NCBI RefSeq assembly: GCF_021130785.1
Contig: NC_060213.1
Coordinates: 114,344,501-114,408,500 of the forward strand
Direction of reading: 5' to 3'
Length of the DNA: 64,000 bases
Origin: Homalodisca vitripennis
Lineage: Eukaryota; Arthropoda; Insecta; Hemiptera; Cicadellidae
Positions 1 through 64,000 of this stretch are shown piece by piece; the stretch's first letter is position 1; each line of letters begins with the position of its first letter. The translations under genes and the position numbers were made by a program. A model generated the notes under the pieces. The model saw only the letters and a program-made list of their open reading frames with translations. It ran no database searches and was not told the origin of the DNA.

Positions 1-62
1 CTAGAATTAAAATACATTGTTCAATGGTTTAAGTAGCCAATTAATGTTGGTCTTTAAGTAAA

Positions 63-1345
63 CTAATTAACATAAAAAGAACAGTCTAAAAAAATGTGTA
101 AAACTGTACACAGTTTAATAGACGTTTCGAACAACCAGTAGTTGTAAGTGGCAGGCAGTATTCTCTCAGTATCTTCGTTGGTAATGTATACTTCTTGCTT
201 TTCTAGGATAACCCTATTTGTACCTTGAATACGTTTGTAAAATTTGACTTTGTAGTTCTTATCAAACAACTCTTTGTGCAAGAATTTGTGCAAGTAGCAC
301 ATCCTTTTTTCGCAGATATTTTAGTGAGGACAAAATATTGCTTTTTTTATTTAAATTGAGGCATAGTTCAAACATTTTTTCATGCTGGTCCATCACCATT
401 TCCAGATCATCGCCAATGTCATCTGCGAATGATCAGGAACCTTTATAGTCAGGAACTTCATCAGAATCGGAATCACAGTTTAGTGTTTTCTTGACTTTTT
501 ACATTTTGAGATATCTGTTTCTTATAGTTTTACCCCTCTTTTTCAATTTTAAACTTTTAATCTATTTTTTTCTGGGGTGTCAGTAAGTATCCTGGTTTTA
601 CCTTTCTTCCTCCTACCTGTAGTGTTTCTAGGAGGGGCTTTGGGGAAGGGACGAATCATTTCTGGGGATTTCTTCATACTTAAACCAGACCATATACCTT
701 TGGTCCAGTGGCTGTAGCTAAGCTTGCTGGAATAGAAACAGATACAGTTGATAGAACCCATTTATTTTGAAAAAAGCAGGGTTTGATGCAGAATCTAATC
801 GAGCTGCAGCGCACTAATGATAAAATGAAGTTCATTGTAGCTAAGACTGTATAAGTTATTTTAGGGGCTCGGTCAGCAGTCAAACCAGGAGATACATTTC
901 TCAAACCAAGGGAAGAGTAATTTAACGTAGAGTTTCAGTAATAGCCTCTGATGTTTCAGCACTTATTCTATGTGTAACGTAAGACGATAGAAATTCATCT
1001 TTACGAAACATATTGTTATTAAGTGGATAAATTCCAGTGATTCAAAAATCCATTTGGACGTGTTCAGTAGTAAAAGCTTTATTGTGAGCAGTGGTAATAA
1101 TTACAAGTAGATTATAAATGCTAATTGGCCTTCCAGGATGCTGTATCATCTATTCGTTTAAAGCAGTGTTGTAGAACGTTTTGTAAGATCCAAAACTCAC
1201 TTATCCAGTGGCTGCAGCTTATTAGAAGCATGAGGAGAGATTTTTAGCATTACTATCTCGTTTTCATTTGCAATGGTTTTAGCATCTATGGATATGTGAG
1301 TCTCATGGTTGTCTAGGATCAGTAAATTGTGGTTGTACTTGATTA
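63..1345 (-). pseudogene. Decayed pogo/Tigger-like (JRK-type) DDE transposase
   Basis: Reading the minus strand from about 1340 downwards, the frames encode a run that matches the C-terminal half of pogo/Tigger-type transposases. First comes the second catalytic Asp in an L-I-L-D-N-H-E-T-H context (about 1285-1335), then a K-L-Q-P-L-D motif (about 1203-1220), then F-G-S-Y-K-T-F-Y-N and H-P-G-R-P motifs (about 1130-1190). Next are an I-T-G-I-Y-P-L-N-N-N segment near 1030 and a basic R-P-F-P-K-A-P-P-R tail (about 620-665). A final short block lies at 63-302. Stops and frameshifts separate these blocks, so it is a dead relic. The N-terminal CENP-B-like DNA-binding part is not visible. Family assignment comes from motif order. 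An old domesticated gene is unlikely because the frame is broken in many places. Confidence 0.75.
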
Positions 1346-1359
1346 ATGAAATGTTTGAG

Positions 1360-1560
1360 ATATTGACTATCTATCCACAAGATATTTAAAAAACGAACTG
1401 ACCTAAAGACCTTAAATTTCGCATGACGCTTCATGTCTATGCAGGCTACAATGATTACAATGATGGTAGGTGTAACACACTAGGATTTGACTGAACGTTA
1501 GTGGTTATTTTAACATTGGTCTTATGGGTAACCGTCAGAGCAACAAGAAAATAGCAGAAC
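1360..1560 (+). repeat. Dispersed non-coding repeat, copy 1
   Basis: This stretch shares ordered blocks with 1770-1960 (same strand) and with the reverse complement of 56640-56800. The shared blocks are an AACTGACC-like box, a TTAAATTT-GCAT-CTTCAT box, a TTTGRCTGARCGTTAGTG box and ACATTGGTCTTA. Spacing is conserved although the sequence has drifted, so it is a dispersed element of unknown class and not a tandem repeat. No coding potential is visible. Confidence 0.6.
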
Positions 1561-1769
1561 AAATTAATTTTTTAAACAAACTAAACTACTATCAAATGAG
1601 ATTTTAACACTTGATATTTTTATCCTTAGAGTAAAAAGAGAAAATAATAGGGTGTTATTCAATGTTTAAAGTTGGTGACAAGATTTGATTTCAACACACT
1701 CTTGCCTTATAAACCCTCCATAGATGTTCAGAACTTTTATTATTTGAACAATAATATAAACCTAAACTA

Positions 1770-1960
1770 ATGAAAAAATGTGAATGGATCATGTGGAGAA
1801 ATATTTCTAGAAGTAGTTCATCTGTAGACTTTAAATTTGGCATGAAACTTCATTTTTACGTAGATAAAAATGAGTCCTATGGTCCGAACCTGAAATTTGG
1901 CTGAGCGTTGTTGAATCTTAACAATTTCTCTTTTGTCTGCTGGAGGGACGATATAAAAAA
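1770..1960 (+). repeat. Dispersed non-coding repeat, copy 2
   Basis: Second copy of the repeat at 1360-1560. It shares the ACTTTAAATTTGGCATGAAACTTCAT-type box (about 1830-1855) and the TTTGGCTGAGCGTT box (about 1898-1911). The third copy is inverted at 56640-56800. Confidence 0.55.
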
Positions 1961-1969
1961 TACTGAACA

Positions 1970-3500
1970 AAATTCTTTTATGTACTGTCTGCAGGACATC
2001 TCAGAGTGAAATGAGCTACATATTTGAAATTTTGAACTTTATGAAGGTCGTACACAACATGTCATGTGGTGTATTCCTACCTTGTTATTAGAACTTCCTA
2101 GCCACTTTCATTTACATAATGAAAATTCTGATTCTAAACTCATGGTCAGGGACAGAAAATAATCTTGTTTCTGATCATAATATTGTGAACATCTCAAGTT
2201 ATAATCACGTGGTGAGTGTGTGCATATTAATTGTTAATTTTATCTTGTTTGCTACACTTTTAATGTTGTCTTTGAAACATGAAGCACACTGTCTTAGGTT
2301 GGAATTAATTTTATCACCAATGTACATTTAGATTTTATACACATTTCGAACCTGTGAAGAAGTAACACTCCCAAATCAAAGTAACAGATATGCATGTACA
2401 AATTTTGTTTTTGATGAAAAATTGAAAAACCATCAGTTTTACCTCATAAGTCAACCTCGTTTAATGCCTATATTTTTAGTAGAACTTGTTGAACTAACGG
2501 AAATGTCTAATTTTAAAGAAATGATTAATAGTCATTCAAAGGCTTTGATTTGTACACATTTTTTCTTTTATCTCTTAAGACGAATATTACTCCAGATTCC
2601 AGAAGTCAAGTCTGTGACAGCTTCAGATTCCAGATGCTACACTAAGAGGAAAGTAAACGGGAACTACACTCAAACTTCACATATAACTCTTGATTTTAAT
2701 TAACCCAAATTGTAAGTACTACTTGTTGTAGGTTAAATAATAAATGTACACAAATAATACTTCTTAAGTTTTAATGGAAATAGCACAAAATTAAACAAGA
2801 CACACTAAAAGCTTAAAATTATGCAGTTTTGATTTCAGATACATTATTGATAAAATATTTTTTATGGAATTGATAAATGTTTTTGAAAATTAGAAAGAAT
2901 TTTTCTAATAAATCGAAAGTAATAATTTATTTTCTCATACAACAAAACAAAATTATAAATACAATAACTTTGTCTATATTAAAGCCAAATTGTATACTAT
3001 TTAAATAAACAAGAAACAGTACTTCTCTCATTTATACCAAAACTAACACAAAAATTAAAAAAACAACTATAGGAGTTACAGGTATTAAAATGAAAAAAGT
3101 ATTGTTACAAAAGAAAATGAGAGGCAAATATCTCGCAAGCTTTTGCCTGTTTCAGACCAACAGTTAAAACTATTTATTACTTATAATTATCATTAAGAAT
3201 AAAAATTAATTATGAGATAATATTAAATGAATCTATTAATATATATCTAGAATAAGCACAATAAAGTTTAATACAAGTAATATTATGTAAGTACAATATA
3301 ATTAATGCAATATAAGTACAATTGTATTGATCTATGTATGTTATATTTCATTTTGTTAAAATAATAATCAAGTGAACTAATAAAAAGAAAAAAGCATCTA
3401 AAGAGGAAATACCGCGGATAAAGATAATAATAAAATATTTAGATTTATATCTAAAGAAAAGATTGATATCTGGACTGTTTCCCTTACACAGACCTCTTAG
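1970..3500. other. AT-rich stretch, no supported gene
   Basis: The short open frames at 2119-2331 and 2422-2703 show no recognisable motif, no splice-site framing and a composition like their surroundings. I see only AT-rich DNA with homopolymer runs. Confidence 0.6.
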
Positions 3501-3507
3501 TAGTCTA

Positions 3508-4128
3508 TAGAGTGAATAAAAAGTCAGTCAGGACCCCCACGATTCATTTTTTAAGTTCATATAAGATGTCCTTTGGGTAGCAGTGTAATGTGGAAAGGAA
3601 GTTTCATTTGATGAATTTAAACATTTGTTGTCTCCAAAAATCAAGATTATATATCATTTGGGTAGTGGTGCTTTGTTACAAGACTTTTAATAACTCACAA
3701 TGTTGTCAAGTCAAATCAAATGTTCAAACTGAAGCCCTCCTACTATTCGGTAGTAAGACAAGCGTAGGGTGAACTCTCTCACGTTTTGAAAAGTCTAAAG
3801 TCGTATTTGGTTGCAGGCCTCAACAATCCTGTTTCTTAAATCTTCAATCTTTTATACTGGTGTTTTGTGAATATAAGTGTACAAACTTCATGTCAACCTA
3901 TTATTTTTTGGAAAAGGGATAATGATCTCTGGTTTGCACCATTCTTTAAGTTTGTTTATGCTCTTCAAAATGAGTTACCCCTAAAATACCGCATTTTTGG
4001 GGAACACAAAATGTTCCAAATCATTAAATGTAATTTCCTGTCAACATTGCACCACTGCCCAAATGATATTCTGATTATATTAACTTTAGAGAAAAATAGA
4101 GAGGGATCCTGATTTTTTATTCACCCTG
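3508..4128. mobile_element. TA-flanked TIR element (Tc1/mariner-like, non-autonomous)
   Basis: The left end (AGRGTGAATAAAAA-type, from 3508) is matched by the inverted right end ending at 4128, whose reverse complement begins CAGGGTGAATAAAAAATCAG. The pairing covers about 20 bp with 3-4 mismatches. Both ends abut a TA dinucleotide (3506-3507 and 4129-4130), which is the target duplication of the Tc1/mariner superfamily. The 621-bp interior has two short open frames (3590-3772, 3867-4112) without a recognisable DDE/D motif, so I treat it as a decayed or non-autonomous copy. Confidence 0.6.
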
Positions 4129-4130
4129 TA

Positions 4131-5283
4131 ATATGGAGAAATCTTAATTTTAATTTAGTGATGTATGTTATTCTTCAGTGCGTGTGAATAAGTAATTTAA
4201 TTTTATTTGATTTGAATTCTTTCGAAGCTTGAACTTACAAAATATATATATTACTTGTTTTAAAAAGCAACATCCAGAGCTGAACTGACTTGGTTTGTCA
4301 CATTTGTTAACACGTAAACAGGTTGGAGAAAACAACAGTTAAAGTGAGAAATAAACCATACAGTAAGAAGAATGTTGGTGCCATAATACTACCTTTGGCA
4401 ATCAAGTGAATTTCCATTTGTGGGATCATTGAATGAATAACACAATTTGTGTAGGTACTCCAGCCCAGTTACCAAAGTTCATAAGGCTGGGTCCGAGATA
4501 TCTGCTCCTAACTCCCTCAATACATTCACTGTATAAGGTACACCAGTGTTCTACCCTACCATAACTACTAAACTACATCGTTACTTCACAGTGCGTCATC
4601 CAAAACTACGTAATCCCAGGAAAAGCTTGAAAGCAAAAAGGTGTATACTGAACAAATAGACTACCTAAAACTAATATATATGTTTCATAACACAATTGCT
4701 AATATATAGATTAAAGCATGTTGAAACTAAAACACACAATAGTGCACGTGGGATGAGAGATTCCCACATGGCTGGGTGACCCCATATCCTATAAATAAAT
4801 TACGTCACATTCGGGTGAAAGGATGACACTACACTCATTTTGTTAACTAAATAATAGTCAACTAGATATTAAAGTAAAAATAAAAAATAAAATGCAAGGA
4901 TCCAACCAACTAATAGCTGTACTCTTGCGTTGTATTATTAGCTATGTGATTGAATATGATATAAAGATGATATCAACAATCTTACAAACTTGGTTTCCTT
5001 TTAGCCATCTTGATTTTAACTCACTTCTTGATAAGAAGTGTATTCAAAACATTGCATCCTTAATTTTTGAAGTAATGTTATTGGAGGTGGCTCATTTTAT
5101 GTAATTAATGAGCATCCAAATACTATTTGAGTTTTGAAAATGAAAATGTTTTTTTTTTCTTTCGTAATTTGAATATCCAAAAAAACTTAAAAAGAAAACT
5201 AAAAAGGAGATTAGTTATATCTTTAAATTCATGATATCTTCCAAAACCCTATGACAAAAACTAAAAGGGTTTAAAAGTGTTTA
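4131..5283. other. Non-coding stretch
   Basis: I see no gene here. The 70-codon frame at 4892-5104 has no family signature. A small hairpin (GTGGGA/TCCCAC arms) lies near 4748-4768. Confidence 0.5.
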
Positions 5284-5507
5284 ACAAGAAAGTAGCCCAA
5301 AAAAAGTTTTGGGGGGGGGAGATCGAGACAACTGATATTTTCCCGTAGTGGACAGAGAGTAAGGCCCCATTTTGTTCCTTAAAAAGTTCTTGACCCATTT
5401 CTTTGTTGAGAATGATCTTTCAGCAGCACATGTCAGTAATACTAAATTATTTAAATAATGATAATCATTTACTAAAAAAGTAATTTAAAAAAATTCAAAA
5501 TTTAGGG
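5284..5507. mobile_element. Degraded copy of the hAT-like repeat at 49598-49845
   Basis: From the CAAGAAAGTAGCCC end onward this stretch aligns with 49598-49845 over about 200 bp. It includes the shared AGAGTAAGGCCCCATTTTGT block (about 5357-5376), TTCCTTAAAAAGTTCTT, a TTCAGCAG-ACATGTCAGTA block and a CTAAAAAAGTAATT block. The right terminal repeat is lost or too diverged to see. Confidence 0.65.
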
Positions 5508-6440
5508 GGTTTCATTTTTCTTATAGGGTAAAACTCAAAATCATTTCACTACAGCCGGCTCTTAAGCATTGCATTTCTATTAATGACATTTTAGTGCCAC
5601 ACTAAATGTCTATCTTGAACAAATTACTATTTTTATGGTATTTTATGACAGATACCAGTGGTATTTTTCTAATGTGTTTTATAAATGAGTGTGACCATTC
5701 CATATTCTACTCACAGCACAGAATCGTTAGTATATTTAAGTTTTGATTTAAAAAAATGTTAATTATCTATATAAATATGTTTTACATCAAATGGTAATTA
5801 ATTTTTTTAACACAAAGCTTACAGTGCATGCGTTCTCGCTTTTCATTTAATATGTCTGCCATTTAGAGTGGGATTGGTATCGGCCAAACTTTTAAGCGAT
5901 GGGGAGCCCCCCTGTCTTATGGCAGGTTCTCAGGCACACGTATTACAAAGCCTCTTTCAAAATCACAAATTTTAATTTTTTTCTCTTATTACAATTCTTA
6001 TGTTTATTAATGTGACATGATTAACTTTGCCTTAATTACAATACATACCTTAAAATAATTTAAATTGGACAAGTTTAAATACTTCTTTAAAATATAATAG
6101 GTAACCTGTTACCTCTAAGACTATTGTTAAAACAAAATTTTTTAAATATTTTAGATTGTGAGAAACTTCTCTTTGATGTATATATTTTTAATTACATGTA
6201 AATTAAGTTTTAGATAAAAAAATTTGGTTAAAAAAAAGACTAGTTGAGACGTTATGAAAGTAATATGTGTGTCAGGTTGGACTGATAGCAAGCCAGCTGT
6301 GTTGCCAAACTGTGCAGACCTTAAGAGAAAATAAGAGAACATAAACTGTAGTTTCATTCTGCTGTATTACTCAACACTTAGCATGAAAATCTGAATTTAA
6401 ACATTTTGACTTTGGTCCATAAGTTATGTATGAATATATT
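5508..6440. other. Non-coding stretch
   Basis: No supported gene. The only open frame (6151-6357, minus) is short and low in complexity. Confidence 0.5.
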
Positions 6441-6560
6441 ACAAAATATAAGGCTACTGTTGCAATTAGTGTAAAATTTAAGGCTACTGTTGTAATTAGT
6501 ACAAAATATAAGGCTGCTGTTGCAATTAGTACAAAATATAAGGCTACTGTTGCAATTAGT
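6441..6560. repeat. Exact-length tandem repeat, 4 x 30 bp
   Basis: Four consecutive 30-bp units begin at 6441, 6471, 6501 and 6531. Each is a variant of ACAAAATATA + AGGCTACTGT + TGCAATTAGT. Because 30 is a multiple of three, the minus strand reads a hydrophobic decapeptide repeat of the L-I-A-T-V-A-L-Y-F-V type inside a 110-codon frame (6371-6703). I regard the peptide as incidental. Confidence 0.9.
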
Positions 6561-7512
6561 AAGAAAAGTAAAGTAATATCCATGATTATCAGTGCTCTAT
6601 GAACACTGTAAGTACATATTCCAGCATTCAGCATTGTAATTCTAGAAAATTCAAAGAAAATAATGAAATTTAAAAACAAGAAGCACTTGGGAATCAAAAT
6701 CAAAATAAGATTAACCCAATTTCCGAGAAATTTGAAACATTAACATAGAAAAACTATATCCAAAGTACAACTGTAACACTAAAAAATTAATATTTAACAT
6801 ATTGTTTAAAATAAGTACAAACTTAATTATTTAGATTAAAATTGGTCTATAACGCTGTGGGGATTGCATAATGTCAAAAATTGTTCTCTTTTGTGAAATA
6901 TTGAACCAAGGGTTGTGGTTTACTTTTCTCAATAATTATGAGAGTCACCCTAAATTGTGGACTTCATAATAAATTCAAAATGTGTATACCCCAAAAATAT
7001 TTTACGTTTTAATTAATTTTTTCAGAGTCAAAAATACTTTATTCAAAAACTTAAATTATTAAAATGTTATTCATTACACAAAAGCACCTAAAAAGAGCAT
7101 ATTATGCATATATTAAAAGATTTTCAATTTTTTTTAATTGCCTAGATAATTTTGAGATGTTTCCAACATTTCACTTTAGTAGTGTAAACCATATCAGAGC
7201 TAATTACAAACAGGTTTGTATAGGTTTAACTCTTCAAGTACATCTAGAACTTATTACTGATATTATTTAAATTCAAAATATTTGTTATGAATTTAAATTA
7301 ATACATTTTAATATTATTAAAGCACATGTTTTGGTAACCGAAACACAATATCATAAGAAATAATTAATTATGGTATCATAAATTTAGAATTGATTTTTTT
7401 AAACATTTGTAACAGGTGGCTACCACATAATGTTCAATTTATAAGGTGATGGTAATAAATATTGATCTATATTTATCCATATCCATAACAAACTATCAAC
7501 TTTTTGCAATAC
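6561..7512. other. AT-rich flank downstream of the minus-strand host gene
   Basis: No gene is seen. The stretch lies 3' of the host gene ending at 7513. Minus-strand polyadenylation-like hexamers occur at 7307-7312 (ATTAAA) and near 7037-7042 (AATAAA). Neither can be assigned with confidence. Confidence 0.4.
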
Positions 7513-8502
7513 CTAGCATTTGTTTGGAAGAAGCTTCGGATCGTACATGACAGTAGCAATGCCAGAATTTCCATCTCTATCAATTTTTATTGCTCTCACT
7601 CCTCTTTCTGGCTCTATGTATGTAATCATCACGCAGCTACCGTCTTGACTCAACATTGAATTTTTCTTGTTCGTCGGGTTTCCAACAACCTCTTGAGCAA
7701 TTTCGAAGTACTGCTCCTCTGTTAGATTTCCACTAGTGCCGAAATGCTTGTGCTTCAAATGGTGATAGGTAGCAGCATCATCACTGAAGAAACCCGGTTT
7801 GCACTTTTGGTTCAATGGAGCGACTTTGGATTTCAAAGAGTTGTAACGCTCTTTCAGTCTAGCATAATCTTCTTCAGTCTTGAACTGATTCATAGCTTTC
7901 TGCCTGTGAAATTCTTTTCTTTTCATACCTTGCCCTATGCCACGGTCTTCATCAAATTTTGATTGTTTGAAATCAGGCTGAGTTTTAGCTGCAGTCAAAT
8001 CTTGTTGATATCTCGCTTCGTAGGAGTTTACAGTCTCGTTGAGGTCTGCTACAAAATACTCAGTATATATGATAAAGTCCTTTGTTGTGGTACATCCACT
8101 TGATGCTGCAAACTCTGTTGTCATTTGTAGTATCTCTTGGTTATTCTTCGCTGTGTTCTCAAGAACAACTCGCAAACGATCTATTTCATGGGGCGTAGCA
8201 TTTGCAAATATCTTTTTCCCACCCACTACAATATCATTTAAATTTTCTTTTCCATACATCTGACAAAGCTTTTGCGTAGTTTCTTTTCTCATGCTTTCAA
8301 AGGCGATTTGATGCTTTCTGCAATACACTTTCATGTCCTTGTGAAATTGATCTTTGGTTAGTGTCCCATTGGAATAGTTTCTAGTCGAGTTAAAGATAGC
8401 TTTCCGTGATTCAGCGGGGATTTCCAGCAGTTTGAGAGGATGAATTTTAAGGTTCTTGTTGACTACCAACTGTCCTTTAAATCCTTTTTCAGTCAATTTG
8501 AC
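7513..8502 (-). CDS. Host gene, 3' coding exon (C-terminal 329 residues)
   Basis: This is the last coding exon of the minus-strand host gene. It starts at 8502 directly after a strong acceptor (a T-rich tract then CAG at 8505-8503) and stays open for 329 codons to a TAA/TAG-type stop at 7513. Joined in phase 0 to the exon at 11194-12474 it gives a 756-residue protein. Its own first Met is not the start: the frame is open right up to the acceptor. The middle is basic and helix-prone. The final ~84 residues (about 673-756 of the joined protein) have a His/Lys-rich Y-H-H-L-K-H-K-H-F motif, then a Y-F-E-I-A-Q helix, a D-G turn and a closing I-A-T-V-M strand. That order resembles small nuclease domains at the ends of bacterial polymorphic toxins, but this is a pattern impression only. 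No frameshift is seen, so the exon looks functional. Confidence 0.85.
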   Translation of the reverse strand, partial: VKLTEKGFKGQLVVNKNLKIHPLKLLEIPAESRKAIFNSTRNYSNGTLTKDQFHKDMKVYCRKHQIAFESMRKETTQKLCQMYGKENLNDIVVGGKKIFANATPHEIDRLRVVLENTAKNNQEILQMTTEFAASSGCTTTKDFIIYTEYFVADLNETVNSYEARYQQDLTAAKTQPDFKQSKFDEDRGIGQGMKRKEFHRQKAMNQFKTEEDYARLKERYNSLKSKVAPLNQKCKPGFFSDDAATYHHLKHKHFGTSGNLTEEQYFEIAQEVVGNPTNKKNSMLSQDGSCVMITYIEPERGVRAIKIDRDGNSGIATVMYDPKLLPNKC

Positions 8503-9597
8503 CTGAAAATGAGGAAATGGATGAGCATTTTTATACTAATTACTTACTATTTGATGTAATAGATTTAGATGTCCAATTTACACTGATCAAATAGAAAGAT
8601 TGCAGTACAGTAGTCATGGTTGAATCAAATTGGAATAGCTTATCAAATTATATGTTCAGACATTCCTAATTGTGGGGTGTTACTTAAATTATTGTACTTT
8701 CTACCAAACACTGCGTCTTTGCTCTCTAGGGCCCAACTATACAACGAGAAAAATGAAGTCTTAAAAGAAACCGAGCACAAACAGTATTCACACGGCCACA
8801 GCTCGTATGTCAATCTTACATTCCGTACAAAATTTGTCAATGTTGTTACCAAAAATGTTTTAATTATTAATGTTGTAATTAAAATTAAAAACCTGCTTAC
8901 ATTGTCGAGGTTAGCTTGGACTATATTTAAACACCAGAATCATGCATAATATAATTTTATAATATAAAGGAATCATTTTATCACCATCACAAGAGTATAA
9001 GAGTTTTTTTAGTAACCATCATTGATTTACTGACACTCAGAGGCATGTGGTTTATATCAGACCGTCATCTAGCAGAATCAGTGACTGATTAGCTCTAAAT
9101 GTTCTCGATGAAAGATAAAATTTAATTCAACGAATATGCAAAAGGCAAAATCAAGAATCTGGCAACTTTCCCAAGAAGAAACAAGCTGACAAATTGTAAG
9201 TGCCTTATGTAACCACAACCAATGTAGTCCTGCGGTTTAATGTTGAATCTCAAAAAAGATTCTCATCTATACTGCTATATTCCATAGCTACCAGGGCAAA
9301 TATCACTATTATGATGTATTTTTACCTTATGTCTTGATTATATGTGGTTAAAACTGATATCACTGTTTTAGCTTATGGACTATTTTTTCAAATGTTTAGA
9401 AAAATCCTATTTCATTCACAAACCTTCTACCATAATAAACAAACTTTAAACACAATTTGTAGGAAAGGAAATAGACAGCATGATAAGGTTTCCTTAAAGT
9501 CAAACCCTCTTTAGGGTTGAATGAAATATCCTCAACAGTACTAAAAGGATGTAAAGAAGTAAGGCTATAACTAACATAAATAAAAAAAATTTACTCA

Positions 9598-9765
9598 AGG
9601 AAAATTCCCAGAACTATTAAGTGGCAAAAGTTTACCTTGAACTTAAGAAAGGGAATCCAAAGATCCAAATGACTAAAGGCCTATCTTTCTCATGAACCAT
9701 TTTATAAAGTGATAGAGAAACTTGTTCTGTACAGACAACCTCGCCTCAACCAACATGGCTTCACT
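9598..9765 (+). pseudogene. Small reverse-transcriptase relic inside the host intron
   Basis: The plus strand reads G-K-F-P-E-L-L, then a stop-broken K-K-G-N-P-K-D-P-N-D block, an R-P-I block and N-Q-H-G-F. This is the order of RT motif 0/1 in Jockey/CR1-type elements (F-P-x-L-L-K ... Y-R-P-I-S-L ... Q-H-G-F). Several stops interrupt it, and only about 170 bp is recognisable. It is a dead fragment in antisense to the host gene. Confidence 0.6.
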
Positions 9766-11137
9766 TTTTTATTCATAATTTTTATTTCAGTATCTATACT
9801 TATCTTGCCTTTAAAATGTTTAAATCAGAGTGTGTGTTTTTGTCATTTTTGTTAAAGTTTGTTTGTTATGTATTAGGCAATATACCATTTGACGCAAGTT
9901 ATTCTGAAAAACATGCTGAGAAACGCTTAAGAAATAAAGGAATTTTTTGAATTATTTATTATTAAACAAACCCCACTCTGAAACCGTCATTAAATTAAGT
10001 TGGCCAACAAATTTATCAGTCATAAGAAGTATTATTTCAATTCAACATTTGGTCTGAATAAATTAGAAATTAAGGCAATTAATATATGTTTACTAGCCCA
10101 TAATATATAAATGGTCTCATTACAAAATTTTTAGTACTAATTTTTAATAAAATATTTTAATTAGTTTTAATGAAATTAACTATAAAAATACTGAAGTGGC
10201 CATTATTTTTGAAATTGTGAAAGTGTTTACTTAATTTCAGCAATAATTTTGGCTTGAACACTTCACAAAGCTGTAAAACTGTAGAGAGGAAGTTTCTCTT
10301 CACAATCACTAGTGCTAGCTCAGACAGGCTTAGTGACAAGCTTTTATGTGCTAGATGAATAAGGACAACTTTTGACAACCAGACCTGTGATTAGGGGAGG
10401 ATGTATCTCTTCACAAATCACCAGTGCCAGGCTTTGTGTGGCAATTGTGGTAGGAGGAAATTTAATCCTAAAAGGATTTTTGTGCTGCTTCTGCACTAAA
10501 AGAATATTCAGGTTGAGTAAGGATGGAAACTGCTTTCTAAGTGTGCTTTCTTATGTGTGTAAACACATCTCATATTAAATGCAGCATGAGAAGGTTTAAG
10601 AGACACTGTCTCAGAAAGGTCTAGCTTTCTATTATTTTTTAAATTTCTTAATATTGTAAACACATTTAAAATGAGTTTTGCTGAACAATAGCCAATATAT
10701 ACTTACAAAAAACGAAACTAATACATTACGCAGGTACTATTCGTATGCAGAATATGTAGTGCTGTTTGCACAGTTCACTTTACTGCAGCATCTGTTATTT
10801 AATGAAGTATGGGTAGAGCTACAGCCAGTTGATGTATCATACTTAGGGATATTCTCAATATTAAGACAAAATTTAAATAGTGTAATTTAAATAGTTTTAA
10901 AAATTAAAATATTTTTCTACTGATCACATAGGGTACACAGACATATGGAAAACAAAGCATTTATTTTCAGATATACGTTACATATAATTTATGTTTTATA
11001 TTGATATCCTGAATTAGACTGGAAAGTGGACTCATCCATATTAATTTTTAGTAAAAGTCTAATTTCAAATTCTGAAAAAGGCTCTCAAGAGGTTTTACAG
11101 GTATTTAGAAATGTTCTCTGTATTGTATATTTATAAA

Positions 11138-11155
11138 TGTGTGTGTGTGTGTGTT
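11138..11155. repeat. (GT)n microsatellite
   Basis: A short pure GT run about 40 bp inside the intron from the donor of the host gene. Confidence 0.9.
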
Positions 11156-11193
11156 TTTGTACTATTAAATACAATAAGTTAATACATTTTTAC

Positions 11194-12474
11194 CTTGCGA
11201 GTTGAGACGTCTTTTTTCACCATCATTTCATAAAGCTCTTGAGAGTTTTCAATACGATTCAGCTGTTTCACAACCTTAGCATTTCCATACATTTCATCAC
11301 GGCCACGAAGTTTCCCAGTTTGTTTGTTGAACAACTTTTTTGCATCTTTGCTGAGACCTTCTCTATGACTGTTAATGACATCGTGTTGCACTTCTTTGAT
11401 AATAGTGCTAGCAGTTTTACAGTTTATTGCTGAATTGGTGAAGAATAGAACTGATGCGCTGAATTGGAACACATCTAAAGGTGTTAACTCATTTCTTTCA
11501 CTTTTATCAATCAGAATCGCAAGACCATGCACAATGCCAATTCCATTAACTGTCAGACTTCCTGTTTGAACTATGAGGAATGCAATGCGGCCAGCTTTGC
11601 CCATAACTTCACCAGCTCTTGCAGCGTTTGTCATAGAAGCGATCATTCGGCCTTGCGCAAATCCCAAACTTGATCCAACAATAGATAACCAACATCCTCT
11701 AGCTTCAGCATCACTCAGACCAATACTTTGGCTATGAGTTGCACGATCGTACAGAACATATGAACTTCTGGTTACTCCATAAGCACCTGTGGACACTCCA
11801 GCGGCTACAGATGCGGCCATGATTGGCCCAGCGATAGGAACTGTACAGAGTGCTGCTACTCCTACAATGGTGGCAGAAACTGTGGCTACAGTCGAAACTG
11901 TGTCAAGAAAACTTAATACTCTACTTGTCACGTCACAAGCAGGAGACGTACCAAAGGAAACACACACTTCATTAGAGTTATTGTTCTCATACAGCCCATT
12001 AGTAGGGTAGCAGTAAATGCACTTTTGAAGAGTATTATTTTGTAAGTAATCATCCCAACTGGAGTATTTGCGAGCACCTGTATCAACAAAGACACATTTG
12101 GATGAAGATTCATCTTCTCCTTTAGCTTTAAACAATGGAACAGTGTAACGATCGTTGAATACTTTCATAACCATGAAGATGCAAGCAAAGTGAATATTAC
12201 GGTTAGAGAAGTCCAAAGTCTCAACCAATTGATCACATACTTTTTCTAATACATCGAATTGCTCTTTACTATATCCTGTCTCCCGATTTTCTGGAGTTGG
12301 TATTGAAGGAGGGGGTCCGAATATACCAAAACCAACTTTTCTCCTTAATATTGACTGACTGTTTACCTCAATTACATCCCATTCTCTGTCACCTAGGAGA
12401 TCGCAGTATTCTTGCTGCGTAGTCTGTGCCTCCTTCTTGAATTCTCTAACATCTTCAGCATCCCAGTTGACCAT
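11194..12474 (-). CDS. Host gene, 5' coding exon (N-terminal 427 residues; DUF4781-like)
   Basis: A 427-codon open exon runs from an ATG at 12474 in a good context to the last base before an AAG|GTAAAA donor at 11194. It splices in phase 0 to 7513-8502. An acceptor-like pyrimidine tract plus CAG sits 12 bp upstream (exon could start at 12486), and an in-frame stop lies further up, so this Met is the likely start. The N-terminal ~180 residues are polar with clustered Cys (about 80-180). Residues about 186-235 form a hydrophobic Gly/Ala-rich segment (G-V-A-A-L ... A-G-P-I-M-A-A-S), followed by D-R-A-T-H-S-Q-S-I and a W-L-S-I-V-G-S motif. A second hydrophobic patch spans about 280-345. The pattern reminds me of the insect DUF4781 family, whose function is unknown. 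A membrane-associated or pore-like role for the hydrophobic part is only a possibility. Confidence 0.8.
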
Positions 12475-12531
12475 ATTGTAAGAGAACTGAAAGACTCTTC
12501 TGATTTTTAATAAGAAAGTATTTTACTATAA

Positions 12532-13053
12532 TTATTCAATGAACCACCAGTGAGTTGAAGGTAGTTTGGAGATTTCTGCTTGAAGATTAGCACTTCGCTC
12601 GCTGTCGTCAGAATAACAATCGAATTCTGCAGTTCTGAGACAGTCGTCTAGACCGTTTAAGTCTTCACGCTCTACAAATTCCTTGAGCGTTTCCTCTAAA
12701 GTAGCTGGTTTGTCTTCAGTGCTTAAAGGAAAGTCTTTGAATGTATCGATAAAGAATTGGAGGCCAGATCGCTGAATTCTCACTGCATCTATACTATGTG
12801 AAGAAAAAGAGTTTTCAAGGGTAGATAATTTGTAGCCTAATGCTTGCAGGGCAATTGGGACCAAAGGGCCAATTGTTCTCTTTTCTTCCAAAGTATAAGC
12901 TGTGTTTAATACGCCTGCCTTGTAAACCGCAAACAAAAGATCTTCAGCATTTGACAATATCTTCAAAAGGTCTGCTTTATTATCAAATTTACTATTTCCT
13001 ATGATCTTCAGTCCTTCAATAATCCTTTTAACAATTTTGTCTGTCTCCGTCAT
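12532..13053 (-). CDS. 173-residue ORF immediately upstream of the host gene
   Basis: A 173-codon frame on the same strand ends 57 bp before the ATG of the DUF4781-like exon. Its ATG (13053-13051) lies one base after a classic acceptor (T-rich tract, CCTCAG at 13060-13055). This suggests an upstream non-coding exon and real transcription. The protein is acidic and helix-rich, without a signal peptide, and ends with a His-Trp-Trp-Phe motif before the stop. I do not recognise it. In-frame fusion to the next exon through the GT sites near its end fails (phase mismatch or stop). A GTGAGA donor at 12783 is in phase 0 with the acceptor at 12487, so an alternative splice that drops the last third is possible. 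Other readings are a dicistronic mRNA, or a fused gene broken by one indel. Confidence 0.7.
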   Translation of the reverse strand: MTETDKIVKRIIEGLKIIGNSKFDNKADLLKILSNAEDLLFAVYKAGVLNTAYTLEEKRTIGPLVPIALQALGYKLSTLENSFSSHSIDAVRIQRSGLQFFIDTFKDFPLSTEDKPATLEETLKEFVEREDLNGLDDCLRTAEFDCYSDDSERSANLQAEISKLPSTHWWFIE

Positions 13054-13060
13054 TCTGAGG

Positions 13061-14098
13061 AAAAAACAAAGTTTATTAATAACAATTTCATAAGTAAGTA
13101 GTATTAGATAAATTGTTTATTTTAATGAGTAAATGATTAGAAACTACTAAGAAGTTTAAAGAGTGGATTTTGAGTACATCATGCACAAAAATACATTACA
13201 TAGGAATAACAAACAGCGTATGAAATTTTCAGTCAGTAAACTAGCTTGAGTATGAGCTAAGGTTACATTTCATGCACCATAAGCCTTTTAATTTACAATA
13301 AATCAGAAGTTTCTTAATATCATTTTCTTGCTTTATGATAATATAACTAACTGTACTAATAGCCCAGTCAACGAATGATTCTAGAAGAGTCAATAAATTT
13401 TAAGATGAGAAGAGTTTAAGACACTAAAAGTTCTCAAACCTATCGGTGGCGACAGATGGAGAAAGGTGATCAAAAGTTCCTTTTTTTGGTGATTCGCCTA
13501 TGTCTCATAAATCAGGCACATGTACATGTATGTTCTCTAGGAGTTGGTCCTACAGAAATATACTGTACACGTATACAAAATGACAGCTGATTAAATTTTC
13601 TACATCTTTTGTTCTTATAGTTTAATGGCTATTTGTTACCATTACTGATATATAAGATCATGTAAATTGGTAACTTTTGAGGAAACCCATATGGTAACAC
13701 ATTTTTTGCCAAATTTCTGTCTCCATCAGTGCTTCAGCGTATGAAGTAGGATTCTATCCCCTCCAAATCCTTTAATGGCCCTTTAGAATAAGTGTTGAGC
13801 ACTAACAGCATTATGTTTTAATAGTATAATATCACAAATACATTGTATCCCTTTTAAAAATTTATTTATCAATAAAAATCTATGACGAAAAAAATTGAAA
13901 ATTGGTAAGATCTGAAAGTTACTTCACCTCCTCTTCATAACATCTTCAATTCAAAATTGACTTTGGAAGATCAGTGTACAAAATTAGATAAGAGATACTT
14001 TTTAAAGCGAATATTATAAAAAATTTGATTCAGAAAATCCTTTTTTAATTCTTGTTATACATTAAACTAACTTATTAATCAATAACAACAAAATTTTA
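13061..14098. other. Presumed 5' intron/upstream region of host gene
   Basis: No coding signal. If the acceptor at 13055 is used, a 5' non-coding exon and promoter lie here or beyond 14.1 kb. I cannot locate them. Confidence 0.4.
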
Positions 14099-14620
14099 AC
14101 AATTGTCTTTTAGAGAGGCATTTCTACTCAGAAGCATCTCCTTTTCAAATTCTAGCTTCTCAATAATTAATGCCTGGTTATGAATTTCATTGAGCTGTGT
14201 CATTTCAGAGATTGTATGTGCTAGTTTTGAATTTTCATTAGTCATGTCTTGAAATGCCAATCTTAATTTATTGTTTTCAGAGAGCAGGGCATTTCCTACC
14301 TCTGCAGCCAGGGTAAGAGAGGTTTCCAGGTCTGGTTCCTCTATATTTAGGTTTTTTATTTTGTCCTGGATGTCAGAGAGTCTGAGGTCTGGTTAGGGGT
14401 TGCAGATATTTCTGATACCGCTAGTTCGTTATTGAAACAATTATTAGTAGATTTAAAAGCTAGTGCTGCCTCTTTTAAAGCTACGATGATTTTTTTATTT
14501 TTAAAATTGTCTACTAATGGATTGTCATAGAGTTGTTGGATGAGATGTTTTCGTTGTAGGGTTGCAGTGTTCGTTAAATTTGCAGTGTTGACTTTTGCAG
14601 TTGTATGGTCTTCGTACAAA
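14099..14620 (-). pseudogene. ORF1 coiled-coil fragment related to elements C and F
   Basis: On the minus strand, 14400 down to 14099 encodes a coiled-coil segment with the block L-E-T-S-L-T-L-A-A-E-V-G-N-A-L-L. That block is identical to one in the ORF1 of element F (40620-42110) and similar to one in element C. The reading frame shifts near 14370-14390, and the upstream 14400-14619 part continues in another frame. The fragment ends in a stop at 14099. No zinc finger, endonuclease or RT is attached. It is a truncated relative and a third ORF1 lineage of this family. Confidence 0.7.
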
Positions 14621-14809
14621 AGAATATTATATTTATTTTCAATAGATATTATTTTTATTACTTTAGCAGGCCAGTGGCCAAACCAAATAATTGTGTGATA
14701 TTTTTAGTAGAAAGTTCTAAAAGATAAACCAATATACAAATAAAATTTTAGAAGTATTCATCCAAGTACCTTGCAGAGTAAAACATAAATTAGATCAACC
14801 AAAGTATCA

Positions 14810-15361
14810 TTGTCAAATTCCCTACACCATTTCTATTACCTTTTGCAGTACCAACATGAAGTTCAGATTCAGTATGAAAATTATTTGATCATACACCAAA
14901 GAAGGTGTTGCAAAACATTGAATGTGGATAGGCATACTAATGATATTACAATGGAAGTAAACAAAGAACTTGAACAACAATTAGAAAAATTTACACACAC
15001 TTTGTTGTGAATACATTAAATGAGGATCTGCAAAAAAAAGCTAAACAAGAAATTGAAGATCTTAGGAATCAAAATGTCTGTCTCGAAACTATGGTGTTGC
15101 AAAAAAGAGGAGAAAAATTATTTTGCTTCAAGCTGAAATTAAAGAATTAAAGAATAACTTAGTGACATCTGAAGAGTCTTTTACTGTTGTCTCAAAAAAG
15201 AAACATGATAGTAAACGAAATAGTTTACCAGCAGTTTTAACATCCTTTTCTCAAAATAGCAAACTTAACCGTACTATTAATCACCGTTCCTACTCATCTG
15301 TGGTTAACAAAGAGCAGAATAAAGTTAATTTTCTTAAAAGGCAGTCTTTTTACAAAAAGTA
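14810..15361 (+). pseudogene. Element A ORF1, coiled-coil part
   Basis: Two broken frames (14810-15010 and 15123-15362) carry Glu/Lys/Leu-rich heptad-like sequence (E-L-E-Q-Q-L-E-K; A-E-I-K-E-L-K-N-N-L) ahead of the esterase domain. Coiled coils usually drive ORF1 multimerisation. At least three frameshifts or stops lie between this part and the esterase. Confidence 0.6.
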
Positions 15362-15479
15362 AGAATGTTGGGCCTAGTTATTTTTCTGAAAATCGCTACA
15401 ATATTTTAACACCACCCGATGATAGTGCAGTGGAGGGACACAAGTGTCTTGCATGAGGTTGAGGACAGAATTCCTGAGA

Positions 15480-16115
15480 AGAAAATGTTGATCTGTGCGG
15501 ATAGTCATGGGAAGGACTTGTCGTGGCATATTAACACCCAAATATAATAATGATCAGCATAACAAGTCTCTCAAGTCTGTGGGTTTTGTCACTCCTGGAG
15601 GCCGTGCATCGCAAATTCTTAGTAGGAAAAATATTGATGAAGAGCTAAAAAATGAAGAAGACATGTTAGTTATTATGTGTGGGACTAATGATGTGGCTAG
15701 GAATGAGGGAGAAGAAGCATTAAAAAGAATTTTAAAAAACTCTTGACGAATGTAAGGATAAAAAAATTATACTAGTGGACCTTCCGAATAGATACGAACT
15801 TGGTTGATTGGTCATGTGTCAACCAAGAGACCAGGAAGACTAACTTGGAACTCAAAAGACTCGGTGAGTGCTTACGAATGTGACTGTGGTGGAGGCTAGC
15901 AAAGCGGAGAGGCAGATGCACACATCAAACGGTATGCATCTCAATAGAACTGGTAAGAGATGGTTGGCGGAGAGAATATGTGAGGCAGCGGGGATAAGCA
16001 GCTGTCAACCCGAGCACACGTCAGGGACCAGACCGACACCGGCGGGAAACGACCAACCACCTACAGGGGACCTTCAGCCTTCGACACCACAACCAACACT
16101 GACAAACTCCTGAGT
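15480..16115 (+). pseudogene. Element A ORF1, SGNH/GDSL-type esterase domain
   Basis: Block I is visible as I-C-A-D-S-H-G-K-D-L (about 15489-15520) with the nucleophile Ser. The Gly block is P-G-G-R-A-S-Q-I-L (about 15595-15625), the Asn block is M-C-G-T-N-D-V-A (about 15675-15700), and the catalytic His block is G-M-H-L-N-R-T-G-K (about 15930-15955). These are the four signature blocks of SGNH hydrolases, which CR1-group ORF1 proteins carry. The frame changes between the blocks near 15495 and 15745, so the protein is broken. A Pro/Thr-rich tail follows. Confidence 0.75.
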
Positions 16116-16740
16116 TTATTCCATCTAAATATACAGTCCATTAGAAAATAAGTTGTTTTCTTTAGAATTAGCATTAGATAAATTAAATTGTAACATAATA
16201 ACTATCAATGAGCACTGGTTGAATCAAGATGAAAGTTCACTGTATATTCCATCAGGGTATGTTTTAGCAGATATTTACTGTAGAAAAACTCCTCTTACTA
16301 GGGGTGGGTGTTGCATATTTGTCAAAGTGGGTATAAATTACAACGTAATTAATGTAAGTAGTTTCTGTCTTGAAGGAGTATTTGAGGTATCAGCAATTAT
16401 TTTGAATGACATAAATAGCATTGTTATTACCATTTACCGTACACCTACTTCAGATGTATGTATGTTTATTTATTTATTAGAACTATTGATTAAGTTTGTA
16501 ATTAAGAAGTACAATGGAGCATTGATTATAATATCAGGTGATTTTAATATTGACATAAAAAAGAACACACTTAAAACTGTATCCTTCCTAAACATGCTTA
16601 GATCTTACAACTTATATTGCTTAAATACTGAGAGTACAAGAAACAATGCATGCCTGGACAATGTCATAACTAATGACTTGAAAGAAAAAAACTAACTGTA
16701 AAGTATTTGAACCTTGTTTGTCTGACCATGCAGGACTTTT
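16113..16740 (+). pseudogene. Element A ORF2, AP-type endonuclease
   Basis: It begins with the L-F-H-L-N-I-Q-S-I strand typical of AP endonucleases of non-LTR elements. It continues with I-N-E-H-W-L (catalytic Glu, about 16210), G-G-C-C-I-F-V, I-Y-R-T-P and S-G-D-F-N-I-D-I (about 16540-16560). It ends near D-N-V-I-T-N. A stop right after the first strand and a frame break near 16695 inactivate it. Confidence 0.75.
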
Positions 16741-17579
16741 TGTAACATTTAACAATACAAATTTAACGAGGGGATAAAGAGAATAAATATTGTAGTGTAA
16801 GAAATCTGAAACCAGGAGCAATTTCTAACTTGAAAGCTCAACTAATACACGTAGATTGGTTGCCAATTAAGAATGTATAGTGATGTAGATGAGGCTTTCA
16901 GTTTCATTTATTGGTGTATTGTCAGGTATCTATAATAACTGCTGTAAGGTTAAGAAAACTAAAGTTAACTCTTTAAGAAACAAACCGAAAGTTAATTGGT
17001 TTACACCTGAACTGAAGAAAATGAGAGAATTTTTGCTAGTTTTGTACGATAGGTTTAAAACATGGTGTAAATAATGAGGATAAAATTCAGCTTAAGAATA
17101 ACTATGCTTTGGCAAAAAAAAGATACAAGTGTAAAATTACTCAGGCAAAATAGCTGCAAATAGTCATTACATTCAAAATGCAAATAACAAGTGTAAAGCT
17201 GCATGGAATGTAATAAAAGCAGAAAGTCAAAGTATAAAATTAAGTAAAGAACCAGAAGTGGATTCCAAACAATTGAATGAATATTTTGTTAATGCTGCTT
17301 CCCAGCTAAATCAAAGTAATGCCATCAGTCAAAACAATAATAGTAGCAAAGCTTTAGAATTTTTTTAAACCAAATACCTGTCTAGTCATTCTAATTTAGA
17401 TTTAAAGTTTTAAGTGGCATCACATTACAGAATTTGATATTTTGAAATGTGTATCACAGTTAAGTTCAATCTCAAAGTGAGGACATATATGGTTTTTCAA
17501 ACAAGGTTGTAAAAGAAATTATTTATGTTATATTGGAGCCACTATTATATCTGTACAACATGATGCTTCAGCAAAACGT

Positions 17580-18900
17580 ATTTCCAAATGTTATGAAAGT
17601 AATTAAAGTGATACCTATTTATAAGAAAGGAGAATAAACGGAATCCAGCCAATTATCGCCCAATATCTTTGGTACCTATTTTTAGTAAGATTTTTGAACA
17701 TTGTATAAAAGAGCAGCTGTATGGATTATATATCACAGAATGGTCTTAATCTGTGATGAGCAGTTTGGGTTTTTATACGTGGCCGTAATACTATCAAGGC
17801 TGTAGAATCAGTAGTCAGTAAAGTCTTAAATAGTTTTTGAATGTTAAAAACCATATGTTCTGCTACACTAATAGATCTATCAAAAGCATTTGACTGCATT
17901 CCACATGACTTGCTGTTGAAAAAACTAAATCAATATGGTGTTAAGGATTGGGGAACTGAGACTTTTTTCATCATACCTCACTGGTAGAAGGCAGACGGTG
18001 GTACAGGCTAATGACCAATCTGATTTCTGTAATGTAAAAAATTGGTGTACCAACAAGGATCAGTATTGGGACCTTTCTTGTTCATTATAGCGGTGAATGA
18101 CTTTGCAAATAGCATGCCTTGCAATTCAGTTCTATATGCAGATGATGCAACACTACTGAGCAGGAACAAACAGCTAGACCTTCTTGTGGTTGGATCAGAG
18201 CAGAGCATTAGAAAGAGCAAAAAAGAATGGTTCAAAGTCAACTCTCTTGTAGTAAATAATGACAAAACTGAACACATATGTTTCTCCTTTAGATTAAGCA
18301 ATAATTTTTAAACCTGTTAAGCAGTTAGGTATATATTTAGATAGTAGGCTAAGCTGGGACTTTCATATTCAAACTATTTGTAAAAAATTAGCTAGAGTAA
18401 TTTATTTATTACGTAAATTTAAAAAGCTGTGTAAGTTCAGAGATGCTGTTGACAGCTTACTATGCATTCTTTCATCCTCATCTACTGTATGGAGTGGTGT
18501 TATGGGGTAATAGTAGTGCAGCCAAGCAAGTGTTTTTATGGCAAAAAAAAGGCACTAAGAGTAGTTAAGGGTATACCAGAAAAGAGAGTCTTGCTACCCA
18601 GTTTTTAAAGAATTACATATAATGACTCTGCCTTGTCTATTTATTTATGATTGTTTGCTAAGAGTTAAGGCAAACCTAAGTAAATATCAGCTAAGACAGG
18701 ATGTACATAGTTACCCAACTCGATATAATGGAAAGTTAGATGTTTTAAGTGTTTAGATTAGAGAAAACAAAGAAAAAGTCATATATTTATTGAAATAGAA
18801 TTGTTTAATAAAACTACCAATAATAGCTTGGTCAGGTCAGCATGGTGAAATTTAAAAATGTACTGAGGACCTGGTTTAAAGAGAAAGCTTTTTATTCTAT
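17580..18900 (+). pseudogene. Element A ORF2, reverse transcriptase
   Basis: Recognisable blocks are V-I-P-I-Y-K-K-G (about 17608), [10 protein letters not shown] (about 17876-17910), Q-Q-G-S-V-L-G-P-F-L-F (about 18048-18085) and the catalytic Y-A-D-D (18136-18147). After these come the [11 protein letters not shown] and C-K-K-L C-terminal motifs (18325-18400). The region is interrupted by numerous stops. The catalytic Asp pair is still encoded. Confidence 0.75.
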
Positions 18901-19275
18901 AGAACAATATTTGGCAAGTGATACTAGTGATATGAGATTTTAAATTAGGATAATACATTCATTACTGTTGATTTGTTGTAGTTTATTTTAAATTGTTGAC
19001 TATTTTTACCAATTTTATCTCGATTATTTTAATTCACTAGTTATAGGCTTTTTGTTATTGTTTTGTTATTCACTGTTAATCTTGTTAATATTTTCTGTTA
19101 ATTCTTGTTGTTAGTTTCTTGTTACTCTTAAATTTGTTAATTAATTATTAAAAATTAAGAAATTTGAAAGAAGCTTAAGGAAACTGAAATAAGAAGTTCT
19201 TAGTTTAAATATTTTTTTAAGCCATTCATATTACTGACGATGTTTATTGCATGTAAATCATGTTTAACAACAAAT

Positions 19276-19305
19276 AAAGATCTTGAATCTTGAATCTTGA
19301 ATCTT
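19276..19305 (+). repeat. 3' microsatellite tail of element A
   Basis: Three tandem 9-bp units of the CTTGAATCTT type follow an AATAAAGAT end. Such short tandem tails mark 3' ends of CR1/Jockey-type elements and fix the orientation of element A. Confidence 0.85.
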
Positions 19306-19497
19306 GTACAACAGTTTGAGAAGTTGACTGGAGAAGTAAAGGTGTTAAGTTCACTCAATAACAAAGGTGTTACAAGACACTGACTGTGGTTAGACTGTTA
19401 GTAGGTGGGTATCACCTTGTAACGATGTGGGTGGGTAGTAAGACTGTACTACAGAGTAAAGTGCAAGATTGCGTCTATTAGTGATCCTACCTCAATC

Positions 19498-19947
19498 ATG
19501 AGCGAAAATTGTTCAGTTTGTAATGACATTGTGCCGGATGAGGGAGGTGAATATGCAATGTGTTCTGTTAATAACTGTAGATTACATTTTGAGTGTGCCG
19601 GAATTGCAGAACAAACTTGGACCAGGATGGGACAGAAAAGAAGATGTGAATGGAAATGTAGAAGTTGTAGTAAGCCTTCATCAGGTAATATTCAGGATTT
19701 AATACAAAAACTGCATGGAGATTGTTTATTGAAAATTGAAAGCACAGTAAAAGAACAGTTAATTGCTCACACAGAATTAGTTAAAGACGAAATTGTGGAA
19801 ATTAAAGCTTCACTTCAATTTTTTTCTGACAAAGTAGATGAATACGATAAAAAAGTTGTGGGGTATCTTTCTAAATTAAAAGAGATGGAAAAATTAAACA
19901 GTAGTCTAGTTAGGGAAAATACCTCACTAAAAAAACGAGCTACGTAA
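19498..19947 (+). CDS. Element B ORF1: PHD-type zinc finger plus coiled coil (N-terminal part)
   Basis: This is a 149-codon open frame. A PHD-like finger occupies residues about 5-58: C-x2-C, then C-x4-C, H-x2-C and C-x2-C with the expected Trp. A coiled coil follows from residue 65 to the end. PHD fingers in insect non-LTR ORF1 proteins are presumed to bind chromatin or the RNP. The frame stops by a shift at about 19940. The continuation (I-D-G-I-P-E ... A-S-H-R-M-P) reads in another frame to about 20160, and an FP-like domain follows at 20190-20417. The element is non-functional, but this ORF is intact over the finger. Confidence 0.7.
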   Translation: MSENCSVCNDIVPDEGGEYAMCSVNNCRLHFECAGIAEQTWTRMGQKRRCEWKCRSCSKPSSGNIQDLIQKLHGDCLLKIESTVKEQLIAHTELVKDEIVEIKASLQFFSDKVDEYDKKVVGYLSKLKEMEKLNSSLVRENTSLKKRAT

Positions 19948-20189
19948 CCTTAAAGAGCGATTTGAGGAATTTGATCAATATAATCACAACCATAACACCC
20001 AGATTGATGGTATTCCTGAAGTTGAGGGTGAGAAGATGTAACCTGAAATTGTAACCAAACTTACAGAGATCATTCAGGTGCAATTGGATTATTCTAGGGA
20101 TATACAGGCCAGCCACAGAATGCCTACAAATAGTAAGGATAAAAGTAAAGGAAAGTAAAGATAAAAAGAATAATTTATTATCAACTAGA

Positions 20190-20417
20190 TTTGTTTCCAA
20201 TGTGCCAGAAACGAAAGTGTACATTAATGAGCATCTAACTGTGTTTAACAAGAATCTGTTGTTTAATGCCAAAAAGCTAAGAGACATTGGTTATCAATAT
20301 GTATGGATAAAGGAGGAAAAAGTATTAGTTAGAAGAGGAAATAAGGAGAAAGTTATACAAATCCGTTTTGACAAAGATATTGAGAAAATAATGAAAAGTG
20401 GTAGCTGTGTAGACTGA
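20190..20417 (+). pseudogene. Element B ORF1, C-terminal FP-like domain
   Basis: The 71-codon frame contains V-Y-I-N-E-H-L-T near its start, then K-L-R-D-I-G-Y-Q-Y-V-W-I-K and V-L-V-R-R-G. This is the pattern of the small C-terminal domain shared by insect retrotransposon ORF1 proteins and the baculovirus FP (few polyhedra) protein family. It is separated from the PHD/coiled-coil part by a shift and stops at about 20040-20160. Confidence 0.6.
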
Positions 20418-20489
20418 TAATTTTTGGCAAAACACACAAACAGATATTTGGTATTAGTTTTATTTTACTTATGTGTGTTGTAAATTATC

Positions 20490-22012
20490 CAAACAAGTTT
20501 AAAATATTTCACATTAATATTAGAAGTATTCAAAAACACTTAAATTATTGATTTACCTAGAAGTGAATAACAAGAAATACGACTTGATTATTTTAAGTAA
20601 AAATGGATAAAGTCAGATGAGAAGCAGTCCTACCAGATCCCAGGTTACAACATGACCATGCAGGCAGGGGAGAGTAATCAATCTGGAGGTGTGCTTATCT
20701 ATTTGGATAGTCATCTGGACTTTGAGCATGGATTGTTATCTATGCCCATGGCCGAAATGATTCATGTGGAACTGTCTGTTGTAATACAAAATAATAAAGT
20801 ACAAACTATCATAAATTCAGTTTTTCTCAGTTTAGAGAAGAGTTTGAAAATGTTTTAAAATTAAATAATGACCCTATCATTATTATAGGGGATATACATG
20901 TTTGTACATTCAAATATAATGGCTCTGGTCAAAATTATATAAATTTATACACATCATATGGCTTTGAAAAATTATATTAAAGAACCAACTCGAATAGTTG
21001 GAATAAGTAAATCATGCATTGATCATATTTTGATTAGAAATACTAGTGCATTAGATTTCGAAATTTATCTTTTAAAAACGTACATAGGTAACTGATCACT
21101 TTGCTTTAGAATTAAATGTCTTCAACTTGAATTTAGAATTAAGGAATAAAGTAAAGTTCTCTAAAGTTGTAGATTATGATATGCTTAGTAGGAAGTTATT
21201 GTCTGCTAATTGGTTACCCGTTCTTCAGGCATGTGATGTAAATAGCTGTGTTAAAATATTATGTGATACATATAGTAATTGTTATAATGACTCTTGTAGA
21301 CTGAGAAAGATTAATAGTAGAAATAGAAGACACAATCCTTGGATAAATGATCACTTAGTGAATCTAATAAATATGAAAAACCGTTTTTATAAATTATACA
21401 TTAGGGATATAGAAAATATTTATTTGAAATCTAGGTACAGGGAACTTTCTCATACTGTGCACAGGCAAATCAAAAAAGCCAAACTTGACTATTACTCTAC
21501 TCTTTTTGATTATAATAGCAGTAACATAAAATAGTACTGGAAAATAATTAAGAGAATTAAAAAAAAGGAAAAAATAGGTATCAGTAGAATTAATTGTAAT
21601 GGTACTCTGATTGATGTTAGTAGGAATAAGCTGAAGGTAGCAGATGTGTTTAATGATTTTTGTAAATGTTACCTCTCAGCTGAGACAGGAGCATTTTGGT
21701 AGTGATATGTTTCTTATTGACAGTGCTGATAACTGTGTTGTGTTTGAGCATTTCTCAATTAGTCACGAAAACATTGCAAGAGCTATAAATAAAATGACAA
21801 ATAAAAAAAGCTGTGGGCTGGATGGAATAAACATTATTACTATTAAGCGTAACATTAATGTGCTTTTACCGCTTCTTCTGAATATTTTTGAAAAATTTCT
21901 AAGACACGGTGTATGCCCTGATAAATTTAAGACTGCTTGTGTAGTGCCAATATATAAAGCAGGTAGCCATACAGAAGTTTCATCGTATAGACCTGTATCG
22001 TTAATTAATACA
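20490..22012 (+). pseudogene. Element B ORF2: endonuclease, linker and start of RT
   Basis: The endonuclease begins at I-F-H-I-N-I-R-S-I-Q (about 20505-20535). It continues with S-G-G-V-L-I-Y (about 20680) and I-I-G-D-I-H-V (about 20880), broken by several stops. A 135-codon linker frame (21127-21534) resembles the region between EN and RT. The next frame (21644-22033) reaches K-K-S-C-G-L-D-G-I and S-Y-R-P-V-S-L-I-N, the first RT motifs, before ending at the junction with element C. Confidence 0.7.
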
Positions 22013-22022
22013 CGTTATGTAC

Positions 22023-22779
22023 AAGATGGCTGACTGACTACAGTCAAAGTGAAGTGGCTCCCAGTTAAAAGTGTTCATAAGTGTGTATTTTACAAACAAC
22101 AACAAATATTTACTCACCTGTGCAGCAATTTACCTGGAAATACTGTAAGTCCATTTCACAATAAAACTTGAAGAAAACTAACCAACTCAAGAAATCATGA
22201 TCATGACAAGAAATAAGCTGTAACTCAAGGAACATACCTGCAATGTAATCTCAAGCATTTTAAAGAACTTAAGTCTAATGAAATCGTAATAAGGCTTATT
22301 CACACTACAAAGTATTTTCAATGAAGTTTACATTTATGAAACCAGGAAACTTTACTAGATTTACTGAATAAATTCAAACCATATGGAGACAACTGGAAAC
22401 AGTGCTGATAGTGCTGACAGCGTCACATTCCACACCTGACCTACTGACAGCTGTGTACACAGCCGTCAGCAATCAACAGCCTTGCTTCTAACCATGGCTC
22501 TCTTAAACAATCTGACGACGTGTTCCCTACTTACTAATTTGAAATTGTTATATAGTTTCATTGATATATAAATCATTATTCTGACAATCTCCCTATACAA
22601 GAGCAGTAATATTATCCTTGACAATCTGTGGAATTTTTTTAGCCTTAAACTTAGAGAATCAGCCAAACTCTCAAGAAAAAACTGAATTTTTATCATTTTA
22701 ACCTAGAGAAGCAGTCAAACGCTCAAGAGTCTACATAAATTGGAAATAGACTACAAAATAAATACATCCTAACTCAAAA
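22023..22779 (+). promoter_or_regulatory. 5' leader of element C
   Basis: About 750 bp is shared with 39467-40280 of element F at high identity, including the GCTGATAGTGCTGACAG block and the final stretch before the ORF1 ATG. Conservation between copies and position at the 5' end suggest a leader with an internal promoter. I see no classic core promoter motif and make no claim about its sequence elements. Confidence 0.6.
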
Positions 22780-24221
22780 ATGCCCCCAAGATATCCCTGT
22801 GGCTCCTGCTCAATTGGGGTCAAATTTTCAGGAGTAAAATGCACTGGCCCGTGTGGTATGTGGTATCACGCTGGCTGCCAGAATATTCCTGAGAAAACCC
22901 TGAAAAAATGGACCGACAGTGAAATAACAATATGGAAAGTACACGTAAAGGAGAGCTCAATGCCACTGATTCAACTACTCCTGGCTCCTCAAAGCCTCTA
23001 GATCGTCTGTGCACATCAATAGACGAACTGGAAAGCAGTCTGAATGAAAATAATAATCTATATAACTTAGAAGATAATGATGAGAAACTAGAAATGGCTG
23101 CAAAAATAGGAGTAGCACTCCTTGAGGAAAATAATCTTTTGAAAGAAAAAAATATTAGATTAGAAGCTAAACTAGAAATTTTGGAAGAACAGGTTGGGAG
23201 AATGGAAAACGAAGAGAATAAATATCTGAATAAAATTGAAGACCTATTACAGAATATCTCTGAAATACAGGCTCAACTGGAAAGAGAAAAAAAACTTTGC
23301 ATAGACACACAAAACGTCTTTGAAAAGCACGACTACAAAAAAGGACAACTTGTTGATAATCATACTAAAACAATAAATCACCTAGAGAATATAATAAAAA
23401 ATCTTGAGAAAAAATTAAGCTCACAAGAAACACTTCAATCAGAATTTCTGAATCGTACAAACAATGAATCCCAAACTGAACCGTTCACTCATTACATCTC
23501 TCAGCCCATAAGCTACTCCTCAAACTCGCTGATGGAACTTGCTCAATTAAAAGTAAGGCAAGATAATTTAGAACGTACGGTTGAGGACTTGGCAGGACAA
23601 ATCAAAAATAGACATACTGAGCCTCCGTCTAACTCAGAAATACAAAGCATGTGTAAAACACAAAATCATAAAATAATTAAAAAAAGCATGCCAACCAAAC
23701 AAAATAATACACCATCTAATAGAGGAAAGAAGAACTATTTCAGTGTTTCACTACAAATGGCTAAACTTACACAATCCCAGAAACAATATCCTATGGTTAC
23801 ACAAAGACAGATACTTTTGACAACTAATGAACTGCTTAAGACTGTGGGAGACTGCCAAACCCGTACAGAAAAACAGAAAATCTCCTGTACGACTCAAGGT
23901 CTAGGCCAGATTCTGGAAAACCAATCTCACAAGACTCAAGAAATGACAGCAACTTACGCACAATATAACAGCAACAGGAACACAGTCGGTACCAACAAAA
24001 CTGAAAACCTGCTACCTGATATGACTGTGGGAATCAGCCAATCCTCCACAAAAATACTGTCCACCGAAATCCATGACTCATCAGAACATAATGACCAAAT
24101 CACACAAGATATTACAGAGGGAATCTGCCAATGCAAACACCAAACACATTCATTCAACAAACACAAAAGGAGACATCATGGAAACAGATACAGGCAAACT
24201 CGAAGACATTCCATTAAGTGA
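22780..24221 (+). pseudogene. Element C ORF1: PHD-like finger and long coiled coil
   Basis: ATG 22780 starts a cysteine-rich finger: Y-P-C-x2-C, C-x3-C-x3-W-Y-H-A-x-C. The last Cys pair expected after the W-K is lost to a small indel near 22935, where the frame changes. In element F the corresponding C-S-N-C is present. The main 429-codon frame (22932-24221) is a long coiled coil (about residues 50-175), then a conserved L-K-V-R-Q-D-N-L-E helix (about 205) and a Gln/Asn/Thr-rich tail. The role is presumed to be ORF1-type RNP assembly. A further frame change near 24070-24170 separates it from the next segment. Confidence 0.75.
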
Positions 24222-25038
24222 TGACGAAGACTCAGAACTTACAGAGACAAGAGCGACCGCCCGCAAGAATGTTGGGAGCACCTCATTAAACACAAACACA
24301 GGCCGCATTTCCAACCTACTCGAAGAGGATCTTAAAAATCTTGAAAGATTAAAACCATACTCTTTCCCACCAGAAGAGACACCTATATTGACTACACAGT
24401 ACATGACCAAATCGTGTAGCATTTTCCTCTTCAATGTTGATGATACCTGCTCAACTTCAAGATCACCATCAACTCAAAACGTCACTGCAATTCAAAAGAG
24501 ACTAAAGAATAAAAACATCTCATTCAACAACTTCACTACAACTCAGGACAACAAGGGAAACACAAAAATAATCATCTGTTTTTCCGCCAAACTCAACAAC
24601 TGGAAGAAAAAACTGTTTCCTTTTCTAGAGCTGGCCAATGAATGCATCAAATTTCTAGTGCTCTTCTCCATCAATTCAGAGGAAAACATGAAGGAAGTGA
24701 ACCTGAGCCCCTCAAGCATTAGAGAGATCCTTCAGGTATTTCTGCAGTTCTCCAGCAATGCCTACCTACATCACTTCTGCCTGTATACACAAGAAAAGGA
24801 GACGAAGAAAACAATTGACCGGATTCTTGATGATACAGTGTACAAAAGTCAAATAAAAATATCAAGAGTAGCAACAAGAGACTCGGCTATATACAGCACT
24901 TGGAGAACAACTCGAGGGTCCCTCGAGCCCAAACACCTACCACCCTACTCGCCCAACTACAACAGGCTCAACTACATACAAGGGGCAATGCACGAACAAA
25001 AAGAGCTTTGGAAATCAAAGGAAACATTATATCCTTAA
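24073..25038 (+). pseudogene. Element C unrecognised protein segment upstream of the helicase
   Basis: This is a 321-codon open frame. Residues about 45-60 are an acidic Asp/Glu patch. The body (about 110-270) mixes hydrophobic strands and helices, and the C-terminus is Pro/Tyr/Asn-rich. I do not recognise a family; it could be the tail of ORF1 or the N-terminal part of the helicase polyprotein. Coding continues across a frameshift near 25020 into the frame that holds the helicase, so the two probably formed one protein. Confidence 0.55.
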
Positions 25039-25039
25039 A

Positions 25040-26165
25040 GAGCATAGTAAAATATACAAGGAGTACAATGTAAGCCACCTGACAGAAGCCTCCCAAATAG
25101 ATCTTTTCCACCAAAAGACTAAGAAAAAGTATGACATCATAAATATACGCACAGGAAAAGTGCTTACAACAGAAAAAACACAAACACAATACCAATTCGG
25201 GTATGACGGTGCACACCTAGTGGAACTGCAAAGAAACGAAAACCAAAATTACAAATTATCCCCCAACAATTTTGCTATTAATGATAACATCCTAGTTTCA
25301 GATAACACACAGCTCCTAAATGACCTGAGGCTATATAACAGCATAAAACACCTCAATATTACTCTTACTCCGGATATTCCGCTTAACCTAGTACAAGGAG
25401 TACCAGGATGTGGCAAAACCACCTACATACAGAAGAACTTTAAACCTGGAGATCTAATCCTATTCCCTACTAGAGACTCAGCAATTGACTTCAAAAACAG
25501 GTTCAAGGACACACACCCTAACTACTGTAAAACTAACATTAATGACACCTTCCGAACCCTACACTCATTTCTGATCAACTCCTCACAGCATATCGAGAAA
25601 GGAAACCAGTATGATAGGCTCATCATAGACGAAGCACTTATGATGCACGCTGGGAAGATTCTATTTGCAGCAACCCTCTCTGGAGCAAAAGAAGTCCTAT
25701 TCATAGGTGATACCAATCAAATCCCCTACATAAATAGAACATCCGAGCTGGAGGTAAAATACTACAAAATCTCTGAAATAGCCACAACGGTCAAAGTGCT
25801 AAGCACATCCTACAGATGCACTAAATCTACGACAGCTGTCCTCTCAAAATTCTACCCACAAGGAATGGAAACAACAAACGACATAGTAGGTGAACTGGAT
25901 ATACAAAACTTTGAGGGCCTAGAAAATCTAAACCTGCACCCAAAGGAGTACACTGTTCTGGCTTTTAAACAGGCAGAAAAGAACGAACTTATCAAAAGAG
26001 GATACAAAGCATCCACCATCCATGAGTTTCAGGGCAAACAAGCTGCAAATATAGCTGTAATACACACTTCCAGTAGCCCAGGGGAAATATAAAACTCACT
26101 CCCCACTGCCTAGTAGCACTATCTAGACACACCAAATCCTTTCTTTACATGACACCATGTAGGAA
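25040..26165 (+). pseudogene. Superfamily 1 (viral-type) helicase domain in element C
   Basis: The frame 25040-26091 carries SF1 helicase motifs in order, with residues counted from Met at 25160. Motif I/Walker A is G-V-P-G-C-G-K-T-T (80-88). Motif Ia is F-P-T-R-D-S-A (102-108). Motif II is I-I-D-E-A (155-159). Motif III is F-I-G-D-T-N-Q-I-P (181-189). Motif IV is S-T-S-Y-R-C (215-220). Motif V is S-T-I-H-E-F-Q-G-K (285-293). A one-frame shift at about 26090 precedes motif VI (A-L-S-R-H-T-K, about 26127-26147), which reads in the frame that continues into the endonuclease. The D-E-A box, G-D-x-x-Q and compact ~250-residue core fit the helicase-1 family of alphavirus-like positive-strand RNA viruses, not cellular Upf1 or Pif1. 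The expected activity is NTP-driven RNA unwinding. This copy is broken. Confidence 0.85.
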
Positions 26166-27440
26166 TGACACAATAAGCAAATGGATCCAGCAGACAAACG
26201 CTCTTGACAATAAGGAACTCTTAGCATTCACAGCAAATAATCTCACTACTGACCAGCTGAATAGAAAAAGCATAACAATCAACACAGGCCAAAGTACTAA
26301 CAGGCAAGAAACAAACCCACATCAGCAGCAACCAACCACAGACCATGATTTTTTAGACAAAATCCAGCACAGCAAGGAAAGAGACAAGACCAAAGTGAAA
26401 CACAAACCACAAACACTCTGGAACTCCAGCTTCAAAAAAAATAAAACACCTCCTAAACAACACAAGGTCACGCGGCCACACCAAAACATTGTAATGGCCC
26501 ACCAAAATATAGATGGAATCAAAAATAAAATAGAACGACTGACACACTTCCTTCACTCCCACAACCCCGACATTCTCATACTGACAGAACATGGACTAAA
26601 CAGTGCAAACCTAGAAAACATCAGGATACCAGAGTATGAACTCATTGGAGGGTTCACAAGGACACAACATAAGAAAGGTGGTGTGGCAATATTCAACAAC
26701 AAGAACTTAAAAAGCAAGGTCAGCATAGTATCCATCTCACTGATTCAACTGAAATGATCTGTGAATCCATAACACTGAAGATAAATCTCAAAAACTGCTT
26801 TCTATACCTAGTGGGAGTCTACAGACCTCCACATTCTAACCTTGAGAACGCTATTGATACACTCTCAACAGAACTAGACAAAATCCCGAATCCAAATAAC
26901 CCGATAGTCATAATGGGTGACATAAATGTTGATAACCTGAATGATATTCAAGAAAGCCAAAGCCTAATGGAAGCTCTAGAGGGATTCAATATTAAGAGAT
27001 TAAAACTAACTCCTACTAGAATCACCCACCACAGCCAGACCTCTATTGATGCCATCTGCACAAACATAAGTGAGGATCAAGTATCCCATAGTGTGATCAC
27101 CACAGGGCTTTCAGACCACACTGCTCAACTGTGTCGTGTAACCGTAAACATTGACAATCATACTCCAATAAAGTCTAAACAAAGGGTTATAAATATGCAC
27201 AAAATGGAGGAAATACGAACAATCTTAGCAACCCAAAACTGGGCAGATGTAATATCTAAAGAAAATACAGAGGCTGCCTTCACTGCTCTGGATAGTGTCT
27301 TGCGGTTTACTCTGGACGCGGTATGCCCACATAAAACAGTACAAATAAAGAAAACACGAGTAAAAAGAGTATGGGATGCCGAATGTGAAGAACTTAAAAG
27401 ATCATATAGAGGCATTAAACCGAGAAATCCTCACTGGTAA
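26166..27440 (+). pseudogene. Element C AP-type endonuclease and EN-RT linker
   Basis: The domain starts at M-A-H-Q-N-I-D-G-I (about 26494-26520) after a Gln/Lys-rich linker. It has L-T-E-H-G-L (catalytic Glu, about 26580-26600), G-G-V-A-I-F, then, after a frameshift near 26745, G-V-Y-R-P-P (about 26815-26832), M-G-D-I-N-V-D (about 26915-26935), T-S-I-D-A-I (about 27040) and G-L-S-D-H-T (about 27107-27124). These are the standard EN motifs of Jockey/CR1-type ORF2. The residues for metal binding and catalysis are all encoded; only frame breaks disrupt it. The linker continues to about 27400, where the frame shifts into the RT. Confidence 0.8.
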
Positions 27441-29135
27441 TATAGAAGACAAAAATAACACAGCTCTCAGAAAGAAAAACTATGACCTCAAACTGAAAGA
27501 TCTGAGGAAAAAGCACAATGTAGACCTTATAGAGCAAGCAGAGAACAAATCAAAAGCCTTATGGAAAGTAATAAATTCAGACAGGAAGAAAAAGAGTGAG
27601 ACTTCAATTTTAGAAAACCTGAATATAGAAGGAGGCATGCACAGCTCACCTGAGAGAATAGCAAACTACTTAAACAGGTTTTTTGTGACAATTGCAGATA
27701 GAACACTGAAACAGAACGAAAAGGAAGAACATGGCACAATAGAAGACCCTGTTGAAAATATATTGGCTCAAAACCTCCAGCTTTACAAGGCAACTGAAGA
27801 AGAGATAAGAAAAACTATAGATTCAATGAAACCCAAAACTTTGGCTGGAGAAGACGAGATCTCATCTAAATTAATTAAATACTGTAAGAATGAACTAGCA
27901 GACCCTCTAACAAACCTAATAAATAAATCTCTTGACGAAGGAGTCTTTCCTAGCACTTTAAAAACGTCTAAAATATATCCAAAATACAAAAGTGGAAAAA
28001 CCACTGAAGCAACCAGCTACCGCCCAATCTCCCTAATACCAAACTTCTCAAAAATTCTTGAAAGAGTAGTTCTCAACAGACTCACAGAGCATCTTCATCA
28101 GCATAACCATTTTACCTCTAAACAGCACGGCTTCATCAAGAACAGGTCAACAACAACAGCCATTACGCAACTCATAGAAGGCCTCATAGAGAAGCTAGAA
28201 CAAGGCTACATTGCCTCAACAATCTTGCTGGACTTCAGCAAAGCATTTGATTGCCTGGACCACAAACTGATAATAAAGAAACTAAGGATTCTCAGTATTT
28301 CTGGAAAAGAAGCACAATGGTTTCAAAGCTATATAAGTGACAGGAAACAGTTGGTAGATATCACCTATGAAGACAATAACGTCTTACAAAAGATGAAATC
28401 ACAAGTACTACCAATAACTAGAGGAGTGCCACAAGGATCAGTGCTTGGTCCTGTCCTGTACATTCTTCTAGCAAACGATTTTCCAAAATACCTAGAAAAC
28501 TTTTGCGAGGCGGTCATGTTTGCGCATGACACAGCGATGATTGTTGCTGACAAAAATAAAGAACAATTAGAAATAAATTCCTATGTGGCTTATAACATGG
28601 CAAAGCAATACTGCTACCAAAATGACCTTGTCTTAAATGAAAGCAAAACCTGCCAACTCATCTTCACAACAACCCCAAACAACTATCAGGGGCTTCCAGA
28701 CATCACAACTGTCAGTATAAATAAATACTTAGGCATAATTTTAGACAATACCCTAACATGGACACCTCACATAAACCAGTTATGCAATAAATTGAACTCC
28801 AGTCTCTTTGTTATTAGAAGAATGAAACAGATCAGCGACCATAAAACAGCACTAACTGCCTACTACTCACTCTTTGAGTCCCAGCTTCGATACGGACTGG
28901 TAGCCTGGGGAGGTACAAGTGACACAAATCTGCAAAGAGTACTGATCATACAAAAAAGATCAATAAGAACTCTGAATGGACTGGGCCCCAGAGACTCTTG
29001 CAGAGAGGCTTATAAGGAGCTCAAAGTACTGACAGTGGCCTCACTCTACATCCTTGAAACTGTGCTCTTTACAGTAAAATCGGGCCAAACTAGAATGGAA
29101 GAACAGCATTCTTATAACACAAGGTACAGACACAA

Positions 29136-29139
<4 letters not shown>
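27376..29139 (+). pseudogene. Element C reverse transcriptase (catalytic box mutated, 3' truncated)
   Basis: A long open frame of nearly 590 codons before the (TA)n tract contains S-Y-R-P-I-S-L-I-P (about 28016-28042), Q-H-G-F, L-D-F-S-K-A-F-D-C-L (about 28230-28259) and G-V-P-Q-G-S-V-L-G-P (about 28426-28455). The C-terminal motifs are S-K-T-C, Y-L-G-I-I-L-D, T-W-T-P-H, R-Y-G-L-V-A-W-G and R-D-S-C-R. The catalytic Y-A-D-D is replaced by F-A-H-D at 28519-28530, so the first catalytic Asp is His and activity is expected to be lost. The protein runs into a (TA)n-encoded Tyr-Ile repeat instead of its normal C-terminus. Confidence 0.85.

Positions 29140-29185
<46 letters not shown>
29140..29185. 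repeat. (TA)n tract at the 3' junction of elements C and B
   Basis: A 46-bp AT alternation separates the truncated RT of element C from the resumed RT of element B. The microsatellite replaces the expected 3' end, so it probably marks a rearrangement point. Confidence 0.9.
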
Positions 29186-29188
<3 letters not shown>

Positions 29189-30135
29189 GAGATATTGCAA
29201 ATTCCCCTGTACTCAACAATATTTGCATATGCTGACGACACAACAATAGTTTGTTCTGCAAATAATAAAAATACATTAAGACAAATGGTTAACCAAGACT
29301 TAAAATCTATTTCAATTTGGCTAATTCAAAATAAAATAATAATAAATAGTAATAAGTCAAAATGTATATTATTTTTTGACCAAAATAAAGAATGTAGAGA
29401 ACTACAAAATGAAAATAACTTTTTCTGTCATCAACATTTATGCCTTTATAAATGTTTATGTGAGGGTATTGAGGTAGTTGATAATGTCAAGTACTTAGGG
29501 CTTATAAAATGGATTCTTTAAAATGGGACTTCTACACAAAATATCTAGTAGGAAAGCTTAGAAAAATAAATTATGCTTTATACCATATGAGAGAATATCT
29601 AAAATCTGACCATTTAAAGAAACTATATTTGTCTTAGTTTGAGGGAACCATAAGGTATGGTATTATACACTATGGTGGGACTTATGACTCAGTTTTGAGG
29701 CAGGTGATAATGTTACAGCGATTTGCAGTGAGGAATGTGTACCATATAAGAAAATTTGATAGTGTGTCACATTTCTTTCAGCAGGAGAAAATTTTGACTT
29801 TTTCTCAACTAGATGTATTGAGTGCAATAATGTATATAAAAAAACATTTAATAAATTATGAATTACAAAAATTTAATCGTGACACTAGATTATCTGCTAG
29901 AATGGTCATAGAGACTCCAAATTATCTTAAAGAAATCGGATGTAGACAGTTTTGCTACTCAGGGATAAGATGGTTTAACCGTTTCGTACTTGAGTGTGGT
30001 GACAACATATTGTATGAGAGGAAACCTAAATGTAAAATGAAGGCCTTGGAATTTATAGTTAGCTTGGGTTTGATGTGATGACACCAATAGAGAGAGATCA
30101 ATTTATTGCAAGAATTGCTGTTCATACATTAATTG
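29186..30135 (+). mobile_element. Element B (3' part): RT from YADD onward
   Basis: RT coding resumes with I-N-E-I-L immediately before A-Y-A-D-D-T (YADD at 29228-29239). It proceeds through S-K-C-I-L-F, V-K-Y-L-G and, in 29695-30078, the C-terminal region with W-F-N-R-F. At least two frame breaks (about 29520 and 29640) lie within it. No clear polyadenylation tail is visible; the 128-bp satellite starts about 30 bp later. Confidence 0.7.
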
Positions 30136-30161
30136 TTGATAATGGATATGATGCAGAAGCT

Positions 30162-31015
30162 CAGTGATAGTTCCTGGCCTCACTCAGTATAGACCAGCAG
30201 TGGAGGTGGTAAGTGGACATATAGTAAGACAGTCATTGTACAACTGTTTAAAATGTTGACTGTGACAGATGCCTTATACTGCAGAAGCTCAGTGGTAGTT
30301 CCTGGCCTTACTCAGTATAGTCCAGCAGTGGAGGTGTTAAGTGGACATATTATAGTAAGACAGTCATTGTACAACTGTTTAACATGTTGACTGTGACAGA
30401 TGCCTTATACCACAGAAACACAATGATAGTTTCTGACCTCACTCAGTATAGTCCAGCAGTGGAGGAGTAAGTACCCATATTATTGTTAGACTGTTATTGT
30501 ACAACTGATTTTATTTGACTGTGACAGATTCATTATACTGCAGAACCTCAGTGATAGTTCCTGGCCTCGCTCAGTATAGACCAGCAGTGGAGGTGTTAAG
30601 TGGACATATTATAGTAAGACAGTCATTGTACAACTGTTTAACATGTTGACTGTGACAGATGCCTTATACCACAGAAACACAGTGATAGTTCCTGACCTCA
30701 CTTAGTATAGACCAGCAGAGGAGGAGTAAGTACCCATATTATAGTTAGACTGTTGTTGTACAACTGTTTTATGTTAACTCTGACAGATGCCTTATACCAC
30801 AGAAACACAGTGATAGTTCCTGACCTCACTCAGTATAGACCAGCAGAGGAGGAGTAAGTACCCATATTATAGTTAGACTGTTGTTGTACAACTGTTTTAT
30901 GTTAACTCTGACAGATGCCTTATACCACAGAAACACAGTGATAGTTCCTGACCTCACTCAGTATAGACCAGCAGAGGAGGAGTAAGTACCCATATTATAC
31001 TTAGACTGTCATTGT
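30162..31015. repeat. 128-bp satellite array, left part
   Basis: About six full monomers of roughly 128 bp and one partial. Each starts CAGTGATAGTTCCTG, contains a GTATAG-CCAGCAG block and ends TTATACCACAGAAACA. Two variants exist: early units have GTGGACATATTATAGTAAGACAGTC, later ones have GTACCCATATTATAGTTAGACTGT. The array is interrupted by element D and continues at 34156. Confidence 0.9.
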
Positions 31016-31084
31016 CTGTTTTTTGAGCAAAACATAAATAAATACAAAACCATTTACAGTTCGTCCAACCCTGACTACGTACAG

Positions 31085-32649
31085 GATGCTTATTTTTTAG
31101 GAATAGAAGGCCAAAAAAAGACCAGATACAAGAAAGCGTACAAACCCAGAGTATTCCTAAACTCAAGAATGAAATATCAAACACAGTAAATCAGCAATTT
31201 AGCATTCTACACCAAAATGTGAGAGGCCTCTCAAGAAAAGTAGAAAGACTAAACCACTTCATCGAGTCTGCAAATCCATCAATACTGATTGTAACTGAAC
31301 ATGGCCTTGATCCAGACAAACTGAAACTTATAAACCTAAAGGGCTATAGTCTAATAACTGAGTTTAGTAGACATGTCCATAAGCTGGGAGGAGTTGCCAT
31401 TTATGTTGAGGATACGCAAGACTTGGAAGTGGAACAAATTGACGTAAAGGACTACTGTCAAGAACTTGTATTTGAAGCCGCACTGGCTAAAGTAAGTTCA
31501 AAAAAGCAATCATTCCACATTCTTGGCATTTACCGTCCACCATCGAGTAAAACTAAGGAAGCAATAGAGGCCATATCAAACATACTTAACCTTGTAAGAA
31601 GTGATGTAAAACCACTAATCTTAATGGGTGACATCAACATAGATAGATTAGACTCTACAAATCCTGGAAACAGCCTACTTGAAGAGGAACTGTCAACCTT
31701 TGGAATTAGAAGACTACCACTACCAGCCACCAGAATAACAAGCTTAACCAAAACATCAATTGATTGCATTTGTACAAATCTACCGGAGGACAAATTGTGC
31801 TTCGACATTATTCAGGGTGGAATGTCGGATTATACTGGGCAGCTGTGCAGAATCCTAACTACAACAACAAATTACAATAAACAAGGCAGCTCATATAATA
31901 GAAGTTTTAACAAACAAAACCTTGACTACTTAAAAAATGAACTTGCAAAAGAAACCTGGGATGAAGTGCATAATGCTCATGATGTTGAGCTGGCATATAA
32001 TGCTTTTCACAAGATTGTGATCAATGCCCTAAACCTGGCCTGCCCAAACAAAATAGCTAGGACAAAACCAAAGGGGAAGCAGAAAACCCGGTATGATGAT
32101 GAGGTGAATAAGTTAAGAGAAGATTTTCTTAAATCATTGCACATGTATGAACTCACAGGAACCACAAGAGATAAAGAAATAATGGCTGAAAAAAAGAAAA
32201 CCTATGACCTCAAACTTCGAGATCTGAGACGTGATGCAGCCTATGAACACCTAATCAAATCAAATAACAAACCTAAAGCACTGTGGAGCATCATAAATGC
32301 AGAGAAGCAGAGAAGCCACTCCTCCAATGCTGCACTTCACTTGGAAATAGATGGGAAAACAGAAGAAAACCCGATGCTGATCGCTGAGCATCTTAACAAC
32401 TACTTTTCGACAGTGGCAGATTTAACTTTGGAGGAAAGCAGGAATCAGTTTCACAATGTGGAAACAACCTTTGAAGGCATTATACATTCACAATGCAACC
32501 ACACACTAAGCCTGACACTAACTGAGGAGAACGAGGTGTTAGAAACTATTGGATCACTGAAGCCAAAGCTCTCCTGTGGCATTAATGAAGTTCCATCAAA
32601 GATGGTAAAGCACTGTGCAAATCAGTTAGCCCCACCTTGGTTAGCATAA
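31085..32649 (+). pseudogene. Element D ORF2: endonuclease and linker
   Basis: The frame is open from about 31070 with the endonuclease starting S-I-L-H-Q-N-V-R-G-L (about 31200-31230). It has V-T-E-H-G-L (about 31290), G-G-V-A-I-Y, G-I-Y-R-P-P (about 31527-31545), M-G-D-I-N-I-D (about 31624-31645), T-S-I-D-C-I and M-S-D-Y-T-G. All EN catalytic residues appear intact over this 520-codon frame. The linker with Y-D-L-K-L-R-D-L-R-R follows. The frame ends at 32649 by a shift. The next ~180 bp read in another frame before this frame resumes at about 32820. Confidence 0.8.
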
Positions 32650-34057
32650 TAAATAAATCATTTAGCAGTGGACAATTTCCCTCACTGTTAAAGGTGGCCA
32701 AGGTATATTCCAAGCACAAAAAGGGCCCAGCAACAAGGGCAGAAAACTATCGACCAATATCGCTTGTATCCACTTTCTCAAAAATAATTGAGAAAATTGC
32801 ACTAAAGAGAATGTTGAAACTTGATAACAGACAGCCAACATGGTTTTCTAAAGGGAAGGTCAACTGTCACTGCCATTACAAGTCTAGTAGAGTACATAAC
32901 AGATCGGCTAGAGGAACAAAAGCATGTCTCGGCTGTGTTACTAGACTACAGTAAAGCCTTTGACTGTCTGGGGCATGACCTGATTCTAAACAAATTGTCA
33001 ACACTAGGCTTTCAAGACACATCAAAAAAGTGGATAGCAAGTTATCTCCAAGGGCGCAGTCAAATTGTCGAGGTTCAAACGTCAGAGAAAGGCAAGAAAT
33101 TAACTTTCAGATCCAAGCCATATTTTATGAACAGAGGGGTGCCTCAGGGCTCAGTTTTGGGTCCTTTCCTCTTTGTACTGTTTACAAATGACCTCCCTAT
33201 ATACCTTGGCAACAATAACATAAAAACTATTATGTATGCTGATGACACGACATTGGTTCTGGCAAATGATAATGCACAAGAAATGTACTCACAGATATCA
33301 TGCTCAACAAACAAAACAATTCAGTACTGCCTTCAGAACAACTTGGCTATAAACCCTTCAAAAACAATGCACATAAATTTTAGTAGGAAGCATGATCCAG
33401 TGTTAGAAAGCACAGATACTCTCCAAGAGAAACAAGCAAAGCTACTTGGTCTAACTATCGACTGTGGACTCACTTGGACAGTGCACATAAATAATCTGTG
33501 TAAAAAGCTCAGCACAGGAATCTTTGTGATCAGAAGGATGAAGTGGATTGCAGGGCCTGAGGCAGCAAGGACAGCCTATTTTGCACTTGTTGAGTCTCAT
33601 TTGCGGTATGGAGTTGCGGTGTGGGGAGGAACATCTGTAAATAATCTGAACAAAATTCTCATCCAACAAAAAAAGGCCATCAGAATTCTAGCAGATCTAA
33701 ATCCACAAGACAGCTGCAGAGGAGCTTTTAAGTCTCTAAAAATACTGACCATTGTAGGTATATATGTCCTCTCAGTGATAACAGATGCAGACTGTATGGC
33801 AAATCAAAGAGGTGAGAACTTACACTCACATAACACCAGGAGGGCCACAGACTTCATTCTCCCTCCGCACCTCACTACCAAGTACAGCAAGAAGCCATCA
33901 TACACAGGATGCTTGCATCTTGATGTACAATGCATTGCCGCAGCATTTGAAAAGGCTCAGTGGGAAAAATCTCAAGATAAGTCTCCAGAACTGGTTGATG
34001 GAACGACCTTTGTACACCGTGAAAGAATATTATGAACTTACAAAACCTAATTTGTAA
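32637..34057 (+). pseudogene. Element D ORF2: reverse transcriptase
   Basis: R-P-I-S-L-V-S-T-F-S-K lies in a short frame (32637-32820). The main frame 32821-34035 holds Q-H-G-F-L-K-G-R-S, L-D-Y-S-K-A-F-D-C-L, G-V-P-Q-G-S-V-L-G-P and an intact M-Y-A-D-D-T (YADD at 33235-33246). C-terminal motifs L-G-L-T-I-D, R-Y-G-V-A-V-W-G and D-S-C-R are present. A last shift near 33900 moves the C-terminus (A-L-P-Q-H-L-K ... Y-T-V-K-E-Y-Y) into a frame ending at 34057. Three small indels are the main damage, so this is the youngest-looking copy in the window. Confidence 0.85.
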
Positions 34058-34155
34058 AGCAAGAGACATGAAGATATATTTCTTTGTAAAATTTTATTGG
34101 ACGCCATTACATGTCTTAATGATAATGTGAATAAAGAGATTCTGATTCTGATTCT

Positions 34156-34640
34156 CTCAGTATAGACCGGCAGAGGAGGAGTAAGTACCCATATTATACC
34201 TAGACTGTCATTGTACAACTGATTTTATGTTGACTGTGACAGATTCGTTATACCACAGAAACACAGTGATAGTTCCTGACCTCACTTAGTATAGACCAGC
34301 AGAGGAGGAGTAAGTACCCATATTATAGTTAGACTGTTATTGTACAACTGTTTTATGTTGACTGTGACAGATTCGTTATACCACAGAAACACAGTGATAG
34401 TTCCTGACCTCGCTCGGTATAGACCAGCAGAGGAGGAGTAAGTACCCATATTATAGTTAGACTGTTATTGTACAACTGATTTTATGTTTACTGTGACAGA
34501 TTCGTTATACCACAGAAACACAGTGATAGTTCCTGACCTCGCTCGGTATAGACCAGCAGAGGAGGAGTAAGTACCCATATTATAGTTAGATGTTGACTGT
34601 GACAGATTCCTCATACCACAGAAACACAGTGATAGTTCCT
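34156..34640. repeat. 128-bp satellite array, right part
   Basis: About four monomers continue the array after element D. The final unit lacks about 22 bp around the GTTGTACAACTG block and the array ends in the CAGTGATAGTTCCTG start of a fifth unit. Units here carry GATTCGTTATACC where left units carry GATGCCTTATACC. Confidence 0.9.
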
Positions 34641-37336
34641 GAAATAACTTGAGGACAACTGTTTATTACAATGAGTTTCAATATTGTGGCTATTCCTGAA
34701 CATATAACTCAATAATGTTTTCAGTGAACTATCGTCTAGTCATCATCAAATAAAAATTGACAATGATAATACAAATAGTTGCAATGCTTATTTGAGATAG
34801 AATGTGCTGCTATCTCTTTGTACAGAGAGGCACCTTTGGTTTTTTATCGAAATCTTTCCCCTGCAATCCAAACATGAACAAAATCATAGTTTTCTTACTA
34901 TAGCTGACATTTTTAAATTTTCTGGAGAAGGGGCCTTTGAATTACTCTTTTTCAGAAAGATATCCTTATCCTCCCCTCCTCCCTCGTACCTGTGAAGGTT
35001 ATAGTTCCGCTACCTAGAAATATATAGGTCTAGAAATCAAGTAGTATATACAGTATTGTACACTTCTTGTATATTAATTTAATAATAAATTAGCAAATAC
35101 TGTATTGTTGAATAATATTATTATTATTTCTGATTTAACTACTTCATGACAATAAAAATAAAAATCGTGTTGAATCAGTAATATTGGTAGTTGTTCAGTT
35201 TTAAAATAAACTTTGATTAATTTCAGTTGAAACATATTTATTATGTTTTAAAAGTATCAGGAATATTGTTGTATCATTTTATTCCGTTCTAGAGTAAATG
35301 GTTGGGGATGCAGAATATTTTGTCGATATGTTTTTACATAAGTGTATCCAGGATACAAATATTCAAGGTATATTTTAACTTGCGTTAAACTGAAAATATA
35401 TTTGAACAATGCATCATAGTTCAGTTTTGTTTTTATTTGTTTTGATATTTTAACTATAAAAGCTGAATATAGTAAAAAACAAGACTCATGATTTATATGG
35501 ACATGACGAGTCCATATGTAGGGAGTGATAAACATAATACAGACACTGTTGCTTCCACACTTCACGCCGCGTACGGGTGAGACATACAGACCATGAACAT
35601 CTACCGGTCATCTCCTTGAACCGGTAATAATCTGTAAGAGCTAAGAATTTGTAATAGTCTTAACATAGTTCTCATCACTTTTGTTCTTGGCACTAGTCGT
35701 GTATCCACTACTTCGTCACTACTAGTCGTGTGTGTGACTTGTGTTATTAATGAATAACAATAGTGGTAAAAGTAACAAAAATAAAATTTTACTATTTATA
35801 AATATTTTATTTTTTTTAAAGGGATTAAATTTTACTCACTCTTACTGTTACATTTTCTGGTATTGTTTCAACCCAAAATATTTAAGACATAAATAATTAG
35901 ATGCTTCTCAAAACGTATTTTTATACGTTTTTGACCTACCTAGACAGATAAAAAATTAACTTTCAACACTTTGGTGGTGCACTTCTGATATATCAAAAGT
36001 TATGGAACAACTCATTTAATTAATTTTATAACATATTTTATTCAAATGTTCACAAAAACTGTAAGTTCACACCCAAAGTAAAGAAATACCGTGGCTATTA
36101 AAATAATATCTGACGAAGTTCGTAAATTGTTACGATTTTATTTTATATACTACAACATAAATAAATAATAGTAATAAAAAATTTTGTTATTCAAAACAAA
36201 ATTAATGCAATGATAAATTAATAAAGATTGGCTTGTTAAGATGCTATCTGACAAAAATATTCTCTAAAACTTTCTCGTGGTTCTAGACTCCAGACGACCA
36301 GAAAGTACATGTGGAACAAAATTTCTATTAAAATCCTGAAGAAAACTAAATTTCAGAAAACATCTCTCAATCTAAACTCAAATATTTCATATTATGCTGC
36401 CTTGAGAGTCTCATGGTTGCACTGTTAAAAGCCTTAATTAAATTGAAAAAGATTACAATTATGCTCGTTTGACTTAACGGTAGTCACTGATTTTCGAACA
36501 AATACAGTAAAGAAATGGCACACATTGTGAAGATATGATGGATTCTAGATTGAGATAAACATATTTCAAGAAAGTAGTACCATAATGAATATAAGTAATG
36601 TACTGTAGGATGGTAATGTATAATATATTTCAAGTTATACTGAAATGTACTATTTTCTCAAATATTAAAAAAAGTTAATCATTATTGGCCTCAATCTAGC
36701 AAAGTTAAAATTTAAATTTTTTTTAGGATTAGGATATATTTACTAATCTTAAAATCAGTTGGGAAAATACCCTGAGTGTTTGAATATTTTAGTAAAAAAG
36801 TCAAGTAAGGGGATAGTTCAAAAACATATATTTCATTAGTGAGGAAGATAAAACAAAATGAGTTATAATACTCTTTTGAAGAGAGCTGAGATTCCAACTC
36901 TAATCCAGAGATTCAAATAACTATATTTTTGGAGGTAAAATTTAATTAAATATATTAATAATGGGAAATTTAAAGATTTAGATGGAAGAGTAATATCTGC
37001 CTGTTTACTGGAATAAAAGGATTTAGATGTTAATGTAGCAAAGTTGTCAATAAAGTTAAAACTATAGCGATTTCTTGGAGACCGTGTGTTATAATCCTGT
37101 TGAGTTTCAATTCACCCATCTCATGTTTAGATGACGAAGATTATAAATTAGAATTGGTGATCATTTTTTTCAAAGAGTTGTCACCAGCAACAAGACCCTG
37201 GCATGGTCGAATTTCACCCTAGCAATGTTTTATTTTCAAAGTTATTTAATTTATAATAACTATTAGTTCTGGTGGGCCATTGATCTGTACAATATAAGCA
37301 TCTTAAAGTTCTTGTCTGTTAATTCCTGATTTTTTA
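34641..37336. other. Non-coding AT-rich stretch
   Basis: No gene is supported. Short frames at 34804-34995, 35257-35565 and 36712-36897 show no family motif. A small direct repeat (ACTAGTCGTGT, about 35693 and 35731) and an ACCGGT/ACCGGT inverted pair near 35603-35625 are the only structures noticed. Confidence 0.5.
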
Positions 37337-37340
37337 TTAA

Positions 37341-37652
37341 CCCATTGGCCTTGTATCACGGAACGGTTTTCCGTGACAGCTAGTCTGGGCTCAAAATTTA
37401 TATCACGGAACCGTTCCGTGACAAGTACAGCGCCATCTAAATATTTTTTTTAACTCCTTTTTCAACCAAAAGTTAGTATAAATTAGACTAATATTGTTGT
37501 AAAACATAAGAAAAACTGCAATTACTACAGTTAATTGAAATTTAAATAAATAATAAGTTTACTATAAGAATATTAGTGTACTACAAGAGAAAAAATCAAT
37601 ATTCTTGGAATTTTCAGTATTTAGAAAAAACATTTATTCTGACATTCTATGC

Positions 37653-37684
<32 letters not shown>

Positions 37685-38034
37685 TATATACACATATTCT
37701 AGTATTGTTATGTAGAGAAATACATTTCAAATAAAATAAAAGCAACAATGGGGTATTTTAAATTTGAGTAAAAAAAAATTAAAAATTTAAAAAATTCCAA
37801 AACTTTTTTAGTTTTTACAGCATTATTATTTTTAAATTATGACCAAATGTATCACTATCTATTTATTATTAAATCCCATTTCATGTTAATCCAAAAAGAT
37901 ATATAAAAATATAACCAAATCACTTAAAAAAATAAATTTTTTACAAACATATAACAAAACTCTTACGTTTTTAGCATTTTTTAATAGGATAACTCAAGTT
38001 GAGCTGATAATAAAAATATGTATAAGCCAATGGG
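37341..38034. mobile_element. piggyBac-like MITE with TTAA target duplication
   Basis: The element begins CCCATTGGCCTTGTAT and ends with the inverted GTATAAGCCAATGGG, and is flanked by TTAA at 37337-37340 and 38035-38038. TTAA duplication is diagnostic for the piggyBac superfamily. The 694-bp interior encodes nothing recognisable and contains a (TA)n tract. Near the left end there are two copies of a palindrome-rich TATCACGGAAC-GTTCCGTGACA block (37355-37378 and 37402-37422). It is non-autonomous. Confidence 0.8.
37651..37692. repeat. (TA)n tract inside the piggyBac-like MITE
   Basis: A TA alternation of about 40 bp with one interruption. Confidence 0.85.
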
Positions 38035-38335
38035 TTAAACAAGTTCGGCTTTTTTTTAAAATTATATTGTTTTAGTGAATTAAAGGGGATGTTTTGTTTG
38101 GACTGTTTCTAATAGTGTCTATAAAAAATTAATGATTGGTTTTTCAACATGTCTTTCATGGAACACTATATTCCAATTTTCATGTTGCAATGTTTTTCTA
38201 CATTTTCTTAGTAAAACTTATCAGTTTTATTTTTCAGGTATAGTGTACTTGCTTCTAAGTAACTGTTAAATAAAGGGATAATTTTTTTAAGTGAAAGATT
38301 AACAAAACTGTTGTCTATAATGTGCCTTCCCTGTC

Positions 38336-39464
38336 ATAATAATAATAAATCTCTTTATTGCCGTTAAACAATTCACATATTGTATAGCATCCGTCAGTTT
38401 CATCTTAATTCTAAGCTGTCTAGAGCATTAAACTAAATTTAATATAACATCTAGCAGATTATTATTTAAAACATGATTTATGTTATTCAATTACAAGTAT
38501 ACACAATCAATTACTTCAAATTAAACTTGGTCAAATTAAACAGTGTTCATACAACAAATATATTTAACTAAAAATATATCAAATTTTAAATACTTTTTAA
38601 ATAGTTAAAACTTTAAAACAGATAAAAAATTTAAAATGGTTAAAACTTTAAAATAGTTAAACCTTTAAAATACAATAAAGATCATAAAAACATAATTTAA
38701 GACTTAAAAAAACAGGTCGGCCCTCTAAAAACTCTGGCTCACGGTCCGCAAACTCAGCACAACGCTGTAGAAGACCCCCCCCCCCTACTAAAAATTGCTT
38801 TAATTTCTTTTTAAACAGTGTTTACCCTGTTTTCCTCACGTATACCGAGGGGAAGCAAATTGATTAAATTTAGCTCCGACCTCACAGGGTAGAGCTTCAT
38901 AAGCTTGGAACCTGTGCTGTGCCGCCCTTAACACATCCCTCCCCCTAGTGTTATAGCCATGTATGTCCCTGCCACGTGTGGTTTTACATTGTACCGACAG
39001 TACAAGACAGTTTCGTACATGTAGAGGGATGGGAGTGTCAGCAGTTCGAGCCTTCTAAAACTCTCCCTACATGACTCTCTGAAACCGAGTTTTGCAATTA
39101 TTCTGATTGATCTTTTTTGCAACACAAAACATCTGGACAAGTTTGTGATGCGAACAACCACTCCATAGAGTAATGCCATAAGACATGTATGGGTATATGA
39201 GGCCGTACTATGCCATTTTTAATGTATCCTCATCACAAAATGTCGCCAAGTTTCTCAATACAAAAATGCCTGAGGATATTTTCTCACAGACAACATCGAC
39301 ATGAGTGTCCCAAGTAAGCATTCTATCAATATGCATTTCCAGGAATTTCGTCTCATTGACCTCATTGATTACAGTTTCATTTAATATTACTGATGGATTA
39401 CACTCTTGGAGTGATCTTTTTCCAGAACAATAAATAAAATTATTCACAACAGCCATTCACAACA
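38336..39464 (-). mobile_element. Element E (3' part): CR1-like element, minus strand
   Basis: The minus strand reads the region after YADD: F-I-Y-C-S-G-K-R-S, L-T-W-D-T-H-V, then Y-G-I-T-L-W (shifted), S-C-R-E-S-F-R-R-L and a C-terminal Y-N-T-R-G-R-D block. Frames shift several times. The 3' end at about 38336-38355 is AATAAAGAGATTTATTATTATTAT, a short tandem tail. The 5' continuation lies beyond element F at 43662. Confidence 0.75.
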
Positions 39465-40280
39465 AAGATGGCTGACTGACTACAGTCAAAGTGAAGTGGC
39501 TCCCAGTTAAAAGTGTACATAAGTGGTATTTCAACAACAAATATTTACTCACCTGTGCAGCAATTTACCTGGAAATACTCCATTTCACAATAAGTCCATT
39601 TCACAATAAAACTTAAACATAACTAATCAACTCATGATCATGACAAGAAATAAGCTGTAACTCAAGGAACATACCTGCAATCTAATCTTAAGCATTTTAA
39701 AGAACTTAAGTCTAATGAAATTGTAATAACGAGGCTTATTCACACTACAAAGTATTTTCAATGAAGTTTATATTTATGTAACCAAGAAACTTTACTAGAA
39801 TTACTGAATAAATTCAAACCATATGGTAACAACTGGAAACAGTGCTGATAGTGCTGACAGTGTCACATTCCACACCTGACCTACTGACAGCGGTGTACAC
39901 AGCCGTCAGCAATCAACAGCCTTGCTTCTAACATTGGCTCTCTTAAACAATCTGACGACTTGTTCCCTACTTACTAATTTGACATTGTTATATAGTTTCA
40001 TTAATATATAAATCATTATTCTGACACTCTCCCTATACAAGAGCACTAATATTATCCTTGAAAATCTGTGGAATGTTTTAGACTTAAACTTAGAGAATCA
40101 GCCAAACTCTTAAGAAAAAACTGAAATTTTATCATTTTAACTTAGAGAGGCAGTCAAACTCTCAAGAGTCTACATAAATTGGAAATAGACTACCTCTCAC
40201 AAACTCTGTTTTACATTACACCAACCTGAATAAATATTTACCACTTTATTAACCCAGTCTGAACTTGACTGAGATTTGAA

Positions 40281-40474
40281 ATGCCAACATAGTATCCTTG
40301 TGGCTCTTGTACCGTAGGAGTTAAATTATCAGGATTAAAATGTTCTGGACCCTGCAATATGTGGTACCACGCTGGGTGTCAGAATATACTTGAGAAAACC
40401 CTTAAAAAATGGTCTACTACAGAAATTAATGTGTGGAAATGCAGTAACTGTAAAAAATTAGATCAAGACACCTA
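40281..40474 (+). pseudogene. Element F PHD-like zinc finger
   Basis: The frame from ATG 40281 has a TAG at codon 4 and then a complete finger: C-G-S-C, C-S-G-P-C, W-Y-H-A-G-C and W-K-C-S-N-C, ending in a stop at 40472-40474. It is clearly homologous to 22780-22940 of element C and shows which Cys pair was lost there. Confidence 0.75.
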
Positions 40475-40619
40475 AAATTTTGACACTAAGGCCAATGAAG
40501 CAGGCACTCATCAATCTTACTTCCTAGCAGATAAGCAACTATCAAGCACTTCCCACATCCTTGATCATAAAACTGACCACACATCAAACAAACCAGTCAT
40601 TAATAATGAATTCACTTCC

Positions 40620-42110
40620 TTGACACAAGTAACAATTTATGAAGTTCAAGAAAAAATTAAAAACTTGGAAGATGATGACCTTGAAACTTCACTTACCTTA
40701 GCTGCTGAGGTAGGAAATGCCTTGCTGGCCGAAAATGGAAAACTAAAACAAGACCTAAATAATTTAAAACTCAAAAATGTTCAACTATCACAACAGATCA
40801 CAGACCTAAAAAAATACAGTGAAATTGAATATGAAATGAAAATTAAAGATTTGGAAAATGAAAAAGACGCACTAATTAATAGAAATTTGGCCTTAAATGA
40901 AACTCTAAATCAAATTGAACATCAGCTCACCAAAGAGAAACAATTTAAAATAGAATTAGTTAAAACTTTTGAGGAGCAGGACTGGGAGAAGGAACAAATT
41001 ATTTTAAATTATGAAAAAGAAATTAAAAAACTTCCAGATGAACTCAAAAAACAGAAAACTAATTATATTGATCAAGTTTATCCAAAACAAGCCTTAACAA
41101 CTGTAAAACACTCAGGAACACAGACCGATACCTCAGAGTCCAACACTCTATCACCCATGACTACACCCCTCCTTCTTGAGCTGACAAAAATGAAGGTCCG
41201 CCAAGACCACATAGAACACCTTAGGAGACTTGCCCTGCCACCAAAGAGAGTCACAGCCACCTCTAACTCCTCTATTGATATTATCTGCACTAACCTCCCT
41301 CTAGGTAAACTAAATGTAGAAGTCTGTAACACTGGTCTCTCAGATCATACCGGTCAATATTGCACAGCTGATCTTCCTAAAATACTTGACAACTCAACAT
41401 CTTCAACATATAGGGATACAAGCTCAAGGAATCTAAACAACCTAAAACACCTCTTAGCCACAGAAACTTGGGAAAATGCGATGCAATCAAATGACACTGA
41501 TGACGCTTATGACAATTTCCTTATCACCTTTACTAGGGCCTTAGATGTTGCCTGTCCATTCAAAACCAAGACACAACATCACTCTAAAAGGAATACATAC
41601 CACAACGAAGAAGTCTTGAGCTTACAGAAAGAGTTTATTAAAGCACAGAACAAGTTCAATCTCACAGGAAGAATAGAAGATAAGACTGAAGCAAACTGGA
41701 AGAAGAAAACTTATGATCTAAAACTCAGAGAGCTTAGGAAGGAGGCCAATGCAGGCTATATAAATCAAGCTAACAATAAATCCAAAGCGATCTGGGAAAT
41801 TATAAATAGAGAAAGAGCTGCTAAAAACCAAACAACACCAGGCCTGACTCATTTAAAAATTGATAAAGTACAAGAAACAGACCCAAATAAAATCGCTAAC
41901 TACCTTAACACCTTCTTTGTTAATATTGCTGACAACACCCTAAAACAACATCAAATATCAAATGACAACATAGTATATAATCCACTGTACAACATAGAAA
42001 TCATAATGACAGAGATGATCCCTGCCACAGTAAAGAAGATTAAACAAACAATCCACATACTAGCAAGTAAAACCTCCTCTGGGTTGGACAAACGTCTTCA
42101 AAAATCATAA
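40620..42110 (+). CDS. Element F ORF1-EN fusion frame
   Basis: This is a 496-codon open frame created by an internal deletion. Residues 1-195 are ORF1 coiled coil (L-E-T-S-L-T-L-A-A-E-V-G block near 22-33; M-K-V-R-Q-D-H-I-E helix near 191-199). Residues from about 202 are the end of the endonuclease (S-S-I-D-I-I, G-L-S-D-H-T-G) and the EN-RT linker (Y-D-L-K-L-R-E-L-R). The junction lies at about 41215-41225. No zinc finger, helicase or EN active site is included, so the product would be a chimera without enzymatic function. Confidence 0.75.
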   Translation: MTQVTIYEVQEKIKNLEDDDLETSLTLAAEVGNALLAENGKLKQDLNNLKLKNVQLSQQITDLKKYSEIEYEMKIKDLENEKDALINRNLALNETLNQIEHQLTKEKQFKIELVKTFEEQDWEKEQIILNYEKEIKKLPDELKKQKTNYIDQVYPKQALTTVKHSGTQTDTSESNTLSPMTTPLLLELTKMKVRQDHIEHLRRLALPPKRVTATSNSSIDIICTNLPLGKLNVEVCNTGLSDHTGQYCTADLPKILDNSTSSTYRDTSSRNLNNLKHLLATETWENAMQSNDTDDAYDNFLITFTRALDVACPFKTKTQHHSKRNTYHNEEVLSLQKEFIKAQNKFNLTGRIEDKTEANWKKKTYDLKLRELRKEANAGYINQANNKSKAIWEIINRERAAKNQTTPGLTHLKIDKVQETDPNKIANYLNTFFVNIADNTLKQHQISNDNIVYNPLYNIEIIMTEMIPATVKKIKQTIHILASKTSSGLDKRLQKS

Positions 42111-43470
42111 AATTTTGTGAGGCTGAACTCTTAAGACCAATACACCACATCAATAACCTATCCTTTATGCAAGGCAGATTCCCGAAAACCTAAAACTGGC
42201 CAAAATATATCCTAAATATAAACAAGGAAATAAAGACGAAGCCACAAACTACCGTCTCATCTCACTACTACCGACTGTATCTAAAGTAATAGAAAAAATA
42301 ACTCTATCTAGACTCCTCACTCACCTGCAAGCCAATAATCTCCTGTCAAATAAACAGCATGGTTTCAGAAAAGGAAGATCTACATTAACTACAATAATGG
42401 ACCTTGTTGAATTTATTACAGACAACCTAGAAGAAGGCAACACCATCACCAGTATCTTTCTAGACCTGAGTAAAGCCTTCAACTGTCTTGGCCATAACCT
42501 AATCCTAGCCAAACTACAATCTCTTGGCATTCAACAGTCAGCTCTGAAATGGTTTGAGAGTTACTTGAGTGAAAGATACCAATTTGTGGAGGTCAAACAG
42601 AGAAGAAATGGAGACACCTGCACTGTCAGGTCTGGAAGGCTACCAGTGACTCGAGGTGTTCCCCAAGGCTCCGTCCTAGGGCCAATCCTATATATTTTAT
42701 TCACAAATGACGCCAACTTTCTTGGAAAACTACACAAAATCTATTATGTATGCAGACGATACTGTTCTGCTATCTGCCCAAAAGGATGTTGAACAGCTGG
42801 AAATAAACTCCTACATATAATTTAATATGGCCCAACAATATTGTAGATACAATGATCTAGTATTAAACAGCTCCAAGGCTAAGCAAATCACTATAGGAAC
42901 TAATAAAAACTATGTGTCCGAACTCCCTGACCTCCAAGAAGCAGAAGACATGAATTATTTAAGAATAACAATAAATAATAACTTAACTTGGACAAATCAC
43001 ATTGACAATTTATGCCTTAAGCTAAATTCATCTCTATATGCCTTACGACGAACCCATGCAACTAGCAACCTTGAATCCACTAAAATAGCGTACTATGCGC
43101 TATTTGAAAGTCATCTTAGGTATGGAATAGCAGCATGGGGAAGCACAACAAAATTCAACCTTTCAAAAGTCCTCAAAATCCAAAAGAAATCAATACGTTT
43201 AAAGGGCAACCTAGGACCTAGACAAAGTTGTAGAACTACATTTAAAGAATTGAAAATACTTACGGTTACATCCCTTTACATAATAGAAACAATATTGTAT
43301 TGCCAACAAGAGACCTTCCTCGAAATGGTGATCTCCATGAGCATAATAAAAGACATGGTCAAGACTTTCCACTACCTCTTCACAGAACAGCCTTATTTCA
43401 GAAAAAACATACCTACGCTGGGAAGAAACTCTTTAATGCTCTGCCAGAATAAATCAAGATAATATCAAGA
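42110..43470 (+). pseudogene. Element F reverse transcriptase
   Basis: Frames 42110-42400, 42397-42792 and 42827-43462 carry N-Y-R-L-I-S-L, Q-H-G-F-R-K-G, L-D-L-S-K-A-F-N-C-L (Asp to Asn in the usual F-D-C), G-V-P-Q-G-S-V-L-G-P and, after a shift near 42710, an intact Y-A-D-D-T (about 42750). Then R-Y-G-I-A-A-W-G and R-Q-S-C-R follow. Stops and shifts inactivate it. Confidence 0.8.
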
Positions 43471-43689
43471 AAATGAAGACAGCAATGAACAACTGGCTAC
43501 TGCAGAGAACCATCTATACAATAGAGGAATTCTACTCTTGGAGGCAATTCAATCAAGCCCACTAATACTCTTTATAATAAGACTTAACAACTATGTACAT
43601 CTTATTTTCATTGACGCTACTTGTAATCTTAAAGATTATCAATAAAGTATCTCTGATTTCAGATTAGATTTTGAGTCGTTAGTACGCAA

Positions 43690-44835
43690 ATTTAGTTCTG
43701 TTAAAAATTGCAAGCAAGAATTTGAACTTTCAAAGCACTGCTTTTACAATGCTTCTTACAATTTCCTTGGAAACAGAGAGTAGTGTCATCCGCATATTGA
43801 ATAATTTGGTCTGAGGTTACCGATGACATGAGGTCATTTACATAAATTAAAAAATGTACTGGACCTAAAATTGATCCCTGTAGGACTCCGTATTTAATGG
43901 GCAAAGTTTTTGACTGATTTTCATTGAGCTGAACATATTGGGATCTTTCAAATAGATACGATTTTAGCCAACTGAGTGGTTTACCTCGTATCCCACAGCT
44001 ATTTAATTTCGAGATCAGTATTTGAAGATCCACGTAGTCAAAAGCCTTTGAAAAATCTAGGAAAATGCTGATTGTAGGTTTTCTACTGTCTAGGCCCTCC
44101 AGAATAATGTCAATAAGCTGTGTGACTGCATCAGTTGTAGATCTACCTCTCCTAAAACCAAATTGCTCTTTACAGAGGATCTCAAATCGGTCCAAGAAGG
44201 AGAGTAGTATAGAAAGGAACAGCTTTTCAAACACTTTACTCAATGCCGGGAGAATGGAGATTGGGCGATAATTATCTGTATGTTTGTGTTTCATGTCTCT
44301 AATAACTGCCATCACCTCCTCCTCAGTAACAGGAGCCAACATCATAGATTCCAATGCATTAAGTTTGCCCCAATTGAACTCGGTTAACTGCAGAACAACC
44401 ACCATTTTGAGCAACATTCACAAAAAACTCATTCAATCTATCTGCAACCATGCAAGGATCTTTGATAATATTGCCTTCAATCTCAAGGCAAATAGGATTG
44501 GCCGGAAGTTCATTTTTCCTAAGTTCATTAATAATGTTACAGGCCGTTTTCGACACATTTTCTGGATTTTTAATTTTTTTCTTTACATCATAGGCCTTTG
44601 AGGTAGCTATTACTTTTTATAATTTTTTCTTTAGTTTTTAAAGAATGATTTGAACTGTTTATTATTTGTAGTTTTAAAAATTGTGTAGTATTCTTTCAAT
44701 TTTGCTATGGAGGTTAAAATCCCAGAAGTCACCCAACTGTTCTGTCTAAAATTATGTTTTCTTGTTATTCTTTTTTGAGGACAAGCTATCAAAGTAATAC
44801 AAGAGTACACTGTTAAATATCTCAGAGACATCTCT
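43690..44835 (-). pseudogene. Element E linker and reverse transcriptase (to YADD)
   Basis: RT motifs are N-Y-R-P-I-S-I-L-P (about 44270), E-Q-F-G-F-R-R-G-R-S, L-D-F-S-K-A-F-D-Y-V (about 44045), V-L-Q-G-S-I-L-G-P (about 43880) and Q-Y-A-D-D-T (about 43790). A deletion joins the linker D-M-K-H-K to the Y-R-P-I motif, removing the S-C-G-x-D-G region. The frame breaks just after YADD at about 43720. The linker frame 44831-44631 is also recognisable. Confidence 0.75.
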
Positions 44836-44983
44836 TCTACGTCTGAGCAATCATCAAGACATTCCCAATTTTCATTATCTAATAATTTGCAGAGGGTCGT
44901 GATGTTAGCTGGCTTGTGGATCGACTAATAACAGTCTGAGGGAGGCGAATGGCAGGGGTAAAGTGACTAGCTGCGCGTCATGG

Positions 44984-45307
44984 TCAGAGACTGCTGTGGC
45001 AATGAGAGATACCACCGCGGCTGATGTTTGTGATAACGTTGTCAATCGCAGTGGCAGAAATTGCCGTAACGCGGATTGCCGAGTTAACGGACCAATGAAG
45101 ATCGAAAGTTTTCAGCAAGTCCCGAAATGATCTGGTTTTCGAATTGTAGACATTCAAAACGTCTATGTTAAAGTTGCCCATCATTATGAATGATCTGCTA
45201 TTGGAGCACAAATTTTGTAATAAAAGACCCAATAATTCAATAAATATTTCAAAATCTCCATCGGGGGATCTATATAAACCGATTAAATGAATTTTAGTTC
45301 TCAACAT
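44984..45307 (-). pseudogene. Element E partial endonuclease
   Basis: The frame contains G-L-Y-R-S-P-D-G, M-M-G-N-F-N-I-D-V (Asp to Asn in the G-D-F box) and I-D-N-V-I-T-N. The N-terminal half with the catalytic Glu is missing because the frame begins right at the end of ORF1 (overlap with 45294). The enzyme would be inactive. Confidence 0.7.
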
Positions 45308-46130
45308 TGCTGTCCTCCGTAGTCACAGTCTGGCAGAGGGCCGTTGAGTCGTGTCTGCTGTCCCCGCTGTCACTGTTACCGTCCTCTGTTCTAGTAGTGA
45401 GGACTCTCGATTGCTGCAGCTGATGCAGTTGACTAGAGATCGATGCTCGGCCCGGGGTTGAGCTGATCGCGTCTGCATAGCTGTCAAACGGCAAGGTGAC
45501 GGGACTCGACTCTGGTGTCACTATAGACAAAGGAGAACCTCCATAATTACCTGGACTCGAATAGGTCGGTTGCGAGTCCATCGTATCGTCGTCTTCACTT
45601 TCCTTAGGTAATCTGTGATGATATACAGCCTTCGAGATTCTCTCACAAAGACTTGCTTTACCCACACTGTTGAGGTGTTGCCCGTGCCCCGTAAACATGC
45701 GCCTACCAAGTTTGCTGACATCTACAATGATGGTACCGTCCTTATACAACTGATTTATTTCTTTATTTATAAGTTTTATTTCTCTGTTTACGTACAAACT
45801 GTAAGGTAGATCATGGCGGTGAAATAAGTTTAATACGACATGGGACTTATTGGGTGCAGATTTCAGTTCATGATTGAGTTGGTCCACCACCGTATGGGAC
45901 TGCCTCTTGCCAAGTTGTTTGTATCGTTGATTCCAGCAGTGATAATAACAGCATCACCTTTGGTAAAGTTTTCTGTCATTGCCTCACAATTCGCAAGAAC
46001 GTACTCGAGATGCGCTCCTGAATTAGCGCAGCCAAATACTTGATCGTTTGTCACCTTATTTTGCAGAATAGATTACAATTCCTTGGCATGGCTATCTCCA
46101 AAAATGTGAATCCTTCTTTGTTTTAGAAGG
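45294..46130 (-). pseudogene. Element E ORF1, SGNH-type esterase domain
   Basis: Block I is F-G-D-S-H-A-K-E-L (about 46110-46085), followed by a stop. The Gly block is C-A-N-S-G-A-H-L (about 46030), the Asn block is I-T-A-G-I-N-D-T-N (about 45945) and the His block is G-H-G-Q-H-L-N-S-V-G-K (about 45690-45660). All catalytic residues are present, although frames change near 45870. A long Ser/Thr/Pro-rich tail ends at 45294. This is the same domain type as in element A, but from a different lineage. Confidence 0.75.
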
Positions 46131-46343
46131 TATTCTTTTAATGGTTGTTCAATGGACGGTACCGGCAGTTTGTTTTTCAGTGGCATGGATTTATTCTTGT
46201 TTTTTTATATTATTTGTTTGTTTGCTGACATGTTTTTTCGCCTTCGGTTTATTTCCTCTAACATTGCTGACTTTATTTATATTCACAATTTTTTCGCGTC
46301 GTCTGATATTTCCAGCTCTTTAATATCATCAATAAAGGAGAAG

Positions 46344-46745
46344 CTATTGCTTTTTTCCACTTTCCAGCATTTTGTATAATATTAGTTTGAATAAGGATTT
46401 TTGTCTCATCCAAAAGTATTGCACATTTCTTACAATAGATTTGCACATTGCTTCAATAGCCTTATCGACCATTTCCTCCTTGTCAGTTTGCGATGCAATA
46501 TCCGTAGTAAGTGGCTCCTGGCGAGAGACGCAAGGTTTTACCTCATTCCGGCCTTCTAATTGTAACGTCAACTCCTGAATTTTATCAACTAACACTGACT
46601 GACGTAACGCCAATTCTTCCACCCGTGCAACCAATTCATCCTTACTTTTCAGGTGAATGTCATTTGTTTGACACTCCGCACTGTAAGTTATCTTCCGGAA
46701 GAGAGTTTGTGAGAGGAGAGGTGAGGCGCATGGTGAGTCTTTAAG
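46344..46745 (-). pseudogene. Element E ORF1, N-terminal coiled coil
   Basis: The minus-strand frame 46634-46344 has heptad-like V-E-E-L-A-L-R-Q-S-V-L-V and I-Q-E-L-T-L-Q-L-E-G segments. An upstream short frame up to 46733 (starting M-R-L-T-S-P-L) may be the original N-terminus, but a stop separates it. A frame change near 46430 precedes the esterase. Confidence 0.55.
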
Positions 46746-46812
46746 TCTCTAAGGACTGCGGTGGTGAGAAGGCGGAGGAAGCTGTCGCGGACACGCGGCC
46801 AGTCGCTGACGG

Positions 46813-47057
46813 TCAAGGGGTGGCTGCTGCCGCTGTCAGGGTACGCATTGTCACTGGATGTTCGTCAGAATGTTTGTCATTGATTAGGGTGATAATTTTA
46901 GTTTTGTTAGCATCGGTTCTTACTGCAGCGTTGCACGTGCGGCCGAGACATTGCCATATAACGTCCCCATTTACATAAGTCCGTTGCTCCCGGTATTTAT
47001 AAGAGTCCAAAACAATATAATCCTTGCCCGATCTATTACTTCCTAGAAAGCCGTATT
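46813..47057 (-). CDS. FLYWCH-type zinc finger ORF or exon
   Basis: The minus-strand frame, open from about 47057 (65-codon Met at 47010), reads S-N-R-S-G-K-D-Y-I-V-L then S-Y-K-Y-R-E, W-Q-C-L-G-R-T-C-N-A-A-V-R-T and D-K-H-S-D-E-H. This fits the FLYWCH consensus with its Cys2His2 ligands and the Trp before the first Cys. A TTTCTAG acceptor-like site lies at about 47040. FLYWCH fingers occur in mod(mdg4)-type insect proteins as single alternative exons, and in some transposon proteins. It lies just upstream of element E ORF1, so it could be an extra ORF of that element or a host exon. The stop is at 46813. The finger is short but intact. Confidence 0.6.
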
Positions 47058-47059
47058 TT

Positions 47060-49589
47060 CTATTATTATATCACGTTACTAATGTATATACGTTCGTAAT
47101 GTATATACGATATTACTAAAACTATTTTCAGTAAATTAATTTAGGGTTGTATAATTATTCGCCTGCAAATGTTGAATACACGTGGGAAACATTTGCAGTA
47201 TTGCAAAACAAGTATTGCAAAACAAGTATTGCAAAACAAGTATTGCATTGACAAGAATGAAGGTGATCCAATAATCTGTAATTGTGATAAAATCAGATAC
47301 GCCCGCTTTCAGCTTTCTTAACGCAACTGGAGGTCAATCGCGGATTGCACAATTGGCATCAAAGAATCCCAATGTGCATGCGCCAACTGATAAAAGCTTG
47401 ACGTAGCCCTCCTCTTTTTGAGAATTAGTGCCTAATTCTAGGAATTGATGACTCAGTTAAAACTTTTAACTCACGGGCTGATGAGATAACCTATACATCT
47501 ACTGTCTATTACGACGACCGCGCACTATCTTCGTATTTTGATGCGAGTCTAGATGGTTTACACTCATTATACATTAATATTTACGGAACGAATAAAACTT
47601 GCTTTTAATCATTGTAGGCCTACCAACCCCCCTGTCAGATCTCAGGTTGACGCCTGTAATAGTTATCTAAAGCTGTAAACAAAATGAATATCTAATATGG
47701 CATTATAGTCTTTTTATCACAAGTAGTACGAAATTAAAATCTACAACAAACAAAATAGATTTATTTTTGTCTATCTATATTTGTGTATGTTCATTTTATT
47801 ACAATAGTTAAGAGTGTAAAATCACTATAGCGTGTTTCTGTCACAATGTATACAGAACTCAAGATTATAAAAGTAACGAAATATGGTGTTTAAATTGAAG
47901 TTAATATCTATGTCTATACTTGCTTAGGCTATCACTGAGCATTTGCCGCGTCAATTCACATGCACGCAGTGGACGTCAACCACGCAGCGGCGGTAAAACA
48001 CACAGTTTCTAATTTCATGCCTCAAAAATTGTGTAGTCAATAAACAGTAAATACATCCTCTATAAAAATACGTATTGATTTATATTCCAGTATTTTTATC
48101 AGGGATGGCACGGTTTGAAATTGAAAAGTATTTAATGTAAAATACATATTATTTAAGTATTACAAATAGACGGCAATAGTTTTAAGTAAATGATAATGTA
48201 TCCTGGAAGCGCATTTTAGAGTGTATAAATACTAGGTAAAATATGTAGTTCTTAACATATAGCCATTTTCCTGGGCCTCTGTTATTCTTTATAATACAGC
48301 GTCGTTTTCTTGACCTTCTTTTGTGTTACTAAGTGCTATCTAAAAGGTTAAAATTCACTTATTATGTAGCGGTTTTTGTTAAGCATTATATAAAAATAAT
48401 AATCATTCTCTCAGTAAGCTGTAAAACTCACAATATTCAACAATATTAACATTTAACATATTCAGGAGAGCTTGTGTATCTCACTGTGAGGTACAGAAAA
48501 TGTAGAGTGGTAACCCCCTCCCCCCTCCATTAGGTCACCCTAGATACACTTATGAATGTTTAAACATTAATTATAGCTTCTAGCAGATACAATGAGGAAA
48601 ATATAATATTTTGTTATTTTTAAAGAAAGAGAATAATGCCTCAGTTTTTCATAAATAATTAAAGTTGCAGTTTTTAAATTATATATTTGATTTGTATGTG
48701 AACTTAGTGATCGCCATATCATTTCATCATATGGTAAAAAATATTGAATTATTAATGCATCGTTAACAAAACATTTTGTTTAAAAAATACTTGACGTTAA
48801 GTAGACAATCTTCTTACAACATAAATTTTTTTGCAAACTGCAGCAATACGATATGTTATAAGGCTACAATGAGAGTCAATCAAGCAAATTATGTTTAAAA
48901 AATTATCTTAAATCTAAAATAATCTCCAATTTATCATAATTAAGAATATATACTTATTTATATATGTGTTACCTGTGTTATAGTATTGTTAGGTAACTAT
49001 AGACTAAAACAATAAATAAAATATTGCGTGTTTTAAAATTGTATTAAACGCTTGAAACACTGCCCCTGAACATTGCTTTTTTTATTATTTATGTACCATT
49101 TTCTCCTAAACGATTAGGCTGAGAGATTTCAAATTTAATCGCAAGTTTAAAGGTAGTAAAATAATCTTTTTAAATAAAATGTGTTGTAATGTATAACAAT
49201 ATTTTTACTTCTTTGTACTAAATTAACTACATTGCATTAAAGTAACATCTAAAAGTTATGAGGAATGTGCACTGAAGAGATGTTACTTGCTTTTTCCATT
49301 AATAAAGTGTTACAGGCCTCTCTGTTATGTTTACTTAAAATATAATGAATTTATTGTAATAAGGTGTTTATTATAATTTTTATAATTACATTAATAATTA
49401 TTACCTATTATTAAACAGTAATTTCAGTAATCTAAAAGAAAACAAAATCATCAAAACACTCAATTGTAGTCTATCTGTTTGCGAGTGTGATTAAGTGCTC
49501 TTATAGAGCAAACTGTTATCATTGTCTTTCATCATGTCTATTAACTGAGTGGCAGATATTTGAATCACTATGTAACTGATGTAACTATG
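47060..49589. other. Non-coding stretch with a short tandem repeat
   Basis: No gene is supported. The only distinct structure is the 14-bp tandem at 47196-47250. Confidence 0.5.
47196..47250. repeat. 14-bp tandem repeat (about 3.5 copies)
   Basis: Consecutive CAAGTATTGCAAAA units, the first and last incomplete. Confidence 0.9.
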
Positions 49590-49597
49590 CATTGTTC

Positions 49598-49845
49598 CAA
49601 GAACGTAGCCAAGAAAACGTTTTGGGTGGTCCAGAAAACTGATATTTGCCATAGTGGACTGAGAGTAAGGCCCCATTTTGTTCCTTAAAAAGTTCTTTAC
49701 CCGTTTCTTTGTTAAGAGCGATTTTTCAGCAGTACATGTCAGTAGTATTGAATTATTTTAATAATAATAATTGTTACTAAAAAAGTAATTGAAAATTTGG
49801 GAGGGGGTCCGGACCCCTTGGACCCCCTTACTGGCTACGTCCTTG
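49598..49845. mobile_element. hAT-like MITE with 8-bp target duplication
   Basis: The left end CAAGAACGTAGCCA pairs with the inverted right end, whose reverse complement is CAAGGACGTAGCCA. The flanks CATTGTTC (49590-49597) and CCTTGTTC (49846-49853) match at 7 of 8 positions, fitting the 8-bp duplication of hAT elements. The 248-bp interior is shared with the degraded copy at 5284-5507. A GGTCCGGACC palindrome sits near 49805-49816. Confidence 0.7.
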
Positions 49846-49853
49846 CCTTGTTC

Positions 49854-51358
49854 TTTACTCTTGAACACTGTAATACTGTAGAACTATGTACTAAAGGTGT
49901 TATTGTATTCCAGAAGGAAATAAAATTGGTATTTGATCAGCGAGTACTGGGACTGATAATATTAAAAAGCCAACGTCAGATAATTAATGATCAAAGACAG
50001 AATGTTACTTGGTTTAGATAATCAGGTGTGAGTGAATGTAATTCATTTTTAACTTTGTTTTCAGTAAGATGAGAGAGTGATGATGTAAGAAGAGAACTGG
50101 AAATCATATCCTTTTCTCTGGCACTAAACCTCTCTCTATCTCTAAATTGTAACAGATTTACTCTATTTGTGAAGAACAAATAGTTCCTATAATATTCTTA
50201 ATTATTGATTGAAGACCAACTCAGTGTTTTAGATAGACTCGTACCATAAGCATATAATTGAATTTGGGTAATTCTAATGGCTAATACTAAGAAAGTAAAA
50301 GAAGGTTACTCATTGAATTATTTTTCATTTTACTTTGTTCATCCTATAGCCCACGAGAAATATTTTAAGTAGATAATTTTAAAACAAAAACAAAAAGTTG
50401 GTCGTATTTCTGATTCGGTATAAAATTTCAATCACATAAGATACATATATCCCATTACTCAATTTACTTAGAATAAGATAACACTAAAGTCAAAATGTAA
50501 GATCATTTTTAAGGATAATCTGTGACTACAAATAGTATAACATTGTAAATAATAGACTATTATGACGTACATATAGCTTACCGATCTATTGGCTGTAGCT
50601 ATCACTTTCGTGATAGGCAAACAAAGAAGTTAGCAACAGCAACGCCAATCTGTGATAAGCAAATCAAAGGCACTCACGCTCCACACTGACTTCAGACTTC
50701 AACATGATAGCGATGGGATAATAGAAAGGAAAACAACCGAACATTCGATTGTTTAACGTTTTCCGATTAATTGCTCGAAGTAATCGAAATATTTACAATG
50801 ATTCTTTTAGTTCTTTGGATTAATATTTTTTAAATCAAATTACACTGACTGATTTTTTCATGTTTCGAAATAATTATCCGTTATTTAGATAACACAGTAA
50901 TATAAATATTATTTTATAACTACCTGTTTAAAATATTAGCCTAATTGATGTTTTCGTAAGTTAATATACTTTTTACGTATAAAGTTTATAAAGGTTCCTT
51001 CTAAGTTACAATGAACTAAAATATCTACCATTATTTTTTTGGTTTTTTATTATCCAAATGCCTTACGGCTGACTTGGAATTACACCATGAAACCAATTTT
51101 CACTTAAACATTTTTTTGCAATGGTTTCATTTTCTATTGCCTTTGATCTTATTCCTCGATTATGTTATATGTTTCTTTTTACGGTTGTCAGAAATCGACT
51201 TATTTCCTTACATAACGTTGTATCATACCATTATTTATTGTAAATATGGTTGTTTCTATTCTATTTAAAAATATTGAACACATTTTATTCAGTGTTATTG
51301 TCAATTGTTTCAAATAATCACACATGAGTTCCGAGCAGCTATATTTTTAAATATGTTC

Positions 51359-51362
<4 letters not shown>
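49854..51362. other. Non-coding stretch
   Basis: No gene is supported. A possible left end of an old large inverted-repeat element lies near 50708-50755 (see findings). Confidence 0.45.

Positions 51363-51406
<44 letters not shown>
51363..51406. repeat. Poly(A) tract, 44 bp
   Basis: A pure A44 run. No polyadenylation signal, retrogene or SINE body is recognisable just upstream, so its origin is open. Confidence 0.9.
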
Positions 51407-51407
<1 letters not shown>

Positions 51408-51639
51408 AATATAACACTGTTTTAAGAGTATTACTGTTTAAGATTGTATTATTTATTTATGATGCTTTAAAATTGTACTAAGCTGTTCTTATTAGCAATT
51501 TGCAACATCAAAGTCCTTATAATACTTAGTATAAGTACTCATGATGTTATATGATGGTGTCCTATGAACGTTTTTAACGAAATTAAGCATATATTAGGTA
51601 GTATTATTTAAGTGTGTTAAGAGTATCAGAGTTAACCCT

Positions 51640-52230
51640 GACCGATATCATATTTTGCACGTGAAGAAGTATTTCTGGTTCAAATTAATTACATTGCCAA
51701 TGTCAAAGCTGAGTCTGCATCGTTACTCCGATGAAGAAAATACAAATATTCAAGTCTCGAAAATATACTTTGGTCAAAAAGCCCTTTTACTGCTGGCCCT
51801 TGTATTTTTACTTCCGGTCTATGATATTTCAAGTGCCATAGTAGAGTTTGATTGTCCCGACACACACACACGCGTGCGCGCGCGCGTGTGATTGAGAAGC
51901 CTACTTCGGTTAAAAGGGGCTTACTTCCGGCCGTTTAAGTTCACCTAAGGTGCCACAGTTTAGTTTGCCTTATTGTCCGATAAAAAACCCATATTTTGGT
52001 ATAAAACCCATATAAAACGTACTTAGCTCTTGGAAATCTACTTCGGACAAAAGGCATCTACTTCTGGTTCTTGCAATATACTTTCAGTCTAAAACATTTT
52101 CAGTGTCATAGTTGAGTTTGCCTTGTTGTCCCGATAAAGAAAACATACATACATAAGTAGGCTGAGAACCATACTACGGCTTAGGGAAAATACTGCCTAC
52201 ATCCGGTATAAAGGGAAAATCCATGTTAAG
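51640..52230. repeat. Degenerate tandem repeat, about 130-150 bp units
   Basis: Four to five diverged units share CTACTTCGG-AAAAGG, ACTTCCGG and AGTGCCATAGTAGAGTTTG-like blocks, then a TTGTCCCGATAAA block, at roughly regular spacing (for example the GAGTTTG..TTGTC block near 51844, 51960 and 52113). The sequence is too diverged for a clean consensus. Unit two contains a (CA)n/(CG)n tract. Confidence 0.65.
51860..51890. repeat. (CA)n-(CG)n microsatellite
   Basis: A short alternating purine-pyrimidine run of CA then GC repeats, ending GTGTG. Confidence 0.9.
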
Positions 52231-54261
52231 TTTATACAACATTCTAAAACAATCGTTTATAAAGTTTTGTGTTATAGAAATATTGTTGTTTATCCGAGTT
52301 TAATCTGGGAAAGAATGGATTGTTGAGGCATGTTAGAGTTCATTCATCTGGTTTTCCATATGCCACATCTCAATGTCAAGGAAGCCCACGAGTTTGGAGT
52401 ACCTTATGTGAAAACATTCACACATTTGCTCATTAAAGTTGATTTTTTTAACAGTGTTTAAGTAATATTTAGAATGGATTAGATGTTTTAAATTTGTTAC
52501 TGGCGCAATCTGAAGTAAAAGTTAGATAATAGCTTTGTATATGTAGTCTGAACTATACCACTGGGCAAGCACTGTACAATTAAATATTTTCTAAAATTGC
52601 AAAAATATACAAATATTTCTGCCTTTTTGTTGATTTTAGCTGAAAGTGTGAACAGCTGTTAAGTATCAGTTAACTTTGGATTACGTATAGTAAAAACTAT
52701 AATTCTTATTTTCTCAAATACTTAAATATTCCGGAAAACGTTTAATTTTTTCTATTTATGAAAACCTTTTTCGGAATTCAACGGGTATATTATAAACAGA
52801 ACTAGTCGTATAGGTCCACCCGTTCCTGAAATTAGCGCTTAGCAACATGTTTAGTGATCAACTTTTATTTATAAGGTAGTGAATTGAAATTATAATAAAT
52901 ATCGAATAGTTTGTCGTGAACATAATTGTTGGCCAATCTAATTTCATATTATGTTAAATACAAAGTGCATGTACGTATTATTACTGAGTGTTCACAAATG
53001 TGGGGTAATTTATAATCTAGCTTGAAATGTTAGAGATCAGTCATAACATACAACTTATGGCTCATACTTTGATGGTTCATTTTATTGTAATAAAATGCAA
53101 TGGGAAAACTACCGATTCATAAATTACAATATAAGCACGGCTACAACAATCGAATGTTCGCTATATTATTTAAAAATGATCGAACCAAAAGTATCGATTA
53201 TAAACTTTTGATCGATTGTCCCACCACTACTTCTAGTTCCGAATGATTGCAATGAGTATAGGTTTCTGCAGATGTCAAAAATAGATCTGCAACTGTTGCA
53301 AGTACAAGTCTTCATCCCCACCACATTGGCCGACGACCGCAGCGCTGTGATTGCGGTCTCCACCGATAGCCGACCTCATACGGCCGCAGATAAATTTGCA
53401 GTGTCGCTTACAGTAACAATACCAAACTACAGATGCGCGCGGCCAAGACTGTACTAGCTACTCACGAAACATTGACTTCACCTAAGCTCTGTCATTCTGC
53501 TATTGATTTAAAACAACTGAACTATCGGGACACTTTTTATTTGAATATAACCACAAGAAAAATGAATAAATCACTATATATTCCAGGTCGTGCCTCTTGG
53601 ATAATGAGGATGGACTCTAAGGGAAAGCTCCATGTTCTTGGAAAAGACACCCCTCTCCCCCGCCCACCAATCAGGCGATCGGCCGACCCCCGCGCAGATT
53701 GCTTGGCCCATCTGTACAGTTCGAAGAATTTAGCTGCGCGAGTGACCTTGAATGTGTGGTGATAGGCGGGAGGGGTGGCAGAATAGCATTATGCGCTGCG
53801 TCCGGAAAACATTTCCTGTGACTCATGGGTAAAACCCTCTTTTCAGGAATCGTATTGGCCCAAATAACTCATCACACTCGCTAAAATCAGTCTGTTTTGT
53901 GACAGTGCTGATTGTGGTGGAATTAAATAATAAGAGAATACCAAATAATAGCAATAATAGGAATTATCCTTATTTTCCAGTTGTTATAGTATTGTTTAAC
54001 GTGTTTAAAAAAATAACGTATTTGTCAATACTAATCTGCAAATCTAAATCGTGAGTTTAAAGTCGTTAAAGCGACTTCATTTCAGCGGCTAGCACGTAAA
54101 CGCAACCCGCCACAGCTGATAGCGTATATTTGTTGAAAGGGTAGTATTTGGGCCCTATGAGCACAGCTAAATTCCTCCAACTGTACGCCTGATATTATAT
54201 ACAGTTGATATTTATTTGATTTGCCCCTGTTATCACTGTATTTGGGTGACGAATATCTATA
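52231..54261. other. Non-coding stretch with locally raised GC
   Basis: No gene is supported. Parts of 53300-53450 and 53640-53800 are GC-richer than the surroundings, and a 109-codon frame at 53433-53762 has no recognisable domain. Confidence 0.4.
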
Positions 54262-54269
54262 CCACCAAC

Positions 54270-54430
54270 CAGGGTCGTACTCAGCTTTGGCGGGCCCCGA
54301 AAAAGATATTTGGCTGGGCCCCGTCATGCCCGGCTACCACGCTATCAAAATGGACGGTCTCTCCAAATAGACGTGCGGGGGCCGGGCCCCGGTAAAATTT
54401 TCCAAAAAACCCGATCTGAGTACGGGCCTG
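54270..54430. mobile_element. Short hAT-like MITE (161 bp) with TSD
   Basis: The left TIR CAGGGTCGTACTCAG (54270-54284) pairs with the inverted right TIR (54416-54430; reverse complement CAGGCCCGTACTCAG) with two mismatches. The flanks CCACCAAC (54262-54269) and CGACCAAC (54431-54438) form an 8-bp duplication with one mismatch. CAGGG-type ends with 8-bp duplication indicate hAT. The interior is GC-rich with GGGCCCC blocks at both sides and no coding sequence. Confidence 0.8.
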
Positions 54431-54438
54431 CGACCAAC

Positions 54439-55320
54439 TGTAGTCAATGTAAGTTTCATAAGGTGAATTTTATAAGTACGATTGTTAACTTTCCGAGTGA
54501 AACTCTGCACCACGTCCTTTTGGTTCGAGCTTTTTGGTTATTAATTAGTTCACTAAATTTTATCGTACGTTTTGTACTCATACTTTGAGAACAACTTGAA
54601 TAATGATTTGGATCAATGAATACTACGTGATTAACTGTTTGTTGTAAAATATAAATTTTTGAAACTGAGACGACTTGTAATACATCAGTGACGTAGTTAG
54701 TAGGAGGGTCATTGAGGAGGGGCAAAATGTTACAATTTAATTTTTAAATTTGACCAAAATGTTTTTATTTGTGGAAACTGTCAATATAAAGGGTTTACTA
54801 GAGTTCGTTAATTAGTTAGATAAAACACATATACATACATGGGGTAAACGAAAAAATACAGATCATTGAGTGCATTTAGCTTTTGTCTCATGTTGGTCCT
54901 AGGTAAGAAGTCGTAAAGTTTTTCACGATAGCTTTAAAAACTTTGTATGATTTTTTTATCGAAAAGGTTTATGCTTAAACTGTATAATAAGTATTGTTCA
55001 ATGTTCGTGACAAATTATGGTTAAAATATACTCAACAGCATAATATATAGTACTTGTACATAAAATTCTTCTGGCCTGGGAGCTAAGCTTCCATGGCCCC
55101 AAAGCCGGTTATAAGCTATCTTTGTTTATTATTTGTCCAAATCATTCATATCGAATTTGGCTGAAATCCACCCAACCAAAAGGTGTTCAGAGTAATTGTA
55201 CACATTCATTTAAGAACTATCCATGCTGTTCGAGACGTTGTCGTAAGAACTCCACATTGGTAACTCAGCGTCATTACAAAAGTATTAGTAGGCCTATATG
55301 ACTTGTATTGTAATCCAGTT
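54439..55320. other. Non-coding stretch
   Basis: I see nothing beyond ordinary AT-rich DNA. The minus frame 54456-54725 has no family signature. Confidence 0.5.
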
Positions 55321-55321
55321 T

Positions 55322-55536
55322 AGCAATCGTGGAATTATCGTGTAATATCGATGGAAGCTACATGCCAATTGTTTGGGGATCACTTAATGCTAAGTAATCG
55401 TGTAATATCGATGGCAGCTGTATGCCAATTGGTTGAGGAATGTAATGTTCAGCAATCGTGTAATTATCGTGTAATATCGATGGAAACTGCATGCCAATTC
55501 TTTGTGAAACATGTAATGTTCAGTAATCGTGTAATT
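55322..55536. repeat. Tandem repeat, about 65-75 bp x 3
   Basis: Three units contain AATCGTGTAAT(AT)ATCGATGGAARCTRCATGCCAATT followed by a TGAGGAATGTAATGTTCAG-like block. Spacing varies because the AATCGTGTAATTATCGTG part is duplicated in the third unit. Confidence 0.8.
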
Positions 55537-55696
55537 TATTACCATCCAGATCCCCGATCTATCAGATTGTGTTTTCTTATTGACAGGTCAGCTTAAAAGA
55601 TAAGTGTTTCTTTGTCGATCTACTGAAATTTATTCATAAATCGTTCAAGAAAATTATTTTATCCCGTTTCTTAAAAATACTACGTGTATGTTACAA

Positions 55697-55736
55697 AGTA
55701 CGAATCGTACATCGTACGATCGTACAATCGTACGTG
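55697..55736. repeat. Cluster of GTACG/CGTAC palindromic words
   Basis: Within 40 bp the words CGTAC or GTACG occur at least five times around a central CGTACGATCGTAC near-palindrome. The sequence can form several alternative short hairpins. Confidence 0.8.
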
Positions 55737-55797
55737 TTGCCTAACAGTCTTCGCTGAAGTTGCTTGCACAATTTAAAGTATGTATCTCATTTCATTT

Positions 55798-56371
55798 GGG
55801 TAGGGAACGATAAGCGGAACCGGTTGTTTATATCGAAGAATGTAGTCATCGATACCTAATATTCGCATCTGAAATCCTACACTATCAATCGATATAAAAG
55901 TATCTATTGTCCTCAATAACAATGATATGTTTCAAATTAAAATTTGAATTTAATATTTACAGTGATCAAACAAATTATTATAACCAAAATTAGGAAAACT
56001 GAAGACGCCCATATCCGCTCCCCTTACGTTACTGTTGTTTCTTTCCTACAAATTTCACATAATGGGTTTTCGGTACGAGTCCAACATGTTGAAGCCACGT
56101 AAAACATGTATTATCATCTTTCAAAGCAATGTCGTGTAGATTTCTAAAACTGACTGCCATTTTTAATAATCAAAATTACTTATGTAAAATTGAAATATTG
56201 CCCTACGTATATTATTTTAAAGTGTTTACAGCTGTTGATATAGATTATTTAAGTTAATAGTTCAAAATAATTAATCAGTATCAATTAATTACCTATATCG
56301 ATGGTTATGATTAGGTAACATCGTTTGCCAATTTTGATATAAAAACCGGGTCCGCTTATCGTACCCTACCC
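55798..56371. mobile_element. 574-bp TIR element with 8-bp target duplication, superfamily open
   Basis: The left terminal GGGTAGGGAACGATAAGCGG (55798-55817), continuing ACCGGTTGTTTATATC, is matched by the inverted right end ending at 56371, for about 37 bp with roughly four differences. The flanks TTTCATTT (55790-55797) and TTTCATTC (56372-56379) agree at 7 of 8 positions. The interior has no coding sequence. The 8-bp duplication fits hAT, P or Merlin, but the GGGTAGGG termini are not the usual hAT start, so I leave the superfamily open. Confidence 0.8.
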
Positions 56372-56639
56372 TTTCATTCTTGGTATCTCCTGCTGACAGA
56401 CACAAAATAAGATATATAAGACATTTTTACATTGCCTAGCCAAACAGATGAGAAACTTTGCTTGCCAACTACTAGGCAGAACTTGCACCATCATCGAACT
56501 CTATCTCCACATACAAATAAACTGATACAGCAGAGTATTAAAGGATAAGATACAAAGTAACGAAAATCTTTCCAACCAGTCCACCTAGTGTCATATGCAA
56601 AAATATTTCACATAGTTGTACTCAAACCTCTTTATAAAT

Positions 56640-56800
56640 TTGCTTAGCTATCATTGGTCTAAGACCAATGTAAAAATTATCACTAACGCTCAGCCAAATC
56701 CCATAGAGTGGTATGTATCGTCATCGAACTAGACGTTCTTCATAAAAGATGAAATTTGATGCAAAATTTCATATCTAAGGGTCAGTTTGTTTTCGATATA
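56640..56800 (-). repeat. Dispersed non-coding repeat, copy 3 (inverted)
   Basis: The reverse complement carries the same ordered boxes as 1360-1560: AACTGACC, an AAATTTCATC region, GGATTTGGCTGAGCGTTAGTG and ACATTGGTCTTA. Of the three copies this one and copy 1 are the closest pair. Confidence 0.6.
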
Positions 56801-58003
56801 TTCTGCGAACAGAAAAACATGACAGAAATATATTTTCCAATCCCACGTGTGATAGGCTTCGCTGTTGCTCAGCCAAAATAACTTTTAACTTATTCAAATA
56901 AAACAGACTTATTCGAATAAGTGAAGTCATTTCGTACCCCATCACTAGCGTAGGCACACAAGTTATGAAGTGCGTGGGAACAGGAGAATTCTGTGAGATT
57001 TGCTACTCAGCTGGAATGTGAGACGTTTGCAAGTGAAGTGTTTGCTACCATAACGTCCAAGCAAGCAGAAGTGTTTGTAAACATAAAAAACACATTCAGC
57101 TGTACTGCTGTTTCTAATCGTATCTCCTAGCACCTCTAAGAACGCAGTTTCAACTAGATAACTGTTGTGACTTTGTACGTGTTGTACATTAAACTAGTGT
57201 ATAATCCTAATCACAATGTAATAATATTTTTTCATACCTCATTTTTGTATTTCATAGCAGAAAATGTAAGGTCAATTAAATACTTGATATTGTTGCGAGA
57301 ATTGAGTGTATTGTAAAACAATTTGTAACACTAATATACAGTGTGTTCTAAAAAAGATAAAATATTCAAATATGGCGGCAGTTTCTTCATATTTTAAATA
57401 TCTCTAAAAATAAAGAAAAGTGTCCCTATTTAAAGATTACTGTCAGAAATTTATCGTTTCCAGGATTATTATGGTGACTCATTAATGAAGCCATATATGT
57501 AGATGTTTACAAACGTAAAGTGATTGAAAAGGTCAAGTACAGACTGTTTAATTGATGATGATTATTTCAGTTTTATCCGAATTAGAACTAACCACGAACC
57601 ATCGTATTTACAACGTTTTTGTTAATTACTTGACACCTGACCTGTTTAAGAATGTAGTTTCAAAAAGTACAGTACAGTTAACTTTCAAACAAGCAGCATG
57701 GTCGTATTGTGCATCGTTTATACTGTAGATACAAATTAGCTGCACTCTCAGTCTTTGTGTTCTAGGTAATTTAGAAAATTACCAAGTAATGTAAACGTAA
57801 TTATTTTAAGTACCAACACTCGTTATAGTTCAAACTACATAGTTTTATGAATGTAATCGTAATATATAAATTGGAATAAAAGTGTGTTTACTGAGATTAT
57901 ATTAAAATATGAATATCTGTAACGTTGTACAACTTGTTTTCTAATTAATTCTATAAAATGCTATTCATGAAGGGCAATTTATTACGTGTCGGGCGGTTAT
58001 ACA
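56801..58003. other. Non-coding stretch
   Basis: No gene is supported. A mariner-like CAGTGTGTTCTAAAAAAG word occurs at 57340 without a matching partner end. Confidence 0.45.
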
Positions 58004-59625
58004 CTCGGTCGCTTTAGCGCCTCCGCTTTAGTTCAGTTACTAATACCGATACTGTCATAATCGCGATCACTGCTGTCTTACCATGTACCGCGAATTTTTA
58101 CCGGCTTCTTTAGTTCAGTTACTAATAGCGATACTGTCATAATCGCGATCACTGCTGTCTTACCAAGTACCGCGAATTTTTACCGTCTTCTTTAGTTCTC
58201 ATTAGCGATACTGCTAATAGCGATACTGTCATAATCGCGATCACTGCTGTCTTACCAAGTACCGCGAATTTTTACCGGCTTCTTTAGTTCTCATTAGCGA
58301 TACTACTATTAGCGAAAAAGTAGCAGTCGCGATCACTGCCGTCTTACCAAGTACCGCGATTTTACCGGCTTCTTTAGTTCAGTTACTATTAGCGAAAAAG
58401 TAGCAGTCGCGATCACTGCCGTCTTACCAAGTACCGCGATTTTTTACCGGCTTCTTTAGTTCAGTTACTAATAGCGATACTGTCATAAACGCGACCACTG
58501 CTGTCTTACCAAGTACCGCGATTTTTACCGGCCTTCTTTAGTTCAGTTACTATTAGCGATAAAAGTAGCAGTCGCGACCACTGCTGTCTTACCAAGTACC
58601 GCGATTTTTACCGGCTTCTTTAGTTCAGTTACTATTAGCGATAAAAGTGACAATCGCGACCACTGCTGTCTTACCCAGTACCGCGATTTTTACCGGCTTC
58701 TTTAGTTCAGTTACTATTAGCGAAAAAGTAGACAAGTCGCGATCACTGCTGTCTTACCCAAGTACCGCGATTTTTACCGGCCTTCTTTAGTTCAGTTACT
58801 ATAGCGAAAAAGTAGCAATCGCGACCACTGCTGTCTTACCCAAGTACCGCGAATTTGTTACCGGCTACGTTAGTAAGTTGATCTACTAATAGCGATAAAG
58901 TCGCAGGCGCGATCACTGCAGTCTTACCAAGTACCGCGATTTTTACCGGCTTCTTTAGTTCAGTTACTATTAGCGAAAAAGTAGCAGTCGCGATCACTGC
59001 TGTCTTACCAAGTACCGCGAATTTTTACCGGCTTCTTTAGTTCAGTTACTAATAGCGAAAAAGTAGCAGTCGCGATCACTGCCGTCTTACCAAGTACCGC
59101 GATTTTTACCGGCTTCTTTAGTTCAGTTACTATTAGCGAAAAAGTAGCAGTCGCGATCACTGCCGTCTTACCAAGTACCGCGCGATTTTTTACCGGCTTC
59201 TTTAGTTCAGTTACTAATAGCGATAAAGTCGCAGTCGCGATCACTGCAGTCTTACCAAGTACCGCGATTTTTTTACCGGCTACGTTAGTAAGTTGATCTA
59301 CTAATAGCGATAAAGTCGCAGGCGCGATCACTGCAGTCTTACCAAGTACCGCGATTTTTTTACCGGCTACGTTAGTAAGTTGATCTACTAATAGCGATAA
59401 AGTCGCAGTCGCGATCACTGCAGTCTTACCAAGTACCGCGATTTTTTTTACCGGCTACGTTAGTTGATCTACTAATAGCGATAAAGTCGCAGTCGCGATC
59501 ACTGCAGTCTCACCAAGTACCGCGATTTTTTTACCGGCTACGTTAGTTGATCTACTAATAGCGATAAAGTCGCAGTCGCGATCACTGCAGTCTTACCAAG
59601 TACTGCGAATTATTACCTACTAAAT
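58004..59625. repeat. 81-bp satellite array, about 20 units
   Basis: The monomer is about 81 bp: ACCGCGATTTTTACCGG, a CTTCTTTAGTTCAGTTACTA stretch, a TAGCGA block, then TCGCGATCACTGC and GTCTTACCAAGT. Three subfamilies are blocked along the array. Left units have GATACTGTCATAATCGCGATC, middle units have GAAAAAGTAGCAGTCGCGATC, and right units have GGCTACGTTAGTAAGTTGATC with GATAAAGTCGCAG. The minus strand is open for 137 codons (59005-59418), with a ~27-residue repeat reading A-V-I-A-T-A-T-L-S-L-L-V. One-base changes in the T-runs break the frame elsewhere, so I consider it non-coding. GC and CpG content is far above that of the flanks. Confidence 0.9.
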
Positions 59626-59742
59626 AGATGTCTTATTTTAGCAATGTGGTAGCTTATTATGGCTCTCTAGTATAAACACAATTGGTTTATAGCATATTTA
59701 AAGCACAGTATTCAATAGTTTTCTTGAAGAATAAACAATAAA

Positions 59743-59990
59743 GTAATTATTTATATAATGGTACATATTAAATAAATTATAAGATTACTATTATCTTTGT
59801 AAATATATTTTATAACTATCGTAATGATCGTTTTTTCGTAAAATATAAAGATTAAACTATTTACATAATGATACATATTAAATGCATTTAGATAAGATTT
59901 ATACTATATTATTTGTTTATATATTATATCTAAAGGAATACTTTTTTCATGAAATATGAAAAATTAAATTATTTATATAATGAACAACTT
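59743..59990. repeat. Degenerate AT-rich tandem repeat, about 118 bp, 2 units and a partial
   Basis: Recurring TATTTAYATAATGRTACATATTAAAT blocks lie near 59748, 59861 and 59972. Each of the first two is followed by an AAGATT block, and a TTTTTTCRTAAAATATAAAGATTAAA-like segment comes before the next unit. Confidence 0.6.
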
Positions 59991-60738
59991 CTTTTCCTGT
60001 TATTAAATTTGATTTTGAACATAAAAAAACAGCGTCCAGCTACACGAATAGAATTTCTTACCTGATACGTTCGTTCAGTAGTAGTTAATAACTGAATGAT
60101 AACTGCGGTTTACAAATCGCGCAAAAAAGTAGCTGGTACGCGAATATCGAAGCCAGGCCAACCTTTTTTTTACACCCTGTGTGTGTGTGTTTTTTAAAAA
60201 ATTTGTATGTATTTTCCACGGAGAAGGTTTATATGCTATGCCCATTGATGGAACTCGCCGCCAGGGGGCACTGCAAAACACAAGTGTTTAATGCGCCTAC
60301 AAATTATAACTGCAATTACGAGACAGTACCGTATATTAAATAGCCAAACACTATTTGCAGGCGCTAAGTTATGATGTAGTATATTGTCTTTAAAATAAAT
60401 TTCTAGTTGAAATTTTAAATCTTTAGTGTTAGACCACTTTCTAATAAAGTACATGTACGTGTTCAATGGCTATGAACATACGTTTGACAGATTGACTTAA
60501 TCGTGACAACAAGGTAAACTATACATTGGCGTCGGAAATATAATTCACTTGAACCAAAAGTGCTGATACACGGGCAAAAGTTATGAAAAGTGTGCAAAGC
60601 CGCGCGAAACAGTGTTAATTTTATGAGATTCCACGTAACATTTATAAATAAAACCCTCAAGTTTGACAATACGATGTCAGATAGCAAAACGTGGCTAAAA
60701 TTAGTTTTTACAACTTTACAAAATAAAAACACGAATAA
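59991..60738. other. Non-coding stretch
   Basis: No gene is supported. A CTCF-like word lies at 60256-60274. Confidence 0.4.
60256..60274 (+). promoter_or_regulatory. CTCF-like motif candidate
   Basis: The core CCGCCAGGGGGCACTGC closely fits the known CTCF consensus (CC-x-CCAGGGGGC). It is a sequence match only; there is no evidence of occupancy, and it could be part of an unrecognised repeat. Confidence 0.3.
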
Positions 60739-60945
60739 ATAATAATAATAATAACTTCTCTATTGCATTGATATAATTACAATTGTGTTGTAAACGTCAA
60801 TCATTATATGATTATAACCTAACCATCTACACACACTTTTATACATTCAGACATATATATTTTAACAGTCATTCCACTCCCATACCATACCATACCACCC
60901 ATACTGCCCATTCATACTGCTAACACCAAACTAGGAGGGTGGGGG

Positions 60946-61915
60946 TTAATTACTGATTATCCCAGTGGCACTGGAAATCTCAAATGTGTAAAACGAATTT
61001 GACACCAAAAGGTGTTTTAAACGAATTTTGAAAAGATTCTGGTTTTGATTTTTTATGCAATCAGGGAGGTTATTGATTACATTGACACCTTGTGAAAGTG
61101 AGTCGTTCGAAGACTGAATTTCAGTGTTGTTGAATTGTATAGTTGTCCCTGCCTCTAGTTTCATAAGAGTGAACATTCATGCCTAGAATCAAATTACACT
61201 TTGACTCGCATCACAGGGTGACCAAACATACAGAGGAAGGGCAAAGTCAATAACACAAGCTCCCTGAATGCTTCTCTACATGACTCTCTAGATTTCAATT
61301 TCAATATAGTTCGGACAGCTCTTTTTTGAAATCTAAATACCCTTTCCAGCTTGTATTTAGAACAGCTACCCCAAAGTATTATGCTAAACACCAAGATGAG
61401 TATGAATCAGGCCAAAATAGGCTGTTCTTAAGATCTTTATTGAGCAGAATTGTACTAGGTTACGCAAAGCAGTCAGAGCAACCGCAATCAATGTGATCAT
61501 TCCAAATCAACCCTTCGTCGAATGTATTCCAAGAAACTTTGAGGGATTTGTTTCCTCTATAAGTCATCCACCATCACATTTATTTTGTTTTGTTCATTTC
61601 GTTACAGAAGGCGAATTTTGATGAAGTTTAATTTTGAATTGTTTACTTGCAAACTCATTGATATCATTGTAATCATTGATTTAAATCGGTAAATGGTTTT
61701 ATTTCTAATTGAGCTGCTTGTTTGTTGTTTACACAAATAGTCGTATCGTCAACGTACTGAATCACTTTACAATGCTGCATAGATGACTTCAGTCCGTCGA
61801 CATAGAGATTAAAAAGAATTGGGCCTAGAATTGATCCCTGGAGAACACCTTGAATTGCGTGCATTTTGCCAGACAGAACATTCTCGATCTGTACACACTG
61901 AACCCCGACTGTAAT
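60946..61915 (-). pseudogene. Element G RT, C-terminal part
   Basis: 61864-61673 reads G-V-L-Q-G-S-I-L-G-P-I-L-F-N and the catalytic box as Y-V-D-D-T (the Y-V-D-D variant keeps both Asp). 61394-61194 reads L-W-G-S-C-S, F-Q-K-R-A-V-R-T-I and S-R-E-S-C-R-E-A-F. 61176-60946 reads the C-terminal N-L-P-D-C-I-K block. A part between the catalytic box and L-W-G is deleted or unreadable (about 61430-61670). Frames are broken in several places. Confidence 0.75.
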
Positions 61916-62932
61916 TCTTTGTTTGAAGTTTATTTTTGATAATGTGAGTTATGTTTTTGATAATCCCATATTTGCCGGGGTTATCGGAGAAAATTAGAAG
62001 AGTAGGTAGAAAGTACAACATTAGAACCGCGTTTAAAACACACAATACTCTTAGACACAGTCTCGTAAAAGCAAAACAAAAAAATGGCACAAGGATTCCA
62101 AAAACTATTTTACAGTATAAAATGTAGTTGAAAAAGGGAATACATAGGCGAGACAAAAAGACCATTAAACGTAAGGATAAAAGAACACAAAGAAAATACG
62201 AGAAAGAGTCTCACAGAAAAGTAAAAAATTGCACATTATTGTTGGTCCGAAGACCATCATATGAATTGGGATGAAGCCAACATAATACATCGGGAACCAC
62301 ATTTCTTCAAAAGAAAATTAATAGAGGCAACATACATTAAATTGTCAGACCAACTAATCAGTCAACCATCAGTCGAGATTAGGCCGCTTTGGTTGCCAAT
62401 TCTAAAGAACGAACTAAAAAGAAAATCGAAAGTATCAAACGGATTAGATATGTGTAATAAACCATTGCGGAGTCACCATATGGTTTCAAGAAGTTCATCT
62501 AGCATGAACCAATAATAACAAAAAGGGCCCATTCCTTTCCCACTTCCTTTTTATTTCCGCAATCTTGTTTCTTTCTGTAGTGACGATTGCCATTTGCTAT
62601 TAGCGTGTGGTCAGTCGTAGGTGGTTTGTAGACGATTGCAGACGTATTGTGACCTGTATTCTGTAGTTCAGTTTTAATGATTGATGTTGTGTATAATTTT
62701 ATAAAGTGCATGTTTTAGTAGAGTTAGTGAAGTTGTCACACAACATGGTGGTTGTGATTCCTGACTTAGGCGTGCCACAACGCTTGGTATGCTTTGTTTA
62801 TTTTAACCTAGTTTGTAATTATGTGTTAGGTTAGTTATTTGCCTGAAGAAGAGATCAGATTGCAGATCTTGAAACGTAGTGTTACTGTTTTTTTGTTTCA
62901 CTGAACGATGGCAAATGTACGGAAAATTCCTG
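61915..62932 (+). mobile_element. Penelope-like element fragment (GIY-YIG end and 3' UTR)
   Basis: Plus strand. Near 61950-62100 the frames read I-P-Y-L-P-G-L-S and R-K-Y-N-I-R-T-A-F-K-T. These are followed by E-Y-I-G-E-T-K-R-P-L (about 62135-62165, shifted), which is the Y-I-G core of the GIY-YIG endonuclease of Penelope-like elements, then R-I-K-E-H-K-E-N. The next frame, 62261-62515, has W-D-E-A-N-I-I-H and F-K-R-K-L-I-E-A, the remainder of that domain. A ~400-bp 3' region with CCTGAAGA-GAGATCAGATTGCAG and GAAACGTAGTG follows, typical of Penelope 3' ends. The RT of this element is absent (5' truncation). It lies antisense inside element G. Confidence 0.8.
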
Positions 62933-62934
62933 TT

Positions 62935-63345
62935 TCCTTCACCTATCTTTAAGATATGACGAGATCCATTTGTGCGACAGACCTCGAATGTAAAATTCCT
63001 CTGACTGGTGCAACAGTGTCTCATAATGCACGTAAAGGCTTTAGAGAGGTCATGAGATATGCTGAGCACATGCTCTCTCCTCTCCTACCTATCGACAATA
63101 AGTTCCACTAGGTTTGAGAATGCATCGACCGTTAATTTGTTTTTTCTAAATTCATATAGTTCTGCATCTAAGATTTCAAAACGTAAAAGATAATTTTCGA
63201 ATCGTGCTAAAAAGATCTGTTTAAGAAGTTTGCTGATGGCAGGCAAAGTTGAAATAATAAGATAATAATTACTGACTATGCAAGGATCGCCTTTTTTGAA
63301 GATTTGAGTGATTTTTGCTATTTCTAACATATCTGGAAAGGTGCC
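62935..63345 (-). pseudogene. Element G RT, N-terminal part
   Basis: The frame 63330-63085 reads I-T-Q-I-F-K-K-G-D, S-N-Y-Y-L-I-I-S-T-L-P-A-I-S-K and E-F-R-K-N-K-L-T-V-D-A. The frame just below reads D-L-S-K-A-F (about 63050) and, shifted, S-S-Y-L-K-D-R at about 62955-62935, where the Penelope fragment interrupts. The continuation is at 61915. Confidence 0.7.
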
Positions 63346-63359
63346 AGTTTCAAAGGAAA

Positions 63360-64000
63360 AATTGGTGTTGTGGGTGGGTGTGCTCTAATACGTTAATGTC
63401 GAAATCCCCCAAAATAATAAATTTGGATTGTGTTTTTTAGTCCAATTAAAAAGTATTTCAATTTTTTTTTTAAATCGTCAACACAACCATTGGCTAATCG
63501 GTACAACAAAAAAATCGTGATTTTTTCCGAGCTGATTAGAATTAGTTTTTATAGCTTCAACCTCAAAGTCTAGTTCACAGTTGTAAACAACTTTAATTGG
63601 TTGAAAGCTAACAGAACACTTTACAAAAATCCCCACACCACCCCCTTTGAATGTGTTTCGGCCACAAGAACTGGCCAATTCAAAGTTGTTAATTTTGAAA
63701 AATTTAACGTTTTCCTTCGTGAAGCCATGCTCAGAGATGACAAGTATCTTAGGTGCAAGCTCTTTATAAAAGAGCGTTAGCCGTTGGTAGCTAATCGAGC
63801 ATTTAGATGAATCAATTTAAATGTTTCATTATTGAATTTTGAAAATTGGAAAGTTGTCCATTTCAAATTTTGAGTGAACCATATTCAGGTGCCTTTATCC
63901 TACTTTCCTTTCCTACTGTCGAGCACAAGTTTTTTGAGACAGTCCATGTTTATAACTACTACTGTTAGTTGACTTCTGTATGACGGCCTCGGAGAAAGTA
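63360..64000 (-). pseudogene. Element G endonuclease
   Basis: The minus strand reads L-V-I-S-E-H-G (catalytic Glu, about 63730-63745), G-G-G-V-G-I-F-V-K (about 63615-63640) and L-G-D-F-D-I-N-V-L (about 63395-63420). It then jumps by deletion to RT sequence G-T-F-P-D-M-L. Part of the middle, including the I-Y-R-P region, is not found. The 5' end lies outside the window. Confidence 0.7.

Follow-up and report, generated by a model that had tools for sequence, protein, structure and literature searches.

Virus-type helicases have been described in insect LINEs both upstream and downstream of the reverse transcriptase (RT). The jockey-like LINEs of Morozov et al. 2017 (PMC5563155) have an SF1 helicase in ORF1; they were found in Hemiptera and Orthoptera, and their hosts include Homalodisca vitripennis. 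The R1/TRAS LINEs of Lazareva et al. 2015 (PMC4686597) carry a tobamovirus-like SF1 helicase at the C terminus of ORF2, after the RT. PHD-containing ORF1 types are described for CR1/L2 LINEs, where ORF1 evolution is modular and reticulate (Metcalfe and Casane 2014, PMC4120745; 'helicase' appears nowhere in the main text). For ORF2 of Paramecium LINEs, +1 frameshifting, re-initiation or read-through has been suggested (PMC5405496). The HIV shift site is U_UUU_UUA (PMC5009743), and it depends little on the exact downstream structure (PMC7297798).

Here we analyse element A, a LINE within a 64,000-nucleotide stretch of H. vitripennis DNA (hereafter the window). Its family has a virus-type SF1 helicase in the ORF directly upstream of the one encoding AP endonuclease (EN) and RT, as do the LINEs published in 2017 (PMC5563155), and the basic finding was thus already known; an earlier note on the window had pointed to a published precedent, which both helicase papers provide. 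Unlike in R1/TRAS elements (PMC4686597), the helicase lies in ORF1, before EN, and the PHD-type ORF1 and its modular evolution resemble those of CR1/L2 LINEs (PMC4120745). What is new is the octamer TTTTTTAG, which precedes EN in all 19 families, whether or not they carry a helicase. This conserved slippery octamer and a cassette seemingly mobile between families set the present elements apart from those of PMC5563155, where the main text never uses the word 'frameshift'.

Layout of element A and its relatives

Element A derives from a LINE with AP endonuclease, RT and a PHD/coiled-coil ORF1; the copy is broken and has an X-helicase cassette in ORF1. It consists of seven frame pieces, none of which contains an internal stop. 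The features are as follows.

22023..22779, + strand: 5' terminus and UTR of element A; 92% identity to element C
22780..22929, + strand (profile match given as 22762-22998): PHD-like zinc finger with which ORF1 opens; PF00628 at E 0.01, under the cut-off
22923..24218, + strand: coiled-coil part of ORF1, frame 3; open frame, best match HAP1_N, below cut-off
24025..25035, + strand: domain X, frame 1 of ORF1, outside any known family; matches in helicase-bearing relatives
24872..26089, + strand: SF1 helicase motifs I-V, frame 2; PF01443, E 2.8e-29; PDB 3vkw
26077..26348, + strand: motif VI of the helicase, then the ORF1 tail, frame 1; PF01443 positions 211-228; shares the helicase frame in siblings
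26349..26356, + strand: TTTTTTAG, proposed -1 frameshift site; 62/66 junctions, 19/19 families; alignment of 20 representatives including this copy
26492..26496, + strand: TAATG; in siblings L002-L005, ORF1 stop overlapping the ORF2 ATG
26494..27362, + strand: AP endonuclease at the ORF2 start, in two frame pieces; PF14529 above cut-off, PF03372 slightly under it
27364..29136, + strand: reverse transcriptase, 3'-truncated; PF00078, E 1.2e-27
29137..29190, + strand: (TA)n run linking the truncated 3' end with the outer LINE; read from the sequence
31093..31100, + strand: TTTTTTAG in the adjacent element B, lying 99 nt upstream of the EN of B

The 5' end is shared with element C (39465-40193), which starts at the identical base and is 92% identical across the first 732 bp of element A. 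The PHD-like finger and coiled-coil ORF that the earlier note had placed upstream are recovered as the sub-threshold matches listed above, and they are 69% and, across a portion, 41% identical, respectively, to their counterparts in a helicase-free relative (L033). Domain X is 48-56% identical in the nearest helicase-bearing families and had no match in the eight helicase-free stretches examined. At the 3' side, element A is broken off within the end of ORF2; the RT of sibling L031 extends about 60 aa further. RVT_1 and AP endonuclease were identified by profile search, and Rfam gave no match on 22000-29500.

The host genome (2.30 Gb) contains at least 132 helicase matches, at least 35 of them stop-free and at least 290 aa long, in a scan that scored 128 of 606 first-look candidates; the comparison of helicase places covered 126 of the 132, with six short fragments left out. 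A one-off helicase insertion was rejected on this count. Of 30 loci fetched, 29 have EN downstream of the helicase and one (L016) has RT there; copies with the module order that the earlier note proposed to look for do exist, and the R1/TRAS-type placement C-terminal to RT was not found. Helicase-free copies joined precisely at 25.0 and 26.2 kb, the pattern held to speak against a resident helicase, were not seen among the relatives examined. Helicase-free relatives are multicopy and retain open EN-RT frames (73 of 425,842 first-look RT candidates were scored), and ORF1 is shorter in those examined.

In siblings L002-L005, the helicase and linker form a single ORF ending in TAATG, with EN-RT encoded apart from it in the -1 frame; further families, in their clean copies, also have the helicase in an ORF separate from, and upstream of, EN-RT. 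L031, which takes in the L003 copy over a longer stretch (as L032 does L013), has an ORF1 of 1224 codons including the whole helicase and an EN-RT frame of 1009 codons offset by -1. L031 is 5'-truncated; the PHD finger is visible in the window copy. In that copy the motif VI frame does run stop-free into the AP endonuclease (26077-26754), as had been noticed. This unbroken helicase-to-EN frame is a product of indels; the heptamer-to-EN distance is 148 nt in the window copy versus 147 nt in the siblings. The literal helicase-to-EN reading frame was rejected as the native layout by the sibling ORFs. From the earlier proposal of a captured viral helicase expressed as part of a polyprotein, the helicase as a standing, selected module is retained, the direct frame into EN is given up, and capture by this very lineage is doubtful (see below).

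A virus-type helicase under purifying selection

Frame 2 (24872-26089) matches Viral_helicase1 (PF01443) over model positions 2-202 of 228 (E 2.8e-29), and the adjoining frame (26077-26754) supplies positions 211-228, containing motif VI (E 0.012, below the gathering score), which agrees with the split of motifs I-V and VI first read from the letters. The match is complete in ORF1 of L031 (2-228 of 228, E 2.4e-39). Chance resemblance to helicase motifs was rejected by the profile match. The best solved match is PDB 3vkw, 'Replicase large subunit' (E 2.3e-26 to 2.4e-26), which we take to be the tobamovirus replicase helicase. That protein belongs to a viral replicase, and the element A helicase is clearly diverged from it in the alignment. 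The ten sequences listed in the PDB search to E 10 include 3vkw and 3wrx (2e-26), 6jim (2e-8), 7y38 (nsP2, 2e-7) and RecD (0.02), with neither Upf1 nor Pif1 among them. A cellular SF1 helicase of Upf1/Pif1 type was rejected on these viral matches. Judged by its sequence, the protein is, as the earlier note had it, an RNA-virus-type SF1 helicase; helicases of this kind are known from plant and insect RNA viruses. NCBIfam and PHROGs gave just generic helicase, exonuclease or RT matches and one short terminase match, no relatives were found in the viral_contigs and genome_contigs collections, and a single-sequence AlphaFold model of 24872-26089 had a pLDDT of 34.7.

Among 18 pairs of helicases (four saturated, two without synonymous change), dN/dS was 0.06-0.15 in the six comparisons with a finite dS and at least 10 synonymous changes. 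Ratios between near-identical copies are not low, at 0.42, 0.39 and 0.21 with eight or nine synonymous changes, and 2.24, 1.43 and 0.84 with one or two. The viral matches, the number of copies and the low ratios of the six comparisons support a helicase that is under purifying selection and a standing part of the retrotransposon lineage.

A conserved octamer before the endonuclease

TTTTTTAG lies upstream of EN in 62 of 66 junctions and in all 19 families (single linkage, 65% over 80 nt, with some helicase families lumped; a family was scored for a k-mer when at least half of its members held it), helicase-bearing or helicase-free. The chance expectation for the heptamer is 0.86 of 19 families. 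The survey covers one insect genome, that of the host, and its junctions are those of L001 (the window copy) to L073 minus L031, L032 and six EN-less loci (L016, L047, L068, L069, L071 and L072), plus window element B. The 62/66 count did not presuppose the heptamer; the 20 representatives in the alignment were picked for having it (the window copy and L031 being one family). EN is in the -1 register with the frame open from heptamer to EN in 43 of the 62 octamer junctions; four are in register but interrupted and 15 are out of register. In 20 of the 43 clean junctions the EN frame has no ATG before EN. The heptamer is of the X_XXY_YYZ form and sits in the zero frame with the downstream ORF in -1, as is characteristic of frameshift sites. 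None of the 29 FL dipeptides elsewhere in ORF1 is encoded NNT TTT TTA. A-family junctions additionally contain TAATG, a potential site of re-initiation.

Sites of -1 frameshifting usually have a downstream stimulator. In simple folds, RNA on the 3' side of the octamer was no more structured than the control (mean z -0.15 at 90 nt versus -0.16 over 38 control stretches), and z fell below -2 in 2 of 19. Heptamer, register and pol-type enzymes in the -1 frame are all as in HIV gag-pol (PMC5009743, PMC7297798); unlike there, no downstream stem was found, and the element is a LINE in which no LTR, protease or integrase was seen. Recoding has likewise been proposed for ORF2 of Paramecium LINEs, but as +1 and without a named slippery heptamer in the account given (PMC5405496).

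From the conserved octamer and its frame relation we infer a ribosomal shift. In the open siblings, EN-RT lies behind ORF1 (coiled coil-X-helicase) and in the -1 frame relative to it; the majority of ribosomes would make ORF1-helicase, and a minority, slipping back one base at U_UUU_UUA, would make ORF1-helicase-EN-RT, in a Gag-Pol-like product ratio. A helicase-EN-RT fusion through -1 frameshifting is likely, and with good confidence we read element A's family as a LINE with a virus-type X-helicase cassette in ORF1 whose EN-RT would be reached by this slip.

ORF2 might instead arise by termination and re-initiation at the overlapping stop and start (UAAUG), the heptamer being incidental. ORF2 translation in SART1 is reportedly coupled via UAAUG, and in all four A-family siblings whose junction is clean (L002-L005) the two ORFs meet at TAATG. 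Re-initiation is also among the routes suggested for Paramecium (PMC5405496), and the helicase ORF and ORF2 described in Nilaparvata overlap by 2 nt (PMC5563155), whereas the open frames of clean helicase-bearing copies here share 58-241 nt, measured stop to stop. Conservation of the ATG is lacking, however: nearly half of the clean junctions have none in the EN frame before EN, and the octamer is present in every family; we regard re-initiation as the sole route as improbable, and it may operate alongside frameshifting in some families. Less probable still is a conserved 3' splice acceptor yielding a helicase-free ORF2 mRNA. The octamer does resemble a pyrimidine tract plus AG, and its G, not strictly needed for frameshifting, is present in 62 of 62 heptamer junctions; but in none of the 20 representatives does a T or G precede the six T, the sequence upstream is not pyrimidine-rich, and ORF1 occupies the sole frame suiting -1 slippage, a demand that splicing does not make. 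Least credible of all is dual coding, in which selection on FL in ORF1 and FF(R/S) in ORF2 would fix the octamer with no recoding. By the genetic code the two peptides jointly would force TTTTTTAG, yet neighbouring residues vary freely, and where ORF2 lacks an ATG before EN only shifted ribosomes would translate the FF.

Probable movement and proposed role of the X-helicase cassette

The earlier note had looked to a comparison of helicase and RT phylogenies for co-evolution; the ORF2 and helicase trees conflict. ORF2 of element A groups with helicase-free LINEs, and its helicase matches those of other LINE families. A single clade of helicase-bearing rows has a p-AU of 0.0048 in the ORF2 tree (13 rows selected for open frames, with 5'-truncated element B unlabelled). 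Since the ORF2 tree, the helicase tree and module identities disagree, the X-helicase cassette has probably passed from one LINE family to another, and direct viral capture by element A's own lineage appears doubtful.

The helicase may unwind the element's own RNA or the RNA-DNA hybrid, in the RNP, during target-primed reverse transcription. That its main task is to suppress RNA silencing or to serve as an antiviral factor, and not retrotransposition, is, in our estimate, a minority prospect, albeit one with a precedent in the weak silencing suppression described for a Plutella TRAS helicase (PMC5563155; PMC6338049). The many helicase-free copies with open EN-RT frames make the helicase dispensable to the clade, which fits an accessory role of either sort. 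For the clade as a whole we lean slightly towards an account in which EN-RT would be made as a Gag-Pol-like fusion via a conserved, structure-independent U_UUU_UUA_G, with a mobile virus-derived helicase upstream in several families and helicase-EN-RT as one protein at a fixed minority ratio.

A simple conserved slippery site in 19 families of one genome offers a reporter-testable route to the small amount of ORF2 protein in LINEs. Close LINE families with and without the helicase constitute a natural experiment on the role of a virus-type helicase in retrotransposition, and the helicase hints at a traffic of enzymatic modules from one LINE family to the next.

Element A and the helicase LINEs of Homalodisca vitripennis

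Element A, the helicase-bearing LINE of the window, is a broken copy composed of seven frame pieces, each stop-free and all in one direction.

Features of element A and its surroundings
22023-29190, + strand: element A, in the order PHD-like finger, coiled coil, domain X (an ORF1 domain of no known family), SF1 helicase, motif VI and tail, AP endonuclease (EN), reverse transcriptase (RT)
24872-26089, + strand: SF1 helicase, in its own frame piece
from 26077, + strand: helicase motif VI and tail, continuing into EN in one frame piece
thereafter, + strand: remainder of EN, then RT, in two further frame pieces
19498-22022 and 29191-30078: older PHD-type LINE, interrupted by element A, mid-RT missing
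39465-43462: element C, a neighbouring LINE; an internal deletion has left its coiled coil fused, in one reading frame, with the latter half of EN, so that neither the place of the helicase nor the proposed frameshift site remains
22023-22754 (A) and 39465-40193 (C): 5′ regions, 92% identical
22023-22035 (A) and 39465-39477 (C): AAGATGGCTG, opening both 5′ ends
11179-12474, − strand: long ORF with a DUF4781 match (4.9e-85), probably a host gene
45294-45890, − strand: ORF with by-eye likeness to an SGNH-esterase-type LINE ORF1 (putative)

Element A ends within the last part of ORF2, at a (TA)n run that links it to the RT of the older LINE; since the mid-RT of the latter is missing, either the insertion of A or a later (TA)n-linked deletion took out sequence. 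A and C share their start base (39465 in C). Since their RTs have an identity of only about 52%, the likeness of their 5′ regions suggests that LINE families have exchanged 5′ UTRs. AAGATGGCTG resembles a YY1-type promoter motif.

The helicase matches Pfam Viral_helicase1 (1.6e-29), and among solved structures the closest is a 'Replicase large subunit' (PDB 3vkw, 2.4e-26), which we take to be a tobamovirus protein, followed by 6jim ('helicase', 1e-8), 7y38 (nsP2, 1e-7) and RecD (0.02). Neither Upf1 nor Pif1 is among the 10 PDB sequences listed up to E 10, and the domain thus falls on the viral side, as an earlier note had proposed from the sequence. The published report mentioned there also exists: in Lepidoptera, R1/TRAS elements were found to carry the helicase at the C terminus of ORF2 (Lazareva et al. 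2015, PMC4686597), and in Hemiptera and Orthoptera, Jockey-like LINEs have it in their ORF1, with H. vitripennis among the listed hosts (Morozov et al. 2017, PMC5563155), so that a helicase in a LINE is already known; possible roles have been discussed (Morozov et al. 2019, PMC6338049).

At least 132 helicase matches were found in the host genome (2.30 Gb, 14,901 contigs; 128 of 606 first-look candidates scored), at least 35 of them, window copy counted, stop-free over at least 290 aa. Further copies with the same module order, for which the note had asked, are present: flanking X and/or EN-RT pieces occur at all 30 fetched helicase loci, and EN follows the helicase in 29 (in the exception, L016, RT is present and EN unmatched). 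The helicase is a family trait of these LINEs, not an accident. Among 18 pairs of helicases, dN/dS was 0.06-0.15 in the six with finite dS and at least ten synonymous changes (for example, L009-L012 0.06, L018-L021 0.13 and L031-L018 0.15), 0.21-0.42 in three with eight or nine such changes and 0.84-2.24 in three with one or two; four pairs were saturated and two had no synonymous change.

Native layout and the octamer at the ORF1-ORF2 junction

The native layout is seen in sibling L031, a longer stretch of the L003 copy (helicase 96% identical). Its ORF1 encodes coiled coil, X and complete helicase (PF01443 positions 2-228 of 228, 2.4e-39) in one frame of 1,224 codons, and its EN-RT occupies a 1,009-codon frame offset by −1. 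L002-L005, the four siblings whose junction is clean, all carry TAATG, where the stop of ORF1 overlaps an ATG of ORF2, and in them the heptamer TTTTTTA lies 147 nt from EN, versus 148 nt in the window copy. The continuous helicase-to-EN frame of the window copy, correctly described in the note, is therefore not native and stems from indels; L013/L032 and L015 have likewise lost register, with fused frames. The ORF1 and ORF2 frames overlap, stop to stop, by 58-241 nt in clean helicase-bearing copies and by 25-40 nt in one helicase-free family. Overlapping −1 frames have been noted in R1/TRAS elements.

Counting 8-mers without presupposing any motif recovered TTTTTTAG, the heptamer followed by G, in 62 of 66 junctions and 19/19 clusters, against a chance expectation for TTTTTTA of 0.86 of 19. 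Two runners-up, each in 11/19 clusters, overlap it, and the best that does not, CACCAAAA, reaches 9/19. Three of the four exceptions (L022, L050, L062) have lost a base or carry a point change at the heptamer relative to family members; the fourth (L070) has a different sequence there. In helicase-free L062 (C1:64318260-64320260), PHD-ORF1 and EN-RT form a single 1,461-codon frame.

EN lies in the −1 register, its frame open all the way from the heptamer, in 43 of the 62 junctions; four are in register yet interrupted, and 15, including the window copy, are out of register. In the 43 clean junctions the zero frame stops 12-60 codons past the heptamer, EN begins after 57-189 nt, and in 20 the EN frame lacks an ATG between its opening stop and EN. 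Flanking columns (−24 to +29) never exceed 16/20 among 20 representatives, and elsewhere in ORF1 none of 29 FL dipeptides is written NNT TTT TTA (7,494 codons, 19 representatives). The frame arrangement is conserved. The G (26356 in element A) follows the heptamer in 62/62; it has no obvious need in −1 slippage and creates a splice-acceptor-like AG.

Helicase-free relatives and movement of the X-helicase cassette

Of 73 scored RT relatives (53-100% identical, window copy included), 5 are preceded on their own strand by a helicase match no more than 6 kb away. At E 0.01 none was found in 20 stretches upstream of relatives without one (ten spanning only ~0.9 kb), nor in L033 at E 0.001. A PHD finger is present in helicase-free L057, L058, L063 and L033. 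The ORF1 frames of L056-L058 and L063 (467-501 codons) extend to the same TTTTTTA; the site thus characterizes the clade rather than the helicase. L033:2-750, adjoining its LINE, resembles by eye a mariner-like transposase fragment.

The A family is sister to L033 in the ORF2 tree (support 100/99). A single clade of helicase-bearing rows was rejected (p-AU 0.0048), as was A forced with L009, L014 and L044 (p-AU 0.00065; a grouping named after the tree was seen). L044 is itself split, its helicase grouping with L035, L041 and L043 and its ORF2 with L009 and L014. The helicase and ORF2 trees conflict. Repeated loss with uneven rates could account for part of this conflict. The identities of the single modules speak rather for an X-helicase cassette passed from one LINE to another: A is close to L033 in PHD (69%), EN (75%) and RT (66%), whereas in X and helicase its matches are with helicase-bearing families, the six nearest loci (L008, L009, L014, L018, L021, L032) being 48-56% identical in X and 59-63% in helicase but only 45-53% in EN and 47-53% in RT. 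Template switching may be one route of such transfer.

Proposed −1 frameshifting

The heptamer U_UUU_UUA is shared with the HIV shift site (PMC5009743). No extra folding was found in the 60-120 nt 3′ of it relative to shuffles or control stretches; the HIV site is unusually tolerant of downstream changes in a high-throughput study (PMC7297798), which softens this objection without removing it. Among the full-text matches listed, none reports −1 frameshifting for a LINE ORF2; subscription journals lie outside this scope and we claim no priority. The nearest precedent is in Paramecium LINEs, for which +1 frameshifting, as opposed to −1 here, or re-initiation was suggested (PMC5405496). The available passages of a recoding review (PMC5009743) mention HeT-A, TART and L1, with no such site among them, and those of PMC4700185, PMC7175516 and PMC5014426 concern LTR elements only.

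We infer a ribosomal −1 shift at the heptamer. In the most likely scheme, ORF1-helicase would be the main product, coating the RNA of the element, and the −1 product would add EN-RT for target-primed reverse transcription, its helicase being placed where it may unwind structured RNA or the RNA-DNA hybrid.
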